From NCBI RefSeq assembly GCF_009847015.1, contig NZ_WVEM01000001.1, forward strand, positions 124,001 through 188,000: 64,000 nucleotides of DNA. Reading direction: 5' to 3'. Origin of the DNA: Sunxiuqinia indica. Its GTDB lineage: Bacteria > Bacteroidota > Bacteroidia > Bacteroidales > Prolixibacteraceae. The notes beneath the pieces are model-generated. The model made no database searches. It was not told where the DNA came from and saw only the letters and a program-made list of their open reading frames with translations. The translations under genes and the position numbers were made by a program. Below are positions 1 through 64,000 of the stretch, one piece after another (position 1 is the stretch's first letter; each line of letters begins with the position of its first letter).

Positions 1-80
1 TCTCGCGTATATTCATCAGCTTGTGCCGATAGATACAGCAGCCCAAAAAACAGGAATAATAGTTTAAATTTCAGTTTCAT
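1..80 (-). CDS. N-terminus of a secreted protein (partial)
   Basis: Only the first 26 codons of this minus-strand gene are inside the window. They begin MKLKFKLLFLFFGLLYLSAQA, a typical Sec signal peptide with a basic start, a hydrophobic core and an AQA cleavage site, so the product is exported. The start codon overlaps the end of the preceding anti-sigma-like gene by 17 bases, which makes it the third gene of the sigma-factor operon. The function cannot be judged from this fragment. Confidence 0.6.
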   Translation of the reverse strand, partial: MKLKFKLLFLFFGLLYLSAQADEYTR

Positions 81-618
81 TATGTGTCAGTTTTTGTTGT
101 TTTACTTCCTCTAGCTTGTTAATAATTATCTTGATCACGCTAAGCTTTGCCTGGTAATACTCCAGCATCGCCTTAATCACCCGTTCATCATCAGGATTTG
201 CTTTTAGTTCTTTTTGAAGTTGGTTTTGCATCTGATCGAACTCTTGCATTTCATTTTCCATCATTTGCTGGTCAGCTTCCGAAATAAATCCTTCCTGGTT
301 CAGCTTGTCCCATTCGTTCAAACTCTGGTCGATTGATGAAGTGTAATAAAACTCTACTTCTCCATATTCTTCTGAAACCGACGCTAACGTGGCTTTCTGA
401 TGTTGCCCTGGTGTAAAATACATTCGAAGCTGATTGCCTAAAAGTAGCGCAAAGATAACAGCAGCGGCTATTTGTAAGAACAATTTTCTATTCCATTTTT
501 TCTGATGCCTGAACTTCTGATCCAATTTGGCTTCAAACCGATCAAAATGTCCTTGCGGCGCATCATCCTCAAATGCTTCTCTGTTTTCCCGAAATATCTT
601 TTCCAGTCTGTCACTCAT
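64..618 (-). CDS. Single-pass membrane protein, probable anti-sigma factor
   Basis: This 184-residue protein has a charged cytoplasmic N-terminus (about 1-43), one hydrophobic segment (about 46-63) and a Glu/Gln-rich, probably helical C-terminal part outside the membrane. It lies directly downstream of an ECF sigma factor gene, with an 11-base gap. That layout and topology are those of Bacteroidota anti-sigma factors. I see no recognisable zinc-binding HxxxCxxC motif, so it is not a ZAS-type anti-sigma. The anti-sigma role is inferred from position and topology, not from a family signature. Confidence 0.6.
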   Translation of the reverse strand: MSDRLEKIFRENREAFEDDAPQGHFDRFEAKLDQKFRHQKKWNRKLFLQIAAAVIFALLLGNQLRMYFTPGQHQKATLASVSEEYGEVEFYYTSSIDQSLNEWDKLNQEGFISEADQQMMENEMQEFDQMQNQLQKELKANPDDERVIKAMLEYYQAKLSVIKIIINKLEEVKQQKLTHNETEI

Positions 619-629
619 TGTCTTCGGTA

Positions 630-1190
630 TTAATTAATTGAAAATACTTCATCCTTTTTTATATAATCACGCAACTTTCTTTTGGCCCGCAACAATTGGG
701 AACGCGACGATGAACTACTAATATTTAGTATTTCCGAAATTTCATCATGATCGTAACCTTCCAATAAGTACAAGCTGAGCACAACACGATATCCATCCGG
801 AAGTTGGAAAATAGCTTGCTTTATTTTTTGCACATCCACTTCTTTGATCTCCATCAGTGGATTTTCAACCATTTCCCCGGTAATGCGTTCGTCCAATTCT
901 TCGAGCTGTACTTTTCTTTTTTTTAGATGATCCAACGAACGGTTTACAACAATCCTTTTCAGCCAGGCTCCAAAACTTACCTGCCCCGAGTAAGTTTTAA
1001 TTTTTCTGAAGGCATTTAAAAACGCTTCCTGCATGATGTCTTCAGCCTCGGCTTCGTTGCCCACAATTCGCAAGCTGGTGTTGTACATCGATTTATAGTA
1101 CAACTTATAAAGCTGAAACTGCGCATCACGTTCTTCTGCTTTGCAACGGTCAATCACATCTTGATGAATATTTTTATAAAGAGATTCCAA
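630..1190 (-). CDS. RNA polymerase ECF-type sigma factor
   Basis: The protein carries sigma-70 region 2 (LYKLYYKSMYNTSLRI, then EAEDIMQEAFLNAF, the core-binding and -10 recognition helices) and region 4 (QLPDGYRVVLSLYLLEGYDHDEISEIL, a helix-turn-helix). It belongs to the RpoE-like ECF group common in Bacteroidota. The frame is open up to 1283, but the first ATG in it lies deep inside region 2. I place the start at the TTG codon at 1190, which gives 186 residues, the usual length. A CAAAATTA element (TAnnTTTG on the minus strand) at 1281-1288 would start transcription downstream of 1283, which also argues for an internal start. The downstream gene is its likely anti-sigma. Confidence 0.85.
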   Translation of the reverse strand: MESLYKNIHQDVIDRCKAEERDAQFQLYKLYYKSMYNTSLRIVGNEAEAEDIMQEAFLNAFRKIKTYSGQVSFGAWLKRIVVNRSLDHLKKRKVQLEELDERITGEMVENPLMEIKEVDVQKIKQAIFQLPDGYRVVLSLYLLEGYDHDEISEILNISSSSSRSQLLRAKRKLRDYIKKDEVFSIN

Positions 1191-1280
1191 GTGCTTTGTC
1201 GTTTCTGGTTGAAAGACGATCAGTAAAACAGCTTTGTTGCATTTGAGTGAATATTTTTCTGTATTCTTTGAACCAGACAA

Positions 1281-1288
1281 CAAAATTA
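1281..1288 (-). promoter_or_regulatory. -7 element of the sigma-factor operon
   Basis: The plus strand reads CAAAATTA, which is TAATTTTG on the minus strand and fits the Bacteroidota -7 consensus TAnnTTTG. I see no good TTTG at -33. It sits about 90 bases upstream of the chosen sigma start codon. Confidence 0.4.
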
Positions 1289-1321
1289 TGAATTATAATA
1301 GTTTTACTGACTGTAAGAAAT

Positions 1322-1329
1322 TAGTTTTG
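1322..1329 (+). promoter_or_regulatory. -7 element of the CDF transporter gene
   Basis: TAGTTTTG fits TAnnTTTG and lies 19 bases before the start codon of the cation exporter. No clear TTTG was found at the -33 position, so this is a partial match only. Confidence 0.35.
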
Positions 1330-1348
1330 TAATAAATCACAACCAACT

Positions 1349-2209
1349 ATGGGACACGACCACACACATACACACAAGCGATTGAAGATTACGATCATCC
1401 TCAATGTTGTCATTACGTTGGCACAAATAGTCGGAGGAATAATTTCAGGAAGTTTAGCTTTAATATCTGACGCGCTCCATAATTTGAGCGACGGTTTTGC
1501 TGTTGCTCTTGCTTATATTGCCGACCGGTTAGGCAATAAAGAAAAGACATCTAAAAGTACTTTTGGGTACAAACGTGCTGAGATTCTGGCTGCCTTTATC
1601 AACGCCTTGATTCTGATTGCTATTTCATTTTACCTGATGGTTGAAGCTGTAAAACGTTATATCGATCCACAAGTGATTGACTTTAGATGGATGCTGTGGC
1701 TTGGACTTTTGGGTGTTGTTGCAAATGGATTTTCGGTTTTTTTATTGCATGGAGATCAGCACCATAGCTTGAATATAAAAGCAGCTTACCTGCATCTGAT
1801 GGGCGATGCCTTAACTTCCTTGGCAGTTATCGCAGGAGCCATATGTATTTGGCAATGGGACTGGTATTGGATTGATCCTACCGTGACCCTGCTAATCAGC
1901 TTTTACCTGTTGTTTCACACCTATAAGCTACTCAAGGAATCGACCGAAATACTGATGCAGTTTGCGCCACCCAATATTCTTCCCGACGAAGTTGCTAAAA
2001 GACTTTCGAAGCATCAACTGGTCAGCAAAACATACCATGTTCATATTTGGCGGTTGACCGACAAAACGGTTCACTTTGAAGCGCATGTGGTTTTAACTAA
2101 CGATCAGAAAATATCGGAAACAAAACTGCTGAATGAAGATCTTGTTAAAATTCTCAAAGAGGAATTTAATATTCAGCATATTACCTTGCAGTTTGAATGT
2201 GACGGATAG
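1349..2209 (+). CDS. czcD: Cation diffusion facilitator, zinc/cobalt exporter
   Basis: This 286-residue inner-membrane antiporter of the CDF family exports Zn2+ (possibly Co2+ or Cd2+) in exchange for protons. The N-terminus is His-rich (GHDHTHTHK). Six membrane segments lie between about 14 and 200. The intramembrane metal site is visible as H44 and D48 (SDALHNLSDG) in helix 2 and H149 and D153 (HLMGDALTS) in helix 5, the HD-HD arrangement of zinc-selective CDFs. A cytoplasmic C-terminal domain follows (VHIWRLTDKTVHFEAHVVL). It is monocistronic and transcribed away from the sigma operon. It may act together with the RND metal pump further along, although the two are not linked. Confidence 0.93.
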   Translation: MGHDHTHTHKRLKITIILNVVITLAQIVGGIISGSLALISDALHNLSDGFAVALAYIADRLGNKEKTSKSTFGYKRAEILAAFINALILIAISFYLMVEAVKRYIDPQVIDFRWMLWLGLLGVVANGFSVFLLHGDQHHSLNIKAAYLHLMGDALTSLAVIAGAICIWQWDWYWIDPTVTLLISFYLLFHTYKLLKESTEILMQFAPPNILPDEVAKRLSKHQLVSKTYHVHIWRLTDKTVHFEAHVVLTNDQKISETKLLNEDLVKILKEEFNIQHITLQFECDG

Positions 2210-2256
2210 AGAAACGTACTTCCATTTTTCAATATCACTTTCCGTATTTCTTTCGT

Positions 2257-2292
2257 GTTGAAAGTCTTGCTTATTTTACATCAAACCACAAC
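2257..2292 (-). CRISPR. Single type II-C-like CRISPR repeat (orphan)
   Basis: This 36-bp unit reads, on the minus strand, GTTGTGGTTTGATG at its 5' end and AAGACTTTCAAC at its 3' end, so it starts GTTG and ends CAAC. Its first 26 bases on the plus strand recur exactly at 2323-2348 after a 30-bp interval. A 36-bp repeat with 30-bp spacing is the geometry of type II CRISPR arrays. No further copy exists on either side and no cas gene lies nearby, so this is a one-repeat remnant or a minimal locus. Confidence 0.72.
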
Positions 2293-2322
2293 TATAGGAC
2301 TGTTAGCGGTAATTGAAATCAG

Positions 2323-2414
2323 GTTGAAAGTCTTGCTTATTTTACATCTTATCACAATAAGGCTATATGCCGAAGGTGCTAAAACCTGTACTCCCGCTTC
2401 GGTGGGAGTTTTTT
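2323..2414 (+). ncRNA. tracrRNA-like RNA, anti-repeat plus three hairpins
   Basis: Bases 2323-2358 are complementary to the RNA of the neighbouring repeat. The two copies differ at only four of 36 positions. Three of these fall at one spot, giving the small internal bulge usual in crRNA:tracrRNA duplexes, and the fourth gives a terminal G-U pair. Next comes CACAATAAGGC, similar to the start of the tail in the Neisseria Cas9 tracrRNA. The tail holds a short hairpin GGC-TATAT-GCC (2361-2371), a second one AGGT-GCTAAA-ACCT (2374-2387), and a terminator with a TTCG loop (2390-2409) followed by six T. No clear promoter was found upstream, and no cas9 is present in the window. Confidence 0.72.
2390..2414 (+). 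terminator. Intrinsic terminator of the tracrRNA-like RNA
   Basis: ACTCCCGC pairs with GTGGGAGT across a TTCG tetraloop (8-bp stem with one G-U), followed by TTTTTT at 2409-2414. Confidence 0.85.
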
Positions 2415-2703
2415 ATTTTATCGCGTTTTTCCTGTCTCTCCAACCTTGTTATTTTTTTGTGTATCCGGTTCTTACGTTTTGCGCCTATTAAAGTAGTATT
2501 TTGCTCATTACTTTAACCAAATTATGGCCTTAAGTTCATGAGTTAAGCGTTTTTCAGGATAAACCCTGCTATTTTTCACAGGAATGAGAGAGTTATGATT
2601 AGTAGTAGCTGCGAAAAATAGATGCATATGACAACTTTTAACGAATTTATCTACATTTGAACTACAGAAAATTGCTTTTCATTGGTTCGCTTATCGTTTA
2701 GTA
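2415..2703. other. Gene-free stretch before dinB
   Basis: No coding sequence is supported here. A TACATTTG box at 2652-2659 fits the TAnnTTTG -7 element and lies 44 bases before the dinB start codon, so it is the likely dinB promoter. I see no matching -33 TTTG and no SOS-type palindrome that I can defend. Confidence 0.45.
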
Positions 2704-3777
2704 ATGGAAACCTCTCAACGAAAAATTATACATATCGATATGGATGCTTTTTATGCATCGGTAGAGCAACGGGATGATCCTGACTTAAAAGGAAAGCCGG
2801 TTGTTGTAGGCGGCGATAGTACGCGGGGTGTTGTTGCTGCTGCCAGTTATGAAGCGCGACGCTATGGGGTGCGCTCGGCGATGTCGTCGGTTTTAGCAAA
2901 GCGTAAATGTCCGGATTTGATTTTTGTGCGGGGCAATTTCGACAAGTACAAAGCGGTGAGCCAGCAAATTCGCGATATCTTTTTTGAATATACTGATCTG
3001 GTTGAGCCCTTGTCATTAGATGAGGCTTTTTTAGATGTCACTTTTGCGAAGAAAGGAAAACCATCGGCGACACTTATTGCCCGGGAGATTAAAAAGCGAA
3101 TTAAAGAGGAAACGAATTTGACAGCTTCGGCTGGAGTTTCCTATTGCAAATTTTTGGCTAAGATAGCTTCTGACGAAAACAAGCCGGATGGGATCTTTGT
3201 GATTACACCTGAGGAGGCGGTGCCTTTTATTGAACAGTTGGAGGTTCGTAAGTTTTTTGGAGTTGGCAAGGTTACAGCCGAAAAAATGAATAACCAGGGC
3301 ATTTATTTTGGTGCTGACTTAAAGCAGTTTGAGCTTCAGGAGCTGATTCGTCAGTTTGGTAAATCGGGTGCCTACTATTATCACATTGTACGGGGAATTG
3401 ACGAGCGACCGGTGGTGGCCACCCGTGAGCGAAAGTCCTTAGGTGCTGAGCGCACTTTTGGGCACGATTATTATTTGTTGAGGGATCTGGAAGAGCAGCT
3501 CGAAAAAATAGAAACTGAGGTTTGGAATCGGCTTCAGCGAGCTAATATGCGAGGAAGAACGTTAACCTTGAAAGTGAAATTTGCAGATTTCGAACAAATT
3601 ACTCGGAGCAAAACGCTTGATAAGAATATTGATTCTTTAACACTGTTGCACCAACATGCTTTTCAACTGCTCAAGCAAGAAGAGCCTTTTATCAAAGCAG
3701 TCAGGTTGCTTGGAGTAACCATTTCGAACTTTGAAGAACCCAAAAGGGAGGCCGTTCAACTCACAATCAATTTCTAG
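2704..3777 (+). CDS. dinB: DNA polymerase IV (Y-family)
   Basis: This is an error-prone translesion polymerase of 357 residues, the normal DinB length. The catalytic palm shows HIDMDAFYASVEQRDDP near residues 10-26 and SLDEAFLDVT near 103-112, which supply the acidic metal ligands. A thumb with helix-hairpin-helix (KFFGVGKVTAEKM, about 182-194) and a little-finger domain (SLGAERTFGHDYY onward) follow. The C-terminus is not a clear beta-clamp peptide. It is convergent with the PAS kinase gene and appears monocistronic. Confidence 0.95.
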   Translation: METSQRKIIHIDMDAFYASVEQRDDPDLKGKPVVVGGDSTRGVVAAASYEARRYGVRSAMSSVLAKRKCPDLIFVRGNFDKYKAVSQQIRDIFFEYTDLVEPLSLDEAFLDVTFAKKGKPSATLIAREIKKRIKEETNLTASAGVSYCKFLAKIASDENKPDGIFVITPEEAVPFIEQLEVRKFFGVGKVTAEKMNNQGIYFGADLKQFELQELIRQFGKSGAYYYHIVRGIDERPVVATRERKSLGAERTFGHDYYLLRDLEEQLEKIETEVWNRLQRANMRGRTLTLKVKFADFEQITRSKTLDKNIDSLTLLHQHAFQLLKQEEPFIKAVRLLGVTISNFEEPKREAVQLTINF

Positions 3778-3869
3778 CTTTATTTTCGGTTGAAACGAGC
3801 ATGTAAAGGCCATCCATGCAGGAGAATCATTATAAACGAGTTCCATCGAATACCGTTGAAAATTTTAAT

Positions 3870-6800
3870 TTATAATGAGTTGAAAATTGCATTCGGAAGC
3901 TTAAAATAAAAAGCCGAACCTTTTGTCGGCTCCGATTCGATCCAGATTTTTCCTTTTAGCAAATCGCAAATTTCCTGACAAATTGCTAATCCTAATCCTA
4001 CACCTCCATATTTTCGAGTACTGGTGTCATCAATCTGCCTAAACCGTTCAAATATGATCTCTTGCTTTTCTTTTGGAATTCCAATTCCGGTATCCTTCAC
4101 ATAAAAGGTAAGGTCTTTTCCTTCAACATGACAGCCAAGAGTAATACTTCCGTCTTCGGTATATTTAACGGCATTACTCAGTAGATTGGTCAGTAACTGG
4201 GTTAGCTTTGTCTTGTCAGCTTGAATTTGCAGGTTGGGATACTTGTTTACGCAGTCGTCAAACTGAGCTTCAATATGATTTTTATTTTTCTTGCTTAGTT
4301 CACTCTCCAGATAAAATCGTAGTGATTTATATAAGTCGCCCAGCATAAACAACTCAATTCGAATTGGAGTTTGATTAGACTGGAGCATTGTTAAATGAAA
4401 AATGGACTCAATAATTGAAAGCAGGTGGTTGCCACTATCAAAAATGATCTTTGCCATTTCAATCATCTCGCTCTTCGCTATATTTTCATCCATCAACTGG
4501 CTAAATCCGATGATGGCATTAAGCGGGGTGCGTAATTCATGAGACATGGTAGCCAAAAAAGCAGACTTTAAATAATCAGCCTGTTCTGCCTTTTCTTTGG
4601 CATTAATCAGCTGGATTTCCGTTTGTTTTTGTTCCGTTATATTAATGCCGATCCCTCTGGCTCCGATTATTTCTTGGTTTTCATCGTAAATCGGGCGGGC
4701 AGAATTGCGTATCCAAACCAAATCGTTGTTTTTGGTTTTTAATCGAAATTCGAAAGACGGAATCGCCTGATCGTTAATCAGGTCGTTAAAGTTTATGTTA
4801 ATATTCGGCAGATCTTCGGGCAAAATAACATCGGTAAACGGTTGCCCGATGAATGAATTTACGGAATAGCCGCTTAAGGTTTCAAAGCTTGGACTTAAAT
4901 AACTGAAATCCCAGTTGCTATCAATTTCAAAAAAGATATCGTTGATGTTTTCAACCAGATTCTGGTATTTTTCGTGGCTACGTTTTAATTCATTGAGCGC
5001 ATTAATCCTGACCGTGATATCCAAAAGCGAAGCGACAGACATCGTTGTTCCATCAATGATATCAATGTTCAGAAGGACATGGTGTTTTTTGTTTTTTCGG
5101 TCAATCAGAGTGAACTCGTATTGTCTGGGGGCCTTTTCTCCTTTTTCCCTTCTTGCGTCATGAAAACGTTGCATGCGGTGCAAATCTTCAGAAGAGACAA
5201 AGTCTGTCCACTTCATGTTATTTTCAAGTTCGTCTTTGGAATAGCCCGTTAGCTCTTCCAGTTTTTCGTTACTCAGAAGTAGTGTTTTATCTTCACGAAT
5301 AATACAGGTTGCAGTGCCGGTATTTTTAAAAATAGCTTTGTAAAGAACTTCGCTTTGCTTGAGTGCATCCTCATTTTTTTTCTTCTCAGTAATGTCACGG
5401 GCAATACCCAGTACGCCAATCAGTTTTCCGGTGCAATCCCGCATAGGGGTCTTTATTGTTTCTAACAGTACTTGGTGGTTGTCACTAGCGAAAGTGACCC
5501 ATTCCAAATTTGTTTTTGGTTGATCAGCCGTTATTGCAGCTTGGTCGTTCCTTCTGAAAAAGTCAGCCAGTTCTCTATCAACAAAGTCATAATCTGTTTT
5601 GCCCACAATATCTTCTTCCCTGGCACCAAAAAATTGTTCGAATTGACAGTTACAATTCAAATATACGCCATCGACATCCTTTAGCCAGACGAGGTCAGGA
5701 ATGGTTTCAATTACCGTTCGAAGGTGAATCCGCTCATTATTTATGGCTCGGCGAGTTTCCTTTTGTAGAGTGATGTCCGTAAAAACACCAAGGATAACGG
5801 TATCTTTTCTTAGCTTGAGCACATGACCCGAGACAAGTGCATTTCGTACTTCTCCGCTTTTCAGACAAAAGTCGTATTCTTTATTTTTAACCGATCCGTC
5901 TCGCATTAATAGCCGGATATATTCATCTCTGTTTCTTAGATCAGCCCATAACCCAATTTCTATTGTTGTTTTGTTTAAATATTCCTCTTGTTTCCATCCT
6001 GTAATCTCTTCGAAGCTATCGTTTGCCTCAATAATTCTTCCGTCATGAGCCGAGGTTAACATGATTACGGTGGGGCTTGATTGAAAAGCTTTCTTAAATT
6101 TTTCTTCGCTTTCCAGTAGCGCTTGTTCCGCCTTTTTCCGCTCTGTAATATCTATAATGTAACCTTCCAGAAATTCGATCTCCTTATTTTTGTTTTCAAC
6201 TCCGGTTCCTTGTTCCCAAAACCACCGTTTTTTTCCGTCTTTTGTAATGATCCGATATTCGATTGTAAAACGTGTTCTATTCGCGATGGCTTTGTTTATT
6301 TCGACTTCAACATGTTCTCTATCTGCGGGATGAATAAGATTTGCGTAGGAAATTTTTTGATTGTTTATTAGTTCGTCTGATCGGTATCCTGTCATTTCAA
6401 AAACAGCATCACTAATAAAAGACATCGTCCAGTTCTCATCAGCCAAGCACCGGTAGGCAATTCCTTTCAGGTTGCTGATTAAAGTTGATAACTTCCGGTT
6501 GGCTTCCTTCAGTTCTTTTCCCATAATTCGGCGATCAGAATGATCAATCAACGAAATCAATACCCGGTTATAATTGTGGTGACCTGTTGTGCTAATCCAT
6601 TTTAGGATATAATATCTCTTCTCACCATCGGGCAGTCTAAATGATATTTCGGTTCGGAAACGAGTTGCTCTTATCTGTATCGCTGAAAGTAAATCAATTA
6701 TACTTTTAAAATTCCGAGCCTGATATAGTTCAAACAAACAGCTTAATTCTTCTTGCTTTTCACCAAATATTTCCCGGCTGAAATTTGACGATTCGCGATT

Positions 6801-7160
6801 AAAGTTTAAAATCTTTATACTTTTTAATAACTGGATGAAGTCTGCCTGAGAATTACTAAAATGGTTGTGCAGATCAGTAATACCTTTTAAATTTAATTCT
6901 TGAGTTTTTAAATATGCCGGGCTAAAGTCAATTTCCCATACTGGAATTGCTAAATCATTAAAACTATTGGAATTGCTTGATGCAAAAGTATCGTTTTTCT
7001 TTTGCGCTGCGGAGGGTATCTGCGTTTCTTTTTTCAATTGCTCGAGCTGCTCTTTTAGTTGTGCACTTTTCGCTTGCTCTTCTTTCAACTGATTCTTCAG
7101 ATTCTCTATTTCATCTCTTTTCGCAACCAATATTGTATGCTGTGGGTGGTTATACTTCAT
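3870..7160 (-). CDS. Soluble multi-PAS sensor histidine kinase
   Basis: This 1096-residue kinase has no signal peptide or membrane segment, so it should sense cytoplasmic signals. A coiled coil (about 12-48) leads into about six PAS-type domains: a divergent one at about 85-210, then about 225-345, 350-470, 480-600, 605-725 and 735-850. Several end in the usual DIT motif. The HisKA domain carries the phospho-accepting His in SHELRTPLNAIIGFSQLM (about 870), and the ATPase domain has N (LLSNAVKYTEDG), G1 (DTGIGIP) and G2 (GGVGLGLAICQEI) boxes. There is no receiver domain and no adjacent response regulator, so the partner is encoded elsewhere. An AGGAG ribosome site precedes the chosen ATG. Confidence 0.92.
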   Translation of the reverse strand: MKYNHPQHTILVAKRDEIENLKNQLKEEQAKSAQLKEQLEQLKKETQIPSAAQKKNDTFASSNSNSFNDLAIPVWEIDFSPAYLKTQELNLKGITDLHNHFSNSQADFIQLLKSIKILNFNRESSNFSREIFGEKQEELSCLFELYQARNFKSIIDLLSAIQIRATRFRTEISFRLPDGEKRYYILKWISTTGHHNYNRVLISLIDHSDRRIMGKELKEANRKLSTLISNLKGIAYRCLADENWTMSFISDAVFEMTGYRSDELINNQKISYANLIHPADREHVEVEINKAIANRTRFTIEYRIITKDGKKRWFWEQGTGVENKNKEIEFLEGYIIDITERKKAEQALLESEEKFKKAFQSSPTVIMLTSAHDGRIIEANDSFEEITGWKQEEYLNKTTIEIGLWADLRNRDEYIRLLMRDGSVKNKEYDFCLKSGEVRNALVSGHVLKLRKDTVILGVFTDITLQKETRRAINNERIHLRTVIETIPDLVWLKDVDGVYLNCNCQFEQFFGAREEDIVGKTDYDFVDRELADFFRRNDQAAITADQPKTNLEWVTFASDNHQVLLETIKTPMRDCTGKLIGVLGIARDITEKKKNEDALKQSEVLYKAIFKNTGTATCIIREDKTLLLSNEKLEELTGYSKDELENNMKWTDFVSSEDLHRMQRFHDARREKGEKAPRQYEFTLIDRKNKKHHVLLNIDIIDGTTMSVASLLDITVRINALNELKRSHEKYQNLVENINDIFFEIDSNWDFSYLSPSFETLSGYSVNSFIGQPFTDVILPEDLPNININFNDLINDQAIPSFEFRLKTKNNDLVWIRNSARPIYDENQEIIGARGIGINITEQKQTEIQLINAKEKAEQADYLKSAFLATMSHELRTPLNAIIGFSQLMDENIAKSEMIEMAKIIFDSGNHLLSIIESIFHLTMLQSNQTPIRIELFMLGDLYKSLRFYLESELSKKNKNHIEAQFDDCVNKYPNLQIQADKTKLTQLLTNLLSNAVKYTEDGSITLGCHVEGKDLTFYVKDTGIGIPKEKQEIIFERFRQIDDTSTRKYGGVGLGLAICQEICDLLKGKIWIESEPTKGSAFYFKLPNAIFNSL

Positions 7161-7300
7161 AATCCGTCTCCTCTATCCTTCTGTCCCCATTCTTTTACTT
7201 TGCGGAAGCCAAATTAGCAAATAATTATTTAATTATCTATAAATGTATGATATGTTATTAGCTTATTGATACTTATTGGGATGATATCTAAATGATTGGA

Positions 7301-8473
7301 TTATAATTTATAAGATGTGAGTCTTGCGAGTGCCTCTTTATGAGCCTTTTCTATCTCCAGATAGCTGTCAATCGTTTCATAGTAAAAGGCCAATTCATTG
7401 AAATACTCAATCACCGACATTTGTCCCAATCGAAGTGCTTTATCCAAAAAAGTAACATTGGCAGCATCTTCTAAAGTCAGCTGGTATTCTTTTCGAATCT
7501 GATCTAACTCCTGTACCTGGAAATATAACTTTTCCTTTTCGTTGATCAGAACGGCGATTCTCGATTTCAATTGCTGGGTTTTGAAATCGGCCTGAGCTCT
7601 GGCGTGTTGTACCGTGTTTTTATTTTTCCATAAGGGAAGGGATAATCCTGCGTGCAATCCTTTGTAAGTGCCATCCGGCTCTTTTTCTGCTTCGTAGCCA
7701 ATTTCAAATTCCGGAAGCCAGTTTTGCTTCGCCAATTGGATGTTCATTTTAGCGACTTGCTGTGCCTGGCTCAAATACCGAATCTCTGGTTTTAGCTGTT
7801 GGAACTCTGCTAAAATGGTTTCCAGGCTCTGTAGCGCTACCTCAGGGGCATTCCGTATTTTTTGGTCAATGGTGTCGGTTCCTGCAAAAAGCGTCAGGTC
7901 TTTCAGGGCATTGTCAATTTTTTTTAAAAGGATTTGGTAACTGCTTTTGATCTTCAGATTCTGAATTTTTGCTTTGTTTAAATCCAGAATAGAGGTATTC
8001 CCTTTATCGAAATTTGTTTGGTATGATTGCAGTAGTTGCGTAGAATGTTCCAAACGTTTTTGGTACTCTTGCTTCTTTTTGAGCAGAAAAGCGTAGTTGT
8101 AAAACGATAGTTTGGCTTCCAGTAGTTTATTCTGCCGGAAGACCTGGTAATCCAGTTCGCTCAACTGACTTTGATTATTGGCCAGCTTTTTCTTAACAGA
8201 ATACACGGTTGGAAATTCAAAAGCCTGACTAATACCATAGGTTGTTTTGGTGCCCATCTCGTCTTTACTTCCCGGAAAATATCCGTATTCAATCGAAGGG
8301 TTGTCAGGTGTTAATCCCGTTTGGAAGCCAGCTTTTTCAGCTTCCAAAAACTGGCGGGCGGCGATCAGTTCTTGATTGTTTTGTTCAACTAAATCCAGAA
8401 ATTCATCCAGTTTAGTTTGAGAAAAGCCTGTCAATGAAAGACAGGTTAGTAGTATGATATATGTGATTTTCAT
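7301..8473 (-). CDS. Outer-membrane factor of a metal efflux pump (TolC/CusC type)
   Basis: This 390-residue protein has a signal peptide (MKITYIILLTCLSLTGFSQ) followed by two long heptad-rich helical halves, as in TolC-family channels. It would form the outer-membrane exit duct for the RND pump encoded just upstream. It is the last gene of a minus-strand operon running small His-rich protein, adaptor, pump, channel. The gap to the pump gene is 111 bases with nothing recognisable in it. It is shorter than E. coli CusC, as is usual for the Bacteroidota CzcC-like proteins. Confidence 0.88.
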   Translation of the reverse strand: MKITYIILLTCLSLTGFSQTKLDEFLDLVEQNNQELIAARQFLEAEKAGFQTGLTPDNPSIEYGYFPGSKDEMGTKTTYGISQAFEFPTVYSVKKKLANNQSQLSELDYQVFRQNKLLEAKLSFYNYAFLLKKKQEYQKRLEHSTQLLQSYQTNFDKGNTSILDLNKAKIQNLKIKSSYQILLKKIDNALKDLTLFAGTDTIDQKIRNAPEVALQSLETILAEFQQLKPEIRYLSQAQQVAKMNIQLAKQNWLPEFEIGYEAEKEPDGTYKGLHAGLSLPLWKNKNTVQHARAQADFKTQQLKSRIAVLINEKEKLYFQVQELDQIRKEYQLTLEDAANVTFLDKALRLGQMSVIEYFNELAFYYETIDSYLEIEKAHKEALARLTSYKL

Positions 8474-8584
8474 ATGACTAAAATTGTTTATTTGGAAGGT
8501 ATCATATGGAACTCTCGATGAAATTTAATCCTGTTTGTTCGTGAAGAATTGCAGATTAGATTTCATGTTCGTTTCATGTGTGTG

Positions 8585-11500
8585 TTATTTTGCTTCCTGT
8601 TTTTTCTGAAATAGATAGTAAATTATTGGAACAACATAAATGTTTAATAGGGTTGAACTAAGCAATCCTCCAAGAATTACAATAGCCATTGGGCTCTGAA
8701 TTTCGTTTCCCGGTTTTTCCCCGGCCAGTGCAAGTGGAATTAATGCCAAAGCAGCTGTCAAAGCAGTCATCAGGATCGGATTAAGTCGATCAGCCGATCC
8801 ATGCACAATCCGTTCTTTCAAGCTTACAACCTGATCGGATAAGGATTGATATCTCGAAATCAGTAAAATACCATTGCGTGTTGCAATTCCGAAGAGCGTG
8901 ATAAACCCGATGATTGATGGAATGCTAATAACACCAGAGGTCATCCAAATAGCAACCACGCCTCCAATTAATGCGAGCGGAAGGTTGATCAGAATAATCA
9001 TGGCCAGCCTTGTGTTTTTGAATTCGACATATAACAGGATAAAAATGATGAGCAGGGCACCAATCGATGCGATCATCAAAGTACGCGAAGCATCAGCTTC
9101 ACTTTCAAATTGTCCGCCATACTCGAGATGGTAATTTTCAGGCAGCTGGATGTTTTCATTAATTTCCTTTTGGATATCATTGACAACACTTCGAACATCA
9201 CGGTCGGCAACATTGACAGCCACGACAATTTTGCGCATCACATTTTCGCGACCAATGGTGTTTGGTCCAAAAGTAGACTCAATGTCGGCCACATAATAAA
9301 GGGGTACTTTTTGTCCGTCCGGCGTATCTATCAGCGCATTTCTGATAGCTTCGATATTATCCCGGCTTTCGTCTTCAAACCTTAGAATTAAGTTGAACGC
9401 TTTTTCGTTGACAAAGACATCAGAGATTTTTTCTCCACCAAATGCAGATTCCACAAATTCAAGAAACTCATTTACAGAAATGCCGTAGCGAGCAAGCATT
9501 TCGCGGTTTGGTTTGATTTGCAACTGCGGAATTTCAATTTGCTGCTCCACCGATAAATCACCAATTCCCTCCACGTCCGAAATTGTCTCTTTGATTTGGT
9601 TTGCCAATCGGAACATGCCGCTTAAGTCGGTGCCAAAAAGCTTAATGGCAATGTTGGTTTTTGAGCCTGAAAGCATGGCATCAATCCGGTGGCTAATTGG
9701 CTGTCCAACTTCAACTGTAATCCCTTCAATCCGGTTTAGCTTCTGACGTACTTCGCTCAAAAAATCAACTCTCGAACGATCGTCCAACTCATAAGGGGCA
9801 TCAATTTCCGAAACATTAACCCCAAAAGCGTGCTCAGCCATCTCTGCGCGTCCTGTTCGTCGGGCAACCGAAGTGATTTCGGGAATCGATAACAAGGCTT
9901 GTTCGGCCTGGACGCCCAGTTTGTTGCTTTCTTCCAGGTTGATTCCGGGCATGGTTGTCGTATTAATTGTAAGGGACCCTTCGTTGAATGGCGGCAGAAA
10001 ACTCCGGCCAAAGCTGGTAACCAATAAGATTGAAAGAACAAACAATACTCCGGAAATGCTGATGACTGCTTTGCGGTAGCGAATGGCCTGGCTTAATGTT
10101 TTGGTGTAGTAATTTTGTAAGAAGCGTTCCACCCGGCTTCCTTTTGCTTGCTTCTGAAGTCGTTTTTCGTTGGTCAGTAAAAAGCTGCTTAAAACAGGGA
10201 TGACGGTTACAGCAACAAACAAGGACGCAAACAGCGAAACAATGTAAGCAATCCCCAGTGGTTTAAGCATGCGGCCTTCCATACCCGAAAGAAAAAACAG
10301 GGGTACAAAAGCGATGATGATAATCAAAGTGGCATTGAGAATGGATGCACGAATTTCGACGGACGCTTCGTAGATCACGTTAAAGAGCGGTCGCTTTTCT
10401 GTGTTGGGCAAACAACTGTTTTCGCGCAGGCGCTTGTAAACATTTTCAACATCAATAATCGCATCGTCAACCAATGAACCAATGGCAATGGTCATTCCAC
10501 CCAAAGTCATCGTATTGATGGAAATTCCGAGCCATTTCATGACCAAAACAGCTACCAGCAAAGAGAGAGGAATAGCCAGTACTGAAATGATTGTGGTGCG
10601 GTAGTTCATCAAAAAGACAAACAAAATGATCACAACAAATAATCCCCCTTCAAGCAGAGCTTTTTGAACATTATTTACGGATGTTTGGATAAACTTAGCC
10701 TGCTCAAAAATATCAGTATGGATCTTCACATCTTCGGGAAGCGTTTCTTTTAAATCATCCAGTGATGTTGTGATTTTTTCGGTTAAGTCCAGTGTGTTAA
10801 TATTGGGCTGTTTGGTAACAGTCAGGATAACCGCTTTTTCTCCGCGATAAGATCCATCTCCAATTTTAGGCGCAGTGCCGATCTTTACGGTAGCTACATC
10901 ATTTACCTTAATGGGATGACCGTCCTGCATTTTGATCAAAGTATTGCCAATGTCTTCCAGAATGTTGGTACGGGCTAATCCCCGGATCAGGTATTCCTGG
11001 CCGTGTTCATTTAGAAATCCTCCCGATACATTTTCATTGGATGCCTGGCATGCTGCGATTAACTCGTGAAAAGAAACATCATAAAATTTCAGCTTGAGCG
11101 GGTCGGCCAGAATTTGAAATTCTTTTAGATCGCCTCCAATAATGGCTACCTGAGCCACTCCGCCCACGGAAAGCAGGCGAGGGCGAATATTCCAGTCTGC
11201 CAGGGTTCGCAAATCCATTGCCGAGGTTTCATCAGCGGTCAGGGCGATCATCATAATTTCACCCATGATGGATGATTGTGGGGCCAGGGTAGGAGAGCCC
11301 ACCCCGACTGGCATGGCATCGGCAACGGTGGCTAGTTTTTCGCTTACAATCTGGCGGGCATCGTAAATGTCCATATCCCAGTCAAATTCAACCCAAACGA
11401 TCGAAAACCCCATGGCAGAGGAACTTCGGACCCTGCGGATATTTGTTGCTCCATTCACTGCTGTTTCAATGGGGAAGGTAACCAGCCGCTCAACCTCTTC

Positions 11501-11674
11501 CGGCGCCATTCCATGCGCTTCGGTTAGCACGACAACGGTTGGTGCGTTTAAATCAGGAAAAACATCCACCTCCATGTCGGTGGTTACATAAATTCCGGCA
11601 CCAAGAATAAGGGTCGCCATGATCAGAACTACCAGCTTATTCTTCAGCGAATATTCGATGATTTTATTCAGCAT
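8585..11674 (-). CDS. CusA/CzcA family heavy-metal RND efflux pump
   Basis: This 1029-residue inner-membrane proton-driven pump has the standard twelve-helix RND plan: one helix near 10-30, a large periplasmic loop, five helices (about 335-500), a second half starting near 535, and helices from about 865 to the end. The heavy-metal subfamily is shown by ADGMAPEEVERLVTFPIE-like sequence (here AHGMAPEEVERLVTFPIE) and by the helix-4 motif GGMTIAIGSLVDDAIIDVENVYKRL with the proton-relay aspartates. The substrate is probably Cu+/Ag+ or Zn2+/Co2+/Cd2+; the sequence alone does not decide this. The adaptor gene lies 17 bases upstream. Confidence 0.94.
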   Translation of the reverse strand: MLNKIIEYSLKNKLVVLIMATLILGAGIYVTTDMEVDVFPDLNAPTVVVLTEAHGMAPEEVERLVTFPIETAVNGATNIRRVRSSSAMGFSIVWVEFDWDMDIYDARQIVSEKLATVADAMPVGVGSPTLAPQSSIMGEIMMIALTADETSAMDLRTLADWNIRPRLLSVGGVAQVAIIGGDLKEFQILADPLKLKFYDVSFHELIAACQASNENVSGGFLNEHGQEYLIRGLARTNILEDIGNTLIKMQDGHPIKVNDVATVKIGTAPKIGDGSYRGEKAVILTVTKQPNINTLDLTEKITTSLDDLKETLPEDVKIHTDIFEQAKFIQTSVNNVQKALLEGGLFVVIILFVFLMNYRTTIISVLAIPLSLLVAVLVMKWLGISINTMTLGGMTIAIGSLVDDAIIDVENVYKRLRENSCLPNTEKRPLFNVIYEASVEIRASILNATLIIIIAFVPLFFLSGMEGRMLKPLGIAYIVSLFASLFVAVTVIPVLSSFLLTNEKRLQKQAKGSRVERFLQNYYTKTLSQAIRYRKAVISISGVLFVLSILLVTSFGRSFLPPFNEGSLTINTTTMPGINLEESNKLGVQAEQALLSIPEITSVARRTGRAEMAEHAFGVNVSEIDAPYELDDRSRVDFLSEVRQKLNRIEGITVEVGQPISHRIDAMLSGSKTNIAIKLFGTDLSGMFRLANQIKETISDVEGIGDLSVEQQIEIPQLQIKPNREMLARYGISVNEFLEFVESAFGGEKISDVFVNEKAFNLILRFEDESRDNIEAIRNALIDTPDGQKVPLYYVADIESTFGPNTIGRENVMRKIVVAVNVADRDVRSVVNDIQKEINENIQLPENYHLEYGGQFESEADASRTLMIASIGALLIIFILLYVEFKNTRLAMIILINLPLALIGGVVAIWMTSGVISIPSIIGFITLFGIATRNGILLISRYQSLSDQVVSLKERIVHGSADRLNPILMTALTAALALIPLALAGEKPGNEIQSPMAIVILGGLLSSTLLNIYVVPIIYYLFQKKQEAK

Positions 11675-11691
11675 AACTATTTTTTGAAGAA

Positions 11692-13017
11692 TTAGTGTTG
11701 GTGACTATGTGCCGGCAGTGCGCTCGACATAGAAGCCAATTTGATTAAGTACGGATTTTTGGTCGCTACATGATCGCCTGCGTGAAGACCATCGATAATG
11801 TGGTAATTTTCTCCGTCGTTGCAGTCAATCGTGACGTAGTGCTTTTCAAAACTTTCACCTTCTTCAGCAAAAACATAGTAACGGCCAGCTTCTTCTAGCA
11901 AAGCAGACCTGGGAACCACAATCGCATTCGGAATCTCCACTGTTTTCAGGTAAACTTCCACAAATGAGCCAGCCAAGAGGTTTCCCACATTATCGATTTC
12001 AAAATAGATCGGGGTGAACAGCGAATTGTCTCCGGTTGACTTGCCGTACGAAATTAACTTACCGTTCAGCTCATTGGTTTTATGAAGTTTCTTGTCGTAG
12101 GTTGTGACGAAGTTGGCTGTTTTTATTCTGCTCAGCATCGGAAAGTAGCGTTGTGGAACATCGGCTTTAACAACCAGGCGCTTGTTTTTTGTGATCTTCA
12201 AAAGCGGTTGTCCGGTGGTGACGAACTGCCCCTCTGTTACAAAAACATTTTTGATAAAACCGCTGTTTGAAGCGGCCACCTTTTGTCCGCCAGCTGAATA
12301 ATTTTTGCGAACAATTTCGTAACTATTCTTTGCTTTTTCGTAGGCCATTTTTATCTCGGCGAGTTCTCTGTCCGAGGTTATTTTATCTTCATTCAACAAC
12401 TTGGCGCGTTCATAATTGGCTTTAGCTGTCTCAAAGGCTGATTTCGAGTCCATAAAGGTTGTCTCAATATTGTCGTGGATTAGACCTTTGCCGGAAATCG
12501 TTATGAGCTTTTCACCTTCTCTGATTTTTTCTCCGGACATCAGTGCTTTTTTGCCAAAAACAACAACCCCATCGTGAACTGCTGTTAAGGTAATCTCATC
12601 GCCTTGAGCAGGCATAATTTTCCCGCTGGTGTGAATTACTTCTCTAAACGTTTTTGGCTGTAATTCAACGATGCCGTATTGTAAGTCATGAGCATATTCT
12701 CCTTCATTGTCTTGATGTGGTTCTGCATCATGCTGGTGAGTTCCTTCATCGTGCTGGTGAGCTCCTTCATCATGCTGGTGAGCTCCTTCATCGTGCTGGT
12801 GCTCTGCTTCAGGATATTGTTCTTCTCCTTCGTGTTCGTGGTCTTCATCGTCATGGTCGTGCCCTTCCGCTAAACGGCTGTGCTCTTGCTCTTCGTGACT
12901 GTGTTCTGAATCTCCGGTATGTGCGTGATCGTGTTCAGCTTCATGATGGTTATGTGTGCAGGCGATACCCCAAAACAGGTAGCCAGCCATTAAAAATGGT
13001 AGAATAATCTTCTTCAT
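11692..13017 (-). CDS. Lipoprotein periplasmic adaptor with His-rich repeats
   Basis: This RND membrane-fusion protein links pump and outer-membrane channel. I start it at the second Met (13017), because the sequence from there is a lipoprotein signal ending in the lipobox GIAC. A long His/Asp/Glu-rich segment follows (about 22-110) with four near-perfect copies of HQHDEGA. Then come the barrel-sandwich and alpha-hairpin regions (HDGVVVFGKKALMSGEKIREGEKLITISGKG, then a helical hairpin) and the beta-barrel. The His-rich tail is a plausible periplasmic metal sponge. An alternative start at 13026 adds three residues. Confidence 0.9.
   Translation of the reverse strand: MKKIILPFLMAGYLFWGIACTHNHHEAEHDHAHTGDSEHSHEEQEHSRLAEGHDHDDEDHEHEGEEQYPEAEHQHDEGAHQHDEGAHQHDEGTHQHDAEPHQDNEGEYAHDLQYGIVELQPKTFREVIHTSGKIMPAQGDEITLTAVHDGVVVFGKKALMSGEKIREGEKLITISGKGLIHDNIETTFMDSKSAFETAKANYERAKLLNEDKITSDRELAEIKMAYEKAKNSYEIVRKNYSAGGQKVAASNSGFIKNVFVTEGQFVTTGQPLLKITKNKRLVVKADVPQRYFPMLSRIKTANFVTTYDKKLHKTNELNGKLISYGKSTGDNSLFTPIYFEIDNVGNLLAGSFVEVYLKTVEIPNAIVVPRSALLEEAGRYYVFAEEGESFEKHYVTIDCNDGENYHIIDGLHAGDHVATKNPYLIKLASMSSALPAHSHQH
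12720..12806. repeat. 21-bp tandem repeat encoding HQHDEGA
   Basis: About four in-frame copies of a 21-bp unit (GAGCTCCTTCATCGTGCTGG type) encode consecutive HQHDEG(A/T) units in the adaptor. The copies differ by single bases, so the array could expand or contract without a frameshift. Confidence 0.8.
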
Positions 13018-13090
13018 GATTAACATGTTAACTGGTTTTCAGCACTAGCTGAAAACGATTAAAAATTAAATTAGAAAACTAAGGTTGGAA

Positions 13091-13513
13091 TTAAGCTAAG
13101 GCTGGAGGGCCACGAAGTGAAGCGTGAGAATAAAAATCAAATTGGTAATGATTAATCCAGTAATCTACATGCGTTATTTTTTCTTTGGGGGGAAGCAAAT
13201 TCGCTACAAAGCTGTATATGTAGACGGCATTGCTAATTGTCAGTTTTGATAGGTTGGTGGTTGCTTCGGTGGAGAAATGACAAGCATGGCAATGTGCATT
13301 GTCGTGAGTTTCCTGGCACTGGGTTGTCGCCAATGTTTGATGCAAGTCAACTGATTGTTGAGTAACGCTTGTTGCCGTATTGTCGTGAGTGCATTCATGT
13401 TCGCAGGTTGCAACACGAGCATGATGGTGATGAGGGATAACAGCATGTGCGATGATTACCACCATGGCTATCCACATAAAAAATGCTCCGATATATTTAA
13501 GCTTTTGAATCAT
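13091..13513 (-). CDS. Small His/Cys-rich secreted protein of the metal efflux operon
   Basis: The open frame extends to a TTG at 13552, but the ATG at 13513 gives a normal N-terminus (MIQKLKYIGAFFMWIAMVV) with a hydrophobic signal or anchor ending near residue 25. The mature 115 residues are rich in His and Cys (IPHHHHARVATCEHECTHD, then CQETHDNAHCHACHF) and end in SLRGPPALA. A C-terminal LRxPP motif is shared by small proteins at the head of Bacteroidota metal-efflux operons. A role in periplasmic metal binding or sensing is inferred. It is the first gene of the operon, 73 bases before the adaptor. Confidence 0.7.
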   Translation of the reverse strand: MIQKLKYIGAFFMWIAMVVIIAHAVIPHHHHARVATCEHECTHDNTATSVTQQSVDLHQTLATTQCQETHDNAHCHACHFSTEATTNLSKLTISNAVYIYSFVANLLPPKEKITHVDYWINHYQFDFYSHASLRGPPALA

Positions 13514-13596
13514 TTCGACAATCCGGATAGCAAAAATACAATTTTCTATCAAACTTGAAACTTTTAGATAGTCATCGGGTGTTAATATTTTTAAAT

Positions 13597-13629
13597 AAAA
13601 AAACCTTCACCAAATAAATGATGAAGGTT
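13597..13629 (-). terminator. Terminator of the aldolase/chorismate mutase operon
   Basis: On the minus strand, AACCTTCA (13629-13622) pairs with TGAAGGTT (13609-13602), followed by a run of seven T. It lies about 45 bases beyond the aldolase stop codon. Confidence 0.75.
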
Positions 13630-13674
13630 GATGAATTTAGGGTTTGATTCGCGGACAGGCCACGTAATATTGTA

Positions 13675-14625
13675 TTACTCTAATAATTCGTAGTCGTGCA
13701 TTTCTTTCATAAACGAAACAAAATCATCTTTCTTTTCCGAATCCATCCAGCCCATTGCACTGCGCGGATGTTCGTTTAAAGCCCCTGTAATCAGGTAGGG
13801 AACATGGTATCCCCAGTCAATCTTGTTATTCCAGGGCAATACTTGTTCCTGAATTACCTTTAATAATGGCAACAACCGGTATTTGGGATTTTTCAAGAAA
13901 GCAACTAAGATTTCAATCGGGCAGTTTCCGGCACCACGTCCCATACCAAGCAAGGTAGCGTCCAGCATAGTCGCACCTTTCATGAGCGAGGTAATGGTGT
14001 TGCTCATAGCGAGCTGCATATTGTTATGCGCATGAATTCCGATTACTTTCCCTGGCAAGGCTTTGGTGTATTTGTCCATCAATTTCTCAATCGACTCGCA
14101 GTACATGCTTCCGAAGCTGTCCACCAAATAGAACACAGGAACTCTTGATGCGGCAAAATCAGCCAATGCTTCATCCAGATCATGTTCACTGACTTTAGAA
14201 ACAGCCATTAAATTGATCGTTGTTTCATAACCTTTATCCATGCAGTGGTGCGCAAGTTCAATTGCTTTATCCATTTGGTGCGCATAACAAGCAACACGAA
14301 TTAAATCGATCAGGCTTTCGCTGGCTTGTGGGATGTCGTCAAAGTCAATCCGGCCAACATCAGCCATTGCCGATAATTTCAGATTTGTATTATTATCACC
14401 GACAATGCGTCGTAAGTCTTTGTCTGCACAAAATTTCCATGGCCCAACTTCTTTGCGGTCAAAGGCTTTTTCGCTGCTCAGGTAACCAATTTCCATGTAA
14501 TCAACACCTGCTTCAACGCATGCGTCATATACTCCTTTTACAAAGGCGTCATCAAATTGCCACTTGTTCATCAGTCCGCCATCACGAACGGTGCAGTCCA
14601 GTACTTTAATATCTTTTTTGTACAT
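13675..14625 (-). CDS. DRE-TIM metallolyase, HMGL-like aldolase domain
   Basis: This 316-residue TIM-barrel enzyme belongs to the HMG-CoA lyase/4-hydroxy-2-oxovalerate aldolase superfamily. The N-terminal metal and substrate motif is LDCTVRDGGLMNKWQFDD (about 8-25), and the metal-binding HxH is in GIHAHNNMQLAMSN (about 196-209). The Cys- and Gly-rich GMGRGAGNCPIE loop (about 226-237) is typical of the aldolases. It lacks the DmpG communication domain and the LeuA regulatory domain, so it is not a standard isopropylmalate synthase. The upstream gene, 17 bases away, is a chorismate mutase-like protein, which suggests a substrate linked to chorismate or a 2-oxo acid. The exact reaction is unknown. 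Confidence 0.8.
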   Translation of the reverse strand: MYKKDIKVLDCTVRDGGLMNKWQFDDAFVKGVYDACVEAGVDYMEIGYLSSEKAFDRKEVGPWKFCADKDLRRIVGDNNTNLKLSAMADVGRIDFDDIPQASESLIDLIRVACYAHQMDKAIELAHHCMDKGYETTINLMAVSKVSEHDLDEALADFAASRVPVFYLVDSFGSMYCESIEKLMDKYTKALPGKVIGIHAHNNMQLAMSNTITSLMKGATMLDATLLGMGRGAGNCPIEILVAFLKNPKYRLLPLLKVIQEQVLPWNNKIDWGYHVPYLITGALNEHPRSAMGWMDSEKKDDFVSFMKEMHDYELLE

Positions 14626-14642
14626 TTTTAAGTCTTTATGGT

Positions 14643-14933
14643 TTATTTTTTCAAAAGTTTGAGTTCTCTTTCAATATTGTGCTGTACTAATTGCTTGAAA
14701 ATATTTTCGATAAAATCAGCATTCAATTGCAGATCGTTCGCCCATTCGCGTCGCTGGGCATAAACCTCGTTTTGGCGGTCTTGTGCAATTACTGAATCCT
14801 GGTCGGTTTTGTATTTGACAATTTCTTCAACAAACTCCTGGCGGTTGGCTAGTAGTTTGAGGATGGAGAGGTCAATGTGATCAATCTCATTTCTAATCTC
14901 TTCTATTGTATTACACGCACTTGGTTTTTTCAT
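14643..14933 (-). CDS. Chorismate mutase-type (AroQ class) small protein
   Basis: This 96-residue all-helical protein matches the AroQ fold: IRNEIDHIDLSILKLLANRQEFVEEIVKYK forms the first long helix, with the Arg/Lys that bind the chorismate carboxylates, and DRQNEVYAQRREWA the second. The spacing resembles PchB-like isochorismate-pyruvate lyases and monofunctional mutases. It would rearrange chorismate to prephenate, or cleave isochorismate. It is the first gene of a two-gene minus-strand operon with the aldolase. A minus-strand TACTTTTG -7 element lies at 14953-14960. Confidence 0.8.
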   Translation of the reverse strand: MKKPSACNTIEEIRNEIDHIDLSILKLLANRQEFVEEIVKYKTDQDSVIAQDRQNEVYAQRREWANDLQLNADFIENIFKQLVQHNIERELKLLKK

Positions 14934-14952
14934 TTTGTAGAATATTTCGCCA

Positions 14953-14960
14953 CAAAAGTA
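14953..14960 (-). promoter_or_regulatory. -7 element of the chorismate mutase/aldolase operon
   Basis: The plus strand reads CAAAAGTA, which is TACTTTTG on the minus strand, a full match to TAnnTTTG 20 bases before the start codon. There is no TTTG at the expected -33 spacing. Confidence 0.5.
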
Positions 14961-15073
14961 ATAAATTGAAGTTTTTAAGAAATAATTTACATTAATTTAT
15001 AATCAGAACAAATTAGAAATTAGTCATTTATCTATCCTTATTTAGATTCAATAAAAAAAAAGAAAGTATTTTT

Positions 15074-15104
15074 TTTGCTTTTTTCAAATATGTATCTACA
15101 TTTG
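15074..15104 (+). promoter_or_regulatory. Bacteroidota promoter of the sulfite reduction operon
   Basis: TTTG at 15074-15077 and TACATTTG at 15097-15104 are separated by exactly 19 bases, the canonical -33/-7 arrangement. Transcription should start near 15111, about 23 bases before the small leader ORF. Confidence 0.8.
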
Positions 15105-15133
15105 AGGCGTTAAACAAACGCAAAATTGAATCG

Positions 15134-15235
15134 ATGAATTTTAGAACTTCTGTATATAAAATGATGTGTGTAACATGTAACATGATGATGTGTATGTGTT
15201 GTGGATTTCTTATGCAGAAGGGAATAAAGAGATGA
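15134..15235 (+). CDS. Cys/Met-rich leader peptide (attenuator ORF)
   Basis: This 33-codon ORF contains eight Met and five Cys codons. Eleven of these fall in residues 10-23 (MMCVTCNMMMCMCC). The end of the peptide is GFLMQKGIKR. It lies between a canonical promoter and an intrinsic terminator, upstream of the sulfite reduction operon, so its product is probably only a sensor of charged Cys- and Met-tRNA. Bases 15215-15222 inside it (CAGAAGGG) are identical to the 3' arm of the terminator and can pair with the 5' arm at 15268-15275. The role is inferred from layout and codon content. Confidence 0.75.
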   Translation: MNFRTSVYKMMCVTCNMMMCMCCGFLMQKGIKR

Positions 15236-15275
15236 AAATATAGTGTGATATAACAATCATAGTAAAGCCCTTCTG
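15215..15275 (+). promoter_or_regulatory. Predicted antiterminator pairing
   Basis: CAGAAGGG at 15215-15222 is perfectly complementary to CCCTTCTG at 15268-15275, the 5' arm of the downstream terminator, so the two structures exclude each other. A ribosome at the leader stop codon (15233-15235) would cover 15215-15222 and let the terminator form. A ribosome stalled on the Cys/Met codons upstream would leave it free to form the antiterminator. Confidence 0.65.
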
Positions 15276-15296
15276 GAACCCAGAAGGGCTTTTTTT
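15264..15296 (+). terminator. Attenuator terminator before the sulfite operon
   Basis: AAAGCCCTTCTG (15264-15275) pairs with CAGAAGGGCTTT (15281-15292) across a GAACC loop, followed by T residues to 15296. It stands 31 bases before the first structural gene of the operon. Confidence 0.9.
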
Positions 15297-15327
15297 ATGG
15301 TTTTAGATAAAATAACATCAATTGAGT

Positions 15328-15558
15328 ATGAGAGAAAAAGCATATCGCAGTGTCGTAAAAACAATTTCGTGGAGAATGGTTGGAACCATAGATACGATAA
15401 TGATTGCATGGTTGGTTGTTGGAAAATTGGAGTATGCTGTGACCATTGGAGGTGTTGAGTTGTTTACAAAGATGATCTTGTATTATTTCCACGAACGCAC
15501 GTGGAATAAGGTCAAGTTTGGAAAAATTGATGACTCCGACATCGAATATCAAATTTAA
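15328..15558 (+). CDS. DUF2061 small membrane protein
   Basis: This 76-residue protein starts at the ATG at 15328; the in-frame TTG at 15322 would add two residues. The sequence REKAYRSVVKTISWRMVGTIDT, then LEYAVTIGGVELFTKMILYYFHERTWNKVKFG, is the DUF2061 pattern, with two hydrophobic segments (about 20-33 and 37-52). Its role is unknown. It heads the operon, 5 bases before the siroheme dehydrogenase gene, and sits immediately after the attenuator, so it is expected to be controlled by sulfur amino-acid supply. Confidence 0.85.
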   Translation: MREKAYRSVVKTISWRMVGTIDTIMIAWLVVGKLEYAVTIGGVELFTKMILYYFHERTWNKVKFGKIDDSDIEYQI

Positions 15559-15563
15559 AAGGC

Positions 15564-16031
15564 ATGGAAAAGAATTACTTACCTATTGCAGTTAATATTG
15601 CCGGCGAGAAGATCCTGATCATTGGGGGAGATCAGTCGGCCTGGAACAAGATTAAGATTCTGAAGCGTTTTAATGCTTATCTGGAAGTAATTGCGCTGCA
15701 AGTGTGTGACGATATTAAAAACAGCGATGTGCCTTATCGCGAAAAAGCTTACGAAAAAGGTGATTTGAATGGCTACCTGATGTTTTATTCATGTACAAAC
15801 AACCCTGAGCTGGATGCACAAATTGCGAAAGATGGACGCGAAGCAGGAGTACTTGTCAACATTCATGATAATCCGGCACTTTGCCAGTTTGTTTCACCTG
15901 CCATCTACCAAAACGGGAACATTCGGGTGGCCGTCAGCTCAAATGCGAAAGATGTTTATTCATCAATCAGAATCAGAAATGAGATCAAAGAATTTTTAGA
16001 AACTAAAACAGATAAAGACCAGAAGAAATGA
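15564..16031 (+). CDS. Precorrin-2 dehydrogenase/sirohydrochlorin ferrochelatase (Met8/CysG-N type)
   Basis: This 155-residue protein corresponds to the N-terminal Rossmann part of CysG: NYLPIAVNIAGEKILIIGGDQSAWNKIKIL carries the NAD-binding glycine loop, and FYSCTNNPELDAQIAKDGREAGVLVNIHDNPALCQFVSPAI the conserved catalytic region with N and D. It would oxidise precorrin-2 and insert iron to make siroheme for the sulfite reductase encoded downstream. It is shorter than CysG-N of E. coli and lacks the methyltransferase half, which is encoded separately at 21250-22047. Its end overlaps the next start by four bases. Confidence 0.85.
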   Translation: MEKNYLPIAVNIAGEKILIIGGDQSAWNKIKILKRFNAYLEVIALQVCDDIKNSDVPYREKAYEKGDLNGYLMFYSCTNNPELDAQIAKDGREAGVLVNIHDNPALCQFVSPAIYQNGNIRVAVSSNAKDVYSSIRIRNEIKEFLETKTDKDQKK

Positions 16032-17821
16032 GTATTAAATTATCCCCATTGAATGAAGCTCAGCTGAAAGCCTTGCAGAACCTGACACAAGGTATTCAAC
16101 CCGATCAGGTTACTTGGTTGAGTGGTTATTTTCAAGGATTAGCAGGAGCAGTCTCCGCCGGCGTAACGCCTCAGGCAGTGGCCGTTGACGCAGCAATCGA
16201 ATCAGTAGACAAATTACCTTTGACCATTTTGTATGGTACACATACCGGAAGAAGTGAAGCTTTGGCTAAAACGCTTTGCGAAAAAGCAGTGACCCAAAAT
16301 ATTGAATGTGTTACCAAACCCATGGACGACTATAAACCAAAGCAATTGAAAGACGAAAAAAATGTGCTGGTTATTGTTAGTACACATGGAGAGGGAGAAC
16401 CACCGGAAATGGCTGAAGATTTTTACGAGTTTGTTACCGGGAAAAGAGTTCCAAAGCTCGAGGGTTTAAATTATTCAGTTTTGGCTCTGGGTGATAAGAG
16501 TTATAAACTTTTTTGCCAAACCGGAGTTGATATTGACGAGGCCTTCAAAAAAGCAGGAGCAAACGAACTGGTTTCAATTGTAAAATGTGACGTAGACTAT
16601 GAGGAAGATGCCGCAAAATGGACTGATGATGTGTTGATCGAATTAGGTAAATTACAGCCAAAAGCTTCCTCGCAATCTCTTCAACCTGCGGAAACGAAAT
16701 CCGAAGAGAATGTCTATTCAAAGAAGAACCCATTTAAATCAACCGTACTTGATAAAGTTCGCATAACCGGACGTGATTCTGATAAAGAAGTGTACCACCT
16801 GGAATTGTCGCTTGAAGGTTCCGGTATAAAATATGAGCCGGGTGACGCTTTAGGCGTAATTGCACAAAATCCACCGCAATTGGTGAAAGACATCATCAAA
16901 TCGTTAGGCGTAATCAACAACGAAGTGGTGGAAACCCGAATCGGTAAATTACAGTTCAATGAGGCGTTGGAACATCATTACGAAATTACACTATTAACCC
17001 GGGATGTCATTGAAAAGTATGCTGAGAAAACCGGACTGAAAGAAGTTCAGGAGATTGTAGAGCATGAAGATAAGCTGGATCACTATTTATACGGACACGA
17101 TGTGCTGGATTTATTACATGAGTTTCCGGCAAAGCTGACCGCGACCGAATTTTTAGAAACTCTTCGGCCGCTTCCACCACGCTTGTATAGTATTTCATCA
17201 AGTCAGGAGTCGGTTGAAGATGAAGTGCACATTACCGTTTCGCGTGTGCGTTACGAAAACAAGGGCCGCCAGCGTTATGGTGCTTGCTCAACGTTTTTAG
17301 CCGATCGGTTAGAGGTAGATGAAACTGCCCTTATTTACATTGATAAAAATCCAAACTTCAGACTTGCTGAAAATGGAAATCCGATCATTATGGTTGGTGC
17401 AGGAACCGGTATTGCTCCTTATCGTGCGTTTTTGCAACAACGTGAGGCTGCCAACCAAAAAGGTAAAAGCTGGTTGTTCTTTGGTGAGCGGCGCTTTTCG
17501 TCCGACTTCTTATACCAGGTTGAATGGCAGAAGTACTTGAAGAAAGGTTATCTGGAGAAAATTGATTTGGCTTTTTCGCGCGATCAGGAAGAAAAAGTTT
17601 ACGTTCAGGACAGGCTGAAACAACAACAGGAGGAAGTGTTTAAATGGCTTGAAAACGGAGCGAGCTTTTACCTCTGTGGTGATATGAAATACATGGCTCG
17701 CGATGTTCAGGTTACCCTGTTAGACATTATTAAAACACAAGGTGGAATGACTGATAAAAAGGCTCGTGCCTATTTCAAAAAGCTGAAGAAAGAAAAACGC
17801 TTTATGGCTGATGTGTATTAG
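16028..17821 (+). CDS. cysJ: Sulfite reductase flavoprotein subunit
   Basis: The 597-residue diflavin reductase passes electrons from NADPH through FAD and FMN to CysI. The flavodoxin-like domain (about 70-200) shows LYGTHTGRSEALAKTL and STHGEGEPPEMAEDFYEF. The FAD domain shows RLYSISSSQES, and the NADPH domain GAGTGIAPYRAFLQQRE and FFGERRFSSDFLY. Length and domain order match CysJ. The first 55 residues resemble the CysJ N-terminal segment. Translation is coupled to the preceding gene through an ATGA overlap. Confidence 0.95.
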   Translation: MSIKLSPLNEAQLKALQNLTQGIQPDQVTWLSGYFQGLAGAVSAGVTPQAVAVDAAIESVDKLPLTILYGTHTGRSEALAKTLCEKAVTQNIECVTKPMDDYKPKQLKDEKNVLVIVSTHGEGEPPEMAEDFYEFVTGKRVPKLEGLNYSVLALGDKSYKLFCQTGVDIDEAFKKAGANELVSIVKCDVDYEEDAAKWTDDVLIELGKLQPKASSQSLQPAETKSEENVYSKKNPFKSTVLDKVRITGRDSDKEVYHLELSLEGSGIKYEPGDALGVIAQNPPQLVKDIIKSLGVINNEVVETRIGKLQFNEALEHHYEITLLTRDVIEKYAEKTGLKEVQEIVEHEDKLDHYLYGHDVLDLLHEFPAKLTATEFLETLRPLPPRLYSISSSQESVEDEVHITVSRVRYENKGRQRYGACSTFLADRLEVDETALIYIDKNPNFRLAENGNPIIMVGAGTGIAPYRAFLQQREAANQKGKSWLFFGERRFSSDFLYQVEWQKYLKKGYLEKIDLAFSRDQEEKVYVQDRLKQQQEEVFKWLENGASFYLCGDMKYMARDVQVTLLDIIKTQGGMTDKKARAYFKKLKKEKRFMADVY

Positions 17822-17830
17822 AATGACTGG

Positions 17831-17899
17831 ATTCAAGAAAACAGAATCAAGAACAAAGAGTCAAGAATTGAGAAGGAAGAATAAGGAACAAAGAATTTA
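17831..17899. repeat. Imperfect 14-bp tandem repeat between cysJ and cysI
   Basis: The 84-base gap between the two sulfite reductase genes is almost filled by about five degenerate 14-mers: ATTCAAGAAAACAG, AATCAAGAACAAAG, AGTCAAGAATTGAG and two more divergent copies. One strand is nearly pure purine. There is no coding sequence or terminator in it. Confidence 0.65.
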
Positions 17900-17905
17900 A
17901 AAGAT

Positions 17906-19603
17906 ATGAGCGAAGTAATAGATTGGAGCACATTAAGTGAGGTTGAAAAAATAAAATACAACAGCAACTACCTAAGGGGAACGCTGGAAGAAAGCCTGGC
18001 AGATCCGGTAACCGGAGCAATTGCTGATGATGATACACAGGTTTCAAAATTTCATGGTATTTACCAACAGCATGATCGGGATCTGGAGAAAGAGCGAAAG
18101 CGTCAAAAACTGGAACCGGCATATTCATTTTTGATTCGTGTTCGGCTTCCGGGAGGGGTTACCACGGGCAAACAATGGTTGCAAATGGACAAGTTGGCTG
18201 ACACGCATGCCAATGGAACGTTAAAGTTGACCACACGTCAGGCGTTTCAGTTGCACGGTGTTATTAAAACCAAGTTGAAGGCAACTATTCAGGGAATAAA
18301 CGAAGGCTTGTTGGACACCATTGCCGCTTGTGGCGATGTGAATAGAAATGTGATGTCGCACGCCAATCCGGGTGAGTCGGACCTGCATGCAACGGTTTAC
18401 AAATTAGCCGACGATATTTCGGCACATTTAACACCACGCACGAGAGCCTATCACGAAATTTGGCTCGACCAAAAAAAGGTAGCCGACAGTAAGAAGGAAG
18501 TTGAGCCGATTTACGGTGTTCGTTACCTGCCACGTAAGTTTAAAATTGGTGTGGCTATTCCGCCTTATAACGACATTGATATTTTTTCACAGGATCTGGG
18601 ATTTATTGCTATCGAAGAAAAAGGAAAACTAGTAGGTTATAACGTAACTGCCGGCGGTGGTTTTGGATCAACCTTTGGCATGCCGGAAGCCTATCCTCGC
18701 TTGGCTGATGTAATTGGTTTTTGTACTCCCGAACAAGCTGTTGATGTGGCTGAGAAAGTTGTTTTAGTACAAAAAGACAATGGTAATCGCGAAAATCGCA
18801 AGCAAGCTCGTTTAAAATATACAATTGATCGCCTGGGATTAGATTGGTTTAAAGCCGAAGTCAACAAGTACCTGGGTTACGATCTTCAACCGGCCAAACC
18901 TTTTACGTTCACCCGTAATGGCGACCGTTATGGATGGAAAAAAGGAACTGATGACAAATGGAGTCTGAACCTGTTTATCGAAGGCGGACGCGTAAAAGAC
19001 ACCGATTCGTTAAAATTGAAAACAGCTTTACGCGAAGTCGCTGAAAAAGTAGAAGATGCTCAGTTCATCTTAACCGGAAACCAAAACCTGGTAATTGGCA
19101 ACACCACCGAAAAAGATAAGGTCAGCCGTATTCTGAAAAAGTACGGTGTGTGGCCGGTTCAACTATCGGGACTGCGTCAGAACACAATTGCTTGTGTTGC
19201 GCTAAATACATGTGGTTTGGCTTTTGCCGAAGCAGAACGCTACTTACCAACAATGGTTGGCAAAATCGAATCTATTTTAGAAGAGCACGATCTTTTAAAA
19301 CAAGAGATTGTTATAAGAATGACAGGCTGCCCCAATGGTTGTGGACGCCCTTACCTGGCCGAGATTGGTTTTATCGGAAAATCGCTCGGGCATTACAACC
19401 TCTATTTGGGAGGGAATTTCAACGGAACAAGATTGAATACCCTTTACAAAGAAACTCTTTCGGAAGAAGAAATACTGAACGAACTGCGCCCCATTATTGC
19501 AGACTATGCTAAGAACAGGAATAAAGGAGAAGGTTTTGGCGATTTCGTTATCCGGAAAGAATACGTGAAAGAAACAAAAGAAGGAAGAGATTTTAGACAT
19601 TGA
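17906..19603 (+). CDS. cysI: Sulfite reductase hemoprotein subunit
   Basis: This 565-residue assimilatory sulfite reductase reduces sulfite to sulfide with six electrons from CysJ. The four Cys ligands of the coupled [4Fe-4S]-siroheme centre are visible as [11 protein letters not shown] (CX5C) and [11 protein letters not shown] (CX3C) near residues 430-478. The siroheme- and sulfite-binding basic residues are in [12 protein letters not shown] (about 111-122). Length and spacing are normal. No adenylyltransferase or PAPS reductase genes are present, so this operon covers only sulfite to sulfide plus cofactor synthesis. Confidence 0.95.
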
Positions 19604-19607
19604 AAAT

Positions 19608-20348
19608 ATGGAATTACCGGCAATATTTGTAGGAAAAAAATTATCAGTCTTAACTCGCAAATGGCTGATTAGCGAACAAATTCGTTTTATTGAGCAACCA
19701 CTGGTTCGAATTAATTACCGTAAACCCGACATTCGTTTTTTTGAACATTTGCGGGATGTCGATAAAAAATGGGTGGTAACCAGCTCGTACGCTGCGCATT
19801 GGCTTTCGCGTTTTGCTGATAAAATAGGAATGAAAAAGGATGATGTGGTGTATTGCCTTTCGGAAAAGCAGGAAGGCATTTTGTCCAGGTGTGGTGTAAA
19901 AGTATTGCGTCCTGTATCATCCAATGCTTATTCGTTGGCCGAACTGATTATTGCACAAAGCGATGGAACAAAAGTGATTTATCTGAGAGGGAACAAATCG
20001 CTTAATCAATTGCCTGAATTGCTTGATGGAGAGAATATTAATTGGCAGTCGGTTGAGGTTTATAAAAATACGTCCGTGGAAATTTTATTGAACGAAGTGT
20101 TTGACGGGTACTTGTTTTTTAACGAAAGCGATATTAAAAGCTATAAAGCATCGGGGAATTTTCCTGCACCTAAGGCACCGGTTTTAGCGAATGGAGACCG
20201 CACGGCACAGGCTGCCTGGGCCGAATTTCCTAACTTGGTACTGGAATCTTCGGAACAAGAAGAACTTTCGTTTGTGAAATATGCGATTAAGCGAATCACC
20301 GAAAAGTTGAACGAGCCGAAGCCCAAACACAATATTATCATAGAGTAA
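19608..20348 (+). CDS. hemD: Uroporphyrinogen-III synthase
   Basis: This 246-residue protein has the weakly conserved two-domain HemD pattern: VTSSYAAHWLSRF (about 62-74) for the first domain and the LFFNESDIKSYKAS / LANGDRTAQAAWA region (about 165-207) near the active site. It would cyclise hydroxymethylbilane to uroporphyrinogen III, the precursor of siroheme. HemD is hard to recognise by sequence, but four bases after cysI and in a siroheme operon the call is well supported. Confidence 0.78.
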   Translation: MELPAIFVGKKLSVLTRKWLISEQIRFIEQPLVRINYRKPDIRFFEHLRDVDKKWVVTSSYAAHWLSRFADKIGMKKDDVVYCLSEKQEGILSRCGVKVLRPVSSNAYSLAELIIAQSDGTKVIYLRGNKSLNQLPELLDGENINWQSVEVYKNTSVEILLNEVFDGYLFFNESDIKSYKASGNFPAPKAPVLANGDRTAQAAWAEFPNLVLESSEQEELSFVKYAIKRITEKLNEPKPKHNIIIE

Positions 20349-20358
20349 TACAATTAAG

Positions 20359-21189
20359 ATGAAACGAATTTCCATACTCGGATGTGGTTGGCTTGGGTTT
20401 CCCTTAGCCGAAAAACTTTTGGCGAAAGGTTTTCAGGTGAAAGGATCGGTAACGACCCGATCGAAACTGAAAAAAATGGCGTCTGCCGGAATTGAGCCTT
20501 ATCGACTGGTTTTAGATGCTGATAAGGTTCAATTAAAGAATCCTTCGTTTTTTGATACTGATCTGGTTATTGTTGCTATTCCTCCACGGCGGGTAGAATT
20601 TATTGAGACGATTTTTCCGGCTCAAATCAAACAGTTAGTGGGTTTTTTAGAGGAGTACAAAGTTCCACGAGTACTGTTTATTTCGTCTACTTCGGTTTAT
20701 AATGAATTGGATGGGAGAGTGGCTGAAGAGGACGTTTTACTGCCGGATAAGCCATCGGGTAAAGCCTTGGTTTTGTCCGAATATCTGTTAACCCAAAATC
20801 CGAACTTTGAAGCTACCGTTTTGCGTTTTGGCGGGCTGATTGGAGCCGACCGGAATCCGGCTCGATTTTTAAGCCGAAAGAAAAAGGCAATTAGCGGAAC
20901 CAAGCCTGTCAACCTGATTCATTTGGATGATTGCTTACAGATTATCATTAAAATTATTGATGATGAAGTTTGGGGCGAAACGTTCAATGCCTGTAGCCCG
21001 AATCACCCTACTCGACAGGAGTTTTACGAACGGGCGTCAGCTATTTCCGGAATTCCAGCTCCACCATTTAATAATGAAAAGTCGCCTTTTAAGTTGGTTG
21101 ATAGCAGTAAATTAATTCGGATGTTGAATTATCAATTCAAATTTCCCAGCCCTATGGATTATCTCGGAACGGTTAATCATGAATTTTAA
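20359..21189 (+). CDS. NAD(P)-dependent SDR-family epimerase-like protein (YeeZ type)
   Basis: This 276-residue protein has a Rossmann nucleotide-binding start (ISILGCGWLGFPLAEKLLAKG, with the GxGxxG loop) and an extended-SDR core (FISSTSVYNELDG with Ser/Thr, then LRFGGLIGADRNPARFL). The classic YxxxK pair is not clear, which is common for YeeZ-like proteins. The substrate is unknown. Its place between hemD and cobA suggests co-regulation with sulfur assimilation, but a direct role in siroheme synthesis is not indicated. Confidence 0.8.
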   Translation: MKRISILGCGWLGFPLAEKLLAKGFQVKGSVTTRSKLKKMASAGIEPYRLVLDADKVQLKNPSFFDTDLVIVAIPPRRVEFIETIFPAQIKQLVGFLEEYKVPRVLFISSTSVYNELDGRVAEEDVLLPDKPSGKALVLSEYLLTQNPNFEATVLRFGGLIGADRNPARFLSRKKKAISGTKPVNLIHLDDCLQIIIKIIDDEVWGETFNACSPNHPTRQEFYERASAISGIPAPPFNNEKSPFKLVDSSKLIRMLNYQFKFPSPMDYLGTVNHEF

Positions 21190-21249
21190 GATCAGCGTAT
21201 TAAAAATCAATTAGCGAATTGTTATAACCCAATCAGTACAACATAGTAG

Positions 21250-22047
21250 ATGCCAAGATCCACCGAACATATAAAGGGCTCCCAGCCCGTAAATAAACAC
21301 ACTCACCTTATTTCGATTGTTGGTGCCGGGCCGGGTGATCCTGAATTACTCACGGTGCGTGCTGTTCGCCGATTGGAGCAGGCAGACGTAATTTTGTATG
21401 ATGCGCTGCATGGCACCGAAATATTAGAGGCAGCCAATCCAAATGCCGAACGAATTTATGCCGGCAAACATTACCAGGATGGGCAGCATCAAACCGAGAG
21501 GCAGGATCATATTCACAGGCGGCTCAAACAATTTGCCAGCGAAGGTAAACGGGTGGTGCGGCTAAAGGCTGGCGATCCATTTATTTTTGGTCGTGGGGCC
21601 GAGGAGCTGGCTTTTTGTTTGCAGGAGAATCTGAATGTTGAAGTAGTTCCGGGAATTACAGCCGGACTGGCTGCCGCCACTTGTTTCCATATTCCGGTAA
21701 CCTTGCGCAATGCGAATAGCATGGCCATGTTTTATACCGGACACAAACGGAGAGGTGGTTTTGATAATATTGACGAGGTGGCTTCGGTGATTAAAGCAAA
21801 TGCTCCTGTTATGGTTTATATGGGACTGAAAAACCTCACTCTTCTTTCTAAAGAATTACTAACTCGGGGCGTCGCGGCTGAAACTCCAATGCAAATTGTA
21901 AGTCGGGTTGGTCATCCCGATCAGCAACTGTTTACATCGTCACTGGGCGAGATTGAAACCCACCTAACGACTGTCGATCCACCCATGCCGTCTGTTATTA
22001 TTATCGGTACGCAAGCTCATCAGGTGAGTTCGCGTACTCGGGTTTGA
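21250..22047 (+). CDS. cobA: Uroporphyrinogen-III C-methyltransferase
   Basis: This 265-residue SAM-dependent enzyme methylates uroporphyrinogen III at C2 and C7 to give precorrin-2, the substrate of the Met8-type enzyme encoded earlier in the operon. Diagnostic motifs are IVGAGPGDPELLTVRAVRRLEQADVILYDAL (about 19-49), VRLKAGDPFIFGRGAEE and VVPGITAGLAAATCFHIPVTLR. It consumes SAM, so its link to Met supply fits the Met-rich leader peptide of the operon. It is the last gene of the siroheme group. Confidence 0.93.
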   Translation: MPRSTEHIKGSQPVNKHTHLISIVGAGPGDPELLTVRAVRRLEQADVILYDALHGTEILEAANPNAERIYAGKHYQDGQHQTERQDHIHRRLKQFASEGKRVVRLKAGDPFIFGRGAEELAFCLQENLNVEVVPGITAGLAAATCFHIPVTLRNANSMAMFYTGHKRRGGFDNIDEVASVIKANAPVMVYMGLKNLTLLSKELLTRGVAAETPMQIVSRVGHPDQQLFTSSLGEIETHLTTVDPPMPSVIIIGTQAHQVSSRTRV

Positions 22048-22132
22048 CTTTTTTTTGAGACTCCTTCGTCCTTTTTTTGAACTGTTCAATGGTCCAGTCT
22101 GTTTAACTGCATGAAAATAAAATAGTCAAAAT

Positions 22133-24904
22133 ATGGAGTCTGTTTTCGAACAAGTAAAACAAGCACTTGGAAAACCTTACAAAGATCTTAATTTTTTGCT
22201 GCAAAGCTTTGCCGAGGTTCTTACGGAAAGTGGAGCGCAGAAAATAGTTCCTCATATCCCCTGGATCAATTCAAATCAAAAGCCACCGAAAGATGTATTG
22301 CTGAGTAATGATTATATTCATATGTTGTCAATGTGTTTTCAGTTACTGAATCTCGTTGAGGTGAATGGAGCAGTGCAAAGTCGTCGGGCAAAAGAAGAAG
22401 AAGACATGAGCAAGGTAAATGGCTTGTGGGCTACTAATTTCAAGATGCTTAAGGAAAAAGGAATCGACGAAAAGCAGATTTTAGCCGTACTTCCCACTAT
22501 CATGATTGAGCCTGTGTTAACAGCGCATCCCACCGAAGCAAAACGTTCGGTTGTTTTACAGGAATACCGGAAGCTATACTTGCTTTTGGTGAAGCGCGAA
22601 AATCAGATGTACACTCGCATTGAACAGGGAGATATTCGCGATGAAATTAAGCAGATATTGCATCGGTTGTGGAATATTGGCGAGATTTATATTGAAAAAC
22701 CGCACATTGAATCAGAGCTGGACAACATCTTACACTATCTGACGAATGTACTGCCCGAGGTTGTTGTACTGTTGGATAAACGTCTGAGACAAGCCTGGAA
22801 GGAATCAGAATTCGATGAGCGTTTGTTAAATGATATTGAAGATTTTCCGGGGTTATCATTTGGTAACTGGGTTGGCGGAGACCGCGACGGACATCCACTG
22901 GTTAGCGCCGAAACAACAAAGATGACGCTTAATAAACTGCGCTCTCATGCTTTTATCATTGTTCGTCAGGAATTGCTTCTTTTAGCTCAAAAACTGAGCA
23001 TCTATATCGATAGTAAGGAGGTTTCTGCATCGTTTGTCGATCGGGTACAACAGATGGCGAAAGAGTTGGGACGCTCGGGTGAGTTGGTTTTGGAAGAGCA
23101 TAGAAGTGAAATATTTAAAGCCTATGTGTTACTTTTATTGAACAAAATACCAATCAACCAAAGTCAGGAATACACACTAGAACTTGAAAATAGACCAACG
23201 AGCTACCAAAATTCTGATCAGTTAATACAAGATTTGGATGTCTTGTTTTTTGAGCTACAAAATCGTGGATTACTTGAAATTGCTCAGGTTGATGTTGGGC
23301 GATGTAAGCGACTATTAATGGTTTTTGGTTTTCATTTGGCCCAATTGGATATCCGGCAGAATAGCGAATATCACGAGAAGGCATTGTCACAACTTGTTCT
23401 ATCCTCGTTGGGGCCGGATGAAGGTAGCCAGCTAACTGCTTCGCAGGTTGCTAAACGCTCTTTTCTGGATGCCGAATTAAAGGTTAATCGTCCGTTTTTG
23501 GTCGATCATTCTGAGGCTGGCGAAGAAGCTCGAAATGTGATTGAAAGCATGCAGGTGGTGAGCAACCACATTGACAAATACAGCACCCGCTCATTGGGCA
23601 AACTTATTATAAGTATGACTCGCAATGCTGAGGATTTGTTAACTGTTTACCTGTTTATGCGAGAAGCTGGAATGACCCTGAAATATGGTGATTTATTGGC
23701 AGCCAAATTGCCTGTTGTGCCTTTATTCGAAACCATTGAAGATTTATTAGCCAGTCCCGAAATTCTGGATGACTATCTCAGCCATCCGGTGGTCGTTAAC
23801 AGTTTGAAATATCAACAGAAGCGGGATCAGGCGGATAATCTCTATCAGGATGTGATGATTGGTTACAGCGATAGCAATAAGGATGGTGGAATACTGGCAA
23901 GCTCCTGGTTTTTACATGAAGCGCAGCAACGACTTTCCGAAATTGGGAAAAAGCATGGTGTTCTCATTCGCTTTTTTCATGGAACAGGAGGAAGTATCAG
24001 CCGTGGAGCGGGCCCGTCGCATTGGTTTGTGAAAACATTGCCACATGGGGCAATTAACGGAAAACTGCGGATTACTGAGCAGGGGGAAACCATCGAGCGT
24101 AAATATGCCAATAAAATGAATGCTGCATATAATTTGGAGTTGATGTTGGCAAGTGTTACTGCTCAAACCATATTGCATGCGAATCAGTCCAAAGAAAATG
24201 AGGAAGTTGCAGGATTGTTTCATCAGCTGGGAATTCGAGGTCGGGAGTTTTATAGCGATTTAATTAGTGACCCCGATTTTATACATTTTTTTGCTGAAGC
24301 GACACCAATTGATGTGATCGAATCCAGCAAGATTGGCTCACGCCCGGCGCGGCGAACCGGAAAGCGGACAATGGATGATCTTCGTGCTATTCCCTGGGTT
24401 TTTAGTTGGGCGCAATCTCGGTTCAATATTACCAGTTGGTATGGTGTAGGTTCAACGTTAAATGAGCTTAAAACCCAAAAGACGGATGAGTATGAGAAGT
24501 TGCTGAAACTGGTCAAGTATGATCCATTTGTACGATATGTGATAACAAATCTCGATTCGAGTATTGCAGCAACTGACGAACAAATTATGAATAAGTATGC
24601 TGCTTTAGTTGAAGATGAAGCGATTCGGGAGCGGATGATGACCAAGATTCGCAAAGAGTTCGATTTAACAAAGGCCATGTTGGCCGATATGCTTCAAAAA
24701 CCATTTAAGGAAAGACGTAAAAATCATTATTATTCGACAATTTTGCGTGCCGAGGCGATGAATAATTTGCATGACGCTCAAATTGATTTATTGAAAAAAT
24801 GGCGGAGTAGCAGAAAAGAACAAACCAAAGATGAGTCTGAACATTTATTTGTATTGCTTCAGTGTGTGAATGCCATTGCAAACGCTTTAGGAACAACCGG
24901 ATAA
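22133..24904 (+). CDS. ppc: Phosphoenolpyruvate carboxylase
   Basis: This 923-residue enzyme carboxylates PEP with bicarbonate to oxaloacetate, the anaplerotic step. The catalytic motifs are VLTAHPTEAKRS (about 126-137), GYSDSNKDGGIL (about 578-589) and FHGTGGSISRGAGPSHW (about 614-630). In most PEPCs the last motif reads FHGRGGxxGRGG, so the first Arg is Thr here. The C-terminus ends in GTTG, close to the near-invariant NTG tail. The downstream carbonic anhydrase-like gene, 11 bases away, would supply bicarbonate. Confidence 0.95.
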   Translation: MESVFEQVKQALGKPYKDLNFLLQSFAEVLTESGAQKIVPHIPWINSNQKPPKDVLLSNDYIHMLSMCFQLLNLVEVNGAVQSRRAKEEEDMSKVNGLWATNFKMLKEKGIDEKQILAVLPTIMIEPVLTAHPTEAKRSVVLQEYRKLYLLLVKRENQMYTRIEQGDIRDEIKQILHRLWNIGEIYIEKPHIESELDNILHYLTNVLPEVVVLLDKRLRQAWKESEFDERLLNDIEDFPGLSFGNWVGGDRDGHPLVSAETTKMTLNKLRSHAFIIVRQELLLLAQKLSIYIDSKEVSASFVDRVQQMAKELGRSGELVLEEHRSEIFKAYVLLLLNKIPINQSQEYTLELENRPTSYQNSDQLIQDLDVLFFELQNRGLLEIAQVDVGRCKRLLMVFGFHLAQLDIRQNSEYHEKALSQLVLSSLGPDEGSQLTASQVAKRSFLDAELKVNRPFLVDHSEAGEEARNVIESMQVVSNHIDKYSTRSLGKLIISMTRNAEDLLTVYLFMREAGMTLKYGDLLAAKLPVVPLFETIEDLLASPEILDDYLSHPVVVNSLKYQQKRDQADNLYQDVMIGYSDSNKDGGILASSWFLHEAQQRLSEIGKKHGVLIRFFHGTGGSISRGAGPSHWFVKTLPHGAINGKLRITEQGETIERKYANKMNAAYNLELMLASVTAQTILHANQSKENEEVAGLFHQLGIRGREFYSDLISDPDFIHFFAEATPIDVIESSKIGSRPARRTGKRTMDDLRAIPWVFSWAQSRFNITSWYGVGSTLNELKTQKTDEYEKLLKLVKYDPFVRYVITNLDSSIAATDEQIMNKYAALVEDEAIRERMMTKIRKEFDLTKAMLADMLQKPFKERRKNHYYSTILRAEAMNNLHDAQIDLLKKWRSSRKEQTKDESEHLFVLLQCVNAIANALGTTG

Positions 24905-24915
24905 AAAAAATAATT

Positions 24916-25608
24916 ATGAGTATAGTTGAAGAAAGGATCAGAGCACTTTTTCCTGAGGCCGCACCTTACCATCAGGTGTTGGACGAATACTACCAGCGAA
25001 TGATTCATGAGTTCGGATTGGAAATCGAAAACACCATTGCCGCAGTGTCGTTGTGCCCTGATGAATTGAATAACGTAGTCATTGAAAAAGTACGCAGCTA
25101 TTTTAATAATGTGTTTTTGATTGGTGGATTGGCCGGATATCCGTTTACCGGAATTACCGGCTTCAATGCTTTTGGAGATCATATCCCCGATGATGGAACT
25201 GCTTTTGTTTTTTTCGGACCGCACTTAGCTATCGATGAAAAGAGCCTTGGATTTGTTCATCGGCACGGGCAAAAGCGCGATACCCTGTCGTGTGGAGCTG
25301 CTTTCGGAGCATACCGAAGTTTGTTGCAGCACAATGGCATGCCAGATCAAATTGACCCCAATGATTTTCAGCAGGGACGAATACAGCAAATGTTGGCTCC
25401 CAAACTTGATGTTATTCCCAAAGAACAGCCAGAACCTAAAGTGATGGATATTCTGTTTGATGAGAGCCATGATTTTATTGTGACCCAGTCGAAGAGGATT
25501 AAAGAGCTTTTTAAAGCTGATAAAGTTATTTTAATGGGGGCGTTCGTAATTAATACACCGCTGGATATGTCTGATTATTTGTGGGTGAAGTATTTCGAAA
25601 AACTATAA
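24916..25608 (+). CDS. LCIB-family (theta-type) carbonic anhydrase
   Basis: This 230-residue protein matches the family of the Chlamydomonas low-CO2-inducible protein LCIB. The zinc-ligand set is visible: C47 (AVSLCPDEL), H103 (FFGPHLAID) and C126 (LSCGAAFGAY), with R116 and D49 nearby. GGLAGYPFTGITGFNAFGDH (about 70-89) is the conserved glycine-rich segment. I start it at the ATG at 24916 rather than upstream inside ppc, because the family homology begins there. It follows ppc by 11 bases, so the pair probably makes bicarbonate and uses it at once. Activity is inferred from the motif set. Confidence 0.78.
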   Translation: MSIVEERIRALFPEAAPYHQVLDEYYQRMIHEFGLEIENTIAAVSLCPDELNNVVIEKVRSYFNNVFLIGGLAGYPFTGITGFNAFGDHIPDDGTAFVFFGPHLAIDEKSLGFVHRHGQKRDTLSCGAAFGAYRSLLQHNGMPDQIDPNDFQQGRIQQMLAPKLDVIPKEQPEPKVMDILFDESHDFIVTQSKRIKELFKADKVILMGAFVINTPLDMSDYLWVKYFEKL

Positions 25609-25626
25609 GTAAGATCATAGCAAGTA

Positions 25627-26730
25627 TCAGTTGCTGGCTTCTTTCATTTTAATCATTTCATATTCTTCGGAAAGGTAGGGATAGTCCCAGCACCCCATTC
25701 GATGGTATAAGTAGCCACCAAATCCTTTTTTGTAAATATGTACGCCGTGTAAGGGATGCATTCGATCTAAATTGGGAGCCGATCCAAACATATCATATTC
25801 TGTACAGCCCCATTTTTTAGCTATCCGTATTGCCTCCCATTGAAGAGCGTAACTTGCCATGAGGTTGTTTTTGTCGGTCGATGAAGCTCCGTACAGGTAG
25901 GTGCCCCGGTTTTTAGACAATACTAAAAACATCGACGCTAAAAATTCACCATCGAAGTCAGCCATCAACATCTTAATGTTAACCCCATTTTCACGATTGT
26001 CCTGATTTCTGAAAATATTGGCAAAGTATTCTTCGCTCTGTAGCGGGATATTGTGCCGCATCGCTGTGTCGGAGTATAGTTTGTACCAATCGCAAATATG
26101 CTCGATACCATATTCTTTTATCGAAATACCCTGTTTATTGGCTCGCCTGATGTTATAGCGGGTATTGTATCTCATATTACTCAGTAACTCAGCTTCAGTT
26201 TTATTCAAATTTAAAAGAAAGGTATTTTTGGGTAATATATCGACCGGACTTTTGCGTAAGTTCCACGTATTTGTTTTGTAGTTTATCCTGAATTCCTGAA
26301 TGTTGCTTTCTGGCGGTCCTTGCCAAAAATCAGGATTGCTGAAGTAGTCTGATTCCTGTGACCACTGGTTCTGCCACATTAAATCATAGCGGATAAAGAT
26401 GCAATTTGCAGGTAAATGATTTTTCATTAATTCAGATAATTTCTCAAGAAATACACCTTGGTTTTCAAAGGTGGGTTCCAACTTGGGACCATACGGAACG
26501 TAGGCAAAACAATGAGTGTCATTGATGTACTTGATCAGAACCAATACATCTTCCTTTATTCTTTCATCCGCACTTTTTGCCGGATTTAATAACTTCTTTG
26601 ACACATTTATTTCGAAACCTTTGGGTTGAAATCCCTGATCCCCTTTTACTCGCCCCCAAAATGGTGTTTGTGGGAGTATGTTAGTTGGTTTTATGGCTTC
26701 AATCTCTTTTCTCGCTAGCCTGCAACTCAT
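25627..26730 (-). CDS. FemAB/GNAT-like transferase
   Basis: This 367-residue cytoplasmic protein has the double acetyltransferase fold of the FemAB family, which adds amino acids from aminoacyl-tRNA to lipid II in some bacteria. The family core is TFLLNLNKTEAELLSNMRYNTRYNIRRANKQGISIKEYG and GTYLYGASSTDKNNLMASYALQWEAIRIAKKWGCTEYDMFG. Bacteroidota generally have directly cross-linked peptidoglycan, so the acceptor here is open. It is convergent with the carbonic anhydrase gene and monocistronic, with its own canonical promoter. Confidence 0.85.
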   Translation of the reverse strand: MSCRLARKEIEAIKPTNILPQTPFWGRVKGDQGFQPKGFEINVSKKLLNPAKSADERIKEDVLVLIKYINDTHCFAYVPYGPKLEPTFENQGVFLEKLSELMKNHLPANCIFIRYDLMWQNQWSQESDYFSNPDFWQGPPESNIQEFRINYKTNTWNLRKSPVDILPKNTFLLNLNKTEAELLSNMRYNTRYNIRRANKQGISIKEYGIEHICDWYKLYSDTAMRHNIPLQSEEYFANIFRNQDNRENGVNIKMLMADFDGEFLASMFLVLSKNRGTYLYGASSTDKNNLMASYALQWEAIRIAKKWGCTEYDMFGSAPNLDRMHPLHGVHIYKKGFGGYLYHRMGCWDYPYLSEEYEMIKMKEASN

Positions 26731-26747
26731 TTGTTTTCTTTTTTTTG

Positions 26748-26778
26748 CAAAAGTATGAAAAGGTGATAGCTGTGCAAA
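26748..26778 (-). promoter_or_regulatory. Canonical promoter of the FemAB-like gene
   Basis: On the minus strand TTTG (26778-26775), 19 bases, then TACTTTTG (26755-26748). This is an exact TTTG-N19-TAnnTTTG promoter, 18 bases before the start codon. Confidence 0.8.
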
Positions 26779-27103
26779 TTTCTATGCAGAGGAGTTTAAA
26801 CTACGTTTTTTTGAATCGATAAAGTCGGTTATCCAAAATACACTGACAGTAAAATAGGGGAAGAAGTTCTTTGATTATTTTGTCAAAGGTTTGTTAATGA
26901 TTGTATTGCTGGATTGTAGCTGTCACATTTTAAAATTAATCAGCAAAGAAGAATTTGAGGAAGTGATAACGAAATACCTGCTTATTGTAACCGCAAAGCA
27001 CGAATTATATGGCATACCAATTGGTTTTTGTGTAATCACAACAAAAAGGGATAGGAGAAAAATATACGACTGCAATTAGATCAAATATCACCATTAAAGG
27101 GGA
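26779..27103. other. Gene-free stretch between the FemAB-like gene and feo
   Basis: I see no supported gene here. A 62-codon open frame at 26891-27079 has no ribosome site, no recognisable domain and biased composition, so it is left out. Confidence 0.5.
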
Positions 27104-27134
27104 TTGTCTGTAGACATGTGAAAACCTATTTTTG
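27104..27134 (+). promoter_or_regulatory. feo promoter with overlapping palindrome
   Basis: TTG at 27104-27106 and TATTTTTG at 27127-27134 are 20 bases apart and fit the Bacteroidota promoter. The palindrome TGTCTGTAGACA at 27105-27116 (TGTCT and AGACA arms) overlaps the -33 element, where a repressor would block transcription. The regulator is not identified; a Fur- or DtxR-type metal repressor would be expected for an iron uptake operon. Confidence 0.45.
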
Positions 27135-27224
27135 TGTTAATTGTCAGAAGGAAAAGTACAGCTATACTTAATCGTGTAAGTCTGGAAGTTACATTTGGAA
27201 TATATAAAGAAGGGAAATCGCAAG

Positions 27225-27479
27225 ATGTTAAAAGAGTTGAAAACCAATATCATTAATACAATTGTTAATCTCAAGCCGGGAGAAATAGGTATTATAACTA
27301 ATTTTTCGGTTGATCAGATTCCCGTAAAGTTACAGGAAATGGGGTGTTTGCCGGGTAATGAAGTGCGGCTCATTCAGGTTGCCCCGTTTAACGATCCGTT
27401 GTTTTTAAGTGTAAACGGCAATTTTTTAGCTATCCGTAAAGAGACCGCTGAGTTGATCGAAATTTCAAAAGTTGCATAA
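27225..27479 (+). CDS. feoA: FeoA domain protein
   Basis: This 84-residue SH3-like protein (LKPGEIGIITNF, then LQEMGCLPGNEVRLIQVAPFNDPLFLSVNGNFLAIRKETAELIEI) is a typical FeoA, a small cytoplasmic partner of FeoB. The frame is open from a TTG at 27195, but the ATG at 27225 with an upstream AGAAGGG ribosome site gives the usual length. It ends seven bases before feoB. Confidence 0.92.
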   Translation: MLKELKTNIINTIVNLKPGEIGIITNFSVDQIPVKLQEMGCLPGNEVRLIQVAPFNDPLFLSVNGNFLAIRKETAELIEISKVA

Positions 27480-27485
27480 AAGTGC

Positions 27486-29582
27486 ATGAGCAAAACAATC
27501 AATGTTGCATTAATTGGAAATCCGAACACCGGTAAAACGTCAATTTTCAATTTACTCACTGGCTTAAAACAGAAGGTCGGCAATTATCCCGGTATTACCG
27601 TTGAGAAAAAAGAGGGATTCTGCAAACTTCCTAACGGTGATAAGGCTCACGTTATAGATTTGCCTGGGACGTACAGTTTAAACGCCTCTTCGGCTGATGA
27701 ACAGTTGGTCGTTGAATTACTCCTAAATCCGCAAAGCCAGGATTATCCTGAATTAGCAGTGGTGGTGACCGATGTAGAGAATCTGAAACGAAACCTGTTA
27801 CTTTTCACTCAAATTAAAGATTTAAATGTTCCGACAGTTCTTGTTATCAATATGGCCGATCAGATTGAAAGGCGCGGAATCTCGCTCGATATTGATTTGT
27901 TGGAAAAGAATTTGAATACAAAAGTTGTACTTGTTAGCTCAAGAAAGAACGTTGGCATTGAGCAACTCAAAGAAACAGTCGCAAATTATAAGCAATTGAA
28001 TACCACTGGGTGTGTTGATCTTCGAAAGATTGATCCAGGCTATTTTGCGAAACTGGAAGATGCTTACCGGGGAGAAGACTTGTATCAACTTTGGTTGGTA
28101 GTTTCGCAGGGGGAGCCTTTGCTGAAAATTAATAAAAATCTACTTCCGGTTAACGAGTATTCAGAGAGAAATACGTCAGAGATAAAACGCTTACAGCAAA
28201 AGGAAACCATTGAACGGTACTTGTTTATCAATAAAATTCTGAAGAAAGCCTACAATGTTGATATCACAAAAGCAAAAGATTGGAGAGGAGTCCTGGATCG
28301 TATTTTAACCCATAAATTCTGGGGCTATATTGTTTTTTTCATGATCATGTTGTTGATGTTTCAGGCCATCTACAATTGGAGCAGCATCCCGATGGATTTT
28401 ATCGATCAGTCGTTTTCTCGTTTTAGCGAATGGACAAAAAATACATTGCCTGCCGGAGCATTGACTGATCTATTGTCAGAAGGAGTGATTCCAGGAGTCG
28501 GGGGAATTGTCATTTTTGTACCGCAGATCGCTTTTCTATTTCTGTTTATTTCAATTTTGGAAGAAAGTGGCTACATGAGCCGGATCGTCTTTTTAATGGA
28601 TCGGGTAATGCGCCGTTTTGGATTAAGTGGAAAAAGTGTTGTCCCCCTGATTTCCGGCACCGCGTGCGCAATTCCAGCCGTCATGGCGTCTCGTAATATT
28701 GAAAATTGGAAAGAACGCCTGATTACCATTCTGGTTACTCCGTTTACCACTTGCTCGGCACGTCTTCCGGTTTATCTGATCATTATCGCATTAGTAATTC
28801 CCGACCAAACCGTTCTCGGGTTCAACGTACAAGGGCTGACTCTGATGGGGTTGTATGTGTTAGGATTCGGCATGGCTGTTTTTGCGGCATTTATTCTTAA
28901 CAAGGTGATTAAAAACCGCTCACGTACTTTCTTTGTGGTTGAGATGCCGGGATACAAATTGCCCTTATTGAAGAATGTGCTCTATACGGTTATCGAAAAA
29001 ACGAAAAGCTTTGTGCTTGTCGCCGGAAAGATAATTTTAGCCATTTCAATTGTGCTGTGGTTTTTAGCTTCCAACGGCTATTCTGATGAATTTCATCATG
29101 CCGAGGAAATTGTGCGTAGTCAATCACAAAGTGGCCAACTCTCGGAGTCTGATATCGAGACCGCTATTGCTTCGTATCAGTTAAGGCACTCGTATATTGG
29201 CACTGTTGGCCGAGCTATTGAACCGGCGATTCGCCCCTTGGGGTACGATTGGAAAATTGGTATTGCCTTGATCAGTTCTTTCGCTGCACGCGAGGTTTTT
29301 GTAGGGACTTTAGCAACGATTTACAGCGTTGGAAACGACGAAGAGGCTACCATCAAACAACGCATGTCGGAAGATGTTAACCAGAGAACCGGGCGTAAGC
29401 TATTTAATTTCCCAACGGGAATTTCATTGCTTCTTTTTTATGCTTTTGCACTACAATGCATGAGTACAATTGCTATCGTGAAAAAAGAAACCAATGGCTG
29501 GAAGTGGCCTCTTATTCAGCTCGGATTTATGAGTGGCTTTGCCTATATCGTTGCCATGCTTGCATATCAACTGTTGGCATAA
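27486..29582 (+). CDS. feoB: Ferrous iron transporter FeoB
   Basis: This 698-residue inner-membrane transporter imports Fe2+. The N-terminal G domain shows G1 GNPNTGKTS (about 11-19), G3 DLPGTYSL (about 58-65) and G4 NMAD (about 122-125). The membrane part (about 280 to the end) contains the GVGGIVIFVPQI and GTACAIPAVMASRNI motifs, with a conserved Cys in the latter, and two gate repeats. A short cytoplasmic loop near 540-565 is Ser/Glu rich. Length and order match the family. It forms an operon with feoA and the small Cys-tailed protein. Confidence 0.95.
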   Translation: MSKTINVALIGNPNTGKTSIFNLLTGLKQKVGNYPGITVEKKEGFCKLPNGDKAHVIDLPGTYSLNASSADEQLVVELLLNPQSQDYPELAVVVTDVENLKRNLLLFTQIKDLNVPTVLVINMADQIERRGISLDIDLLEKNLNTKVVLVSSRKNVGIEQLKETVANYKQLNTTGCVDLRKIDPGYFAKLEDAYRGEDLYQLWLVVSQGEPLLKINKNLLPVNEYSERNTSEIKRLQQKETIERYLFINKILKKAYNVDITKAKDWRGVLDRILTHKFWGYIVFFMIMLLMFQAIYNWSSIPMDFIDQSFSRFSEWTKNTLPAGALTDLLSEGVIPGVGGIVIFVPQIAFLFLFISILEESGYMSRIVFLMDRVMRRFGLSGKSVVPLISGTACAIPAVMASRNIENWKERLITILVTPFTTCSARLPVYLIIIALVIPDQTVLGFNVQGLTLMGLYVLGFGMAVFAAFILNKVIKNRSRTFFVVEMPGYKLPLLKNVLYTVIEKTKSFVLVAGKIILAISIVLWFLASNGYSDEFHHAEEIVRSQSQSGQLSESDIETAIASYQLRHSYIGTVGRAIEPAIRPLGYDWKIGIALISSFAAREVFVGTLATIYSVGNDEEATIKQRMSEDVNQRTGRKLFNFPTGISLLLFYAFALQCMSTIAIVKKETNGWKWPLIQLGFMSGFAYIVAMLAYQLLA

Positions 29583-29600
29583 TTGTTGGAGGATTTAAAC

Positions 29601-29729
29601 ATGACACTATTTCAGGACATATTGGTTTATCTCATAGTTGCAGCAGCCCTTTTTTTCCTGGTTAAAAAGTATTTTTTCAAGAATAAGAGTAGTTCATGTA
29701 GCGACGACAAATGTGGCGGGTGCGGCTGA
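29601..29729 (+). CDS. FeoB-associated Cys-rich membrane protein
   Basis: This 42-residue protein begins MTLFQDILVYLIVAAALFFL, a single membrane helix, then a basic stretch (VKKYFFKNK) and a Cys-rich tail (SCSDDKCGGCG). Small proteins of this kind lie after feoB in many Bacteroidota and Firmicutes. The three Cys could bind iron or an Fe-S cluster. A strong GGAGG ribosome site lies at 29588-29592, 19 bases after the feoB stop begins. Its function in transport is not established. Confidence 0.8.
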   Translation: MTLFQDILVYLIVAAALFFLVKKYFFKNKSSSCSDDKCGGCG

Positions 29730-29912
29730 TTTTGAAAAAAGACGAACCGATCTGTGTATTTATCTGCTTCTTTCATAAGTTCCTAACGCGAAACAAACGA
29801 AGTGACTTTTTGGCGATATCGAATGAGGAAAAATAGCTTTCTGTTTGAGTGCGGTGTTAGCCTTTTGCAATTCAGTTAAATTAGCCTATTTTCGAACTCT
29901 TATTTTTGGTGG

Positions 29913-30503
29913 ATGCAGAAAATTGAAAATATTAATGAACGTACTTTGATTGAGCGTTTTAAGGTTGGTGATGAGACCGCCTTTGAGTTGCTGTTTCGTT
30001 TTTATTACGCTGGATTGGTTTTATATGCGAATCAAATTATTTTAAATAGACCTGATTCCGAGGAGATTGTTCAGGACTTTTTTGTTCAATTATGGGAAGA
30101 CCGATTGAAGATCAACTCTGCTGATTCGTTAAAGCCCTACCTGTTCACATGTATTAAAAACAGAGCTTTTAACTATCTGAAAAGTGAGGGTATCAAGGAA
30201 AAGGTTCATCAATATATCAAGGCACAGGTGGAAGAGGATATTCTTTATGATCCCGATATTTATATTTCAGAAGAACTTCAGGGAGAAATAAAGAGAGCAA
30301 TAGACAAATTGCCTGATCGCTGTCGCGAAATATTTATAAAAAGTCGTTTTAAGGGAGATTCTAACGATGAAATCGCTAATGAGCTTGATATTTCGAAGAG
30401 AACCGTTGAAACTCAGATCAGTAAGGCTTTACGAATTCTTCGAGTAGAGTTGAAAGATTATGTTGGATTGCTATTTTTACTCGGAATTCTAAAAAACTTT
30501 TAA
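29913..30503 (+). CDS. ECF sigma factor of the pectin locus (SusC/D-associated)
   Basis: This 196-residue sigma factor is of the group tied to FecR and TonB receptors in Bacteroidota. Region 2 is visible as FYYAGLVLYANQIILNRPDSEEIVQDFFVQLWEDR (about 30-64), and region 4 as AIDKLPDRCREIFIKSRFKGDSNDEIANELDISKRTVETQISKAL. It is followed by a FecR-type anti-sigma gene and a SusC receptor with a signalling domain, so it should be released when the receptor binds its glycan and then activate the locus. Confidence 0.93.
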   Translation: MQKIENINERTLIERFKVGDETAFELLFRFYYAGLVLYANQIILNRPDSEEIVQDFFVQLWEDRLKINSADSLKPYLFTCIKNRAFNYLKSEGIKEKVHQYIKAQVEEDILYDPDIYISEELQGEIKRAIDKLPDRCREIFIKSRFKGDSNDEIANELDISKRTVETQISKALRILRVELKDYVGLLFLLGILKNF

Positions 30504-30596
30504 TAAAAAATAACATTTGCGTACGTGTGCGCGCCTTTTCATTTGTATTAATTAATGGAACAGTAAATAGTTGTTTGCTTGAAACCTAACTGATCA

Positions 30597-31589
30597 ATGA
30601 AAAAGAAGAATTCGATACCAACGAATCAAAAATATGAACGTTCTGTTCAGGAGCATTCCAAACTTTCAGATGAAGATAAACTCATTAAAGCTCATTTGTT
30701 GTATTTACAGAAAGACGAAATAGATACCGATGGAGCATATTCCTTTGTGAAAAAACAGATTCAAAAAGGCCGAAAAGTTTTCCGACTATATGAGCAGTTC
30801 AGTCGTGTTGCTGCGATTTTAATTTTACCGCTACTATTAGTTACCGTCTGGAGTATTTCTAAAATCAGCAATCGCCCGGAGCCTTTAAACGCGAAACAGC
30901 AATTTGTACAATCGGTACAAGAGGTTGTTTGTCCCGTAGGAACCCGATCAAAGGTTCAGTTACCTGATGGCAGCAACGTTTGGCTTAATGCAGGAACAAC
31001 ACTTAAATATAACTTACCGTTTTCATCAGCCAACCGAAATATTGAGCTTCACGGAGAAGCATTTTTGGATGTCGCAAAAGTGGCTAATTCGGAGTTTAAA
31101 GTTTATTCTAATAATGTTGAAGTAGTCGTTCGTGGAACTCAGTTTAATTTCCGATCGTATAATCGCGATGACCGGGTAGAAGTTTGCTTGGTCGAAGGAA
31201 GTATTGATTTGAATATTGGCGGAGAAAATAAGAATATAAAGCGAGCTAAGCTAAAACCTGGAGACCATTTGAGCTATAGTAAAGAGAAAAAATCGACTGA
31301 ACTGATCAATGAAAACCTGAGCAAGTTTATTGCTTGGCGAAAAGGTTTGTTGGTATTTGATGATGCTCCATTACTAGAAGTTGCAAGAGAGTTGGAACGT
31401 TGGTACGGAGTGGAAGTAGAAATTACTGATGAAAATCTTTTGGCTTATCGCTATACGACGACTTTTGAAAATGAATCGATCCAACAAGTTGTCGACTTGC
31501 TTGAGTTAAGTTCATCAATGAAAGTTGAGTATTTACCAAAATCAGAAATAGATTCAGCCAAATCAAAGGTCATATTTAAAAAAAGATAA
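30597..31589 (+). CDS. FecR-type anti-sigma factor
   Basis: This 330-residue inner-membrane protein has a cytoplasmic N-terminus (about 1-64), one membrane helix (VAAILILPLLLVTVWSI, about 67-84), a periplasmic FecR domain (VGTRSKVQLPDGSNVWLNAGTTLKYN, about 108-200) and a C-terminal DUF4974-like domain (LVFDDAPLLEVARELERWYGVEVEI). It would hold the preceding sigma factor and release it on contact with the STN domain of the downstream SusC. Confidence 0.93.
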   Translation: MKKKNSIPTNQKYERSVQEHSKLSDEDKLIKAHLLYLQKDEIDTDGAYSFVKKQIQKGRKVFRLYEQFSRVAAILILPLLLVTVWSISKISNRPEPLNAKQQFVQSVQEVVCPVGTRSKVQLPDGSNVWLNAGTTLKYNLPFSSANRNIELHGEAFLDVAKVANSEFKVYSNNVEVVVRGTQFNFRSYNRDDRVEVCLVEGSIDLNIGGENKNIKRAKLKPGDHLSYSKEKKSTELINENLSKFIAWRKGLLVFDDAPLLEVARELERWYGVEVEITDENLLAYRYTTTFENESIQQVVDLLELSSSMKVEYLPKSEIDSAKSKVIFKKR

Positions 31590-31608
31590 TTGATTTCTAT
31601 AGATGAGA

Positions 31609-31616
31609 TAAATTTG
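31609..31616 (+). promoter_or_regulatory. -7 element of the susC operon
   Basis: TAAATTTG fits TAnnTTTG. It would give a leader of about 100 bases before susC. A TTG is present 16 bases upstream, closer than usual, so the -33 assignment is weak. Confidence 0.4.
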
Positions 31617-31637
31617 TGAGTTGAGAAAAGAAGAATG

Positions 31638-31664
31638 AAAAAGGGAAGTGCTGCAACACTTCCC
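31638..31664 (-). terminator. Minus-strand terminator-like hairpin in the susC leader
   Basis: GGGAAGTG (31643-31650) pairs with CACTTCCC (31657-31664) across CTGCAA. On the plus strand no T run follows, but on the minus strand the hairpin is followed by TTTTT. It could end an RNA transcribed antisense to the susC leader. Confidence 0.45.
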
Positions 31665-31721
31665 CCCGATTTAAATAAAAACTTAATGTTCAAATGTTAA
31701 ATTTAAAATCAGTGCTAATTT

Positions 31722-34700
31722 ATGAAAAAAAACATTGCTAATTTATATCCCGTTTTTCGGAGATATAAAAAAACCTTATCAATTATGCGTAATGTACTAT
31801 TGATTGTATTGGTGACAGCTTTCCAAACGTTTGCGGTAGGAACCTACTCGCAAACTTCAAAGTTGAACCTTGAACTTAAAAATATATCTTTAAAAGATGT
31901 ATTAGCGAAAATTGAAGAACAGTCTAACTATTATTTTTTATATAATAGCGAGTTAATTGATGTTGATCGCAAGGTTGATTTATCAATTCAAAATCAAGAT
32001 GTTGAAGCTGTTCTTTCTGAGATTTTTGATGATTCAAAAGTAACAGTTCTTGTAAAAGAACGCCATATTGTTTTAACTCCTGTAAACACAGTTAGTCAAC
32101 AAGAAGTATCCGTATCTGGTGTTGTTACTGACGACGGAGGCGTGTCGCTTCCTGGAGTAACAGTAGTTGTAAAAGGCACAGCCACCGGAACCGTAACAGA
32201 TTTTGACGGGCGATTCAGCTTAAGTAATGTACCTTCGGATGCAACGCTTCAATTTTCATTTGTTGGAATGAAAACAGCGGAAGTTTTAGTTAACGGACGT
32301 ACAGAAATCAACGTTACCTTGCAAGAAGAAACCATTGGACTGGAAGAAGTGGTCGCTATTGGATATGGAACCATGAGGAAGCGGGATGTGACTGGGTCAG
32401 TTGCATCAGTCACAGGGGAACAACTCGCTGCTGTACCTGTTTCCAACGTGGCGCAAGCTATTCAGGGGCGACTCTCTGGCGTGAATGTAATTTCTCAGGA
32501 CGGACGTCCCGGTGCAGATATTTCGATTCGCGTACGTGGTGGAGGTTCTATTTCTCAAAGTAACGACCCCCTTGTGTTGATTGATGGAATACCAGGCAAT
32601 ATTAGTGATATTCCTGCCGATTTAGTAGAAAGCGTTGATGTACTTAAAGATGCATCTTCTACTGCTATTTTCGGTGCGCGCGGTGCGAATGGTGTTATCC
32701 TCGTGACAACAAAAAGGGGCGAGGCCGGTGAGGCTTCAGTGAGCTATAGCGGTTATGCCAAATTCAATACTCCCATAGGATATCTTGACGCTCTTAGTCC
32801 GTACAATTACTTGGAACAGAAATGGGGGCTTCTCGATGTGTATTTCGGAGAAACGTATACAACACCGTTTCAAAAATTATGGGGAATTGGAGCCCATAAG
32901 GGCGGCAACGCTGGTGGCATTGATGCTTATAAAGATGTGCAGCGATACAACCTTCAAAAGGACGTATATAACAGTTCATTCTCCCAAAACCATGACCTGA
33001 CCATTACTGGCGGAACAGAGAAAACCAAAGTTATTTTCACTGTTAACTACATGGACGAAGATGGTATGAAGCTGAACTCCTATGCAAAAAGAGCTACGGC
33101 ATCGTTCAAGTTAGATCAAGAAATAAGCGAAAAACTAGACTTTAACCTGGATGTACGTTATACGGATAGAAAAACGCTGGGAAATGAAGGTACAACCAAC
33201 GGTTTTGGTTCTGCCCTCTCTGGGTCTTACCGTTTCCGTCCTATCGCTATGGAAGATATAAAAGGTGATCTGGCTATTTTAGATGATTCTTCTTTGGGTG
33301 AAGAGAATTTTGTGATGGAAGACTTGTACAGTCCTGTCAATGTGATCAAAGACCGTGAGAACCTGAATTTGAGACAATCACTACGTGCTACAACCGGTGT
33401 GGATTGGAACATTATTGAAGGCTTGAACTACCGTACTGAATTGACTCTGGCTCGTGATTATTCGCAAACCAAAAACTGGAGAGGTCCCACACCCGCCAGC
33501 GCCAATGAGCAAAGCTATCTGAATAGTGATGGAACGAATATATATTCCGGCGATGCAGATTACAGAAAAGCAAACAGTTGGAGCCTGCGCTGGACTAACA
33601 CCTTGGGTTATGAAATGGTACTGAATGACATTCATCGGATTAATGCTTTGGTTGGTCAGGAAATAACGGACTCAGGCGGCGAAAACATGCGCATCTCAGG
33701 CGAAAAATTTCCGAACAATTTCACCAAGGAGAATGCTTTTGCCAGTATGTCGCAATACGGGTCAGACCTCCAGATTTCTTCGGGAGTTTCTACTCCAAGC
33801 CGTATTCAATCTTATTTCGGCCGGGCAAACTACTCGCTGCGCGATAAATACATGATTACCGCTACTTTCCGTGCTGATGGCTCTTCGAACTTCTCTCCCG
33901 AGCATCGTTGGGGATACTTCCCTGCAGGCTCTTTTGCATGGCGCGTTTCGCAAGAATCGTTTATGGATAACACGAAAAACTGGCTTGATGATCTGAAACT
34001 TCGTGTATCATATGGTGCGGTAGGTAACGATGCTATTAGCGCCGACCAGTGGTCGCAATTGTGGGCCGCCGAAACTGATCCACGTTATCAGATAGGCTTA
34101 GATAATGAACATCAGCCTTCTTATGACTTGGCTTCTGACCAATTTGCAAACCGGGATTTAAAATGGGAAACGACCATTACACGCAACATTGGTCTCGACT
34201 TTACGCTTTATAACAATCGTTTGTGGGGTAGTATCGAAGTTTACAAAAATACCACAAAAGATTTGTTGATGCTAACCGACATTCCATCTATCACCGGATT
34301 TACAACCAGCTACGCCAACATTGGGCAAACCAGCAATAAAGGGGTCGAAATCTCCCTTACCGGCGTGCTATATAAGAATCAGGACTGGAATATTTCGGGA
34401 GGCGCTAACATCAACTTTAACAGAGGTAATATTGACGAACTTGCTGAAGGAGTTCAAAGTGCTTACGGAACGCAATTCCTGCAATCAGGAATTCCGAATT
34501 CTGATTATATCTTGCAGGAAGGAAAACCAGTTGGAATCGTAATGGGCTACCAAATGGACGGAAACGGATATTATACTCCGGCCGATTTCAATTACGACTC
34601 TGCAACAGGGATGTATACCTTAAAAGATGGAATTGCTGATCTTTCAAGTGCTTTTGTTGCCTATCAGGGAGGTTTGGTTCCCGGTGGTCAACAGGCTTAT

Positions 34701-35354
34701 CCAGGTTTACCGAAATTTGTTGATGTTGTAGAAGACGGTGTGATTGATGTTAAAGACTACGTTGAAATCGGCGATATGACTCCGATACATACAGGTGGGT
34801 TCAATATCAACGTTACATATAAAAAATTCGACCTTGGCATGAACTTCAACTGGAGTTATGGAAATGATGTCTATAACGCAAACAAATTAGCAACACTTTA
34901 TAACGGTAACAAGGGTGGCGGCCTTTATGGGAACAAGTTGGCTATCGTGAATAACTCCTATTCCCTTTTTGAAATTCAGAATGGAAACTTGGTAGAGCTT
35001 ACCACTCCTGAAGAGTTGAACGCTGCTAACGCAGGAGCAAGCTTGCCATCTACTTATCTGCAACAAGGCTATGTATCTGACATCGGTATCGAAGATGGCT
35101 CATACCTTCGTCTCAATACGCTGACTTTAGGTTACACGTTGCCAAAACTGTTGTTAAGCAAGATTAAAGCAAACAACCTCCGTGTATACGGATCTGTCTA
35201 CAATGTATTTACCTTAACCGGTTATTCGGGACTTGACCCTGAAGTGAATGCGAATGCAAACTTGAATAACGCCCGTTATCCGACTCCCGGACTTGACTGG
35301 GGAACCTATCCTCGTGCTCGTCAGTTTGTGTTAGGGTTAAATGTTACTTTCTAA
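31722..35354 (+). CDS. SusC/RagA TonB-dependent glycan receptor with STN domain
   Basis: This 1210-residue outer-membrane receptor imports oligosaccharides together with the downstream SusD. Domains in order are a signal peptide, an STN signalling domain (about 46-120, LKNISLKDVLAKIEEQSNYYFLYN), a carboxypeptidase-regulatory-like Ig domain (about 128-203), the plug (from about 212, GYGTMRKRDVTGSVASV; DVLKDASSTAIFGARGANGVILVTTK) and a 22-strand barrel ending in VLGLNVTF, whose terminal Phe is the BAM signal. The STN domain explains the adjacent FecR and sigma pair. Pectin fragments are the likely ligand, judged from the neighbours. Confidence 0.95.
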   Translation: MKKNIANLYPVFRRYKKTLSIMRNVLLIVLVTAFQTFAVGTYSQTSKLNLELKNISLKDVLAKIEEQSNYYFLYNSELIDVDRKVDLSIQNQDVEAVLSEIFDDSKVTVLVKERHIVLTPVNTVSQQEVSVSGVVTDDGGVSLPGVTVVVKGTATGTVTDFDGRFSLSNVPSDATLQFSFVGMKTAEVLVNGRTEINVTLQEETIGLEEVVAIGYGTMRKRDVTGSVASVTGEQLAAVPVSNVAQAIQGRLSGVNVISQDGRPGADISIRVRGGGSISQSNDPLVLIDGIPGNISDIPADLVESVDVLKDASSTAIFGARGANGVILVTTKRGEAGEASVSYSGYAKFNTPIGYLDALSPYNYLEQKWGLLDVYFGETYTTPFQKLWGIGAHKGGNAGGIDAYKDVQRYNLQKDVYNSSFSQNHDLTITGGTEKTKVIFTVNYMDEDGMKLNSYAKRATASFKLDQEISEKLDFNLDVRYTDRKTLGNEGTTNGFGSALSGSYRFRPIAMEDIKGDLAILDDSSLGEENFVMEDLYSPVNVIKDRENLNLRQSLRATTGVDWNIIEGLNYRTELTLARDYSQTKNWRGPTPASANEQSYLNSDGTNIYSGDADYRKANSWSLRWTNTLGYEMVLNDIHRINALVGQEITDSGGENMRISGEKFPNNFTKENAFASMSQYGSDLQISSGVSTPSRIQSYFGRANYSLRDKYMITATFRADGSSNFSPEHRWGYFPAGSFAWRVSQESFMDNTKNWLDDLKLRVSYGAVGNDAISADQWSQLWAAETDPRYQIGLDNEHQPSYDLASDQFANRDLKWETTITRNIGLDFTLYNNRLWGSIEVYKNTTKDLLMLTDIPSITGFTTSYANIGQTSNKGVEISLTGVLYKNQDWNISGGANINFNRGNIDELAEGVQSAYGTQFLQSGIPNSDYILQEGKPVGIVMGYQMDGNGYYTPADFNYDSATGMYTLKDGIADLSSAFVAYQGGLVPGGQQAYPGLPKFVDVVEDGVIDVKDYVEIGDMTPIHTGGFNINVTYKKFDLGMNFNWSYGNDVYNANKLATLYNGNKGGGLYGNKLAIVNNSYSLFEIQNGNLVELTTPEELNAANAGASLPSTYLQQGYVSDIGIEDGSYLRLNTLTLGYTLPKLLLSKIKANNLRVYGSVYNVFTLTGYSGLDPEVNANANLNNARYPTPGLDWGTYPRARQFVLGLNVTF

Positions 35355-35390
35355 ATCGTGTAAAGGGATAATAATTTTTAAACAATAATA

Positions 35391-37454
35391 ATGATGAAAA
35401 ATATAGTTCTATATATATGCTTAGCAATGCTGCCGTTCATGTTTACCGGATGCAGTAGCGACTATTTGGATGTATCGAATGCAGGGCAGTCCGATGATGC
35501 CTTTGTGATGTCGAGCCCAGATGAAGCCTTTAAAACCTTATCGTGGGCTTACGCTGAATATCGTCAGGGTGCAGTACACGGTGGAAACTACAACTGGCAA
35601 GATCCCCTGGGATCGGACGCTGGATATATGAGTGAATTTCCTACGGCAAACAATGTCATTGCCCGATTGCAACCTGAAGCAACTGCTGTAAACTCCGCAA
35701 TGGGTTTGTATAACAGTTTGAACGTTGTTGTGGCACGTGCTGCCCGTATTGCCGACTTAATATCAGAAAAAGAAGAGTATCAGGCAGATGCTGAAGGTAA
35801 CGTGCCTACTGAGTGGACTCAAGTTTATGGCGAAGCCAGAACTCTGTCGGCATATTGCGCCTGGGAACTGGTCCGCCATTTTGGTGATGTTCCATTTGGC
35901 TATGATAACCAAATAGTGGAAGAGTACGAGTTGACTTCGCGCTTCGCTATTATGGATTCCATTATTAACGTACTCAAAGCGGCTGAAAGCCAAATGTACG
36001 TATTGGGACAAGGAGGAATCACGGCTGAACGTCTTAGCCGGACTTTTGCCAATGCACTAATTGGCGAGATTGCGCTTCATGCCGGTGGGTGGCAAACCAT
36101 TCGCACTGATGTACCCGGATTGTATGGCGACGTGCAATTTGAGACGAAGGGTACAGATGACGGTGCAAGCGTTTATGCGCGTCGTACCGATTATATGACT
36201 TACATCACAATGGCGGAGCAATACCTGAGCGCAGCTGTAAATACCCATAGTGGATCAGCAACGCTTGTTACATCAGATAGCAGAGAGGCCAATAATCCTT
36301 TTCAAAAGGTTTGGCAAGAGATTAACTCCAGACGAATAAGTCCCGAGTCGCTTTTTGAAATTGGTACTGTTCCGGGAACAGGAAATGCTGAACTGGGATA
36401 CAGTCAGGGACGTGCTGGTGGTAGACATAATAATTTGGCTTACCTAAATACCTTTGCTGCGATCCGTATTATTCCATCGTTCCTTTATAATGCTTTCGAA
36501 CCCGGCGACAAACGACGTGACGTAAGCATGGTTGTAACTGGAAGCGATGCAGCAACCGGACGAGAAGCGTTGGTGCCACTTGGCGTAGGTACGCGTATCG
36601 GCGGCGGAGGTCCAAGTATCAATAAGTGGGATAAAAACCGAGGAGATGACCCTGACTACCCGAACGTATCATTCCGTGCGACAGGTATCAACTACGTCAT
36701 CATGAGAATGGCTGATGCCATGCTGATGCTTGCTGAAGCTAAAGCAATATCAGGAAGCGATAACGGAGGTGCGGTAGCATTGGTAAACCAAATTCGCGAA
36801 AGAGCTTTTGGAGATGCAAACCACAATATTGCGGGACTTTCGGGCGATGCGCTATTGGATGCGATTTATAATGAACGCAAATTAGAATTAGTGGGAGAAG
36901 GAGATGTTCGTTGGGATATGATTCGTTCAGGTAAATTCAACGAAAGAGCAATCGCAGTGCGTCAGGAAATGAGTGATATGATTGCTGGCCTTGAAGCTAA
37001 CGGATTTTACACATTCCCAAGCGGTAGAACCATTTCCAATTATGTTTGGACTAAATATGTTCAGGTAGATGGAAACAGTGAGGCTGTTGTTACACAAAGT
37101 CCCGACCCAAGTAATCCGGCACTTTATCCCGGTTGGCGAGGTATTTACGAATGGGGTGCTGAAGCTCATGAAGAATATCCTGCCAAAAACCTGGCCATCA
37201 AAGGCCTCTATGAGTATATTGATCCTGATGGAGCTGAAGCTGCTGCCTTGGAAGCAGACGGATATCAAAAAGTGGATTGGGGCATTAGGGTTTGGAATGA
37301 TCCAAACGCCAAAGCGATGTTAAATGCAGCTATTCTGGACGGTGTCGTCGGCCGTGAAACAGCTGCGCCTCGTTACTTTCACCCGATGCCATTGACGTTA
37401 ATTGACCAGTCGAAAGGAAATGTAACGAATGGCTACGGATTGCCCAATCAGTAA
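35391..37454 (+). CDS. SusD/RagB glycan-binding lipoprotein
   Basis: This 687-residue surface lipoprotein has its lipobox in MLPFMFTGCSSDYLD. The SusD fold is shown by the N-terminal TPR-like region and by the C-terminal family motifs VIMRMADAMLMLAEAKAISG, NQIRERAF and LLDAIYNERKLELVGEGDVRWDMIRSGKF. It caps the SusC barrel and binds the polysaccharide. At 687 residues it is longer than most SusD proteins (about 500-600). It begins 36 bases after susC and is followed by a terminator. Confidence 0.95.
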   Translation: MMKNIVLYICLAMLPFMFTGCSSDYLDVSNAGQSDDAFVMSSPDEAFKTLSWAYAEYRQGAVHGGNYNWQDPLGSDAGYMSEFPTANNVIARLQPEATAVNSAMGLYNSLNVVVARAARIADLISEKEEYQADAEGNVPTEWTQVYGEARTLSAYCAWELVRHFGDVPFGYDNQIVEEYELTSRFAIMDSIINVLKAAESQMYVLGQGGITAERLSRTFANALIGEIALHAGGWQTIRTDVPGLYGDVQFETKGTDDGASVYARRTDYMTYITMAEQYLSAAVNTHSGSATLVTSDSREANNPFQKVWQEINSRRISPESLFEIGTVPGTGNAELGYSQGRAGGRHNNLAYLNTFAAIRIIPSFLYNAFEPGDKRRDVSMVVTGSDAATGREALVPLGVGTRIGGGGPSINKWDKNRGDDPDYPNVSFRATGINYVIMRMADAMLMLAEAKAISGSDNGGAVALVNQIRERAFGDANHNIAGLSGDALLDAIYNERKLELVGEGDVRWDMIRSGKFNERAIAVRQEMSDMIAGLEANGFYTFPSGRTISNYVWTKYVQVDGNSEAVVTQSPDPSNPALYPGWRGIYEWGAEAHEEYPAKNLAIKGLYEYIDPDGAEAAALEADGYQKVDWGIRVWNDPNAKAMLNAAILDGVVGRETAAPRYFHPMPLTLIDQSKGNVTNGYGLPNQ

Positions 37455-37544
37455 AAATAAGATCTGATTATTGACAAAAAGAATTATGCAACAGCTTGAG
37501 ACGTTTTCATGAATCAGGTACTGTTTAAATAGAAAAGTAAAAGA

Positions 37545-37577
37545 AAGAGGTCATCCATCAGGACGGCCTCTTTTTTG
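37545..37577 (+). terminator. Intrinsic terminator after susD
   Basis: AAAGAGG pairs with CCTCTTT around an inner TCC-ATCA-GGA hairpin, followed by TTTTTT. It may limit read-through from susCD into the enzyme genes. Confidence 0.75.
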
Positions 37578-37629
37578 GTTTTTAAGCCATCTTTTTCAAA
37601 ATGTTTTTTTTTACTACTTATAAAAACCA

Positions 37630-38265
37630 ATGCATTACTACTACTACTTGCTAATTTTTTCGATGATTAGCTATTCGCAAATAACAGATTTGTGTCCTGC
37701 AACGATTCTGGAATCGAAATCTTTTTCCGAAATTATTGGGACTCCCAAACTGGTCGATTCTCCGTATGGACAAGCCGTTTATTTCGACGGAATCGACGAT
37801 GCCCTATTTGTCGACTCAATGCCCCTGACAGGCTTAAGTCAATTCACCATTGAAGCCATTTTCAGACCTGATCATGGTGGAAGTTTCGAACAACGATTCT
37901 TGCATTTTGGCGAACCAAACCAAGCTCGCTTGTTATTCGAAATCAGAACCACAGAAACTGACTGGTATTTTGATGCCTACCTGAATAGTGGCAAAGACAA
38001 TATTGCATTAATTGACCCAAATATATTACATCCACTCGATCAGTGGTATCATGTGGCCTTGGTGGTGAACAAGGGCCAGCTGACCACCTACGTCAATCAT
38101 GAAAAAGAATTGGAAGGTGAAATCGAATTGGTGCCTATAATCTCAGGACAAACCTCCATCGGAGTTCGACAAAATAAAGTTTCTTGGTTTAAGGGAGCTA
38201 TTTACAACGTAAAAATTACACCAAGGCAACTAACCCCGAAAGATTTTTTATCAATCGAAATGTGA
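37630..38265 (+). CDS. LamG-type concanavalin A-like secreted protein
   Basis: This 211-residue protein has a signal peptide (MHYYYYLLIFSMISYS) and a single jelly-roll LamG domain: FTIEAIFRPDHGGSFEQRFLHFGEP (about 75-100), WYHVALVVNKGQLTTYVNHEKE (about 140-160) and GAIYNVKITPRQLTPKDFL at the end. Such domains bind or frame polysaccharides. I see no catalytic residues of a glycosidase, so a carbohydrate-binding role in the locus is likely. The gene follows the susD terminator and has no clear promoter of its own. Confidence 0.75.
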   Translation: MHYYYYLLIFSMISYSQITDLCPATILESKSFSEIIGTPKLVDSPYGQAVYFDGIDDALFVDSMPLTGLSQFTIEAIFRPDHGGSFEQRFLHFGEPNQARLLFEIRTTETDWYFDAYLNSGKDNIALIDPNILHPLDQWYHVALVVNKGQLTTYVNHEKELEGEIELVPIISGQTSIGVRQNKVSWFKGAIYNVKITPRQLTPKDFLSIEM

Positions 38266-38310
38266 CTATAACGAAAATGAACTAAACTTGACAACTTAAA
38301 CTAACCCGAT

Positions 38311-39900
38311 ATGAAAGCTAAAAGAGTAAATGTGATCCTTGCATTATTTTTACTGACTTCATTTCAATTGTTATCAGCTCAAAACAAACGTTTAGTAAAT
38401 GAAATTAAATCAACCATGCTAAAAGCGACCCGATTTATGGTTGAAGAAGTAAGTTATAATGGTGGATATGTTTGGTACTATCTCCCCGATTTTTCTCGCC
38501 AATGGGGAGAAATGGAAGCTTACAAAACCATGATCTGGGTCCAAAGTCCTGGAACCGTCACGATGGGGAATTCCTTTCTGGATGCCTACGAAATAACAGG
38601 CGATCCGTATTATTATGAAGCCGCAAAGAAAGCTGCAGCAGCTCTTATTTGGGGACAAAGCCATCAAGGTGGATGGAATTACATGATTGATTTTGGGGGC
38701 GACCGTTCGCTGAAAAAATGGTATAACACCATTGGTAAAAATGGCTGGCGGCTCGAAGAATTCCAACATTACTACGGCAACAGTACATTCGACGATGGAG
38801 TGACCTCCGGAGCAGCCCGATATTTACTTCGTATGTACATGACCAAACTCGACCCCACCTATAAGCGAGCTCTCGACAAGGCGATCGATTTTATCCTTGA
38901 AAGCCAATATCCGCTGGGGGGCTGGCCGCAAAGATATCCTTTGAAATTTGATTACAGTAAAAATGAAACCCCGGATTATTCATCCTATTATACGCTGAAC
39001 GATGATGTGACCTGGGACAATATTCAGTTTCTGATACAATGTTATGTACTGCTGGGAGAACAACGATTTTTAGATCCGATCAGGCGAGCAATGAATTTTT
39101 ATCTTGTTGCCCAGGATGGCAGCGGTGGTTGGAGTCAACAACTCAACATGGAGCTAAAAGCTGCAAGCGCAAGGACCTATGAGCCGGCAGGCCTTTTGCC
39201 TTCGGCGACGTTTAAAAACTGCATGCTTCTTCTCAGGTTTTATGAATTTTCCGGCGAAAGAAAATTTTTACTTGCAATTCCACCAGCTATTGAGTGGCTC
39301 GAACAGAACCAACTTACTGAAGATCAGACGCAGGACGGAAAATATACACATCCTGCTTTTATCAATCCCGAAACTGGTGATCCTATTTATGTGCATCGCA
39401 CAGGTTCCAATGTAAAATACGGGCACTATTATACTGACCAGAATGATGAAAAGCTGCTGCGCCATTATGGTGGAAAAACCTACATTCCTCTTAATTTTTT
39501 AAAAAAGGAATACAAAAGAATAGCTTCCTTATTGCCTGATGAAGCCGTTGCAAACTCGCCACTGAATGACTCTGGAGAATATGGGATTGATATTTTGAAA
39601 GGCTTAACAGATCAAAGGAAGTTTCGAGATCGCAATGATTCATTGAAAAAACGCGTTGATGAAATTGTTCGGTCGTTGGATGATGAAGGCAGATGGTTAG
39701 TCGAACACGCAATGGTAAGCAATCCGTATATTGGAGAAGGTCAGAAGATGGAGCAAACAGATGAATTTGGATCCACGATGGTTGGCGATGACTCGGATAC
39801 TTCACCATTTAGCGATGAGACAGAGCAATTGTATGTTTCAACGCGCCAATACGTTCGGAATATGGAATTGTTAATGGAGTACCTTAAAAAAGAGAACTGA
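38311..39900 (+). CDS. Pectate lyase, PL10-like
   Basis: This 529-residue secreted protein (signal peptide ending LLSAQ) has an alpha/alpha-toroid pattern: ALIWGQSHQGGWNYMIDFGG, NSTFDDGVTSGAARYLLRMY (about 151-170), ESQYPLGGWPQRYPL (about 199-213) and YTLNDDVTWDNIQF. These GGWPQ-YP and T(F)DDG motifs are those of family 10 pectate lyases, which cleave polygalacturonate by beta-elimination with Ca2+. It is about 140 residues longer than the second PL10 here, with a charged C-terminal extension (about 400-529). Its stop overlaps the next start. Confidence 0.8.
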   Translation: MKAKRVNVILALFLLTSFQLLSAQNKRLVNEIKSTMLKATRFMVEEVSYNGGYVWYYLPDFSRQWGEMEAYKTMIWVQSPGTVTMGNSFLDAYEITGDPYYYEAAKKAAAALIWGQSHQGGWNYMIDFGGDRSLKKWYNTIGKNGWRLEEFQHYYGNSTFDDGVTSGAARYLLRMYMTKLDPTYKRALDKAIDFILESQYPLGGWPQRYPLKFDYSKNETPDYSSYYTLNDDVTWDNIQFLIQCYVLLGEQRFLDPIRRAMNFYLVAQDGSGGWSQQLNMELKAASARTYEPAGLLPSATFKNCMLLLRFYEFSGERKFLLAIPPAIEWLEQNQLTEDQTQDGKYTHPAFINPETGDPIYVHRTGSNVKYGHYYTDQNDEKLLRHYGGKTYIPLNFLKKEYKRIASLLPDEAVANSPLNDSGEYGIDILKGLTDQRKFRDRNDSLKKRVDEIVRSLDDEGRWLVEHAMVSNPYIGEGQKMEQTDEFGSTMVGDDSDTSPFSDETEQLYVSTRQYVRNMELLMEYLKKEN

Positions 39901-42464
39901 TGAAACGAGTATATAAAATTTCGTGTGCCTTTTTAAAGAGCTTAATAACAATAGCTTTGATGGGTATTGTTTTTATGTCTTACGCTAAGGAAAAGGTGAA
40001 CTCGCTAAATGCTAAATTGCATTTTTGCGGCGATTATATCGTCTACAAAGGCGATAAAATACAACTGAATGAGCATGCTTTTTACGTTGATGGACAACTT
40101 AGTGAAAAAGATGCCGGGCAATTCCCCTTCGTTTTTAATTCGTTTGCCGAAGCTGTAAAACACCTGTCTGATGGGACTGAAGATGAATCAATGACTTTAT
40201 ATATTGCTCCTTGGGTGTACTGGATTGATGATCCTGATGATCCTGAAATTCGACTTCCAGAGGAAGGACAAAACACGCCGTTTGGAATGGAATTGTCGTG
40301 CGAATGGCTGACGTTTTTTGGTTTGTCTGATAATCCTTACGATGTGATTCTGGCTTGCAACCGGGGGCAAACGATGGGTGCAAAGGGAAATTTCACCATG
40401 TTCAATATTAAAGGAGACGGGCTCTACGTTGAAAACATCACCTTTGGAAATTATTGTAATATCGATTTGGTTTATCCGCTCAATCCGGAATTGAACCGAG
40501 AGAAACGGGGCTCCGCCATTGTGCAGGCACAACTTGTTTTTTCTGATGGTGACAAAGTTGTCGCCCGGAATACAAATTTCATCAGCCGACTGAATCTTGG
40601 GCCGTTTTGGGGAAGCAAGCGCACGTTGTTTGATCGTTGCCATTTTGAGTCAACCGACGATGCATTGAATGGAAGAGCGGTTTATCTGAACTGTACGTTT
40701 GATTTTTACAGCTCTAAACCATTTTGGGGAACTTCCGGTACCGGTGCTGTTTTTCTGAATTGCGATATGAGGTCTTTTACTCGTGGCAGTCAATATTTTA
40801 CGAAAAGTGGAGGACAGCTTGCTGCAGTTGATACCCGTTTCCACTCCGAAACGCTCTCATCTTTGGGCTGGCGAGATCATCCTGCCTTGGAAGCTCGCAA
40901 TTATCAATACAATATTCGTCTAAATGATGCACCAGTTCTACTGAGTCAGCAGCATGCCTACGCAACAGTTGATATGGCGAACAAGCCTGTTTTGAATGCC
41001 TATCGTTTTGTACGTGATGAAAAAGTCATTTACAATACCTACAACTTGCTTCGTGGAAATGATGATTGGGATCCGATGGGTTTGAAAGAATTGGTCGAAA
41101 AAGCGGAGAAAGAAAATGGTCAGGATTATACTGATTTACCAACTCAACTTTTAATCAAGCCAACAAGAGATACACTGGAAACAGGGAGAGATAGCTTGAT
41201 TTTAACCGTCACGATCAATAAATTTGGAAACTACGAATTGGAGGAAGAGGTTAATGTAAACTGGTCAGTGGCTTCTGTTTTCAGAGAGCTTGTTAAATTG
41301 AAGGATAAGGGCGACGGCACCTGTTTGGTAATCCCCAAAAATGAAAGTGATGAAACCCGCGAAGTGATTGTAACAGCGTCAACAAACTCCGGTCTCGAGG
41401 CAGCGTCAGTGTTATACATTACTCCGTCGTTTCTTCCACCTCCGGGGTTTACTAAACGACCGCAGATTCAGAATTCTGGAAAAGGACAGTTAAACGTGAA
41501 TTACGAACTGGACATGAGCTATGACGATCAGTCTTTGGTGAGTTGGTATCGATGTGCTGATTCCAATGGTTCGAATCCGATTGAAGTTGCGGTTTCGCGT
41601 TTTAGCACGCCGCTAAAAACTTACACCCTCACTGCGGGAGACGTGGGGTACTTTATTATGGCCGTTGTTTCGCCCAAACATTTGCGTTGCCACCCGGGTG
41701 ACCCCGTGGGAACAGTCTTTCCGAAAGCCATTACAGCTGCCGATGTCAAACAGAATCCAAAAGTGTTGATTCCGGATCTTGAACACATGTCGACAGCCTA
41801 TCAACCCAAAGTAATTCCAGGTTTTTGGGCGCTCGATAGTTACGCGCCTGCCGACACACACGACTTTAATTGGGAAGCTGACAACAGCAAAAATCCATGG
41901 TATTATGGCCCCGGAGTAAATGGTGCTGCTAACGATACTGGCTTTGTGCAAGCTACAAAGGGGGCACGGATGCGTTATCAACCGGTTGGTGAATTTTTTG
42001 GTGATATGAAGGTTCGGTTTCTTGCTGTTCCGGCAAAAACAGCTGGTCAGGGATTTAGCAGTGCCAGGGCACAATACATGGATATTGGCTTAAAAATGGA
42101 TCTGAAAAGGATGAACGGTTATGCGCTGCGACTGATCAGAACGACGAAATACAGCGATGCCACCGATTTTATTTTAATGAAATACGAAGATGGTGTTGCC
42201 AAAGCGATTAGCGAGCCTGTATCGGTATCATGTTACCGACCAAAATGCCTGATAAGTGCAGAAATAAAGGGCAATAAATTAGTTGTGCATGCTGAAAACA
42301 CCGGGGAGTATTTTACTGCTCATGATGGCGATCAGGTCAAACGAGTAGTTGATATGGAAGCCGAAATTGAACCATCACCGTTTGGTGGATTTAGTATTCA
42401 ACATACCGGTAGCATTGGCAGTGGAGCAACTCTGATTAAAGATTTAAAAATTGAATGGTTTTAG
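39900..42464 (+). CDS. Right-handed beta-helix protein, CE8 pectin methylesterase-like
   Basis: This 854-residue secreted protein has an N-terminal beta-helix (about 100-330). GLYVENITFGN, RNTNFISRLN, RCHFESTDDALNGRAVYLNCTFDFYSSKPFWGTSGTGAVFLNC aligns by eye with the CE8 signature QDTL...GR.Y..NC.I.G..DFIFG, keeping the Asp of DF but replacing QDTL with STDDAL. A middle region (about 415-600) looks like Ig-type beta-sandwich repeats, and the C-terminus (about 660-854) like a DUF1349/laminin-type jelly roll. Removing methyl esters would prepare pectin for the lyases. The altered motif leaves activity uncertain. Confidence 0.55.
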   Translation: MKRVYKISCAFLKSLITIALMGIVFMSYAKEKVNSLNAKLHFCGDYIVYKGDKIQLNEHAFYVDGQLSEKDAGQFPFVFNSFAEAVKHLSDGTEDESMTLYIAPWVYWIDDPDDPEIRLPEEGQNTPFGMELSCEWLTFFGLSDNPYDVILACNRGQTMGAKGNFTMFNIKGDGLYVENITFGNYCNIDLVYPLNPELNREKRGSAIVQAQLVFSDGDKVVARNTNFISRLNLGPFWGSKRTLFDRCHFESTDDALNGRAVYLNCTFDFYSSKPFWGTSGTGAVFLNCDMRSFTRGSQYFTKSGGQLAAVDTRFHSETLSSLGWRDHPALEARNYQYNIRLNDAPVLLSQQHAYATVDMANKPVLNAYRFVRDEKVIYNTYNLLRGNDDWDPMGLKELVEKAEKENGQDYTDLPTQLLIKPTRDTLETGRDSLILTVTINKFGNYELEEEVNVNWSVASVFRELVKLKDKGDGTCLVIPKNESDETREVIVTASTNSGLEAASVLYITPSFLPPPGFTKRPQIQNSGKGQLNVNYELDMSYDDQSLVSWYRCADSNGSNPIEVAVSRFSTPLKTYTLTAGDVGYFIMAVVSPKHLRCHPGDPVGTVFPKAITAADVKQNPKVLIPDLEHMSTAYQPKVIPGFWALDSYAPADTHDFNWEADNSKNPWYYGPGVNGAANDTGFVQATKGARMRYQPVGEFFGDMKVRFLAVPAKTAGQGFSSARAQYMDIGLKMDLKRMNGYALRLIRTTKYSDATDFILMKYEDGVAKAISEPVSVSCYRPKCLISAEIKGNKLVVHAENTGEYFTAHDGDQVKRVVDMEAEIEPSPFGGFSIQHTGSIGSGATLIKDLKIEWF

Positions 42465-42495
42465 TTTATCCAACCTGACGTAAAATTCGAATAAA

Positions 42496-45400
42496 ATGAA
42501 ACAAAAAACCGTAAAACTCCTATTGCTGATTCTATTTTTGATGCATATCATTGATCAATCAGGATTTGCTCATTTTAAAACAACTTCTGATTCTCCGATT
42601 CATATTACTTCGGATGGAAAGTTGGAGTATAAGTTAAATGAAAACGGAGATCGGGTGCCTGACTTTTCTTATTGTGGATTTAATGCTTCGGAAAGTTCCA
42701 TTCCTAATGTGCCTGTAAAGGTTATCGTGCCGCCATCTGAACACGACGCTACGGTATTAATTCAGTCTGCCATTGATTACGTCTCCGATTTACCGATTGA
42801 CGAAAACGGTTTTCGCGGAACAGTTCTTTTGGAAAAAGGAACTTACCGAATCGAAGGGAGTCTGAAAATTAGAACTTCAGGTGTTGTGTTAAGAGGCAGT
42901 GGTTCTCAGGAGGATGGAACAACCTTGTTAGGAGCAGGAGTTGGTCGCGAAACCTTAATCCAGGTTGCTGGGATAGATAACAAGCAAGGGCTTGACACAA
43001 CGGAACTGGCAAATCGCTATTTCCCGGTTAATACCAGCGAGTTGTCTTTTGAAGATGGCCATTCTTTTAAAGTTGGAGACCATGTTGTTGTTAACAGACC
43101 TTCAACCCAAAAATGGATTGAAAGTATTGGTGCTGATAAAATTGGGATTTATGTGGATTACCCGCTGACCAACTGGGATGTAGGCGATTTCGATTTCAAT
43201 TGGGATCGAACGGTTGTCGCTGTTACTTCAACCTCAATCCAGCTAGATGCTCCGTTAACCAATTCGATTGATCCTCAGTTTGGTGGCGGAAAAGTAATCA
43301 AATATAAATGGGAAGGCCGAATCAGTCATGTCGGAATTGAAAATTTGCGATGCGTTTCAGCGTTTGACGAATCCAATAAAAAAGATGAGAATCATCGTTG
43401 GATGGCCATCACAATGGAGAGTATTCAGGATGGATGGGTGCGCAGAGTCGTGGCTGAGAATTTTGTGAGCTCGGCGGTGGCAATTTGGGAAACAGCCGGC
43501 CGTATTACGGTTGAAGACTGCAAGTCGCTTTCTCCGGTTGGTGAGATTGGTAACTACAGACGTTATGCATTTCAAACCTTAGGACAGCAAATTCTTTTTC
43601 AGCGTTGTTATGCTGAATATGCCTATCATGCTTTTTCAGTAGGGTTTACCACCCCCGGACCAAATGCTTTTGTACAATGTTATTCCTACCTACCCTACAA
43701 TTTTAGCGGAGCTGTTGGTGGCTGGTCATCGGGTATTTTGTTCGATAAAATGACGATTGACGGAGGCAACATCAATTTTGCCTTTCGCGATGTCGATGGG
43801 CAGGGCGGTGGATGGTCCGCTGCGAACTCACTTTGCTGGCAATGCCGGGCAGCTCAAATTCATTTAGATACTCCTCCGCAAGCTCAAAACTGGGCTTTCG
43901 CAAGCTGGGCACAGGGTTATGGCAGCGGGCATCATGAGTTACAGCATACTTTTGTGAAACCGGAAAGCATTTATTATGCGCAACTGGAAGCCCGAACCGG
44001 CAAAAAGTCGGAAGAGGAGCAAAAGATATTGGTTTATGATTCCGGAGAAACAACAGCCCCAGGTCCCGAATTATCTGCAAGAAACAGTGAACGATCGAAA
44101 ACTCCTGATCTGACGATGGAGGGGTGGATTGATCAAATGATAGAAGAGTATCCAATTCAAAACGATGTTTCAACGGCTAAACCTTGGACACAAAGCCGCA
44201 GCGAAGAATGGGATGATTCCGACAAGTCGGTAATTCCCGCATCAATTACAAATGGATGGATTACCATTGCGGGCGAAGTTGCAACAGGAGGGAGAGACCG
44301 CACGTCGCTTTGGCGCGGGTCAACACGTCCGAGCTACGTAAAAAAAGCTATTCCAAATTTAACTCGTTTTGTTCCTGGTCGATATGGGCGAGGATTAACT
44401 GATCAGATCGACACGTTGGTTATGGATATGCAAAGGGCCGGGACGCTCGTTCTGATGCATTATCCGAGCTTATGGTACGAACGTCGTCGCGATGATCATG
44501 CCCGCACGCGAAGAGCCGATGCAGATGTCTGGGCTCCGTTTTTTGAACAACCTTTTAGCCGAAGTGGCGTTGGCGAAGCTTTCGATCGGCTGAGTAAATA
44601 CGACTTAGACAAATGGAATCCCTGGTACTGGATGCGACTCAAAAGATTTGCTGATCTGGCTGATCAAAATGGCTTGCTGTTTATTCAGGAACATTATCTA
44701 CAGCACAACATTATTGAAGAAGGGGCTCATTGGGTTGATTACCCATGGCGATCGGCAAATAATATCAATGAACTGGGCTTTGCTGAAAATCCGCATTATG
44801 CAGGCGATAAACGTGTTTATATGGCCGAGGAGTTTTACGATACAACGCACGTGGTTCGTAAAAAATATCATAAGCAATACATCCGAAAAAGCCTCGATGA
44901 ATTTAAAGACAACACGAACGTGATTCATCATTTAGGATTGGAATACACCGGTCCTTTGCATTTTGTTGAGTTTTGGCTGGATGTTATTGCGGAGTGGGAA
45001 AATGAGAACAGCCAAGATGTGCTCGTTATGCTTCCAGGGACAAAGGATGTACAGGATGCGATTTTAGCAGATTCGAAACGCTCAAAAATTGTCGATATTG
45101 TTGATGTCATTCAATGGCAATATCGGGATGATGGCAGTTTGTATGCACCAATGGGAGGTGTAAGTTTGGCGCCCCGTCAATACCTGAGGATTATGGATGT
45201 CGGTGAAACTTCATTTGATCAGATCTACCGTGCTGTAAGTGAATTCCGACGGTTGTATCCGTCCAAAGCGATGGTGTATTCGCGAAGACATAATAAACTG
45301 GAGAATTGGGCCGTATTTATGGGAGGCGGTTCTTTAGAGACGCTCCCTGTGACCGATGATTCTCTTTTGCAAAACGCCATCGAAATGAGCCCTTTGGCAA

Positions 45401-45642
45401 ACAAAAAAGATGATGTTGCTCAATATGCACTAGGCAAGAAAGGTGCAGGCTATATTGTTTATAGTAAGTCTACAGATCTGCAAATTGATTTAACTCATGA
45501 CTCAACGACTTATCTCGTTAATTGGGTCAATCCTCTGACAGGTGAATTACTGAAAAGTAAAACGGAGATTACAGGCGGAAAGATAATCACCTTAAAAGCT
45601 CCTTTTAAAGGGGACGCTGTTTGTTGGCTGAAAATAAAATAA
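42496..45642 (+). CDS. Beta-helix plus TIM-barrel-like fusion (DUF4955/DUF6298-like)
   Basis: This 1048-residue secreted protein combines a pectate-lyase-3-like right-handed beta-helix (about 75-480: AIDYVSDLPIDENGFRGTVLLEKGTYRIEGSLKIRTSGVVLRGSG) with a C-terminal half (about 590-1048) that looks like a TIM-barrel glycosidase (MHYPSLWYERRRDDHARTRR, LLFIQEHYLQHNIIEEGAHWVDYPWR, HHLGLEYTGPLHFVEFWLD, VDIVDVIQWQY). A terminal beta-sandwich-like tail ends it. The carboxylates in QEH and LEYTG are candidate catalytic residues. I assign the DUF names from memory and with limited certainty. Confidence 0.55.
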   Translation: MKQKTVKLLLLILFLMHIIDQSGFAHFKTTSDSPIHITSDGKLEYKLNENGDRVPDFSYCGFNASESSIPNVPVKVIVPPSEHDATVLIQSAIDYVSDLPIDENGFRGTVLLEKGTYRIEGSLKIRTSGVVLRGSGSQEDGTTLLGAGVGRETLIQVAGIDNKQGLDTTELANRYFPVNTSELSFEDGHSFKVGDHVVVNRPSTQKWIESIGADKIGIYVDYPLTNWDVGDFDFNWDRTVVAVTSTSIQLDAPLTNSIDPQFGGGKVIKYKWEGRISHVGIENLRCVSAFDESNKKDENHRWMAITMESIQDGWVRRVVAENFVSSAVAIWETAGRITVEDCKSLSPVGEIGNYRRYAFQTLGQQILFQRCYAEYAYHAFSVGFTTPGPNAFVQCYSYLPYNFSGAVGGWSSGILFDKMTIDGGNINFAFRDVDGQGGGWSAANSLCWQCRAAQIHLDTPPQAQNWAFASWAQGYGSGHHELQHTFVKPESIYYAQLEARTGKKSEEEQKILVYDSGETTAPGPELSARNSERSKTPDLTMEGWIDQMIEEYPIQNDVSTAKPWTQSRSEEWDDSDKSVIPASITNGWITIAGEVATGGRDRTSLWRGSTRPSYVKKAIPNLTRFVPGRYGRGLTDQIDTLVMDMQRAGTLVLMHYPSLWYERRRDDHARTRRADADVWAPFFEQPFSRSGVGEAFDRLSKYDLDKWNPWYWMRLKRFADLADQNGLLFIQEHYLQHNIIEEGAHWVDYPWRSANNINELGFAENPHYAGDKRVYMAEEFYDTTHVVRKKYHKQYIRKSLDEFKDNTNVIHHLGLEYTGPLHFVEFWLDVIAEWENENSQDVLVMLPGTKDVQDAILADSKRSKIVDIVDVIQWQYRDDGSLYAPMGGVSLAPRQYLRIMDVGETSFDQIYRAVSEFRRLYPSKAMVYSRRHNKLENWAVFMGGGSLETLPVTDDSLLQNAIEMSPLANKKDDVAQYALGKKGAGYIVYSKSTDLQIDLTHDSTTYLVNWVNPLTGELLKSKTEITGGKIITLKAPFKGDAVCWLKIK

Positions 45643-45661
45643 CACATACTAAATCATCATC

Positions 45662-47659
45662 ATGAATAGAGGAATTCAGCTTGAAAAACTAATTGTTGTT
45701 TTGATCATTATAGGTGGGTTTGCCTTAAATGTAAAAGGGCAAGCGAGATTCAATTCGCTTCCATGGCGAATGAGTACAGCATACAATAAATATCTGATGC
45801 GTGAAGTGCATCGTCAATATTCAGGTCGGGAACTCCATTTTAGAGAGGCATCTGCATCAAAGGCTTCTATGATTAAATATCGGGATGAATGTATTGAACG
45901 ATACAAAAAGATTATTGGTAATTTTCCGGAGGGAGCAGATTTAAATGCCCAAATTATAGGAAGCTCACAGTATGATGGCTTTCGTATTGAAAAAATCATC
46001 TTTGAAAGTATTCCCAATCGATTTGTAACCGCCAACATGTACTTGCCGGACGGCGACGGTCCATTTGCGGCGGTGGTTAAACTTTGTGGTCATGGATTGG
46101 GTGGTAAAATACCTGCATCGCAAGCAGCGATCCTTTGTGCTAAAAATGGAATAGCCACCTTGGTTGTCGATCCGATTGGGCAGGGCGAACGAATACAGTT
46201 TGTGGATGCAGACAGCAAGGCACAAACGCGTGGTGCAACGACCGAACATACCTTGCTGAACAGTGGTGCCAATTTGCTGGGTGCCAGCCTGGCAGCCTAT
46301 GAGTTTTGGGATAATCACAGGGCTGTGGACTACTTGGTTAGCCGCACGGATATTGATAGAACACGGATTGGTGCGTTTGGTAGTTCGGGCGGCGGTACTC
46401 AGGCCAGTTACCTGATTGGGCTGGACGACCGTATACAGGTGGCCACCGTTTGTAGTTACTTCTCAGAAAGGGAAAGGGTGTTGGAATTGGATGGCCCATC
46501 CGACGGATGTCAGCACATTCCATACGAAGGAAGGGAACAACTGGAAATCGCTGACTTTGTGTTGATGATGGCTCCAAAGCCGGTGCTCATTATGTCGGGG
46601 AAATATGACTTTGTTGACTACTGGGGAGCAACTCAGGCATTTGATGAACTCAAAATGGCCTATACTGCGCTGGGCGTGCCTGAACAAGTTAGTTTATTTA
46701 CAATTGAAGGCGGGCACGGTATGCCAAAACCTAAACGTGAAGCAATGGTTAGCTGGTTTCGCCGATGGATGTTTCAGGATACGGTAGCGGTGAAAGAGAA
46801 TGATCAGCCCAATATTCCTGCCGCTGATTTACAATGCACGCCGACAGGGCAAGTTATCACTTCCATCTCTGGCAATGTTTCCATCCCTGAATATCATTTA
46901 AAGTTGGCCAAAGGATATGAGTCTGACCGAGACGATTTTCTTTTGAAAGATAAAGCGGAAGTCAGTCAAGAGGTAATGGAAATACTCGGCATCAGTTTGC
47001 CCAATGAAGAAATTGAGGTGGAACAAACCGGCTTGATTAAAAGTCGAAATTACAATCTGATCAAGTATCAGATTGTGCGTAGAGGGCAAATGCCCATACC
47101 TTGCATCATTGTAAAACCCGAAACAATTGATCCGGAAAGTCCGGTTGTTCTTTATTTGAACGAAGGGGGTAAAAATGAAATTTTGAGCGATGAAACCACC
47201 CTCAGTTCATTTGTCAATCAACATCAGATATTGATAGGTGCTGATTTGCGTGGATTTGGCGAAACTGCTGATCCTCTTTCTTTAAACGATACAAAATACT
47301 GGAATCGCGAATATCGAAATGCGATGATTAGCATGCATATTGGCAAGCCAATTGTCGGTCAGCGGGTAATTGACATCTTCTCATTGCTTGATTTTTGCAA
47401 ATCCAACTCTTTGTTGGCCAGTCATCCGGTTCAGCTAAAAGCAAATGGAAGCTACGGGCCTGCTGCTATTCACGCAACGTTTCTTGATTCGCGAATTGAA
47501 AATACTGAGGTGTTTAGATCGGTGAAATCATATGTTGAATATCTTGAAAATCCAATGCAACGCGATGTTTATTCAAATGTTTTATATGGTGTTTTGAAGT
47601 ACTATGATTTAGCTGATTTGATTAAGCTTTCGGATGGACGAACCCGGTTTATTGATTGA
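45662..47659 (+). CDS. Secreted two-domain alpha/beta-hydrolase, probable carbohydrate esterase
   Basis: This 665-residue protein has a signal peptide and an N-terminal alpha/beta-hydrolase of the acetylxylan esterase type. The nucleophile elbow is GSSGG with Ser242, the acid is probably the Asp in GKYDFVDYWG (about 320), and the His is in EGGHGMPKP (about 350). A second, shorter hydrolase-like domain (about 475-640) repeats the pattern (VVLYLNEGGKNE, GADLRGFGETADP, ANGSYGPAAIHATFLD) with an N-G-S-Y-G elbow. It probably removes acetyl or other ester groups from pectin side chains. Confidence 0.7.
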   Translation: MNRGIQLEKLIVVLIIIGGFALNVKGQARFNSLPWRMSTAYNKYLMREVHRQYSGRELHFREASASKASMIKYRDECIERYKKIIGNFPEGADLNAQIIGSSQYDGFRIEKIIFESIPNRFVTANMYLPDGDGPFAAVVKLCGHGLGGKIPASQAAILCAKNGIATLVVDPIGQGERIQFVDADSKAQTRGATTEHTLLNSGANLLGASLAAYEFWDNHRAVDYLVSRTDIDRTRIGAFGSSGGGTQASYLIGLDDRIQVATVCSYFSERERVLELDGPSDGCQHIPYEGREQLEIADFVLMMAPKPVLIMSGKYDFVDYWGATQAFDELKMAYTALGVPEQVSLFTIEGGHGMPKPKREAMVSWFRRWMFQDTVAVKENDQPNIPAADLQCTPTGQVITSISGNVSIPEYHLKLAKGYESDRDDFLLKDKAEVSQEVMEILGISLPNEEIEVEQTGLIKSRNYNLIKYQIVRRGQMPIPCIIVKPETIDPESPVVLYLNEGGKNEILSDETTLSSFVNQHQILIGADLRGFGETADPLSLNDTKYWNREYRNAMISMHIGKPIVGQRVIDIFSLLDFCKSNSLLASHPVQLKANGSYGPAAIHATFLDSRIENTEVFRSVKSYVEYLENPMQRDVYSNVLYGVLKYYDLADLIKLSDGRTRFID

Positions 47660-47729
47660 AAGACATAAACTCCAAATCGTTATCACGACTATTAAATGAT
47701 AAAATAAAGCAAAACTAAACGTATACAAA

Positions 47730-49253
47730 ATGAAATGGAATACACTTTTACTTCTGGTAGCTTTGATGGGAACTTGCATTTCTTGCAGCCACTCAAATCA
47801 AAAGGAAAAGAATGATCAAATGGAAGAGAGGAGTTATTACGAAAATCCGGTTTTAGGAGGTGATTATCCTGATCCGTCAGTTGTTCGGGCGGGCGATGAT
47901 TTTTACATGACTCATTCATCATTTGATTATTATCCGGGATTGTTAGTCTGGCATTCAACAGATCTGGTCCATTGGAAAAGAATCAGTCATGCGCTGACAG
48001 AATATGTCGGCTCGGTTTGGGCGCCGGATCTGATTAAACATGGTGATTTGTATTACATCTACTTCCCGGCAGGTGGCACGAATTGGGTAGTCACAGCCGA
48101 AAATCCAGAAGGTACATGGTCAGATCCAGTCGATTTGAAATTGCCTGGCTTTATCGATCCTGGTCATGTGGTTGATGAAGACGGTAATCGTTATTTATAC
48201 TTGTCAAAGGGCTACATTGTAAAGCTCACCGATGATGGTTTAGCCACTGATGGTGATCCGGTTCATAATTACGATGGCTGGGAGTTTCCCAAAAGCTGGA
48301 GTACCGAGTGCTTTTGCCTGGAGTCCCCAAAGTCAACCGTGCGCAATGGCTACTATTACCTGACAGTTGCCGAGGGCGGTACAGCAGGACCTGCAACATC
48401 TCATATGGTTGTTTCTGCTCGTTCAAAATCGCCCTATGGTCCATTTGAAAATTCACCTTATAACCCCATTGTACATACCGAAAGCCGGAATGAACGCTGG
48501 TGGAGCCAGGGACATGGCACGTTAGTTGATGATGTGGACGGAAACTGGTGGATCATGTATCACGGTTACGAAAAGCATTTTCATACGTTAGGACGCCAAA
48601 CACTGATGCTCCCAATTGATTGGACGGAAGATGACTGGTTCCGGGTTCCAGAAGGAATTCACAGCAGCGATTCGATCGCAGTTCCCGCAGGCAAAGAGTC
48701 GGTGAATGAGATTGGTCTTTCAGATGATTTCTCAGGCGACGAACTCGGTTTGCAATGGCAGTTCTTCAAATTTTATGAGCCCAACCGAGTAACAGTAAAA
48801 GAAGGTGAGTTAATACTGCGAGCCGAGGGAAACTCGTTTGATGAAAGTTCCCCTTTACTTGTCAATTCATCCGATCGTAAATATGAAGTTCAAGTTGAAT
48901 ATACAATCGATGATGGCGTGACAGCAGGCCTGTGCTTGTTTTATAATGAAAAAGGGAATATGCGTATTGCTGTAAATTCAGAAGAATTCACTGTGTATAA
49001 TCAGAAAGCAAGAAAAATTAGGGAACAAAATGAGTTAGGAGACCATGGTTATTTGCGTATTCTTAATGATGGTAACGAAGTGAGCTTTTATTTCAGTGCC
49101 GACGGAAAAGATTGGAGGAGGGTTGAGCGCACCATTGAAGCCAGTGGTTTTAATCACAACGTATTTGGTGAGTTTCTTAGTCTTCGTGCAGGAGTATATG
49201 CATTTGGAGAAGGTCTGGTGCGGTTTGACAATTTTGTCTATCAAAAACTTTAG
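47730..49253 (+). CDS. Glycoside hydrolase family 43 lipoprotein
   Basis: This 507-residue lipoprotein (lipobox GTCISC) has a five-bladed GH43 propeller. YYENPVLGGDYPDPSVVRAGDDFYMTHSSF carries the catalytic base Asp, GHVVDEDGNRYLYLSKG probably the pKa-modulating Asp, and STECFCLESPKSTVRNGYYYL the acid Glu. A C-terminal jelly-roll domain (about 325-507) follows. GH43 enzymes release arabinose, xylose or galactose from side chains; arabinan or arabinogalactan of pectin is the most likely substrate here. An AGGAG ribosome site follows for the next gene. Confidence 0.9.
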   Translation: MKWNTLLLLVALMGTCISCSHSNQKEKNDQMEERSYYENPVLGGDYPDPSVVRAGDDFYMTHSSFDYYPGLLVWHSTDLVHWKRISHALTEYVGSVWAPDLIKHGDLYYIYFPAGGTNWVVTAENPEGTWSDPVDLKLPGFIDPGHVVDEDGNRYLYLSKGYIVKLTDDGLATDGDPVHNYDGWEFPKSWSTECFCLESPKSTVRNGYYYLTVAEGGTAGPATSHMVVSARSKSPYGPFENSPYNPIVHTESRNERWWSQGHGTLVDDVDGNWWIMYHGYEKHFHTLGRQTLMLPIDWTEDDWFRVPEGIHSSDSIAVPAGKESVNEIGLSDDFSGDELGLQWQFFKFYEPNRVTVKEGELILRAEGNSFDESSPLLVNSSDRKYEVQVEYTIDDGVTAGLCLFYNEKGNMRIAVNSEEFTVYNQKARKIREQNELGDHGYLRILNDGNEVSFYFSADGKDWRRVERTIEASGFNHNVFGEFLSLRAGVYAFGEGLVRFDNFVYQKL

Positions 49254-49265
49254 GAGGAGAAATAC

Positions 49266-50438
49266 ATGAAAAATTTAGTGTTTATTTTATTAATAATTGC
49301 AAGTGCGTCTTGTGCTACAGGGCAAGCTAAGGAAGAGAAAGTTGCTTTTGATCTGAGACCTTTCCGAAGTAGCTCAGGCCATTGGCATGGGATAAAGGAT
49401 GATGGAAACATCATCAATCCATTGCCTGACCAGAAACGCTATGAAGAAACAAAAATTACGGAAATTGCGGACAATATGCTGCTTTATCAGCGAAATAACG
49501 GAGGTTGGCCTAAAAACTATGACATGCAGGCTATTTTGACTCTGGAGCAAAAAGAACGCTTGTTGGAGACCAAAGATGAATTACATACCACGTTTGATAA
49601 TGGAACATCGTATACGCAAGTAGATTACCTGGCAAAAGTTTACACTAAAACGGGGATTGAAAAGTACAAAGAGGCCAGTTTGAAAGGTTTTCAGTTTATT
49701 CTGGACGCTCAATATGAAAACGGAGGCTGGCCCCAGTATTATCCTTTGCAGGATAATTACAGCCGACGTATTACATTTAATGATGGCGCTTATCTTGGGA
49801 TTATGAACCTGCTAAAAAAAGTAAAGAATCATGACTCGGATTTTGAATTTATTGATGATTCTACGAGAGATAAAATCGAAATGGCCTATCAAAAAGGAAT
49901 CGACTGCATTCTGGGTTGTCAAATTGTAGATCAAGGCAGGCTGACCGCCTGGTGCCAACAACACGACGAGGTGACTTTGAAGCCAGCCTGGGCCCGTGCT
50001 TTTGAACCACCTTCTATCTGCAATGGCGAAAGTGTTTCGATTGTGCTTTTATTGATGAATATTGAAAATCCTGATCAGGAGGTTATTGATGCAATTCAGG
50101 GAGCTATAAAATGGTTCGAAGATTCAAAGATCTATAATACGCGCATCGAAACATTTGATGCACCCAAGATGGAGTCAAAGTATAAGACCATCACAAAAGA
50201 TCGCAGGGTCGTGCACGATCCAACTGCTCCACCTGTTTGGACGCGCTATTATGAGCTGGAAACAGAGCGACCCTTGTTTTGCGACAGAAATAGTGAGTTC
50301 CTTTATTCCATGGCTGAAGTAAGTCGCGAACGACGTGTTGGATACGGGTGGTATACCGATGCACCACAACGTGCTTTAAACAAGTATCCGAAATGGCTTG
50401 AGCGAATCGGAAATTCCGAAAATGTGCTAGCGGAATAA
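49266..50438 (+). CDS. pelA: Pectate lyase, family PL10, lipoprotein
   Basis: This 390-residue lipoprotein (lipobox SASC) shows the PL10 motifs: QRNNGGWPKNYDMQ (about 74-87), HTTFDNGTSYTQVDYLAKVY (about 107-126), AQYENGGWPQYYPL (about 148-161) and ITFNDGAYLGIMNLL. The Arg in WARAFEPPS and the C-terminal RRVGYGWYTDAP belong to the conserved core. It cuts demethylated polygalacturonate. It is the last gene of the locus, followed by a strong terminator, and has an excellent GGAGG-type ribosome site. Confidence 0.9.
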   Translation: MKNLVFILLIIASASCATGQAKEEKVAFDLRPFRSSSGHWHGIKDDGNIINPLPDQKRYEETKITEIADNMLLYQRNNGGWPKNYDMQAILTLEQKERLLETKDELHTTFDNGTSYTQVDYLAKVYTKTGIEKYKEASLKGFQFILDAQYENGGWPQYYPLQDNYSRRITFNDGAYLGIMNLLKKVKNHDSDFEFIDDSTRDKIEMAYQKGIDCILGCQIVDQGRLTAWCQQHDEVTLKPAWARAFEPPSICNGESVSIVLLLMNIENPDQEVIDAIQGAIKWFEDSKIYNTRIETFDAPKMESKYKTITKDRRVVHDPTAPPVWTRYYELETERPLFCDRNSEFLYSMAEVSRERRVGYGWYTDAPQRALNKYPKWLERIGNSENVLAE

Positions 50439-50515
50439 ATCTAGGGTGTTATTTTTAAAATAATGCCATTTATTGAGAGGGCTTCATCATTGACATATCT
50501 CAATAGTGAATAATT

Positions 50516-50547
50516 AAAGTTCATCCGATCCAGGGTGAACTTTTTTT
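50516..50547 (+). terminator. Terminator at the end of the pectin locus
   Basis: AAAGTTCATCC pairs with GGGTGAACTTT across GATCCA (11 bp with one G-T), followed by a T run. Confidence 0.9.
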
Positions 50548-50591
50548 GTGTGTTGATAATAAGGTAGATAGTTGATTTCAAGAAACATAAT

Positions 50592-50673
50592 ACTTGTTAA
50601 CAAGTGTAACTATTTAGAACCTTGTTAAATTCACTCTATGTATGTGTAATCTGGCTTTTCCTTAATAAATTTG
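50592..50673 (+). promoter_or_regulatory. Operator-like palindrome and promoter of the propeller/redox operon
   Basis: ACTTGTTAACAAGT at 50592-50605 is a perfect 14-bp palindrome. Its half CTTGTTAA recurs at 50621-50628, 28 bases on. A TAAATTTG -7 element lies at 50666-50673, 30 bases before the first gene. The palindrome and repeat stand upstream of the promoter core, where an activator would bind. No adjacent regulator gene is present. Confidence 0.5.
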
Positions 50674-50702
50674 GAATCAATTGAAAAACCAACTTTTAAG
50701 CA

Positions 50703-51911
50703 ATGAAAAATCAACTAACTCTATTTCTTATTCTGTTTCTTTTTAGTGTTTCAAGTTTTGCTCAGCAGCCAACTCGTTGGAGAGGTGAAAATTCAGAAGC
50801 GAAGTATCCTGTACCTGATTTATTAGCAGAATGGCCTGCTGAAGGTTCCGAAATTCTTTGGCACTACGATGAACTGGGCGACGGTTTTTCCAGTCCGGCT
50901 TTTGCTAATGGCAAAATCTACTGTACCGGAATGGAGGATGAAACAGGCTATTTGAACATTTTTGATGAGAATGGAACTTTTGAAAAGAAAATCAAATATG
51001 GTAAAGAGTTTGACGTAAACTATCCCGGAACACGTCCAACACCGACAATTGTTGGTGATTTGGCATATATATCCACAGGATATGGAGAGTTGGTATGCCT
51101 GAACCTAACATCAGGAACCGTAAAGTGGAGTAAAAAGATCGATGATGATTTTGGTTCTGAAAATCTTCGTTTTGGATTTACGGAGTCGGTTATTATTGAC
51201 GGAGATAAAGTTTATTTCACTCCGGGAGGGAAAGAGTTTAATTTTGTCGCTCTTAATCGAATGACCGGAGATTTGATCTGGAAAAGCGCGGGTAAAGGTA
51301 AGCTTTCTGCATATTGTTCCCCAAAATTAGTACAACTGCCTGAACGTAAAATATTAGTTAATCACACTGCTGATTTTATTGTTGCGGTGGATGCGAAAGA
51401 CGGAAAGCTACTTTGGAGCTATCCACATCCGAACCAATATAATATTCATCCCAACACGCCAATTTACCAAGATGGAGCACTTTTTTGTTTTAGCGGTTAC
51501 GGGCAGGGTTGTGTTAAACTGGATTTAAGTGAGGACGGAACATCCGTGACGAAAGCATGGAGTACTGAAAAAATGGACAACCAAATGGGAGGTGCCATGA
51601 TTGTAGATGGCCATGTCTATGGTTCAGGGCATAAGTCACGTGGATGGTATTGTTTGGATTACCAAACAGGTGAAGAAAAATGGAATTCAACAGAAATTGG
51701 GAATGGCGTAATAATTATGGCTGCCGATAAATTCATTTTATATTCTGATCGCGGCCAACTGGCATTGGTTAATCCAAGTACTGAAAAACTGGATCTAATT
51801 TCTGAAACTAAAGTTGAGCTTGGCTCGGCACAACATTGGGCTCATCCGGTGGTGCACAACGGCATTTTGTATGTTCGTCATGGAAAATCATTGATCGCAT
51901 ATAAGATATAA
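50703..51911 (+). CDS. Secreted PQQ-like beta-propeller protein 1
   Basis: This 402-residue protein has a signal peptide ending SSFAQQ and an eight-bladed propeller of the BamB/PQQ-repeat type, with repeats such as GELVCLNLTSGTVKWSKKI, FVALNRMTGDLIWKSAGKG, FIVAVDAKDGKLLWSYPHP and WYCLDYQTGEEKWN. I see none of the disulfide or Ca2+-ligand motifs of true quinoprotein dehydrogenases, so PQQ binding is not supported. It is closely similar to the next gene product along its length, which suggests a tandem duplication. Its location at the head of the redox operon suggests a periplasmic scaffold or substrate-binding role. Confidence 0.8.
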   Translation: MKNQLTLFLILFLFSVSSFAQQPTRWRGENSEAKYPVPDLLAEWPAEGSEILWHYDELGDGFSSPAFANGKIYCTGMEDETGYLNIFDENGTFEKKIKYGKEFDVNYPGTRPTPTIVGDLAYISTGYGELVCLNLTSGTVKWSKKIDDDFGSENLRFGFTESVIIDGDKVYFTPGGKEFNFVALNRMTGDLIWKSAGKGKLSAYCSPKLVQLPERKILVNHTADFIVAVDAKDGKLLWSYPHPNQYNIHPNTPIYQDGALFCFSGYGQGCVKLDLSEDGTSVTKAWSTEKMDNQMGGAMIVDGHVYGSGHKSRGWYCLDYQTGEEKWNSTEIGNGVIIMAADKFILYSDRGQLALVNPSTEKLDLISETKVELGSAQHWAHPVVHNGILYVRHGKSLIAYKI

Positions 51912-51961
51912 AGCCGATCTCCTGGAATTTGGGGAGACTGACAAAAACTTAAAAAACAGAC

Positions 51962-53203
51962 ATGAGGAAAATACTTGTCATTCAAATGGCGCTGTTGCTT
52001 AGTTTGGTTGTGAATGCCCAGATCTACCAATTCCGCGGGCCAACCCGGGATGGTAAATTCCCCGAAAATTCGCTACTCAAAGAGTGGCCGGAAACTGGAC
52101 CCGAGCTATTGCTCGAATTTGAGGGCATTGGGAAAGGGTTTTCTTCGGTCATTTCTAATGGGGACTACATTTATGTCTCGGGTATGATTGATACGCTGGA
52201 CTACCTGACGTGTATCGATTTTGAAGGCAATCAGAAATGGCAGGTAGCCTATGGCGAATCCTGGAAAAAGTCATTCTCTGACACTAGAAGTACACCAACC
52301 AATGAAGACGATCGTATTTATGTTATCAGTGGTGTTGGAGAGCTGGTTTGTCTGGATGCAGAAACGGGTGAAATCAACTGGAAAGTAAATGTTGATCGCG
52401 ACTACCATGCCGAATGGCACATTTGGGGCGTTGCTGAATCTCCCCTGATTGTTGATGATAAAGTGATTTGTATGCCGGGAGGAAACGAAACTTCGGTCGT
52501 TGCTTTTGATAAGATGACCGGAGAGGAAGTCTGGAAAACAGAGAGTGTTGGTGGACAACGTGCTTATGCTTCAGCAACAACGATCGATTACAACGGACAA
52601 CGATACGTGCTGGCTGTTACCGCTACTCATCTCATTGCCCTCGATCCGTCAAATGGTGAAGTGAAAATGACGTATAAATACTACGAGCATGATAAATGGT
52701 CGGATCAACCAGGTTTGATTTGGACGAACATCCCTTTAGTTAAAGGCGACGAGATATTCCTGTCAATGGGATATGATTATCCAGCTAAAATGTTGAGGGT
52801 AAATGCGGATTTCTCAGCTTTTGAAGAAGTTTATACCGATACGATTTTTGATAATCATCACCACGGGATGATTGAACTGGATGGTTACATTTACGGATCG
52901 AATTGGGAAAATAACCGAAAGGGGAATTGGTTGTGCAAAAATTGGAAAACGGGTGACATCGTATATGATACTTCCTGGAATACGAAAGGTAGCATGATAT
53001 ATTCTGATGGCCTGCTTTATATTTATGAAGAACAGCGGGGAAATGTTGCCTTGGTAGAACCTGCCCCATCTGGTTTTAAGGTTATCAGTTCCTTTCGAAT
53101 AGAGAAAGGAGCAGGTCCGCATTGGGCGCATCCCTTTATCAATAATGGTAAACTTTTTCTTCGGCATGGCGACGTGCTGATGGTATATAATATTAAAGCT
53201 TAA
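51962..53203 (+). CDS. Secreted PQQ-like beta-propeller protein 2
   Basis: This 413-residue protein has a signal peptide (ending VVNAQ) and a propeller beginning IYQFRGPTRDGKFPENSLLKEWPETGPELL, parallel to the first protein's RWRGENSEAKYPVPDLLAEWPAEGSEIL. Repeats include GELVCLDAETGEINWKVNV and VVAFDKMTGEEVWKTES. The end GAGPHWAHPFINNGKLFLRHGDVLMVYNI mirrors the first protein's end. It is a paralogue of it, 50 bases downstream. Its function is unknown. Confidence 0.8.
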   Translation: MRKILVIQMALLLSLVVNAQIYQFRGPTRDGKFPENSLLKEWPETGPELLLEFEGIGKGFSSVISNGDYIYVSGMIDTLDYLTCIDFEGNQKWQVAYGESWKKSFSDTRSTPTNEDDRIYVISGVGELVCLDAETGEINWKVNVDRDYHAEWHIWGVAESPLIVDDKVICMPGGNETSVVAFDKMTGEEVWKTESVGGQRAYASATTIDYNGQRYVLAVTATHLIALDPSNGEVKMTYKYYEHDKWSDQPGLIWTNIPLVKGDEIFLSMGYDYPAKMLRVNADFSAFEEVYTDTIFDNHHHGMIELDGYIYGSNWENNRKGNWLCKNWKTGDIVYDTSWNTKGSMIYSDGLLYIYEEQRGNVALVEPAPSGFKVISSFRIEKGAGPHWAHPFINNGKLFLRHGDVLMVYNIKA

Positions 53204-53205
53204 AG

Positions 53206-54627
53206 GTGAAGAGAATTCTTATCAATTCTTTGGTCGGATTAGTGGCAATAGTTGGATTGGGAGCTTTTGTCTTTTGGTTGTCGAAAAACCCGACTGATGA
53301 TTTTCAGGCTAGCTTGCCCGGAGCAGACAACCGCCAAGCCGGAAATTTGATCCAGGAGATTATCCGCATAGGAGAAAATTTTAACTTTTTTGGAAACGAT
53401 GCTCCTGATATGAACGGCACCTGGTCAAGATTTCGGGGAGAAAATTTTGATAATATTGTTTCGGAAGAACAAAATCTGAAAAACTCATGGTCTGCTGAAG
53501 AACCTGAAATTTTATGGTCTGTCGAACTGGGAGAGGGGCATGCAGGACCGGCCATTTATAAAGGTAAGGTCTACTTGCTTGATTACGACGAGGAAGCGCG
53601 GGAAGATGCGCTTCGTTGCTTTTCTCTGGCTGATGGTCAGGAAATCTGGCGCCGTTCCTACGGCGTACATGTTAAACGAAATCACGGAATGTCCCGAACC
53701 GTTCCAACAGTAACTGAAGATCATGTGGTCACAATTGGACCAAGATGTCACGTGATGTGCGTTGAGCGAGAGTCTGGTGATTTTTTATGGGGCCTCGACT
53801 TGGTGACGGAATACGGAACGGAGATTCCGCAATGGTACACCGCTCAGTGTCCGCTGGTTGACGGTGATAAAGTTATCCTGGCTCCGGGAGGAAGTACCAT
53901 CATGATGGCAGTTGATATTCATACCGGTGAAAAGCTGTGGGAATGTCCGAATACGATGCGTTGGAAAATGTCCCATTCTTCGATCGTTCCCATGAATTTT
54001 AATGGCCGGAAGATGTATGTGTACAGCGCTGATGGCGGCGTTTGTGGTATTGCTGCAGATGGCGAAGACGAAGGAACAGTTTTATGGCAATCCAATGCAT
54101 GGAACCATTCAGTAGTTGCTCCTTCTCCCGTTATTTTTGAAGATGGACGTATTTTCCTGACAGCTGGTTATGGAGCCGGTGGGATGATGATTCGGATCGT
54201 TCCTCAGGGCGACCGGTTCGAAGTCGAAGTGCTGGCCGAATATCAACCGAAGGAAGGGCTGGCTTGTGAGCAGCAAACGCCAATTGTTTGGCAGGGGCAT
54301 CTATTTGGTATCCTGCCCAAAGATGGCGGAGCCAACCGGAACCAGTTAGTCTGTGTCAGTCCTGACGATGTTCAGACGATGGTTTGGACTTCAGGTAAGG
54401 AAGCGCGCTTTGGATTGGGACCATATATCATTGCTGATGAGAAAATGTACATTCTGGATGACGATGGAACATTAACGATGATTAGGCCTGATACATCACG
54501 ATACATTCAACTGGCCAAGAAAAAGATTTTAGACGGACATGATGCTTGGGGGCCCCTGGCAATTGCGGATGGAAGGCTGTTGATGCGCGATTCAAAAACA
54601 ATGGTGTGTTTAGATATTAGTGAGTAA
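53206..54627 (+). CDS. Membrane-anchored PQQ-like beta-propeller protein 3
   Basis: This 473-residue protein starts with GTG two bases after the previous stop. It has an N-terminal membrane helix (ILINSLVGLVAIVGLGAFVFWL, about 4-25), a linker, and a propeller from about 70 (GTWSRFRGENFDNIVSEEQNL). Blade motifs include LRCFSLADGQEIWRRSY and MMAVDIHTGEKLWECPN. It contains several Cys (CHVMCVE, CPLVDGD, CGIAADG, CEQQTP) that could pair in the periplasm. No PQQ-ligand set is recognisable. Confidence 0.78.
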   Translation: MKRILINSLVGLVAIVGLGAFVFWLSKNPTDDFQASLPGADNRQAGNLIQEIIRIGENFNFFGNDAPDMNGTWSRFRGENFDNIVSEEQNLKNSWSAEEPEILWSVELGEGHAGPAIYKGKVYLLDYDEEAREDALRCFSLADGQEIWRRSYGVHVKRNHGMSRTVPTVTEDHVVTIGPRCHVMCVERESGDFLWGLDLVTEYGTEIPQWYTAQCPLVDGDKVILAPGGSTIMMAVDIHTGEKLWECPNTMRWKMSHSSIVPMNFNGRKMYVYSADGGVCGIAADGEDEGTVLWQSNAWNHSVVAPSPVIFEDGRIFLTAGYGAGGMMIRIVPQGDRFEVEVLAEYQPKEGLACEQQTPIVWQGHLFGILPKDGGANRNQLVCVSPDDVQTMVWTSGKEARFGLGPYIIADEKMYILDDDGTLTMIRPDTSRYIQLAKKKILDGHDAWGPLAIADGRLLMRDSKTMVCLDISE

Positions 54628-54662
54628 ATAAAATGCTGGTTAAAATTAGAATGATATAACAA

Positions 54663-55631
54663 ATGAAACACCGCAGGTTCATAAATACTATCCTGATGAT
54701 AATGGCAATTGGTATTGCCATTATCATTGTTCGTGATTTCGTTATCAATCGCGGTGGAAAGAATATCGATAATCCATATGCGTTCGACGTCAGTGAATAC
54801 ACAAAAGTTGATCCTTCTGAAATTATTTACAGGGAAGAGAAGGTGTTGCAATTAAAGGTTGATGAACCAAAAGGAATTGACTTTTACGGCGGTGATATTT
54901 ACGTTGTTGCGGATAGTAGCTTGCTTAAAATGAACGTTAACGGACAACTTCTTCAGGAAATTAAATTGGGCGATACCCCAACGGCAATCAATGTTAATGG
55001 ACAAATTTGGCTAGCCTTTAAAAACCAAATTGCCTGTTTGGATGAAAATGGCAAGGAATTGCAGCGCTGGCCCGATTTCGGCCCTCGCTCAGTCATTACT
55101 TCACTTGCTGTGTCGCCCGAATTTGTGTATGTGGCCGATGCAGGGAATCGGTTGGTTTATCAATATACATATGAAGGGAAATTGATTCGTGAGATTGGCG
55201 CTAAGGACGAGCAAAAAGCAGTTCCCGGTTTCATCATTCCCAGCCCTTACTTTGATATCGATTTAAATGAAGAAGGCTATTTATGGGCTGTTGACCCTGG
55301 TCGACATAGCTTGGAAAATTTCAATGCCGATGGTTCGTTGAGAACTTCCTGGACGATTTCTTCGGTGAAAACTGAAGGCTTTAGTGGTTGTTGTAATCCG
55401 GCGCACATGGCTATTATGGCCGAAGATAAATTTATAACCAGCGAAAAAGGAATTGTCCGGGTGAAAATCTACGATCAACATGGAGAATATATTGGTGTGG
55501 TGGCTGCACCAAACCAATTTAATGAGGTTTCGCATGCGCCGGATGTTTGTGTATCTGATGATGGGAAAGTGATTCTACTGGACTTTAGCAGGAAACAGGT
55601 GCGTATGTTTACACCAAAAGAAAACAACTGA
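54663..55631 (+). CDS. Membrane-anchored NHL-like six-bladed propeller protein
   Basis: This 322-residue protein has one N-terminal helix (FINTILMIMAIGIAIIIVRDFVI, about 5-27) and a periplasmic propeller of NHL/SMP-30-like blades: VDEPKGIDFYGGDIYVVAD (about 67-85), SLAVSPEFVYVADAGNRLVYQY and APDVCVSDDGKVILLDFSRKQVRMF. A GCCNP motif (about 254) is unusual. The stop overlaps the start of the tiny Cys-rich protein (TGATG). NHL propellers usually mediate protein contacts, so it may dock the ferredoxin proteins that follow. Confidence 0.75.
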   Translation: MKHRRFINTILMIMAIGIAIIIVRDFVINRGGKNIDNPYAFDVSEYTKVDPSEIIYREEKVLQLKVDEPKGIDFYGGDIYVVADSSLLKMNVNGQLLQEIKLGDTPTAINVNGQIWLAFKNQIACLDENGKELQRWPDFGPRSVITSLAVSPEFVYVADAGNRLVYQYTYEGKLIREIGAKDEQKAVPGFIIPSPYFDIDLNEEGYLWAVDPGRHSLENFNADGSLRTSWTISSVKTEGFSGCCNPAHMAIMAEDKFITSEKGIVRVKIYDQHGEYIGVVAAPNQFNEVSHAPDVCVSDDGKVILLDFSRKQVRMFTPKENN

Positions 55632-55825
55632 TGAAACGAAAAGAGTTTATACAAAAAAGCTTGCGGTTGGGCGTTCTTACCGGACTTGTTGGAGGATCGG
55701 TTTTTTTAATCAAGCGCAACAACATTGACTTTACTTGTTCGGTAGATGGTGTTTGTAAATCATGCTCGGTATACAGCGGGTGTGATTTGGATAAAGCAAA
55801 AGAAAGCAGAAAAGATGAGCGATAA
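55631..55825 (+). CDS. Tiny Tat-like Cys-rich protein
   Basis: This 64-residue protein begins MKRKEFIQKSLRLGVLTGLVGG, a Tat-like signal with KR in place of RR, very close in sequence to that of the next gene (SRREFIQKGMRM). The mature part holds four Cys spaced CX5CX2CX5C (FTCSVDGVCKSCSVYSGCDL), which could bind one [4Fe-4S] cluster. It is wedged between the NHL and ferredoxin genes with overlaps on both sides, so it is clearly a real part of the operon. I know no family for it. Confidence 0.75.
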   Translation: MKRKEFIQKSLRLGVLTGLVGGSVFLIKRNNIDFTCSVDGVCKSCSVYSGCDLDKAKESRKDER

Positions 55826-56411
55826 GAAAAAGGGAAAACAACCCAGCCGACGTGAATTCATCCAGAAAGGAATGCGAATGACTTTGGGAGCATCGCTGGC
55901 CGGGGTGGCTGGTTTTGCCGCATTGAAAGTTAGCGCTGACGATTATGTGTGGCAGCTCGATCCGTTTAAATGCGTGTACTGTGGTCGTTGTGCAGACTAT
56001 TGTGTGGTGACTCCATCGGCAGTGAAATGCGTGCATGCTTTCGATTTGTGCGGTTATTGTGATTTGTGTGGTGGTTACCTCAAACCCGATGCGAATGCCC
56101 GGTCAACAGCGGCGGAGAATCAGCTTTGCCCAACTGCTGCCATCCAGCGTAAATTTGTTGAGGATCCTTATTTTGAGTATCAGATTGATGAAGAATTGTG
56201 CATTGGCTGTGCCAAGTGCGTCGAAGGTTGTACATCATTCGGTAATGGATCGCTCCATTTGCAGGTGCGTCATGATCTGTGTGTGAATTGCAACGAATGT
56301 TCCATAGCCCGTGTTTGTCCGGCTGATGCTTTCGAGCGGGTGCCAGCCAGTAGCCCCTATAAAATCAAAGGTGACTTTGCAACTGGAAGTGATAAAAATA
56401 AGCCCGCCTAA
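55815..56411 (+). CDS. Tat-exported polyferredoxin, NapG/MauM-like
   Basis: This 198-residue protein starts at the ATG at 55815, inside the end of the previous gene, because a Tat signal (SRREFIQKGMRMTLGASLAGVAGF) follows directly. Cys clusters for about four [4Fe-4S] centres are visible: CVYCGRCADYC, CGYCDLCGGY with LCPTAAI, CIGCAKCVEGC, and CVNCNECSIARVCPADAF. This is the layout of NapG and MauM, periplasmic ferredoxins that work with NapH/MauN. The next gene is such a partner, 10 bases away. Confidence 0.85.
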   Translation: MSDKKKGKQPSRREFIQKGMRMTLGASLAGVAGFAALKVSADDYVWQLDPFKCVYCGRCADYCVVTPSAVKCVHAFDLCGYCDLCGGYLKPDANARSTAAENQLCPTAAIQRKFVEDPYFEYQIDEELCIGCAKCVEGCTSFGNGSLHLQVRHDLCVNCNECSIARVCPADAFERVPASSPYKIKGDFATGSDKNKPA

Positions 56412-56421
56412 ACGAAGAAAC

Positions 56422-57675
56422 ATGAACCGAATTTCTAAGATACTTTTCACTCTCTCAGCTTTCTTAATCAGCTTGCCGGTATGGGCGCAGCAGCGTTTCC
56501 CGAAACCGGAATTTGAAACGGGCTACACGCAGCCGTCAACGACACAGCCCTTGCCTAGGGCACTTTTTCTTGAATACCTGGATGTGTTTGTATTGGTTGC
56601 TGCCTTGGTCATCGCAACATGGTTTGTTGTTAAAAAACGATCAAGGCTCGGAGTGATGTGGACTTCCGTTTTTGCTTTGCTTTATTTTGGCTTTTTTCGC
56701 GAAGGGTGCATTTGTGCCATTGGAGCGATTCAAAATGTGACCTTGGCCATATTTGATCCGACCTATGTGCTGCCGTTTACGGCTCTGGCTTTTTTCGTTA
56801 TTCCGTTGGTGGTAACGCTTTTTTATGGAAGAACCTTTTGTGCTGGCGTTTGTCCGCTGGGTGCTATTCAGGATTTGGTCGCGTTTCGGCCGATAGAAAT
56901 TCCTAAATGGTTACAAAAAATATTGGGGATGATTCCCTATCTGTACTTAGGATTAGCCATATTATATGCTGCTACCCGGTCTGAGTTTCTGATTTGCCGC
57001 TATGATCCGTTTATCGGCATCTTCCGTTTCGATGCTGAATTTCAAATGTTGCTGCTTGGCGGATTATTTCTGCTTGTTGGAATTTTCATTGCCCGTCCCT
57101 ATTGCCGTTTTTTCTGTCCGTATGGCGTTTTGCTGGGATGGATGTCGACTTTCTCAAAAAAGCACATGACCATTACACCATCAAATTGCATTCAATGTAA
57201 GTTGTGTGCTAATTCGTGCCCCTATGGAGTGATTGAAGAACCGGTTGAAGAACAGGGAAGCCGCCGTTCAAATGTGCAAAGGCTGATGACCTACCTGTTT
57301 TTTATTCCTCTATGGATCGGAATCGGAGGATTAGCCGGATCAATGTTGCATGGGCCTTTATCCAAATTCAATACAAAAGTGTATTTGGCTGAGCAGTTGG
57401 TGGAAAACCCGGAGTTAAAGCAAGATCCTGACTATTTGGATGCCCGTGCGTTTGTGCAATCAGGGGAATCAATGGATGAGCTTGTAAAAGAAGCCCGCGA
57501 AATCAGAAGTCAATTTTACTGGGGGGGCTGGATTTTAGGAGGATTTATGGGGCTGGTAGTTGGACTAACATTGCTGAAATTAGCCTCGCATCGAAACCGT
57601 CATGATTACGAACCCGATAAAACCAATTGTTTAAGCTGTGGACGATGCATGGATTATTGTCCGGTGAAGAACTAA
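56422..57675 (+). CDS. Membrane polyferredoxin, NapH/MauN/NosR-C-like
   Basis: This 417-residue protein, from the ATG at 56422, has a signal-like N-terminus (LISLPVWAQQ), four to five membrane helices, two CxxxCP motifs at the membrane face (FCAGVCPLGAI, about 138-148; YCRFFCPYGVLL, about 230-241), a [4Fe-4S] motif (CIQCKLCANSCPYG), and a second at the extreme C-terminus (CLSCGRCMDYCPVKN). This is the NapH type of quinol-linked electron conduit. Unlike NapH it ends in a ferredoxin motif and has a periplasmic loop of about 60 residues before the last helix. It probably moves electrons between the quinone pool or cytoplasm and the Tat ferredoxin. Confidence 0.85.
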   Translation: MNRISKILFTLSAFLISLPVWAQQRFPKPEFETGYTQPSTTQPLPRALFLEYLDVFVLVAALVIATWFVVKKRSRLGVMWTSVFALLYFGFFREGCICAIGAIQNVTLAIFDPTYVLPFTALAFFVIPLVVTLFYGRTFCAGVCPLGAIQDLVAFRPIEIPKWLQKILGMIPYLYLGLAILYAATRSEFLICRYDPFIGIFRFDAEFQMLLLGGLFLLVGIFIARPYCRFFCPYGVLLGWMSTFSKKHMTITPSNCIQCKLCANSCPYGVIEEPVEEQGSRRSNVQRLMTYLFFIPLWIGIGGLAGSMLHGPLSKFNTKVYLAEQLVENPELKQDPDYLDARAFVQSGESMDELVKEAREIRSQFYWGGWILGGFMGLVVGLTLLKLASHRNRHDYEPDKTNCLSCGRCMDYCPVKN

Positions 57676-57679
57676 AACC

Positions 57680-59584
57680 ATGGAAAACAAAATGAATTGG
57701 ACGATAAAAGATAAAATGAACCTGGCGAAAGGCATTGCCTGGATTGCCGCTCTTTTTAGTTTGGTTGTGAGCGTAATGCTAATTGCTAATTACTTGCAAC
57801 TGAAGTCGGTTGATCCATTGGAAAGCCCTGCTTTGCAAGCGTTAGTAGAGCAATTGCATGATAACCCGAACGATGATGTGCTGAAGGAGAATATACGCGC
57901 GCTGGATTTGCTGATACGCAAAGCTTACTTTTCGAGCCAATGGCAGATTCGAACAGGTGCCTACCTGTTAATCTTTAGCGTGTTGGTTTTTGTGTTAGCT
58001 GTCCGGTATCAGAAATCGCTTCGGTCTGAACTGGAAGAGCTGGAGAGCATTGAAAAGGATGCTTTTCTTGATAAGCAGTTAGCTCGAAAATGGTTGGTTT
58101 ATTCTGGCTTGGGACTTTTCGTTCTGGCCCTGTTATCCGGCTTCCTGTCGGATGATCTGTTGAGTTCGTATGAACCGACGGGAGCTTTAGCCGAGAATCA
58201 GGCGGCATCTGGTGTCGAAGTCATCGATGTGCAACCTGTCGCAGTGGTTAACCAAACTGAAAAGGAAACGGGAGGCGAAGAAAAAGAGGTTGAAGCGGAC
58301 GCAGAAGATACCAACAATCAGGCTGCAGAACCTTCAGTGGACGCGAAAGCCACGACGGAAGACGCAGGCGCAAAGGGTGAAATGAAGGAAAAGCCTGTTT
58401 TAGCAACGGCAAAGGCTGCCATCCCGACTAAAGAACAATTTCGACAAAACTATCCATTTTTCCGCGGGCCAGACGGAGATGGTATCACCTATAAAACGAA
58501 TGTCCCTGAAAAGTTTGATGCCGCATCTGGCGAGAACGTGCTTTGGAAAGTTCAGGTGCCTAAACACGGGTACAATTCACCTATCGTTTGGGGTGATAAG
58601 TTATTTGTCAGTGGAGCTGACAAGGAGTCTCGAGAGGTGTATTGTTACAATACCGCAACCGGTCAATTGCTGTGGCAGACCAAAGCCGACCAAATACCAG
58701 GATCACCGGCTAAAACTCCGAATGTGACGGAAGATACCGGTTTAGCTGCTCCAACCCTGGCTACAAATGGAAATGCTGTTTTTGCCATTTTTGGAACAGG
58801 CGACCTGATAGCGCTGGACATGGAAGGCAAACGTCGTTGGGCAAAAAACCTGGGTGTGCCGGATAACCACTACGGTCATTCATCTTCGCTCATTATATAC
58901 AAAGACAAATTGATCGTTCAGTATGATACCAATCGGGGTTCCAAAGTGATGGCGTTAAGCACTGCTGACGGTTCTTCTCAATGGGAAACGGTTCGCGATG
59001 TCAATATCTCATGGGCTTCCCCGGTATTGGCTGAAGTAGATGGGAAAGATCAGCTGATTTTAAATGCAGAACCGTTGGTTGCCGGTTACGATCCGGAAAC
59101 CGGAAAAGAACTATGGACGGTGGAATGTATGATGGGAGAAGTTGGCCCGTCGGTAGGCTATTCAAATGGAATGGTCTATGCGGCCAATGAATATGCCACT
59201 CTGGCTGCGATCAAGGTGGGAGCCTCGGCTGAAATTGTTTGGGAAGACAGCGAATACTTGCCGGAAGTAGCCAGCCCGCTGGCTGTTGATGGCTTCCTGA
59301 TTATTGCCACAAGCTATGGGGTAGTAGCATGCTACGACGCGAAAGAAGGCACCAAATATTGGGAACAGGAATATGGAGATGGGATTTATGCGTCACCTGT
59401 TTATGCTGATGGAAAAGTGTACCTGATGGATATGGGAGGTAATCTGCATGTGTTTAAATTAGGAAAAGAATTCCAATTGGTTGCCGAGTCTTCTTTGGGT
59501 GAGAAATCAGTATGCCCACCGGTTTTTGCGCAAGGCAAAATGTTTTTACGCGGATTTGATCATTTGTATTGCATCGGAAAATAA
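57680..59584 (+). CDS. Membrane-anchored PQQ-like beta-propeller protein 4
   Basis: This 634-residue protein has two membrane helices (about 17-36 and 93-112) and a third hydrophobic stretch (about 137-155), then a low-complexity Glu/Ala-rich linker (about 175-250, KETGGEEKEVEADAEDT) and a propeller from about 262 (FFRGPDGDGITYKTNVPEKF) with repeats such as YCYNTATGQLLWQTKA and VAGYDPETGKELWTVE. The FRGPxGDG start is shared with the other propellers of the operon. It lies five bases after the polyferredoxin gene. The long linker would let the propeller reach far from the membrane. Confidence 0.78.
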   Translation: MENKMNWTIKDKMNLAKGIAWIAALFSLVVSVMLIANYLQLKSVDPLESPALQALVEQLHDNPNDDVLKENIRALDLLIRKAYFSSQWQIRTGAYLLIFSVLVFVLAVRYQKSLRSELEELESIEKDAFLDKQLARKWLVYSGLGLFVLALLSGFLSDDLLSSYEPTGALAENQAASGVEVIDVQPVAVVNQTEKETGGEEKEVEADAEDTNNQAAEPSVDAKATTEDAGAKGEMKEKPVLATAKAAIPTKEQFRQNYPFFRGPDGDGITYKTNVPEKFDAASGENVLWKVQVPKHGYNSPIVWGDKLFVSGADKESREVYCYNTATGQLLWQTKADQIPGSPAKTPNVTEDTGLAAPTLATNGNAVFAIFGTGDLIALDMEGKRRWAKNLGVPDNHYGHSSSLIIYKDKLIVQYDTNRGSKVMALSTADGSSQWETVRDVNISWASPVLAEVDGKDQLILNAEPLVAGYDPETGKELWTVECMMGEVGPSVGYSNGMVYAANEYATLAAIKVGASAEIVWEDSEYLPEVASPLAVDGFLIIATSYGVVACYDAKEGTKYWEQEYGDGIYASPVYADGKVYLMDMGGNLHVFKLGKEFQLVAESSLGEKSVCPPVFAQGKMFLRGFDHLYCIGK

Positions 59585-59588
59585 CGAA

Positions 59589-61943
59589 ATGACAGAAGAA
59601 CTTCAAAATATTATCACTCAGGTTGACCAGATTGTTCAGCAAAAAGGGAAAACGAAAGGCGCGTTAATTCCAATTTTGCAGGCTATCCAAGATGAATTCA
59701 ACTATTTACCGGAAGAAGCCTTGCGGCATGTTTGTGAAACCACAGAAATCACTCCGGAAAATATAACGGGAGTGGCCAGTTTTTATTCGCAATTTCGGAT
59801 GCAGCCAGCAGGTCAGCACATGATAAAGGTGTGCGTGGGTACGGCTTGCCACGTTAAAGGGGCCATGCAGGTATATGATGCTTTCAAAAGGCATTTTAAC
59901 CTGAAAGGCCAGGAGGAAACGGATGCGGAAGGGAAATATACGTTGGAAAAAGTTTCTTGCCTGGGATGCTGTACACTGGCGCCAGTGGTTCAGGTTGATG
60001 ATGTCACTTATGGACATGTAACGACTGATCAGGTTACCTCAGTTATTCACGACTTTGAAAGCCAGGTGGGAAAAGTTGGCAAGAAAGGTAAATTCAGAAA
60101 TGCTGATGGCAGTGAGTTCCAGGGAGAAATTAGAATCGGACTGGGCTCGTGTTGTGTCGCTAGTGGGAGCGAAGATGTCAAAAAAGAGATTGAACAAACC
60201 ATAGAAGGCACGGGCATCAATCTGCAATTGAAAAACGTGGGCTGCGTGGGCATGTGTCACCAGGTTCCGTTGGTGGAAATCATTGATGAACAAAAACAAA
60301 GTAAGTTATACGCGAAAGTCAAACCGAATGAGATTTCGGATATTATCAATACTCATTTCAAACCGAAAGGTCTGTTTGATCAGCTAAAAGCAAAAGCATA
60401 CAATTTCCTCGAAAAAGTACAAACCGATGAAGTTTGGGAAGGGGTGGACCGTTACGCCATTGATGTGCGCGATGAAATGGTGTCCAGCTTTTTGGATCGC
60501 CAGCTGCCAATAGCCACCGAGCATCGTGGGGTGATCAATCCGCTGGATATGGATGAGTACCGTCAGTTTGGTGGCTTTGAAGCCCTGAAAAAGGCGCTGC
60601 AAACAGACCGACATGAGGTGATTCAGACAGTTAAAGACAGTGGTTTGCGCGGACGTGGAGGTGCTGGCTTCTTAACCGGGTTAAAATGGGAACTGGTGGA
60701 GAAGGAAAATGGAGATAAGAAATTCCTGATTTGCAATGGTGACGAGGGCGATCCGGGAGCATTCATGGATCGGATGTTGCTGGAATCATACCCATACCGG
60801 GTAATTGAGGGGATGTTGATTGCCGCTTACGCCGTAAAAGCGACAGATGGCTATTTCTATATTCGAGCTGAGTATCCGTTGGCGGTGACCCGCATTCGGC
60901 AGGCATTGATCAATTGCCGGGAGCAAAATTTGCTTGGTGAGAATATTCTGAATTCTTATTTCAGTTTCGATATTCAGATTTACGAAGGAGCCGGAGCTTT
61001 TGTGTGTGGCGAAGAAACCGCCTTGATGGCCTCCATTGAGGGTAATCGTGGTTTCCCAACGATTCGCCCGCCATTTCCTGCGCAAAAAGGATTGTGGGGA
61101 CAGCCCACGCTAATCAACAATACCGAGACTTTTGCACAGGTTTCTTATATCATCCGAAAAGGCAAGGAGAATTTTAGTGGAATTGGCACCGATCGTTCGA
61201 AAGGAACAAAAGTATTTTCACTGGCCGGAAAGGTAAACCGCGGAGGGTTGATTGAAGTGCCCATGGGAATAACGATTCGTCAGATTGTGGAAGAGATTGG
61301 TGGTGGCGTGCAAAATGGAAAACAGTTTAAAGCAGTGCAAGTCGGTGGCCCGTCCGGCGGCTGTATTCCGGCCTCCTTATACGATACGCCAATCGATTAC
61401 CAGTCGCTGATTGAGGTCGGAGCCATGATGGGATCCGGAGGATTGGTGGTACTGGATGAAGATGATTGCATGGTGGACATCGCCCGTTATTTTCTTTCGT
61501 TTACTCAGGAAGAATCGTGTGGAAAATGTACTTTTTGCCGGGTTGGAACCAAACGGATGTTGGACATTCTGAATAGAATTACCACGGGAAAGGGAACAAA
61601 AAAAGATTTGGAGGAATTGAAGTATTTGGCCGACTGGACCAAAAAAGGAAGTTTGTGTAACCTGGGAAAATCGGCACCAAACCCAATTATCACCACCTTG
61701 CGCTATTTTTCCGAAGAATATGAAGCTCATATTGAAGGTCGTTGTCCGTCGGGCAAATGCACCGAGATGATTACCTATTCCATTAATGATGAATGTATCG
61801 GTTGTACGAAATGTGCCCAGAAATGTCCGGTGGAAGCCATCAAATTTGAACCACACAAAAAGCACTCGGTCAATATGGAACTGTGCATCAAGTGTGATGC
61901 CTGCCGCCAGGTATGCCCGGTCGATGCAGTGGTTGTTGAGTAA
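59589..61943 (+). CDS. NuoE-NuoF-ferredoxin fusion, NADH-oxidising subunit (HndA/HndC-like)
   Basis: This 784-residue cytoplasmic protein starts at the ATG at 59589, five bases after the previous stop. Domains in order are: NuoE (about 1-155) with 2Fe-2S ligands CVGTAC and CLGCC; a second thioredoxin-like 2Fe-2S domain (about 170-285, GSCC and CVGMC); NuoF (about 320-690) with NADH site RGRGGAGFLTGLKW, FMN site GAGAFVCGEETAL and the N3 cluster ESCGKCTFC; and two [4Fe-4S] ferredoxin motifs at the end (CIGCTKCAQKCP, CIKCDACRQVCP). This resembles the NADH module of electron-bifurcating hydrogenases and formate dehydrogenases, here fused into one chain. Confidence 0.9.
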   Translation: MTEELQNIITQVDQIVQQKGKTKGALIPILQAIQDEFNYLPEEALRHVCETTEITPENITGVASFYSQFRMQPAGQHMIKVCVGTACHVKGAMQVYDAFKRHFNLKGQEETDAEGKYTLEKVSCLGCCTLAPVVQVDDVTYGHVTTDQVTSVIHDFESQVGKVGKKGKFRNADGSEFQGEIRIGLGSCCVASGSEDVKKEIEQTIEGTGINLQLKNVGCVGMCHQVPLVEIIDEQKQSKLYAKVKPNEISDIINTHFKPKGLFDQLKAKAYNFLEKVQTDEVWEGVDRYAIDVRDEMVSSFLDRQLPIATEHRGVINPLDMDEYRQFGGFEALKKALQTDRHEVIQTVKDSGLRGRGGAGFLTGLKWELVEKENGDKKFLICNGDEGDPGAFMDRMLLESYPYRVIEGMLIAAYAVKATDGYFYIRAEYPLAVTRIRQALINCREQNLLGENILNSYFSFDIQIYEGAGAFVCGEETALMASIEGNRGFPTIRPPFPAQKGLWGQPTLINNTETFAQVSYIIRKGKENFSGIGTDRSKGTKVFSLAGKVNRGGLIEVPMGITIRQIVEEIGGGVQNGKQFKAVQVGGPSGGCIPASLYDTPIDYQSLIEVGAMMGSGGLVVLDEDDCMVDIARYFLSFTQEESCGKCTFCRVGTKRMLDILNRITTGKGTKKDLEELKYLADWTKKGSLCNLGKSAPNPIITTLRYFSEEYEAHIEGRCPSGKCTEMITYSINDECIGCTKCAQKCPVEAIKFEPHKKHSVNMELCIKCDACRQVCPVDAVVVE

Positions 61944-61946
61944 ATG

Positions 61947-61995
61947 TTTCGTGTTGTGGGTTTCGGGTTATGAGTTATGGGTTTCGTGTTACGAG
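61947..61995 (+). repeat. Heptad repeat array upstream of the S23-type gene
   Basis: Seven consecutive 7-bp units fit TTNYGNG on the plus strand, allowing one deviation (TTTCGTG, TTGTGGG, TTTCGGG, TTATGAG, TTATGGG, TTTCGTG, TTACGAG). The array begins three bases after the stop of the NADH-oxidising subunit gene. Confidence 0.8.
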
Positions 61996-62020
61996 TTGTT
62001 GATGAAAAATAACAGCATAT

Positions 62021-62401
62021 ATGAAAAGTTTTAAGGATCTGGAAATTTATCAACAAGCCTATACTTTGGCGATCAGAGTTCATAAAATGAGTTTAGATCT
62101 ACCTAAATACGAGCTCTATGAACAAGGCAGTCAGGTGCGTCGGTCAACAAAGAGTATAAAAGATAATATCGCAGAAGGTTATGGCAGACGGAGATATAAA
62201 GATGAATTCATTCGATTTCTTGTTTTTGCACATTCTTCATGCGATGAAGCAATTTCTCAATTGATGATGATTAGCGATCTCTATTTTGAAAAAGAAGGAT
62301 TAAAGGATTTATTAGAAGAATATGACGTACTAGGAGCCAGAATCAACAAGTTTATTCAATATGTCGAAAAGAACTGGCAAACCCCAACTCGCAACCCATA
62401 A
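62021..62401 (+). CDS. Four-helix-bundle protein, S23/23S-IVS type
   Basis: This 126-residue protein is of the family first seen as an ORF inside 23S rRNA intervening sequences: KDLEIYQQAYTLAIRVHKM, RRSTKSIKDNIAEGYGRRRYKDEFIRFLVFAHSSCDEA and ARINKFIQYVEKN give four amphipathic helices. The function of these proteins is unknown. The last residues (TPTRNP) and stop codon are written by the flanking heptad array, which suggests the repeat grew into the gene's end. It separates two redox genes of one operon and so looks inserted. Confidence 0.88.
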   Translation: MKSFKDLEIYQQAYTLAIRVHKMSLDLPKYELYEQGSQVRRSTKSIKDNIAEGYGRRRYKDEFIRFLVFAHSSCDEAISQLMMISDLYFEKEGLKDLLEEYDVLGARINKFIQYVEKNWQTPTRNP

Positions 62402-62429
62402 CTCGCAACTCGCAACTCGAAACTCATAA
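62388..62429 (-). repeat. Heptad repeat array downstream of the S23-type gene, inverted
   Basis: Six consecutive 7-bp units (CTCGCAA, CCCATAA, CTCGCAA, CTCGCAA, CTCGAAA, CTCATAA) are the reverse complement of the TTNYGRG type found upstream, in the opposite orientation. The two arrays can pair around the gene in RNA or single-stranded DNA. Confidence 0.8.
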
Positions 62430-62438
62430 CGCAACACA

Positions 62439-64000
62439 ATGATCAAGCTAAAGATAAATAACCAATCCATTGAAGTGCCCGAAGGCACGACGCTTTTGGA
62501 AGCAGCGAAGCAGTTGCAGATCGATATTCCAACGATGTGCCACCTGGAAGGGACGGAGCATTTTACCTCGTGTCTGGTGTGTTTGGTAAAGGATGAGCGG
62601 AATGGCAGATTAATGGCTTCGTGCTCTATGCCGGCAATGGACGGAATGGAAATTATTACCGACGATGATGAATGCCGCGAATCACGAAAAGCGTCACTCG
62701 AACTTTTGTTGAGCGAACATGTGGGCGACTGCGAAGCGCCTTGTCAGCTGGTTTGTCCGGCGCATATGAATATCCCATTGATGAACCGTTTGATTGCCGC
62801 TGGTAATCACGCCAAAGCCATTGAAGTGGTGAAGCGAGATATTGCCTTGCCTGCCATTTTGGGGCGCATTTGTCCGGCTCCCTGCGAAGCCGGATGCCGT
62901 CGCAAACAGGTCGACGATCCGGTTTCTATTTGCCTGTTGAAAGGGTTTACCGCCGATCAGGAATTGGAAAAAGGTGTCGCACCGGTTCAGCCGAAAGAGA
63001 AATCGGGTAAAGAAGTGGCGATCGTAGGCGCTGGACCTGCGGGATTGGCTGCCGCCTTTTATTTGAATAAAGCAGGTCACCAGGTCGTTCTGTTTGAAAA
63101 GAACACAAAGGCCGGCGGAGAGATCCTGCAAATTGACGAAACTGTTTTACCGGCCAAGGTCAGGGAGGCCGAGATCGGCGCCATTTTAGATTCCGATATT
63201 CAGATCAACTACGGTTCGACCATTGACCAGCTTGAATTTGAAAAACTGCAGCAGCGCTACGATGCCGTCGTGCTGGCTGTGGGGGCGTCCACTGATCAAT
63301 GGAAAGGCTATGGGCTGAACCTATCCAAGACAGGGATTGAAATTGATAAGGCGACCTACCAAACCTCCATCGAAGGGGTATCTGCTATCGGTAACGCGTT
63401 GCGCCCATCCAAGTTGGCAGTGCGTTCGGTCGGGCAGGGCAAGGAGCTGGCTTTCATTTTGGATCAGCTCTTCAAAACCGCCCGGCTAAGCGCTTATCCC
63501 AGCCGGTTTAACTCGAAGTTTGGAAAACTGCAGGAGCCTGAGTTTGCTGAATATTTAAAAGAATCGAATGACTCCGAACGCCTGGAAGCGAGTCGGGGAA
63601 AAGCGGTTGGCTTTACCATGGAAGAGGCTGTCGCCGAGGCGAAGCGTTGCTTGCATTGCGACTGCCGCAACCCGGAAAGCTGCAAATTGCGGGAGCTGTC
63701 AGATGTCTATGGAGCCGAACAGCGACGCTTTCAATACGACGACCGGTTTGTCATTCAAAAGGAATTTGCCCCGCAAAATATTGTGTATGAATCATCGAAA
63801 TGCATCAAATGCGGCATTTGCGTACGTCTTACCAAACAATACCAGGAAGCTTTCGGTTTTTCATTTATCGGGCGTGGCTTTGATGTAAAAGTGGGCGTGC
63901 CGTTTTCTGAATCGGTCGGAAAAGCACTGGAGAAAACCGCTGCGTTGGTTGCCGAGAAATGCCCGACCGGGGCGTTGGCAAAAACCGATGCGGAAGAACA
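62439..64000 (+). CDS. 2Fe-2S/GltD-like FAD-dependent oxidoreductase (partial)
   Basis: At least 520 codons are present and the frame is still open at the window edge. The N-terminus is a [2Fe-2S] ferredoxin domain (TMCHLEGTEHFTSCLVCLV, about 31-49, then ASCSMP). A GltD-type [4Fe-4S] domain follows (GDCEAPCQLVCPAHMNIP, about 96-113; GRICPAPCEAGCRR, about 145-158), then an FAD Rossmann fold (VAIVGAGPAGLAAAFYL, about 189-205) and further Cys clusters (CLHCDCRNPESC, CIKCGIC). It is related to the small subunit of NADPH-dependent glutamate synthase and to NfnB. With the NADH-oxidising fusion it would make an NAD(P)H/ferredoxin electron-exchange unit. Confidence 0.85.
   Translation, partial: MIKLKINNQSIEVPEGTTLLEAAKQLQIDIPTMCHLEGTEHFTSCLVCLVKDERNGRLMASCSMPAMDGMEIITDDDECRESRKASLELLLSEHVGDCEAPCQLVCPAHMNIPLMNRLIAAGNHAKAIEVVKRDIALPAILGRICPAPCEAGCRRKQVDDPVSICLLKGFTADQELEKGVAPVQPKEKSGKEVAIVGAGPAGLAAAFYLNKAGHQVVLFEKNTKAGGEILQIDETVLPAKVREAEIGAILDSDIQINYGSTIDQLEFEKLQQRYDAVVLAVGASTDQWKGYGLNLSKTGIEIDKATYQTSIEGVSAIGNALRPSKLAVRSVGQGKELAFILDQLFKTARLSAYPSRFNSKFGKLQEPEFAEYLKESNDSERLEASRGKAVGFTMEEAVAEAKRCLHCDCRNPESCKLRELSDVYGAEQRRFQYDDRFVIQKEFAPQNIVYESSKCIKCGICVRLTKQYQEAFGFSFIGRGFDVKVGVPFSESVGKALEKTAALVAEKCPTGALAKTDAEE

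Follow-up and report, generated by a model that had tools for sequence, protein, structure and literature searches.

The sulfite-reduction and siroheme operon of Sunxiuqinia indica is very probably controlled by a trp-type ribosome-mediated attenuator that senses the supply of both Cys-tRNA and Met-tRNA. The leader (positions 15074-15296 of the window, by which we mean the whole 64 kb stretch of DNA analysed) contains a promoter, a 33-codon ORF, a 13-bp terminator and, within the ORF, a segment complementary to the 5′ arm of that terminator. The case for the attenuator is built on anatomy, conservation, covariation, geometry and recurrence before sulfur genes, and it is from these that we infer translation of the leader, ribosome stalling, read-through and the identity of the signal. 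A first-pass annotation of the same DNA had proposed a Cys/Met-sensing attenuator at this place, and the comparison with relatives agrees with it: ORF, pairing and terminator are kept together, and codon content differs by target.

Anatomy of the leader

The features of the leader and its operon are collected in Table 1. What had been called a canonical promoter fits the Bacteroidota type better, and a scan for E. coli-type promoters gave no match at the leader. Among the 51 leaders read, most have a TAnnTTTG box 30-61 nt 5′ of the start codon. The upstream neighbour gene is divergent in orientation from the leader, and the terminator therefore does not close an operon lying upstream. In a scan of the 64 kb window, this leader was the sole combination of terminator, short ORF and alternative pairing to pass. 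A SAM/S-box element, another known riboswitch or an Rfam RNA was considered and set aside, an Rfam scan of the window having returned no curated covariance model at gathering score.

Table 1. Features of the probable attenuator leader, the operon behind it and further leaders in the same genome.
Feature	Position	Strand	Remark
Bacteroidota-type promoter TTTG-N19-TACATTTG	15074-15104 (TTTG 15074-15077; TACATTTG 15097-15104)	+	sequence; box in relatives
Leader ORF, 33 codons, MNFRTSVYKMMCVTCNMMMCMCCGFLMQKGIKR*	15134-15235	+	sequence; frame open in relatives
Segment 1 (protector) CTTCTGTAT, within codons 5-8	15147-15155	+	pairs with 15212-15220
Control codons 10-23 MMCVTCNMMMCMCC, 11/14 Met/Cys	15161-15202	+	sequence
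Segment 2 CAGAAGGG, within ORF	15215-15222	+	forms the antiterminator with segment 3; alternatively pairs with segment 1
Intrinsic terminator, 13-bp stem 15264-15292 and U-run 15290-15296	15264-15296	+	-20.9 kcal/mol
Segment 3 CCCTTCTG, terminator 5′ arm	15268-15275	+	complementary to segment 2
Segment 4 CAGAAGGG, terminator 3′ arm	15281-15288	+	same letters as segment 2
Small DUF2061 membrane protein (PF09834), first structural gene	15328-15558	+	
Siroheme-synthase-type NAD-binding protein (PF13241)	15564-16031	+	dehydrogenase/ferrochelatase type
CysJ-like sulfite reductase flavoprotein	16028-17821	+	
CysI-like sulfite reductase hemoprotein	17906-19603	+	
Uroporphyrinogen-III synthase-like (HemD)	19608-20348	+	
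NAD(P)-binding protein	20359-21189	+	role in operon uncertain
Tetrapyrrole methylase	21250-22047	+	probably SAM-dependent uroporphyrinogen-III methyltransferase for siroheme
L209 MSYTFSNMCVCCCMKYNAGKVCLS before cysK	G000:C35:163685-163810	-	R1 match
L210 MNKTFSINNIMNMCCCMLFRHVEGVDIISV before OsmC-like gene, second cysK, NirA-like reductase	G000:C34:230128-230263	-	R1 match
L312 His leader MYNKLGHYGHHHNNLFIGRP, terminator directly before hisG	G000:C39		antiterminator TGGTAGGCC with GGCTTACCA

The ORF is short, putatively translated, and carries a cluster of codons for the regulated amino acids. Its eleven Met/Cys codons in fourteen, already pointed out in the first-pass annotation, form the best such stretch of the window; in 20 simulations of the window under a first-order Markov model the maximum was 7. 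All 51 leaders read keep the frame open. Stops interrupt the +1 frame in 51 of 51 and the +2 frame in 44 of 51, and the synonymous fraction among these leader ORFs is in excess (0.29 vs 0.15 expected). The ATGTGTATGTGT core of the control codons is almost invariant among relatives; how many M and C there are, and in what order, differs freely from one relative to the next. Leaders of the sulfite operon strongly prefer TGT over TGC (179 vs 33), and an RNA-level constraint on the core is therefore possible.

An intrinsic terminator stands between the ORF and the first structural gene, and its earlier description as strong is borne out by a stem of 13 pairs, 7 of them G-C, followed by U7. The 8-base segment of the ORF (segment 2) does repeat part of the terminator's 3′ arm (segment 4) and complement the 5′ arm (segment 3), as had been read; the resulting antiterminator excludes the terminator, and its 5′ half lies within reach of a translating ribosome. 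The first-pass annotation had further held that all parts of a trp-type attenuator were present. The parts that it named are there, but its list lacked segment 1, which was overlooked and which is complementary to ATGCAGAAG (15212-15220). This predicted protector completes a four-segment trp-type attenuator in the leader.

In most Prolixibacteraceae leaders segment 1 is conserved at a constant distance from the ATG, and the conserved TSV/SSE motif at the start of the peptide, otherwise odd, is accounted for by segment 1 being encoded there. A protector hairpin (1:2) is present in the window, in two other leaders of the same genome and in most Prolixibacteraceae; in some lineages segment 1 is weaker or missing. 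Part of genus g6 and many leaders of other families have it in weak form. In the free RNA, before segment 4 is made, the two pairings are computed to compete, with 1:2 at ~0.2 and 2:3 at ~0.8 at equilibrium, and 1:2 would have a kinetic advantage because segment 2 encounters segment 1 first. When the upstream RNA is set as occupied by a stalled ribosome, the computed probability of 2:3 pairing is ~1 until segment 4 emerges. In relatives' leaders, counting from the first base of the final Cys codon, segment 2 starts at a median of 15 nt. It lies about 10-20 nt 5′ of the leader stop codon, its end being about 10 nt away from that codon. This geometry fits the ribosome footprint, with sizes taken from other bacteria, such that a ribosome on the last control codon would just free segment 2 and one at the stop codon would mostly cover it.

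The operon downstream is one of sulfite reduction and siroheme synthesis, as earlier described, with CysJ-, CysI- and HemD-like genes, a siroheme-synthase-type gene and a tetrapyrrole methylase. It supplies the amino acids that would be sensed, and related leaders elsewhere precede cysK, metY, metX, cysHDN and sulfate transport genes. Elsewhere in the window (8585-13026, reverse strand) lie a gene for an RND-type heavy-metal efflux pump and one for a membrane-fusion-like protein, the latter containing a long stretch rich in His, Asp and Glu.

Conservation and covariation in the Prolixibacteraceae

The regions upstream of cysI at 60 loci of the family (named kin are Sunxiuqinia, Gaoshiqia, Maribellus, Draconibacterium and Mariniphaga) were taken together with the window, giving 61 sources. 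A first pass with a simple script requiring just a terminator and a Met/Cys-rich ORF, so that pairing was no selection criterion, placed a leader at the same position in most of the 60 loci. A covariance model, R1, matches 57 of the 61 sulfite-reductase sources, window included; the misses are three contigs that end shortly upstream of cysI and one distant genus, and 57 of the 58 Prolixibacteraceae loci with enough upstream sequence match.

Both helices covary in the resulting alignment. For the antiterminator, 88% of cells are paired and 22 are compensatory, against 9.0 in shuffled alignments (reached by 0/500 shuffles), with a covariation score of 0.245 vs 0.144 shuffled. For the terminator, 95.8% of cells are paired and 33 are compensatory against 10.3, with a score of 0.312 vs 0.199 (0/500). 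Alignment column 122 covaries with column 54 in segment 2 and also with column 130 in segment 4. One close relative, L032, has a mismatch in segment 2. The first-pass annotation had suggested such an alignment of homologous leaders as a check on the peptide and the alternative pairing, both of which are kept, and had named as contrary evidence relatives retaining the terminator without the Met/Cys ORF or the pairing; the examined leaders hold ORF, pairing segment and terminator together.

Related leaders in the genome and the phylum

The S. indica genome holds at least two further leaders matched by R1, L209 and L210, both with a Cys run. On inspection its weaker R1 matches (L175-L178; E from 0.04 upwards) resembled ordinary terminators, with no Met/Cys ORF, and were rejected. 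No such leader lies directly upstream of metY or cysD in this genome, nor was one found at pheA. The hisG gene of the same genome is preceded by a His leader in which HHH, an antiterminator and a terminator are combined; it serves as a positive control and indicates that the attenuator architecture is in use in S. indica.

Across the phylum, R1 matches at E<=0.01 in 90 of 395 sampled genomes, weaker matches including plain terminators. All 20 loci examined (18 of the stronger phylum matches and the two own-genome cysK leaders) precede sulfur genes, the phylum targets being metY/metX, cysH-cysD-cysN, a sulfate ABC transporter and a rhodanese-sulfite reductase operon. The letters of antiterminator and terminator vary by lineage, for example AGGTAGTGG with CCACTACCT, and the architecture is constant. 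In 86% of 94 diverse leaders, the end of the ORF pairs with the terminator arm of the same leader beyond the 95th percentile of shuffles. Within the cysK set the antiterminator is conserved, with covariation not above shuffles. R1 gave no match in 59 genomes from other families of the same order. The distribution of these leaders is therefore patchy and R1 is incomplete as a detector; absence from these genomes of the order, despite matching members of the class and phylum, could mean that the leader was lost there, has diverged past the reach of R1 or arose more than once.

Codon content and the nature of the signal

The codon content of the leaders tracks the product of the genes behind them. 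The Cys share is 0.63 before cysK, 0.42 before sulfite reductase and 0.40 before metY; CCC occurs in 17 of 23 cysK leaders, and before sulfite reductase and metY the leaders use both Met and Cys codons. In 16 of the 17 genomes that have both leaders the cysK leader is the Cys-richer (Wilcoxon p 0.0005, an optimistic value since the genomes are related), and the Cys codons of the cysK set show synonymous TGT/TGC variation. Such a difference between cysK and the other targets is what amino-acid sensing predicts, and it supports that reading.

It is improbable that the attenuator senses essentially cysteine alone, the Met codons being incidental or an aid to translation. Cys runs with few Met codons within them do characterise the cysK leaders, and the Cys leaders known from elsewhere use Cys alone (PMC1262725, PMC8632094). 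Against this, Met codons, start excluded, are no rarer than Cys codons in leaders of the sulfite operon (5.4 vs 3.9 per leader) and of metY (4.5 vs 3.1), and in family f18 some metY leaders consist almost entirely of Met (MMMCMM, MAMRMMMRMK). We give still less credence to a signal other than tRNA charging, in which the ribosome would be paused by its Met/Cys-rich nascent peptide binding a ligand such as Cu(I) or some other soft metal. The similarity of MCMCC to soft-metal ligand motifs, and the copper-responsive nascent-chain control known from elsewhere (PMC9973294), are set against targets that are sulfur-assimilation and Cys/Met biosynthesis genes in 20 of 20 cases, a codon content that follows the product amino acid, an order and number of M and C too free for a fixed binding motif, and the same architecture with His codons before hisG. 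Least probable of all, and close to negligible, is a constitutive or protein-controlled terminator with the ORF as a by-product, for although the terminator stands out as the strongest of the conserved RNA elements, the open frame, the synonymous excess, the conserved pairing segment inside the ORF, the three-way covariation and the gene-specific codon content all speak against it.

Proposed mechanism

For the Cys- and Met-sensing attenuator, we propose that RNA polymerase would start near 15110, a site predicted from the sequence, and that a ribosome would translate the 33-codon leader behind it. With Cys and Met plentiful, the ribosome would reach the stop codon and cover segment 2, the 3:4 terminator would form and transcription would end at ~15296. 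With charged tRNA-Cys or tRNA-Met scarce, the ribosome would wait on one of the 11 Met/Cys codons, separating segment 1 from segment 2 and leaving the latter free to pair with segment 3 while segment 4 is still to be synthesised; the operon would then be transcribed. Were no ribosome present, segment 1 could pair with segment 2, favouring termination. Because a stall on either kind of codon would act alike, the leader would be an OR sensor for both products of sulfide assimilation. On a wider scale, we think it likely that a regulon of Cys/Met attenuators is a main control of sulfur assimilation and Cys/Met synthesis in several Bacteroidota families, with the same OR input, a Met:Cys ratio tuned to the product of each operon, and tandem units before metY in one family.

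Relation to known attenuators

The trp, his and phe operons of E. coli are governed by ribosome-mediated transcription attenuators. Like the trp/his type, the Sunxiuqinia leader has control codons in its ORF, a protector, an antiterminator and a terminator that exclude one another, and an operon that makes the amino acids sensed. Unlike that type, it would sense Cys and Met jointly, its segment 1 lies 5′ of the control codons instead of overlapping them, and it has a Bacteroidota promoter. Ahead of its ATG no Shine-Dalgarno sequence was noted.

Leaders with cysteine input are known from other phyla. In the uORFC-8-2 motif before cysS in Rhodobacterales, an intrinsic terminator comes after a predicted leader ORF with Cys codons (PMC8632094). 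Both elements are shared with the Sunxiuqinia leader, but the motif has just two Cys codons and no Met input, controls cysteinyl-tRNA synthetase, and forms two prominent stems with the Cys codons in the first. In Actinobacteria including mycobacteria, short ORFs with Cys runs are predicted before cys operons, with no conserved terminator found (PMC1262725), and in M. smegmatis they are described, in PMC13236596 with reference to Canestrari 2020, as leaderless and working through attenuation of translation. These share with the Sunxiuqinia leader a short Cys-containing ORF before a sulfur operon, whereas the latter has a strong intrinsic terminator and an antiterminator. Its ORF combines Met with Cys and lies some distance from the promoter, which places it outside the mycobacterial polycysteine class of translation attenuators. 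Within the same phylum, leader-peptide attenuation has been suspected before amino-acid biosynthesis operons in the Flavobacterium psychrophilum transcriptome, where the main text names pheA and hisG among the conserved 5′ elements, and not Cys or Met (PMC9723704).

No Cys/Met attenuator in Bacteroidota was found in the open-licence PMC literature, in line with the first-pass annotation. The kind of control, ribosome-mediated attenuation, is known; the combined Cys and Met input, the phylum and the regulon appear to be new. To our knowledge, no control of this kind has been described for sulfur-amino-acid synthesis in Bacteroidota. Such leaders would give the phylum a control of this synthesis in which two amino acids are read simultaneously, and would provide the signal for several so far uncharacterised leaders that precede metY, cysK and sulfite reductase genes. 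Along with the leader of hisG, they would demonstrate classical attenuation, and hence close transcription-translation coupling, in Bacteroidota, and they form a compact, directly testable reporter system.

Tandem and clustered leaders

Two Met/Cys ORF and terminator units stand in tandem before metY in genomes G221, G213 and G186 (L245, L251 and L253, respectively), one example reading ...MMCMMLFITKG and then ...FFCIMMAMMCMSDLMREGII; a second unit of L251, MAMRMMMRMK, combines Met with Arg. In genome G196, a leader with a different terminator sequence (L219, MKIQNNNMMMCMCCSENEGLYATC) precedes a cysH-cysD-cysN-cysK cluster, and a second Met/Cys leader (L188, MNTITNMSIILLTSTACMMMMCCMQNFARGRLLYCL) lies shortly downstream.
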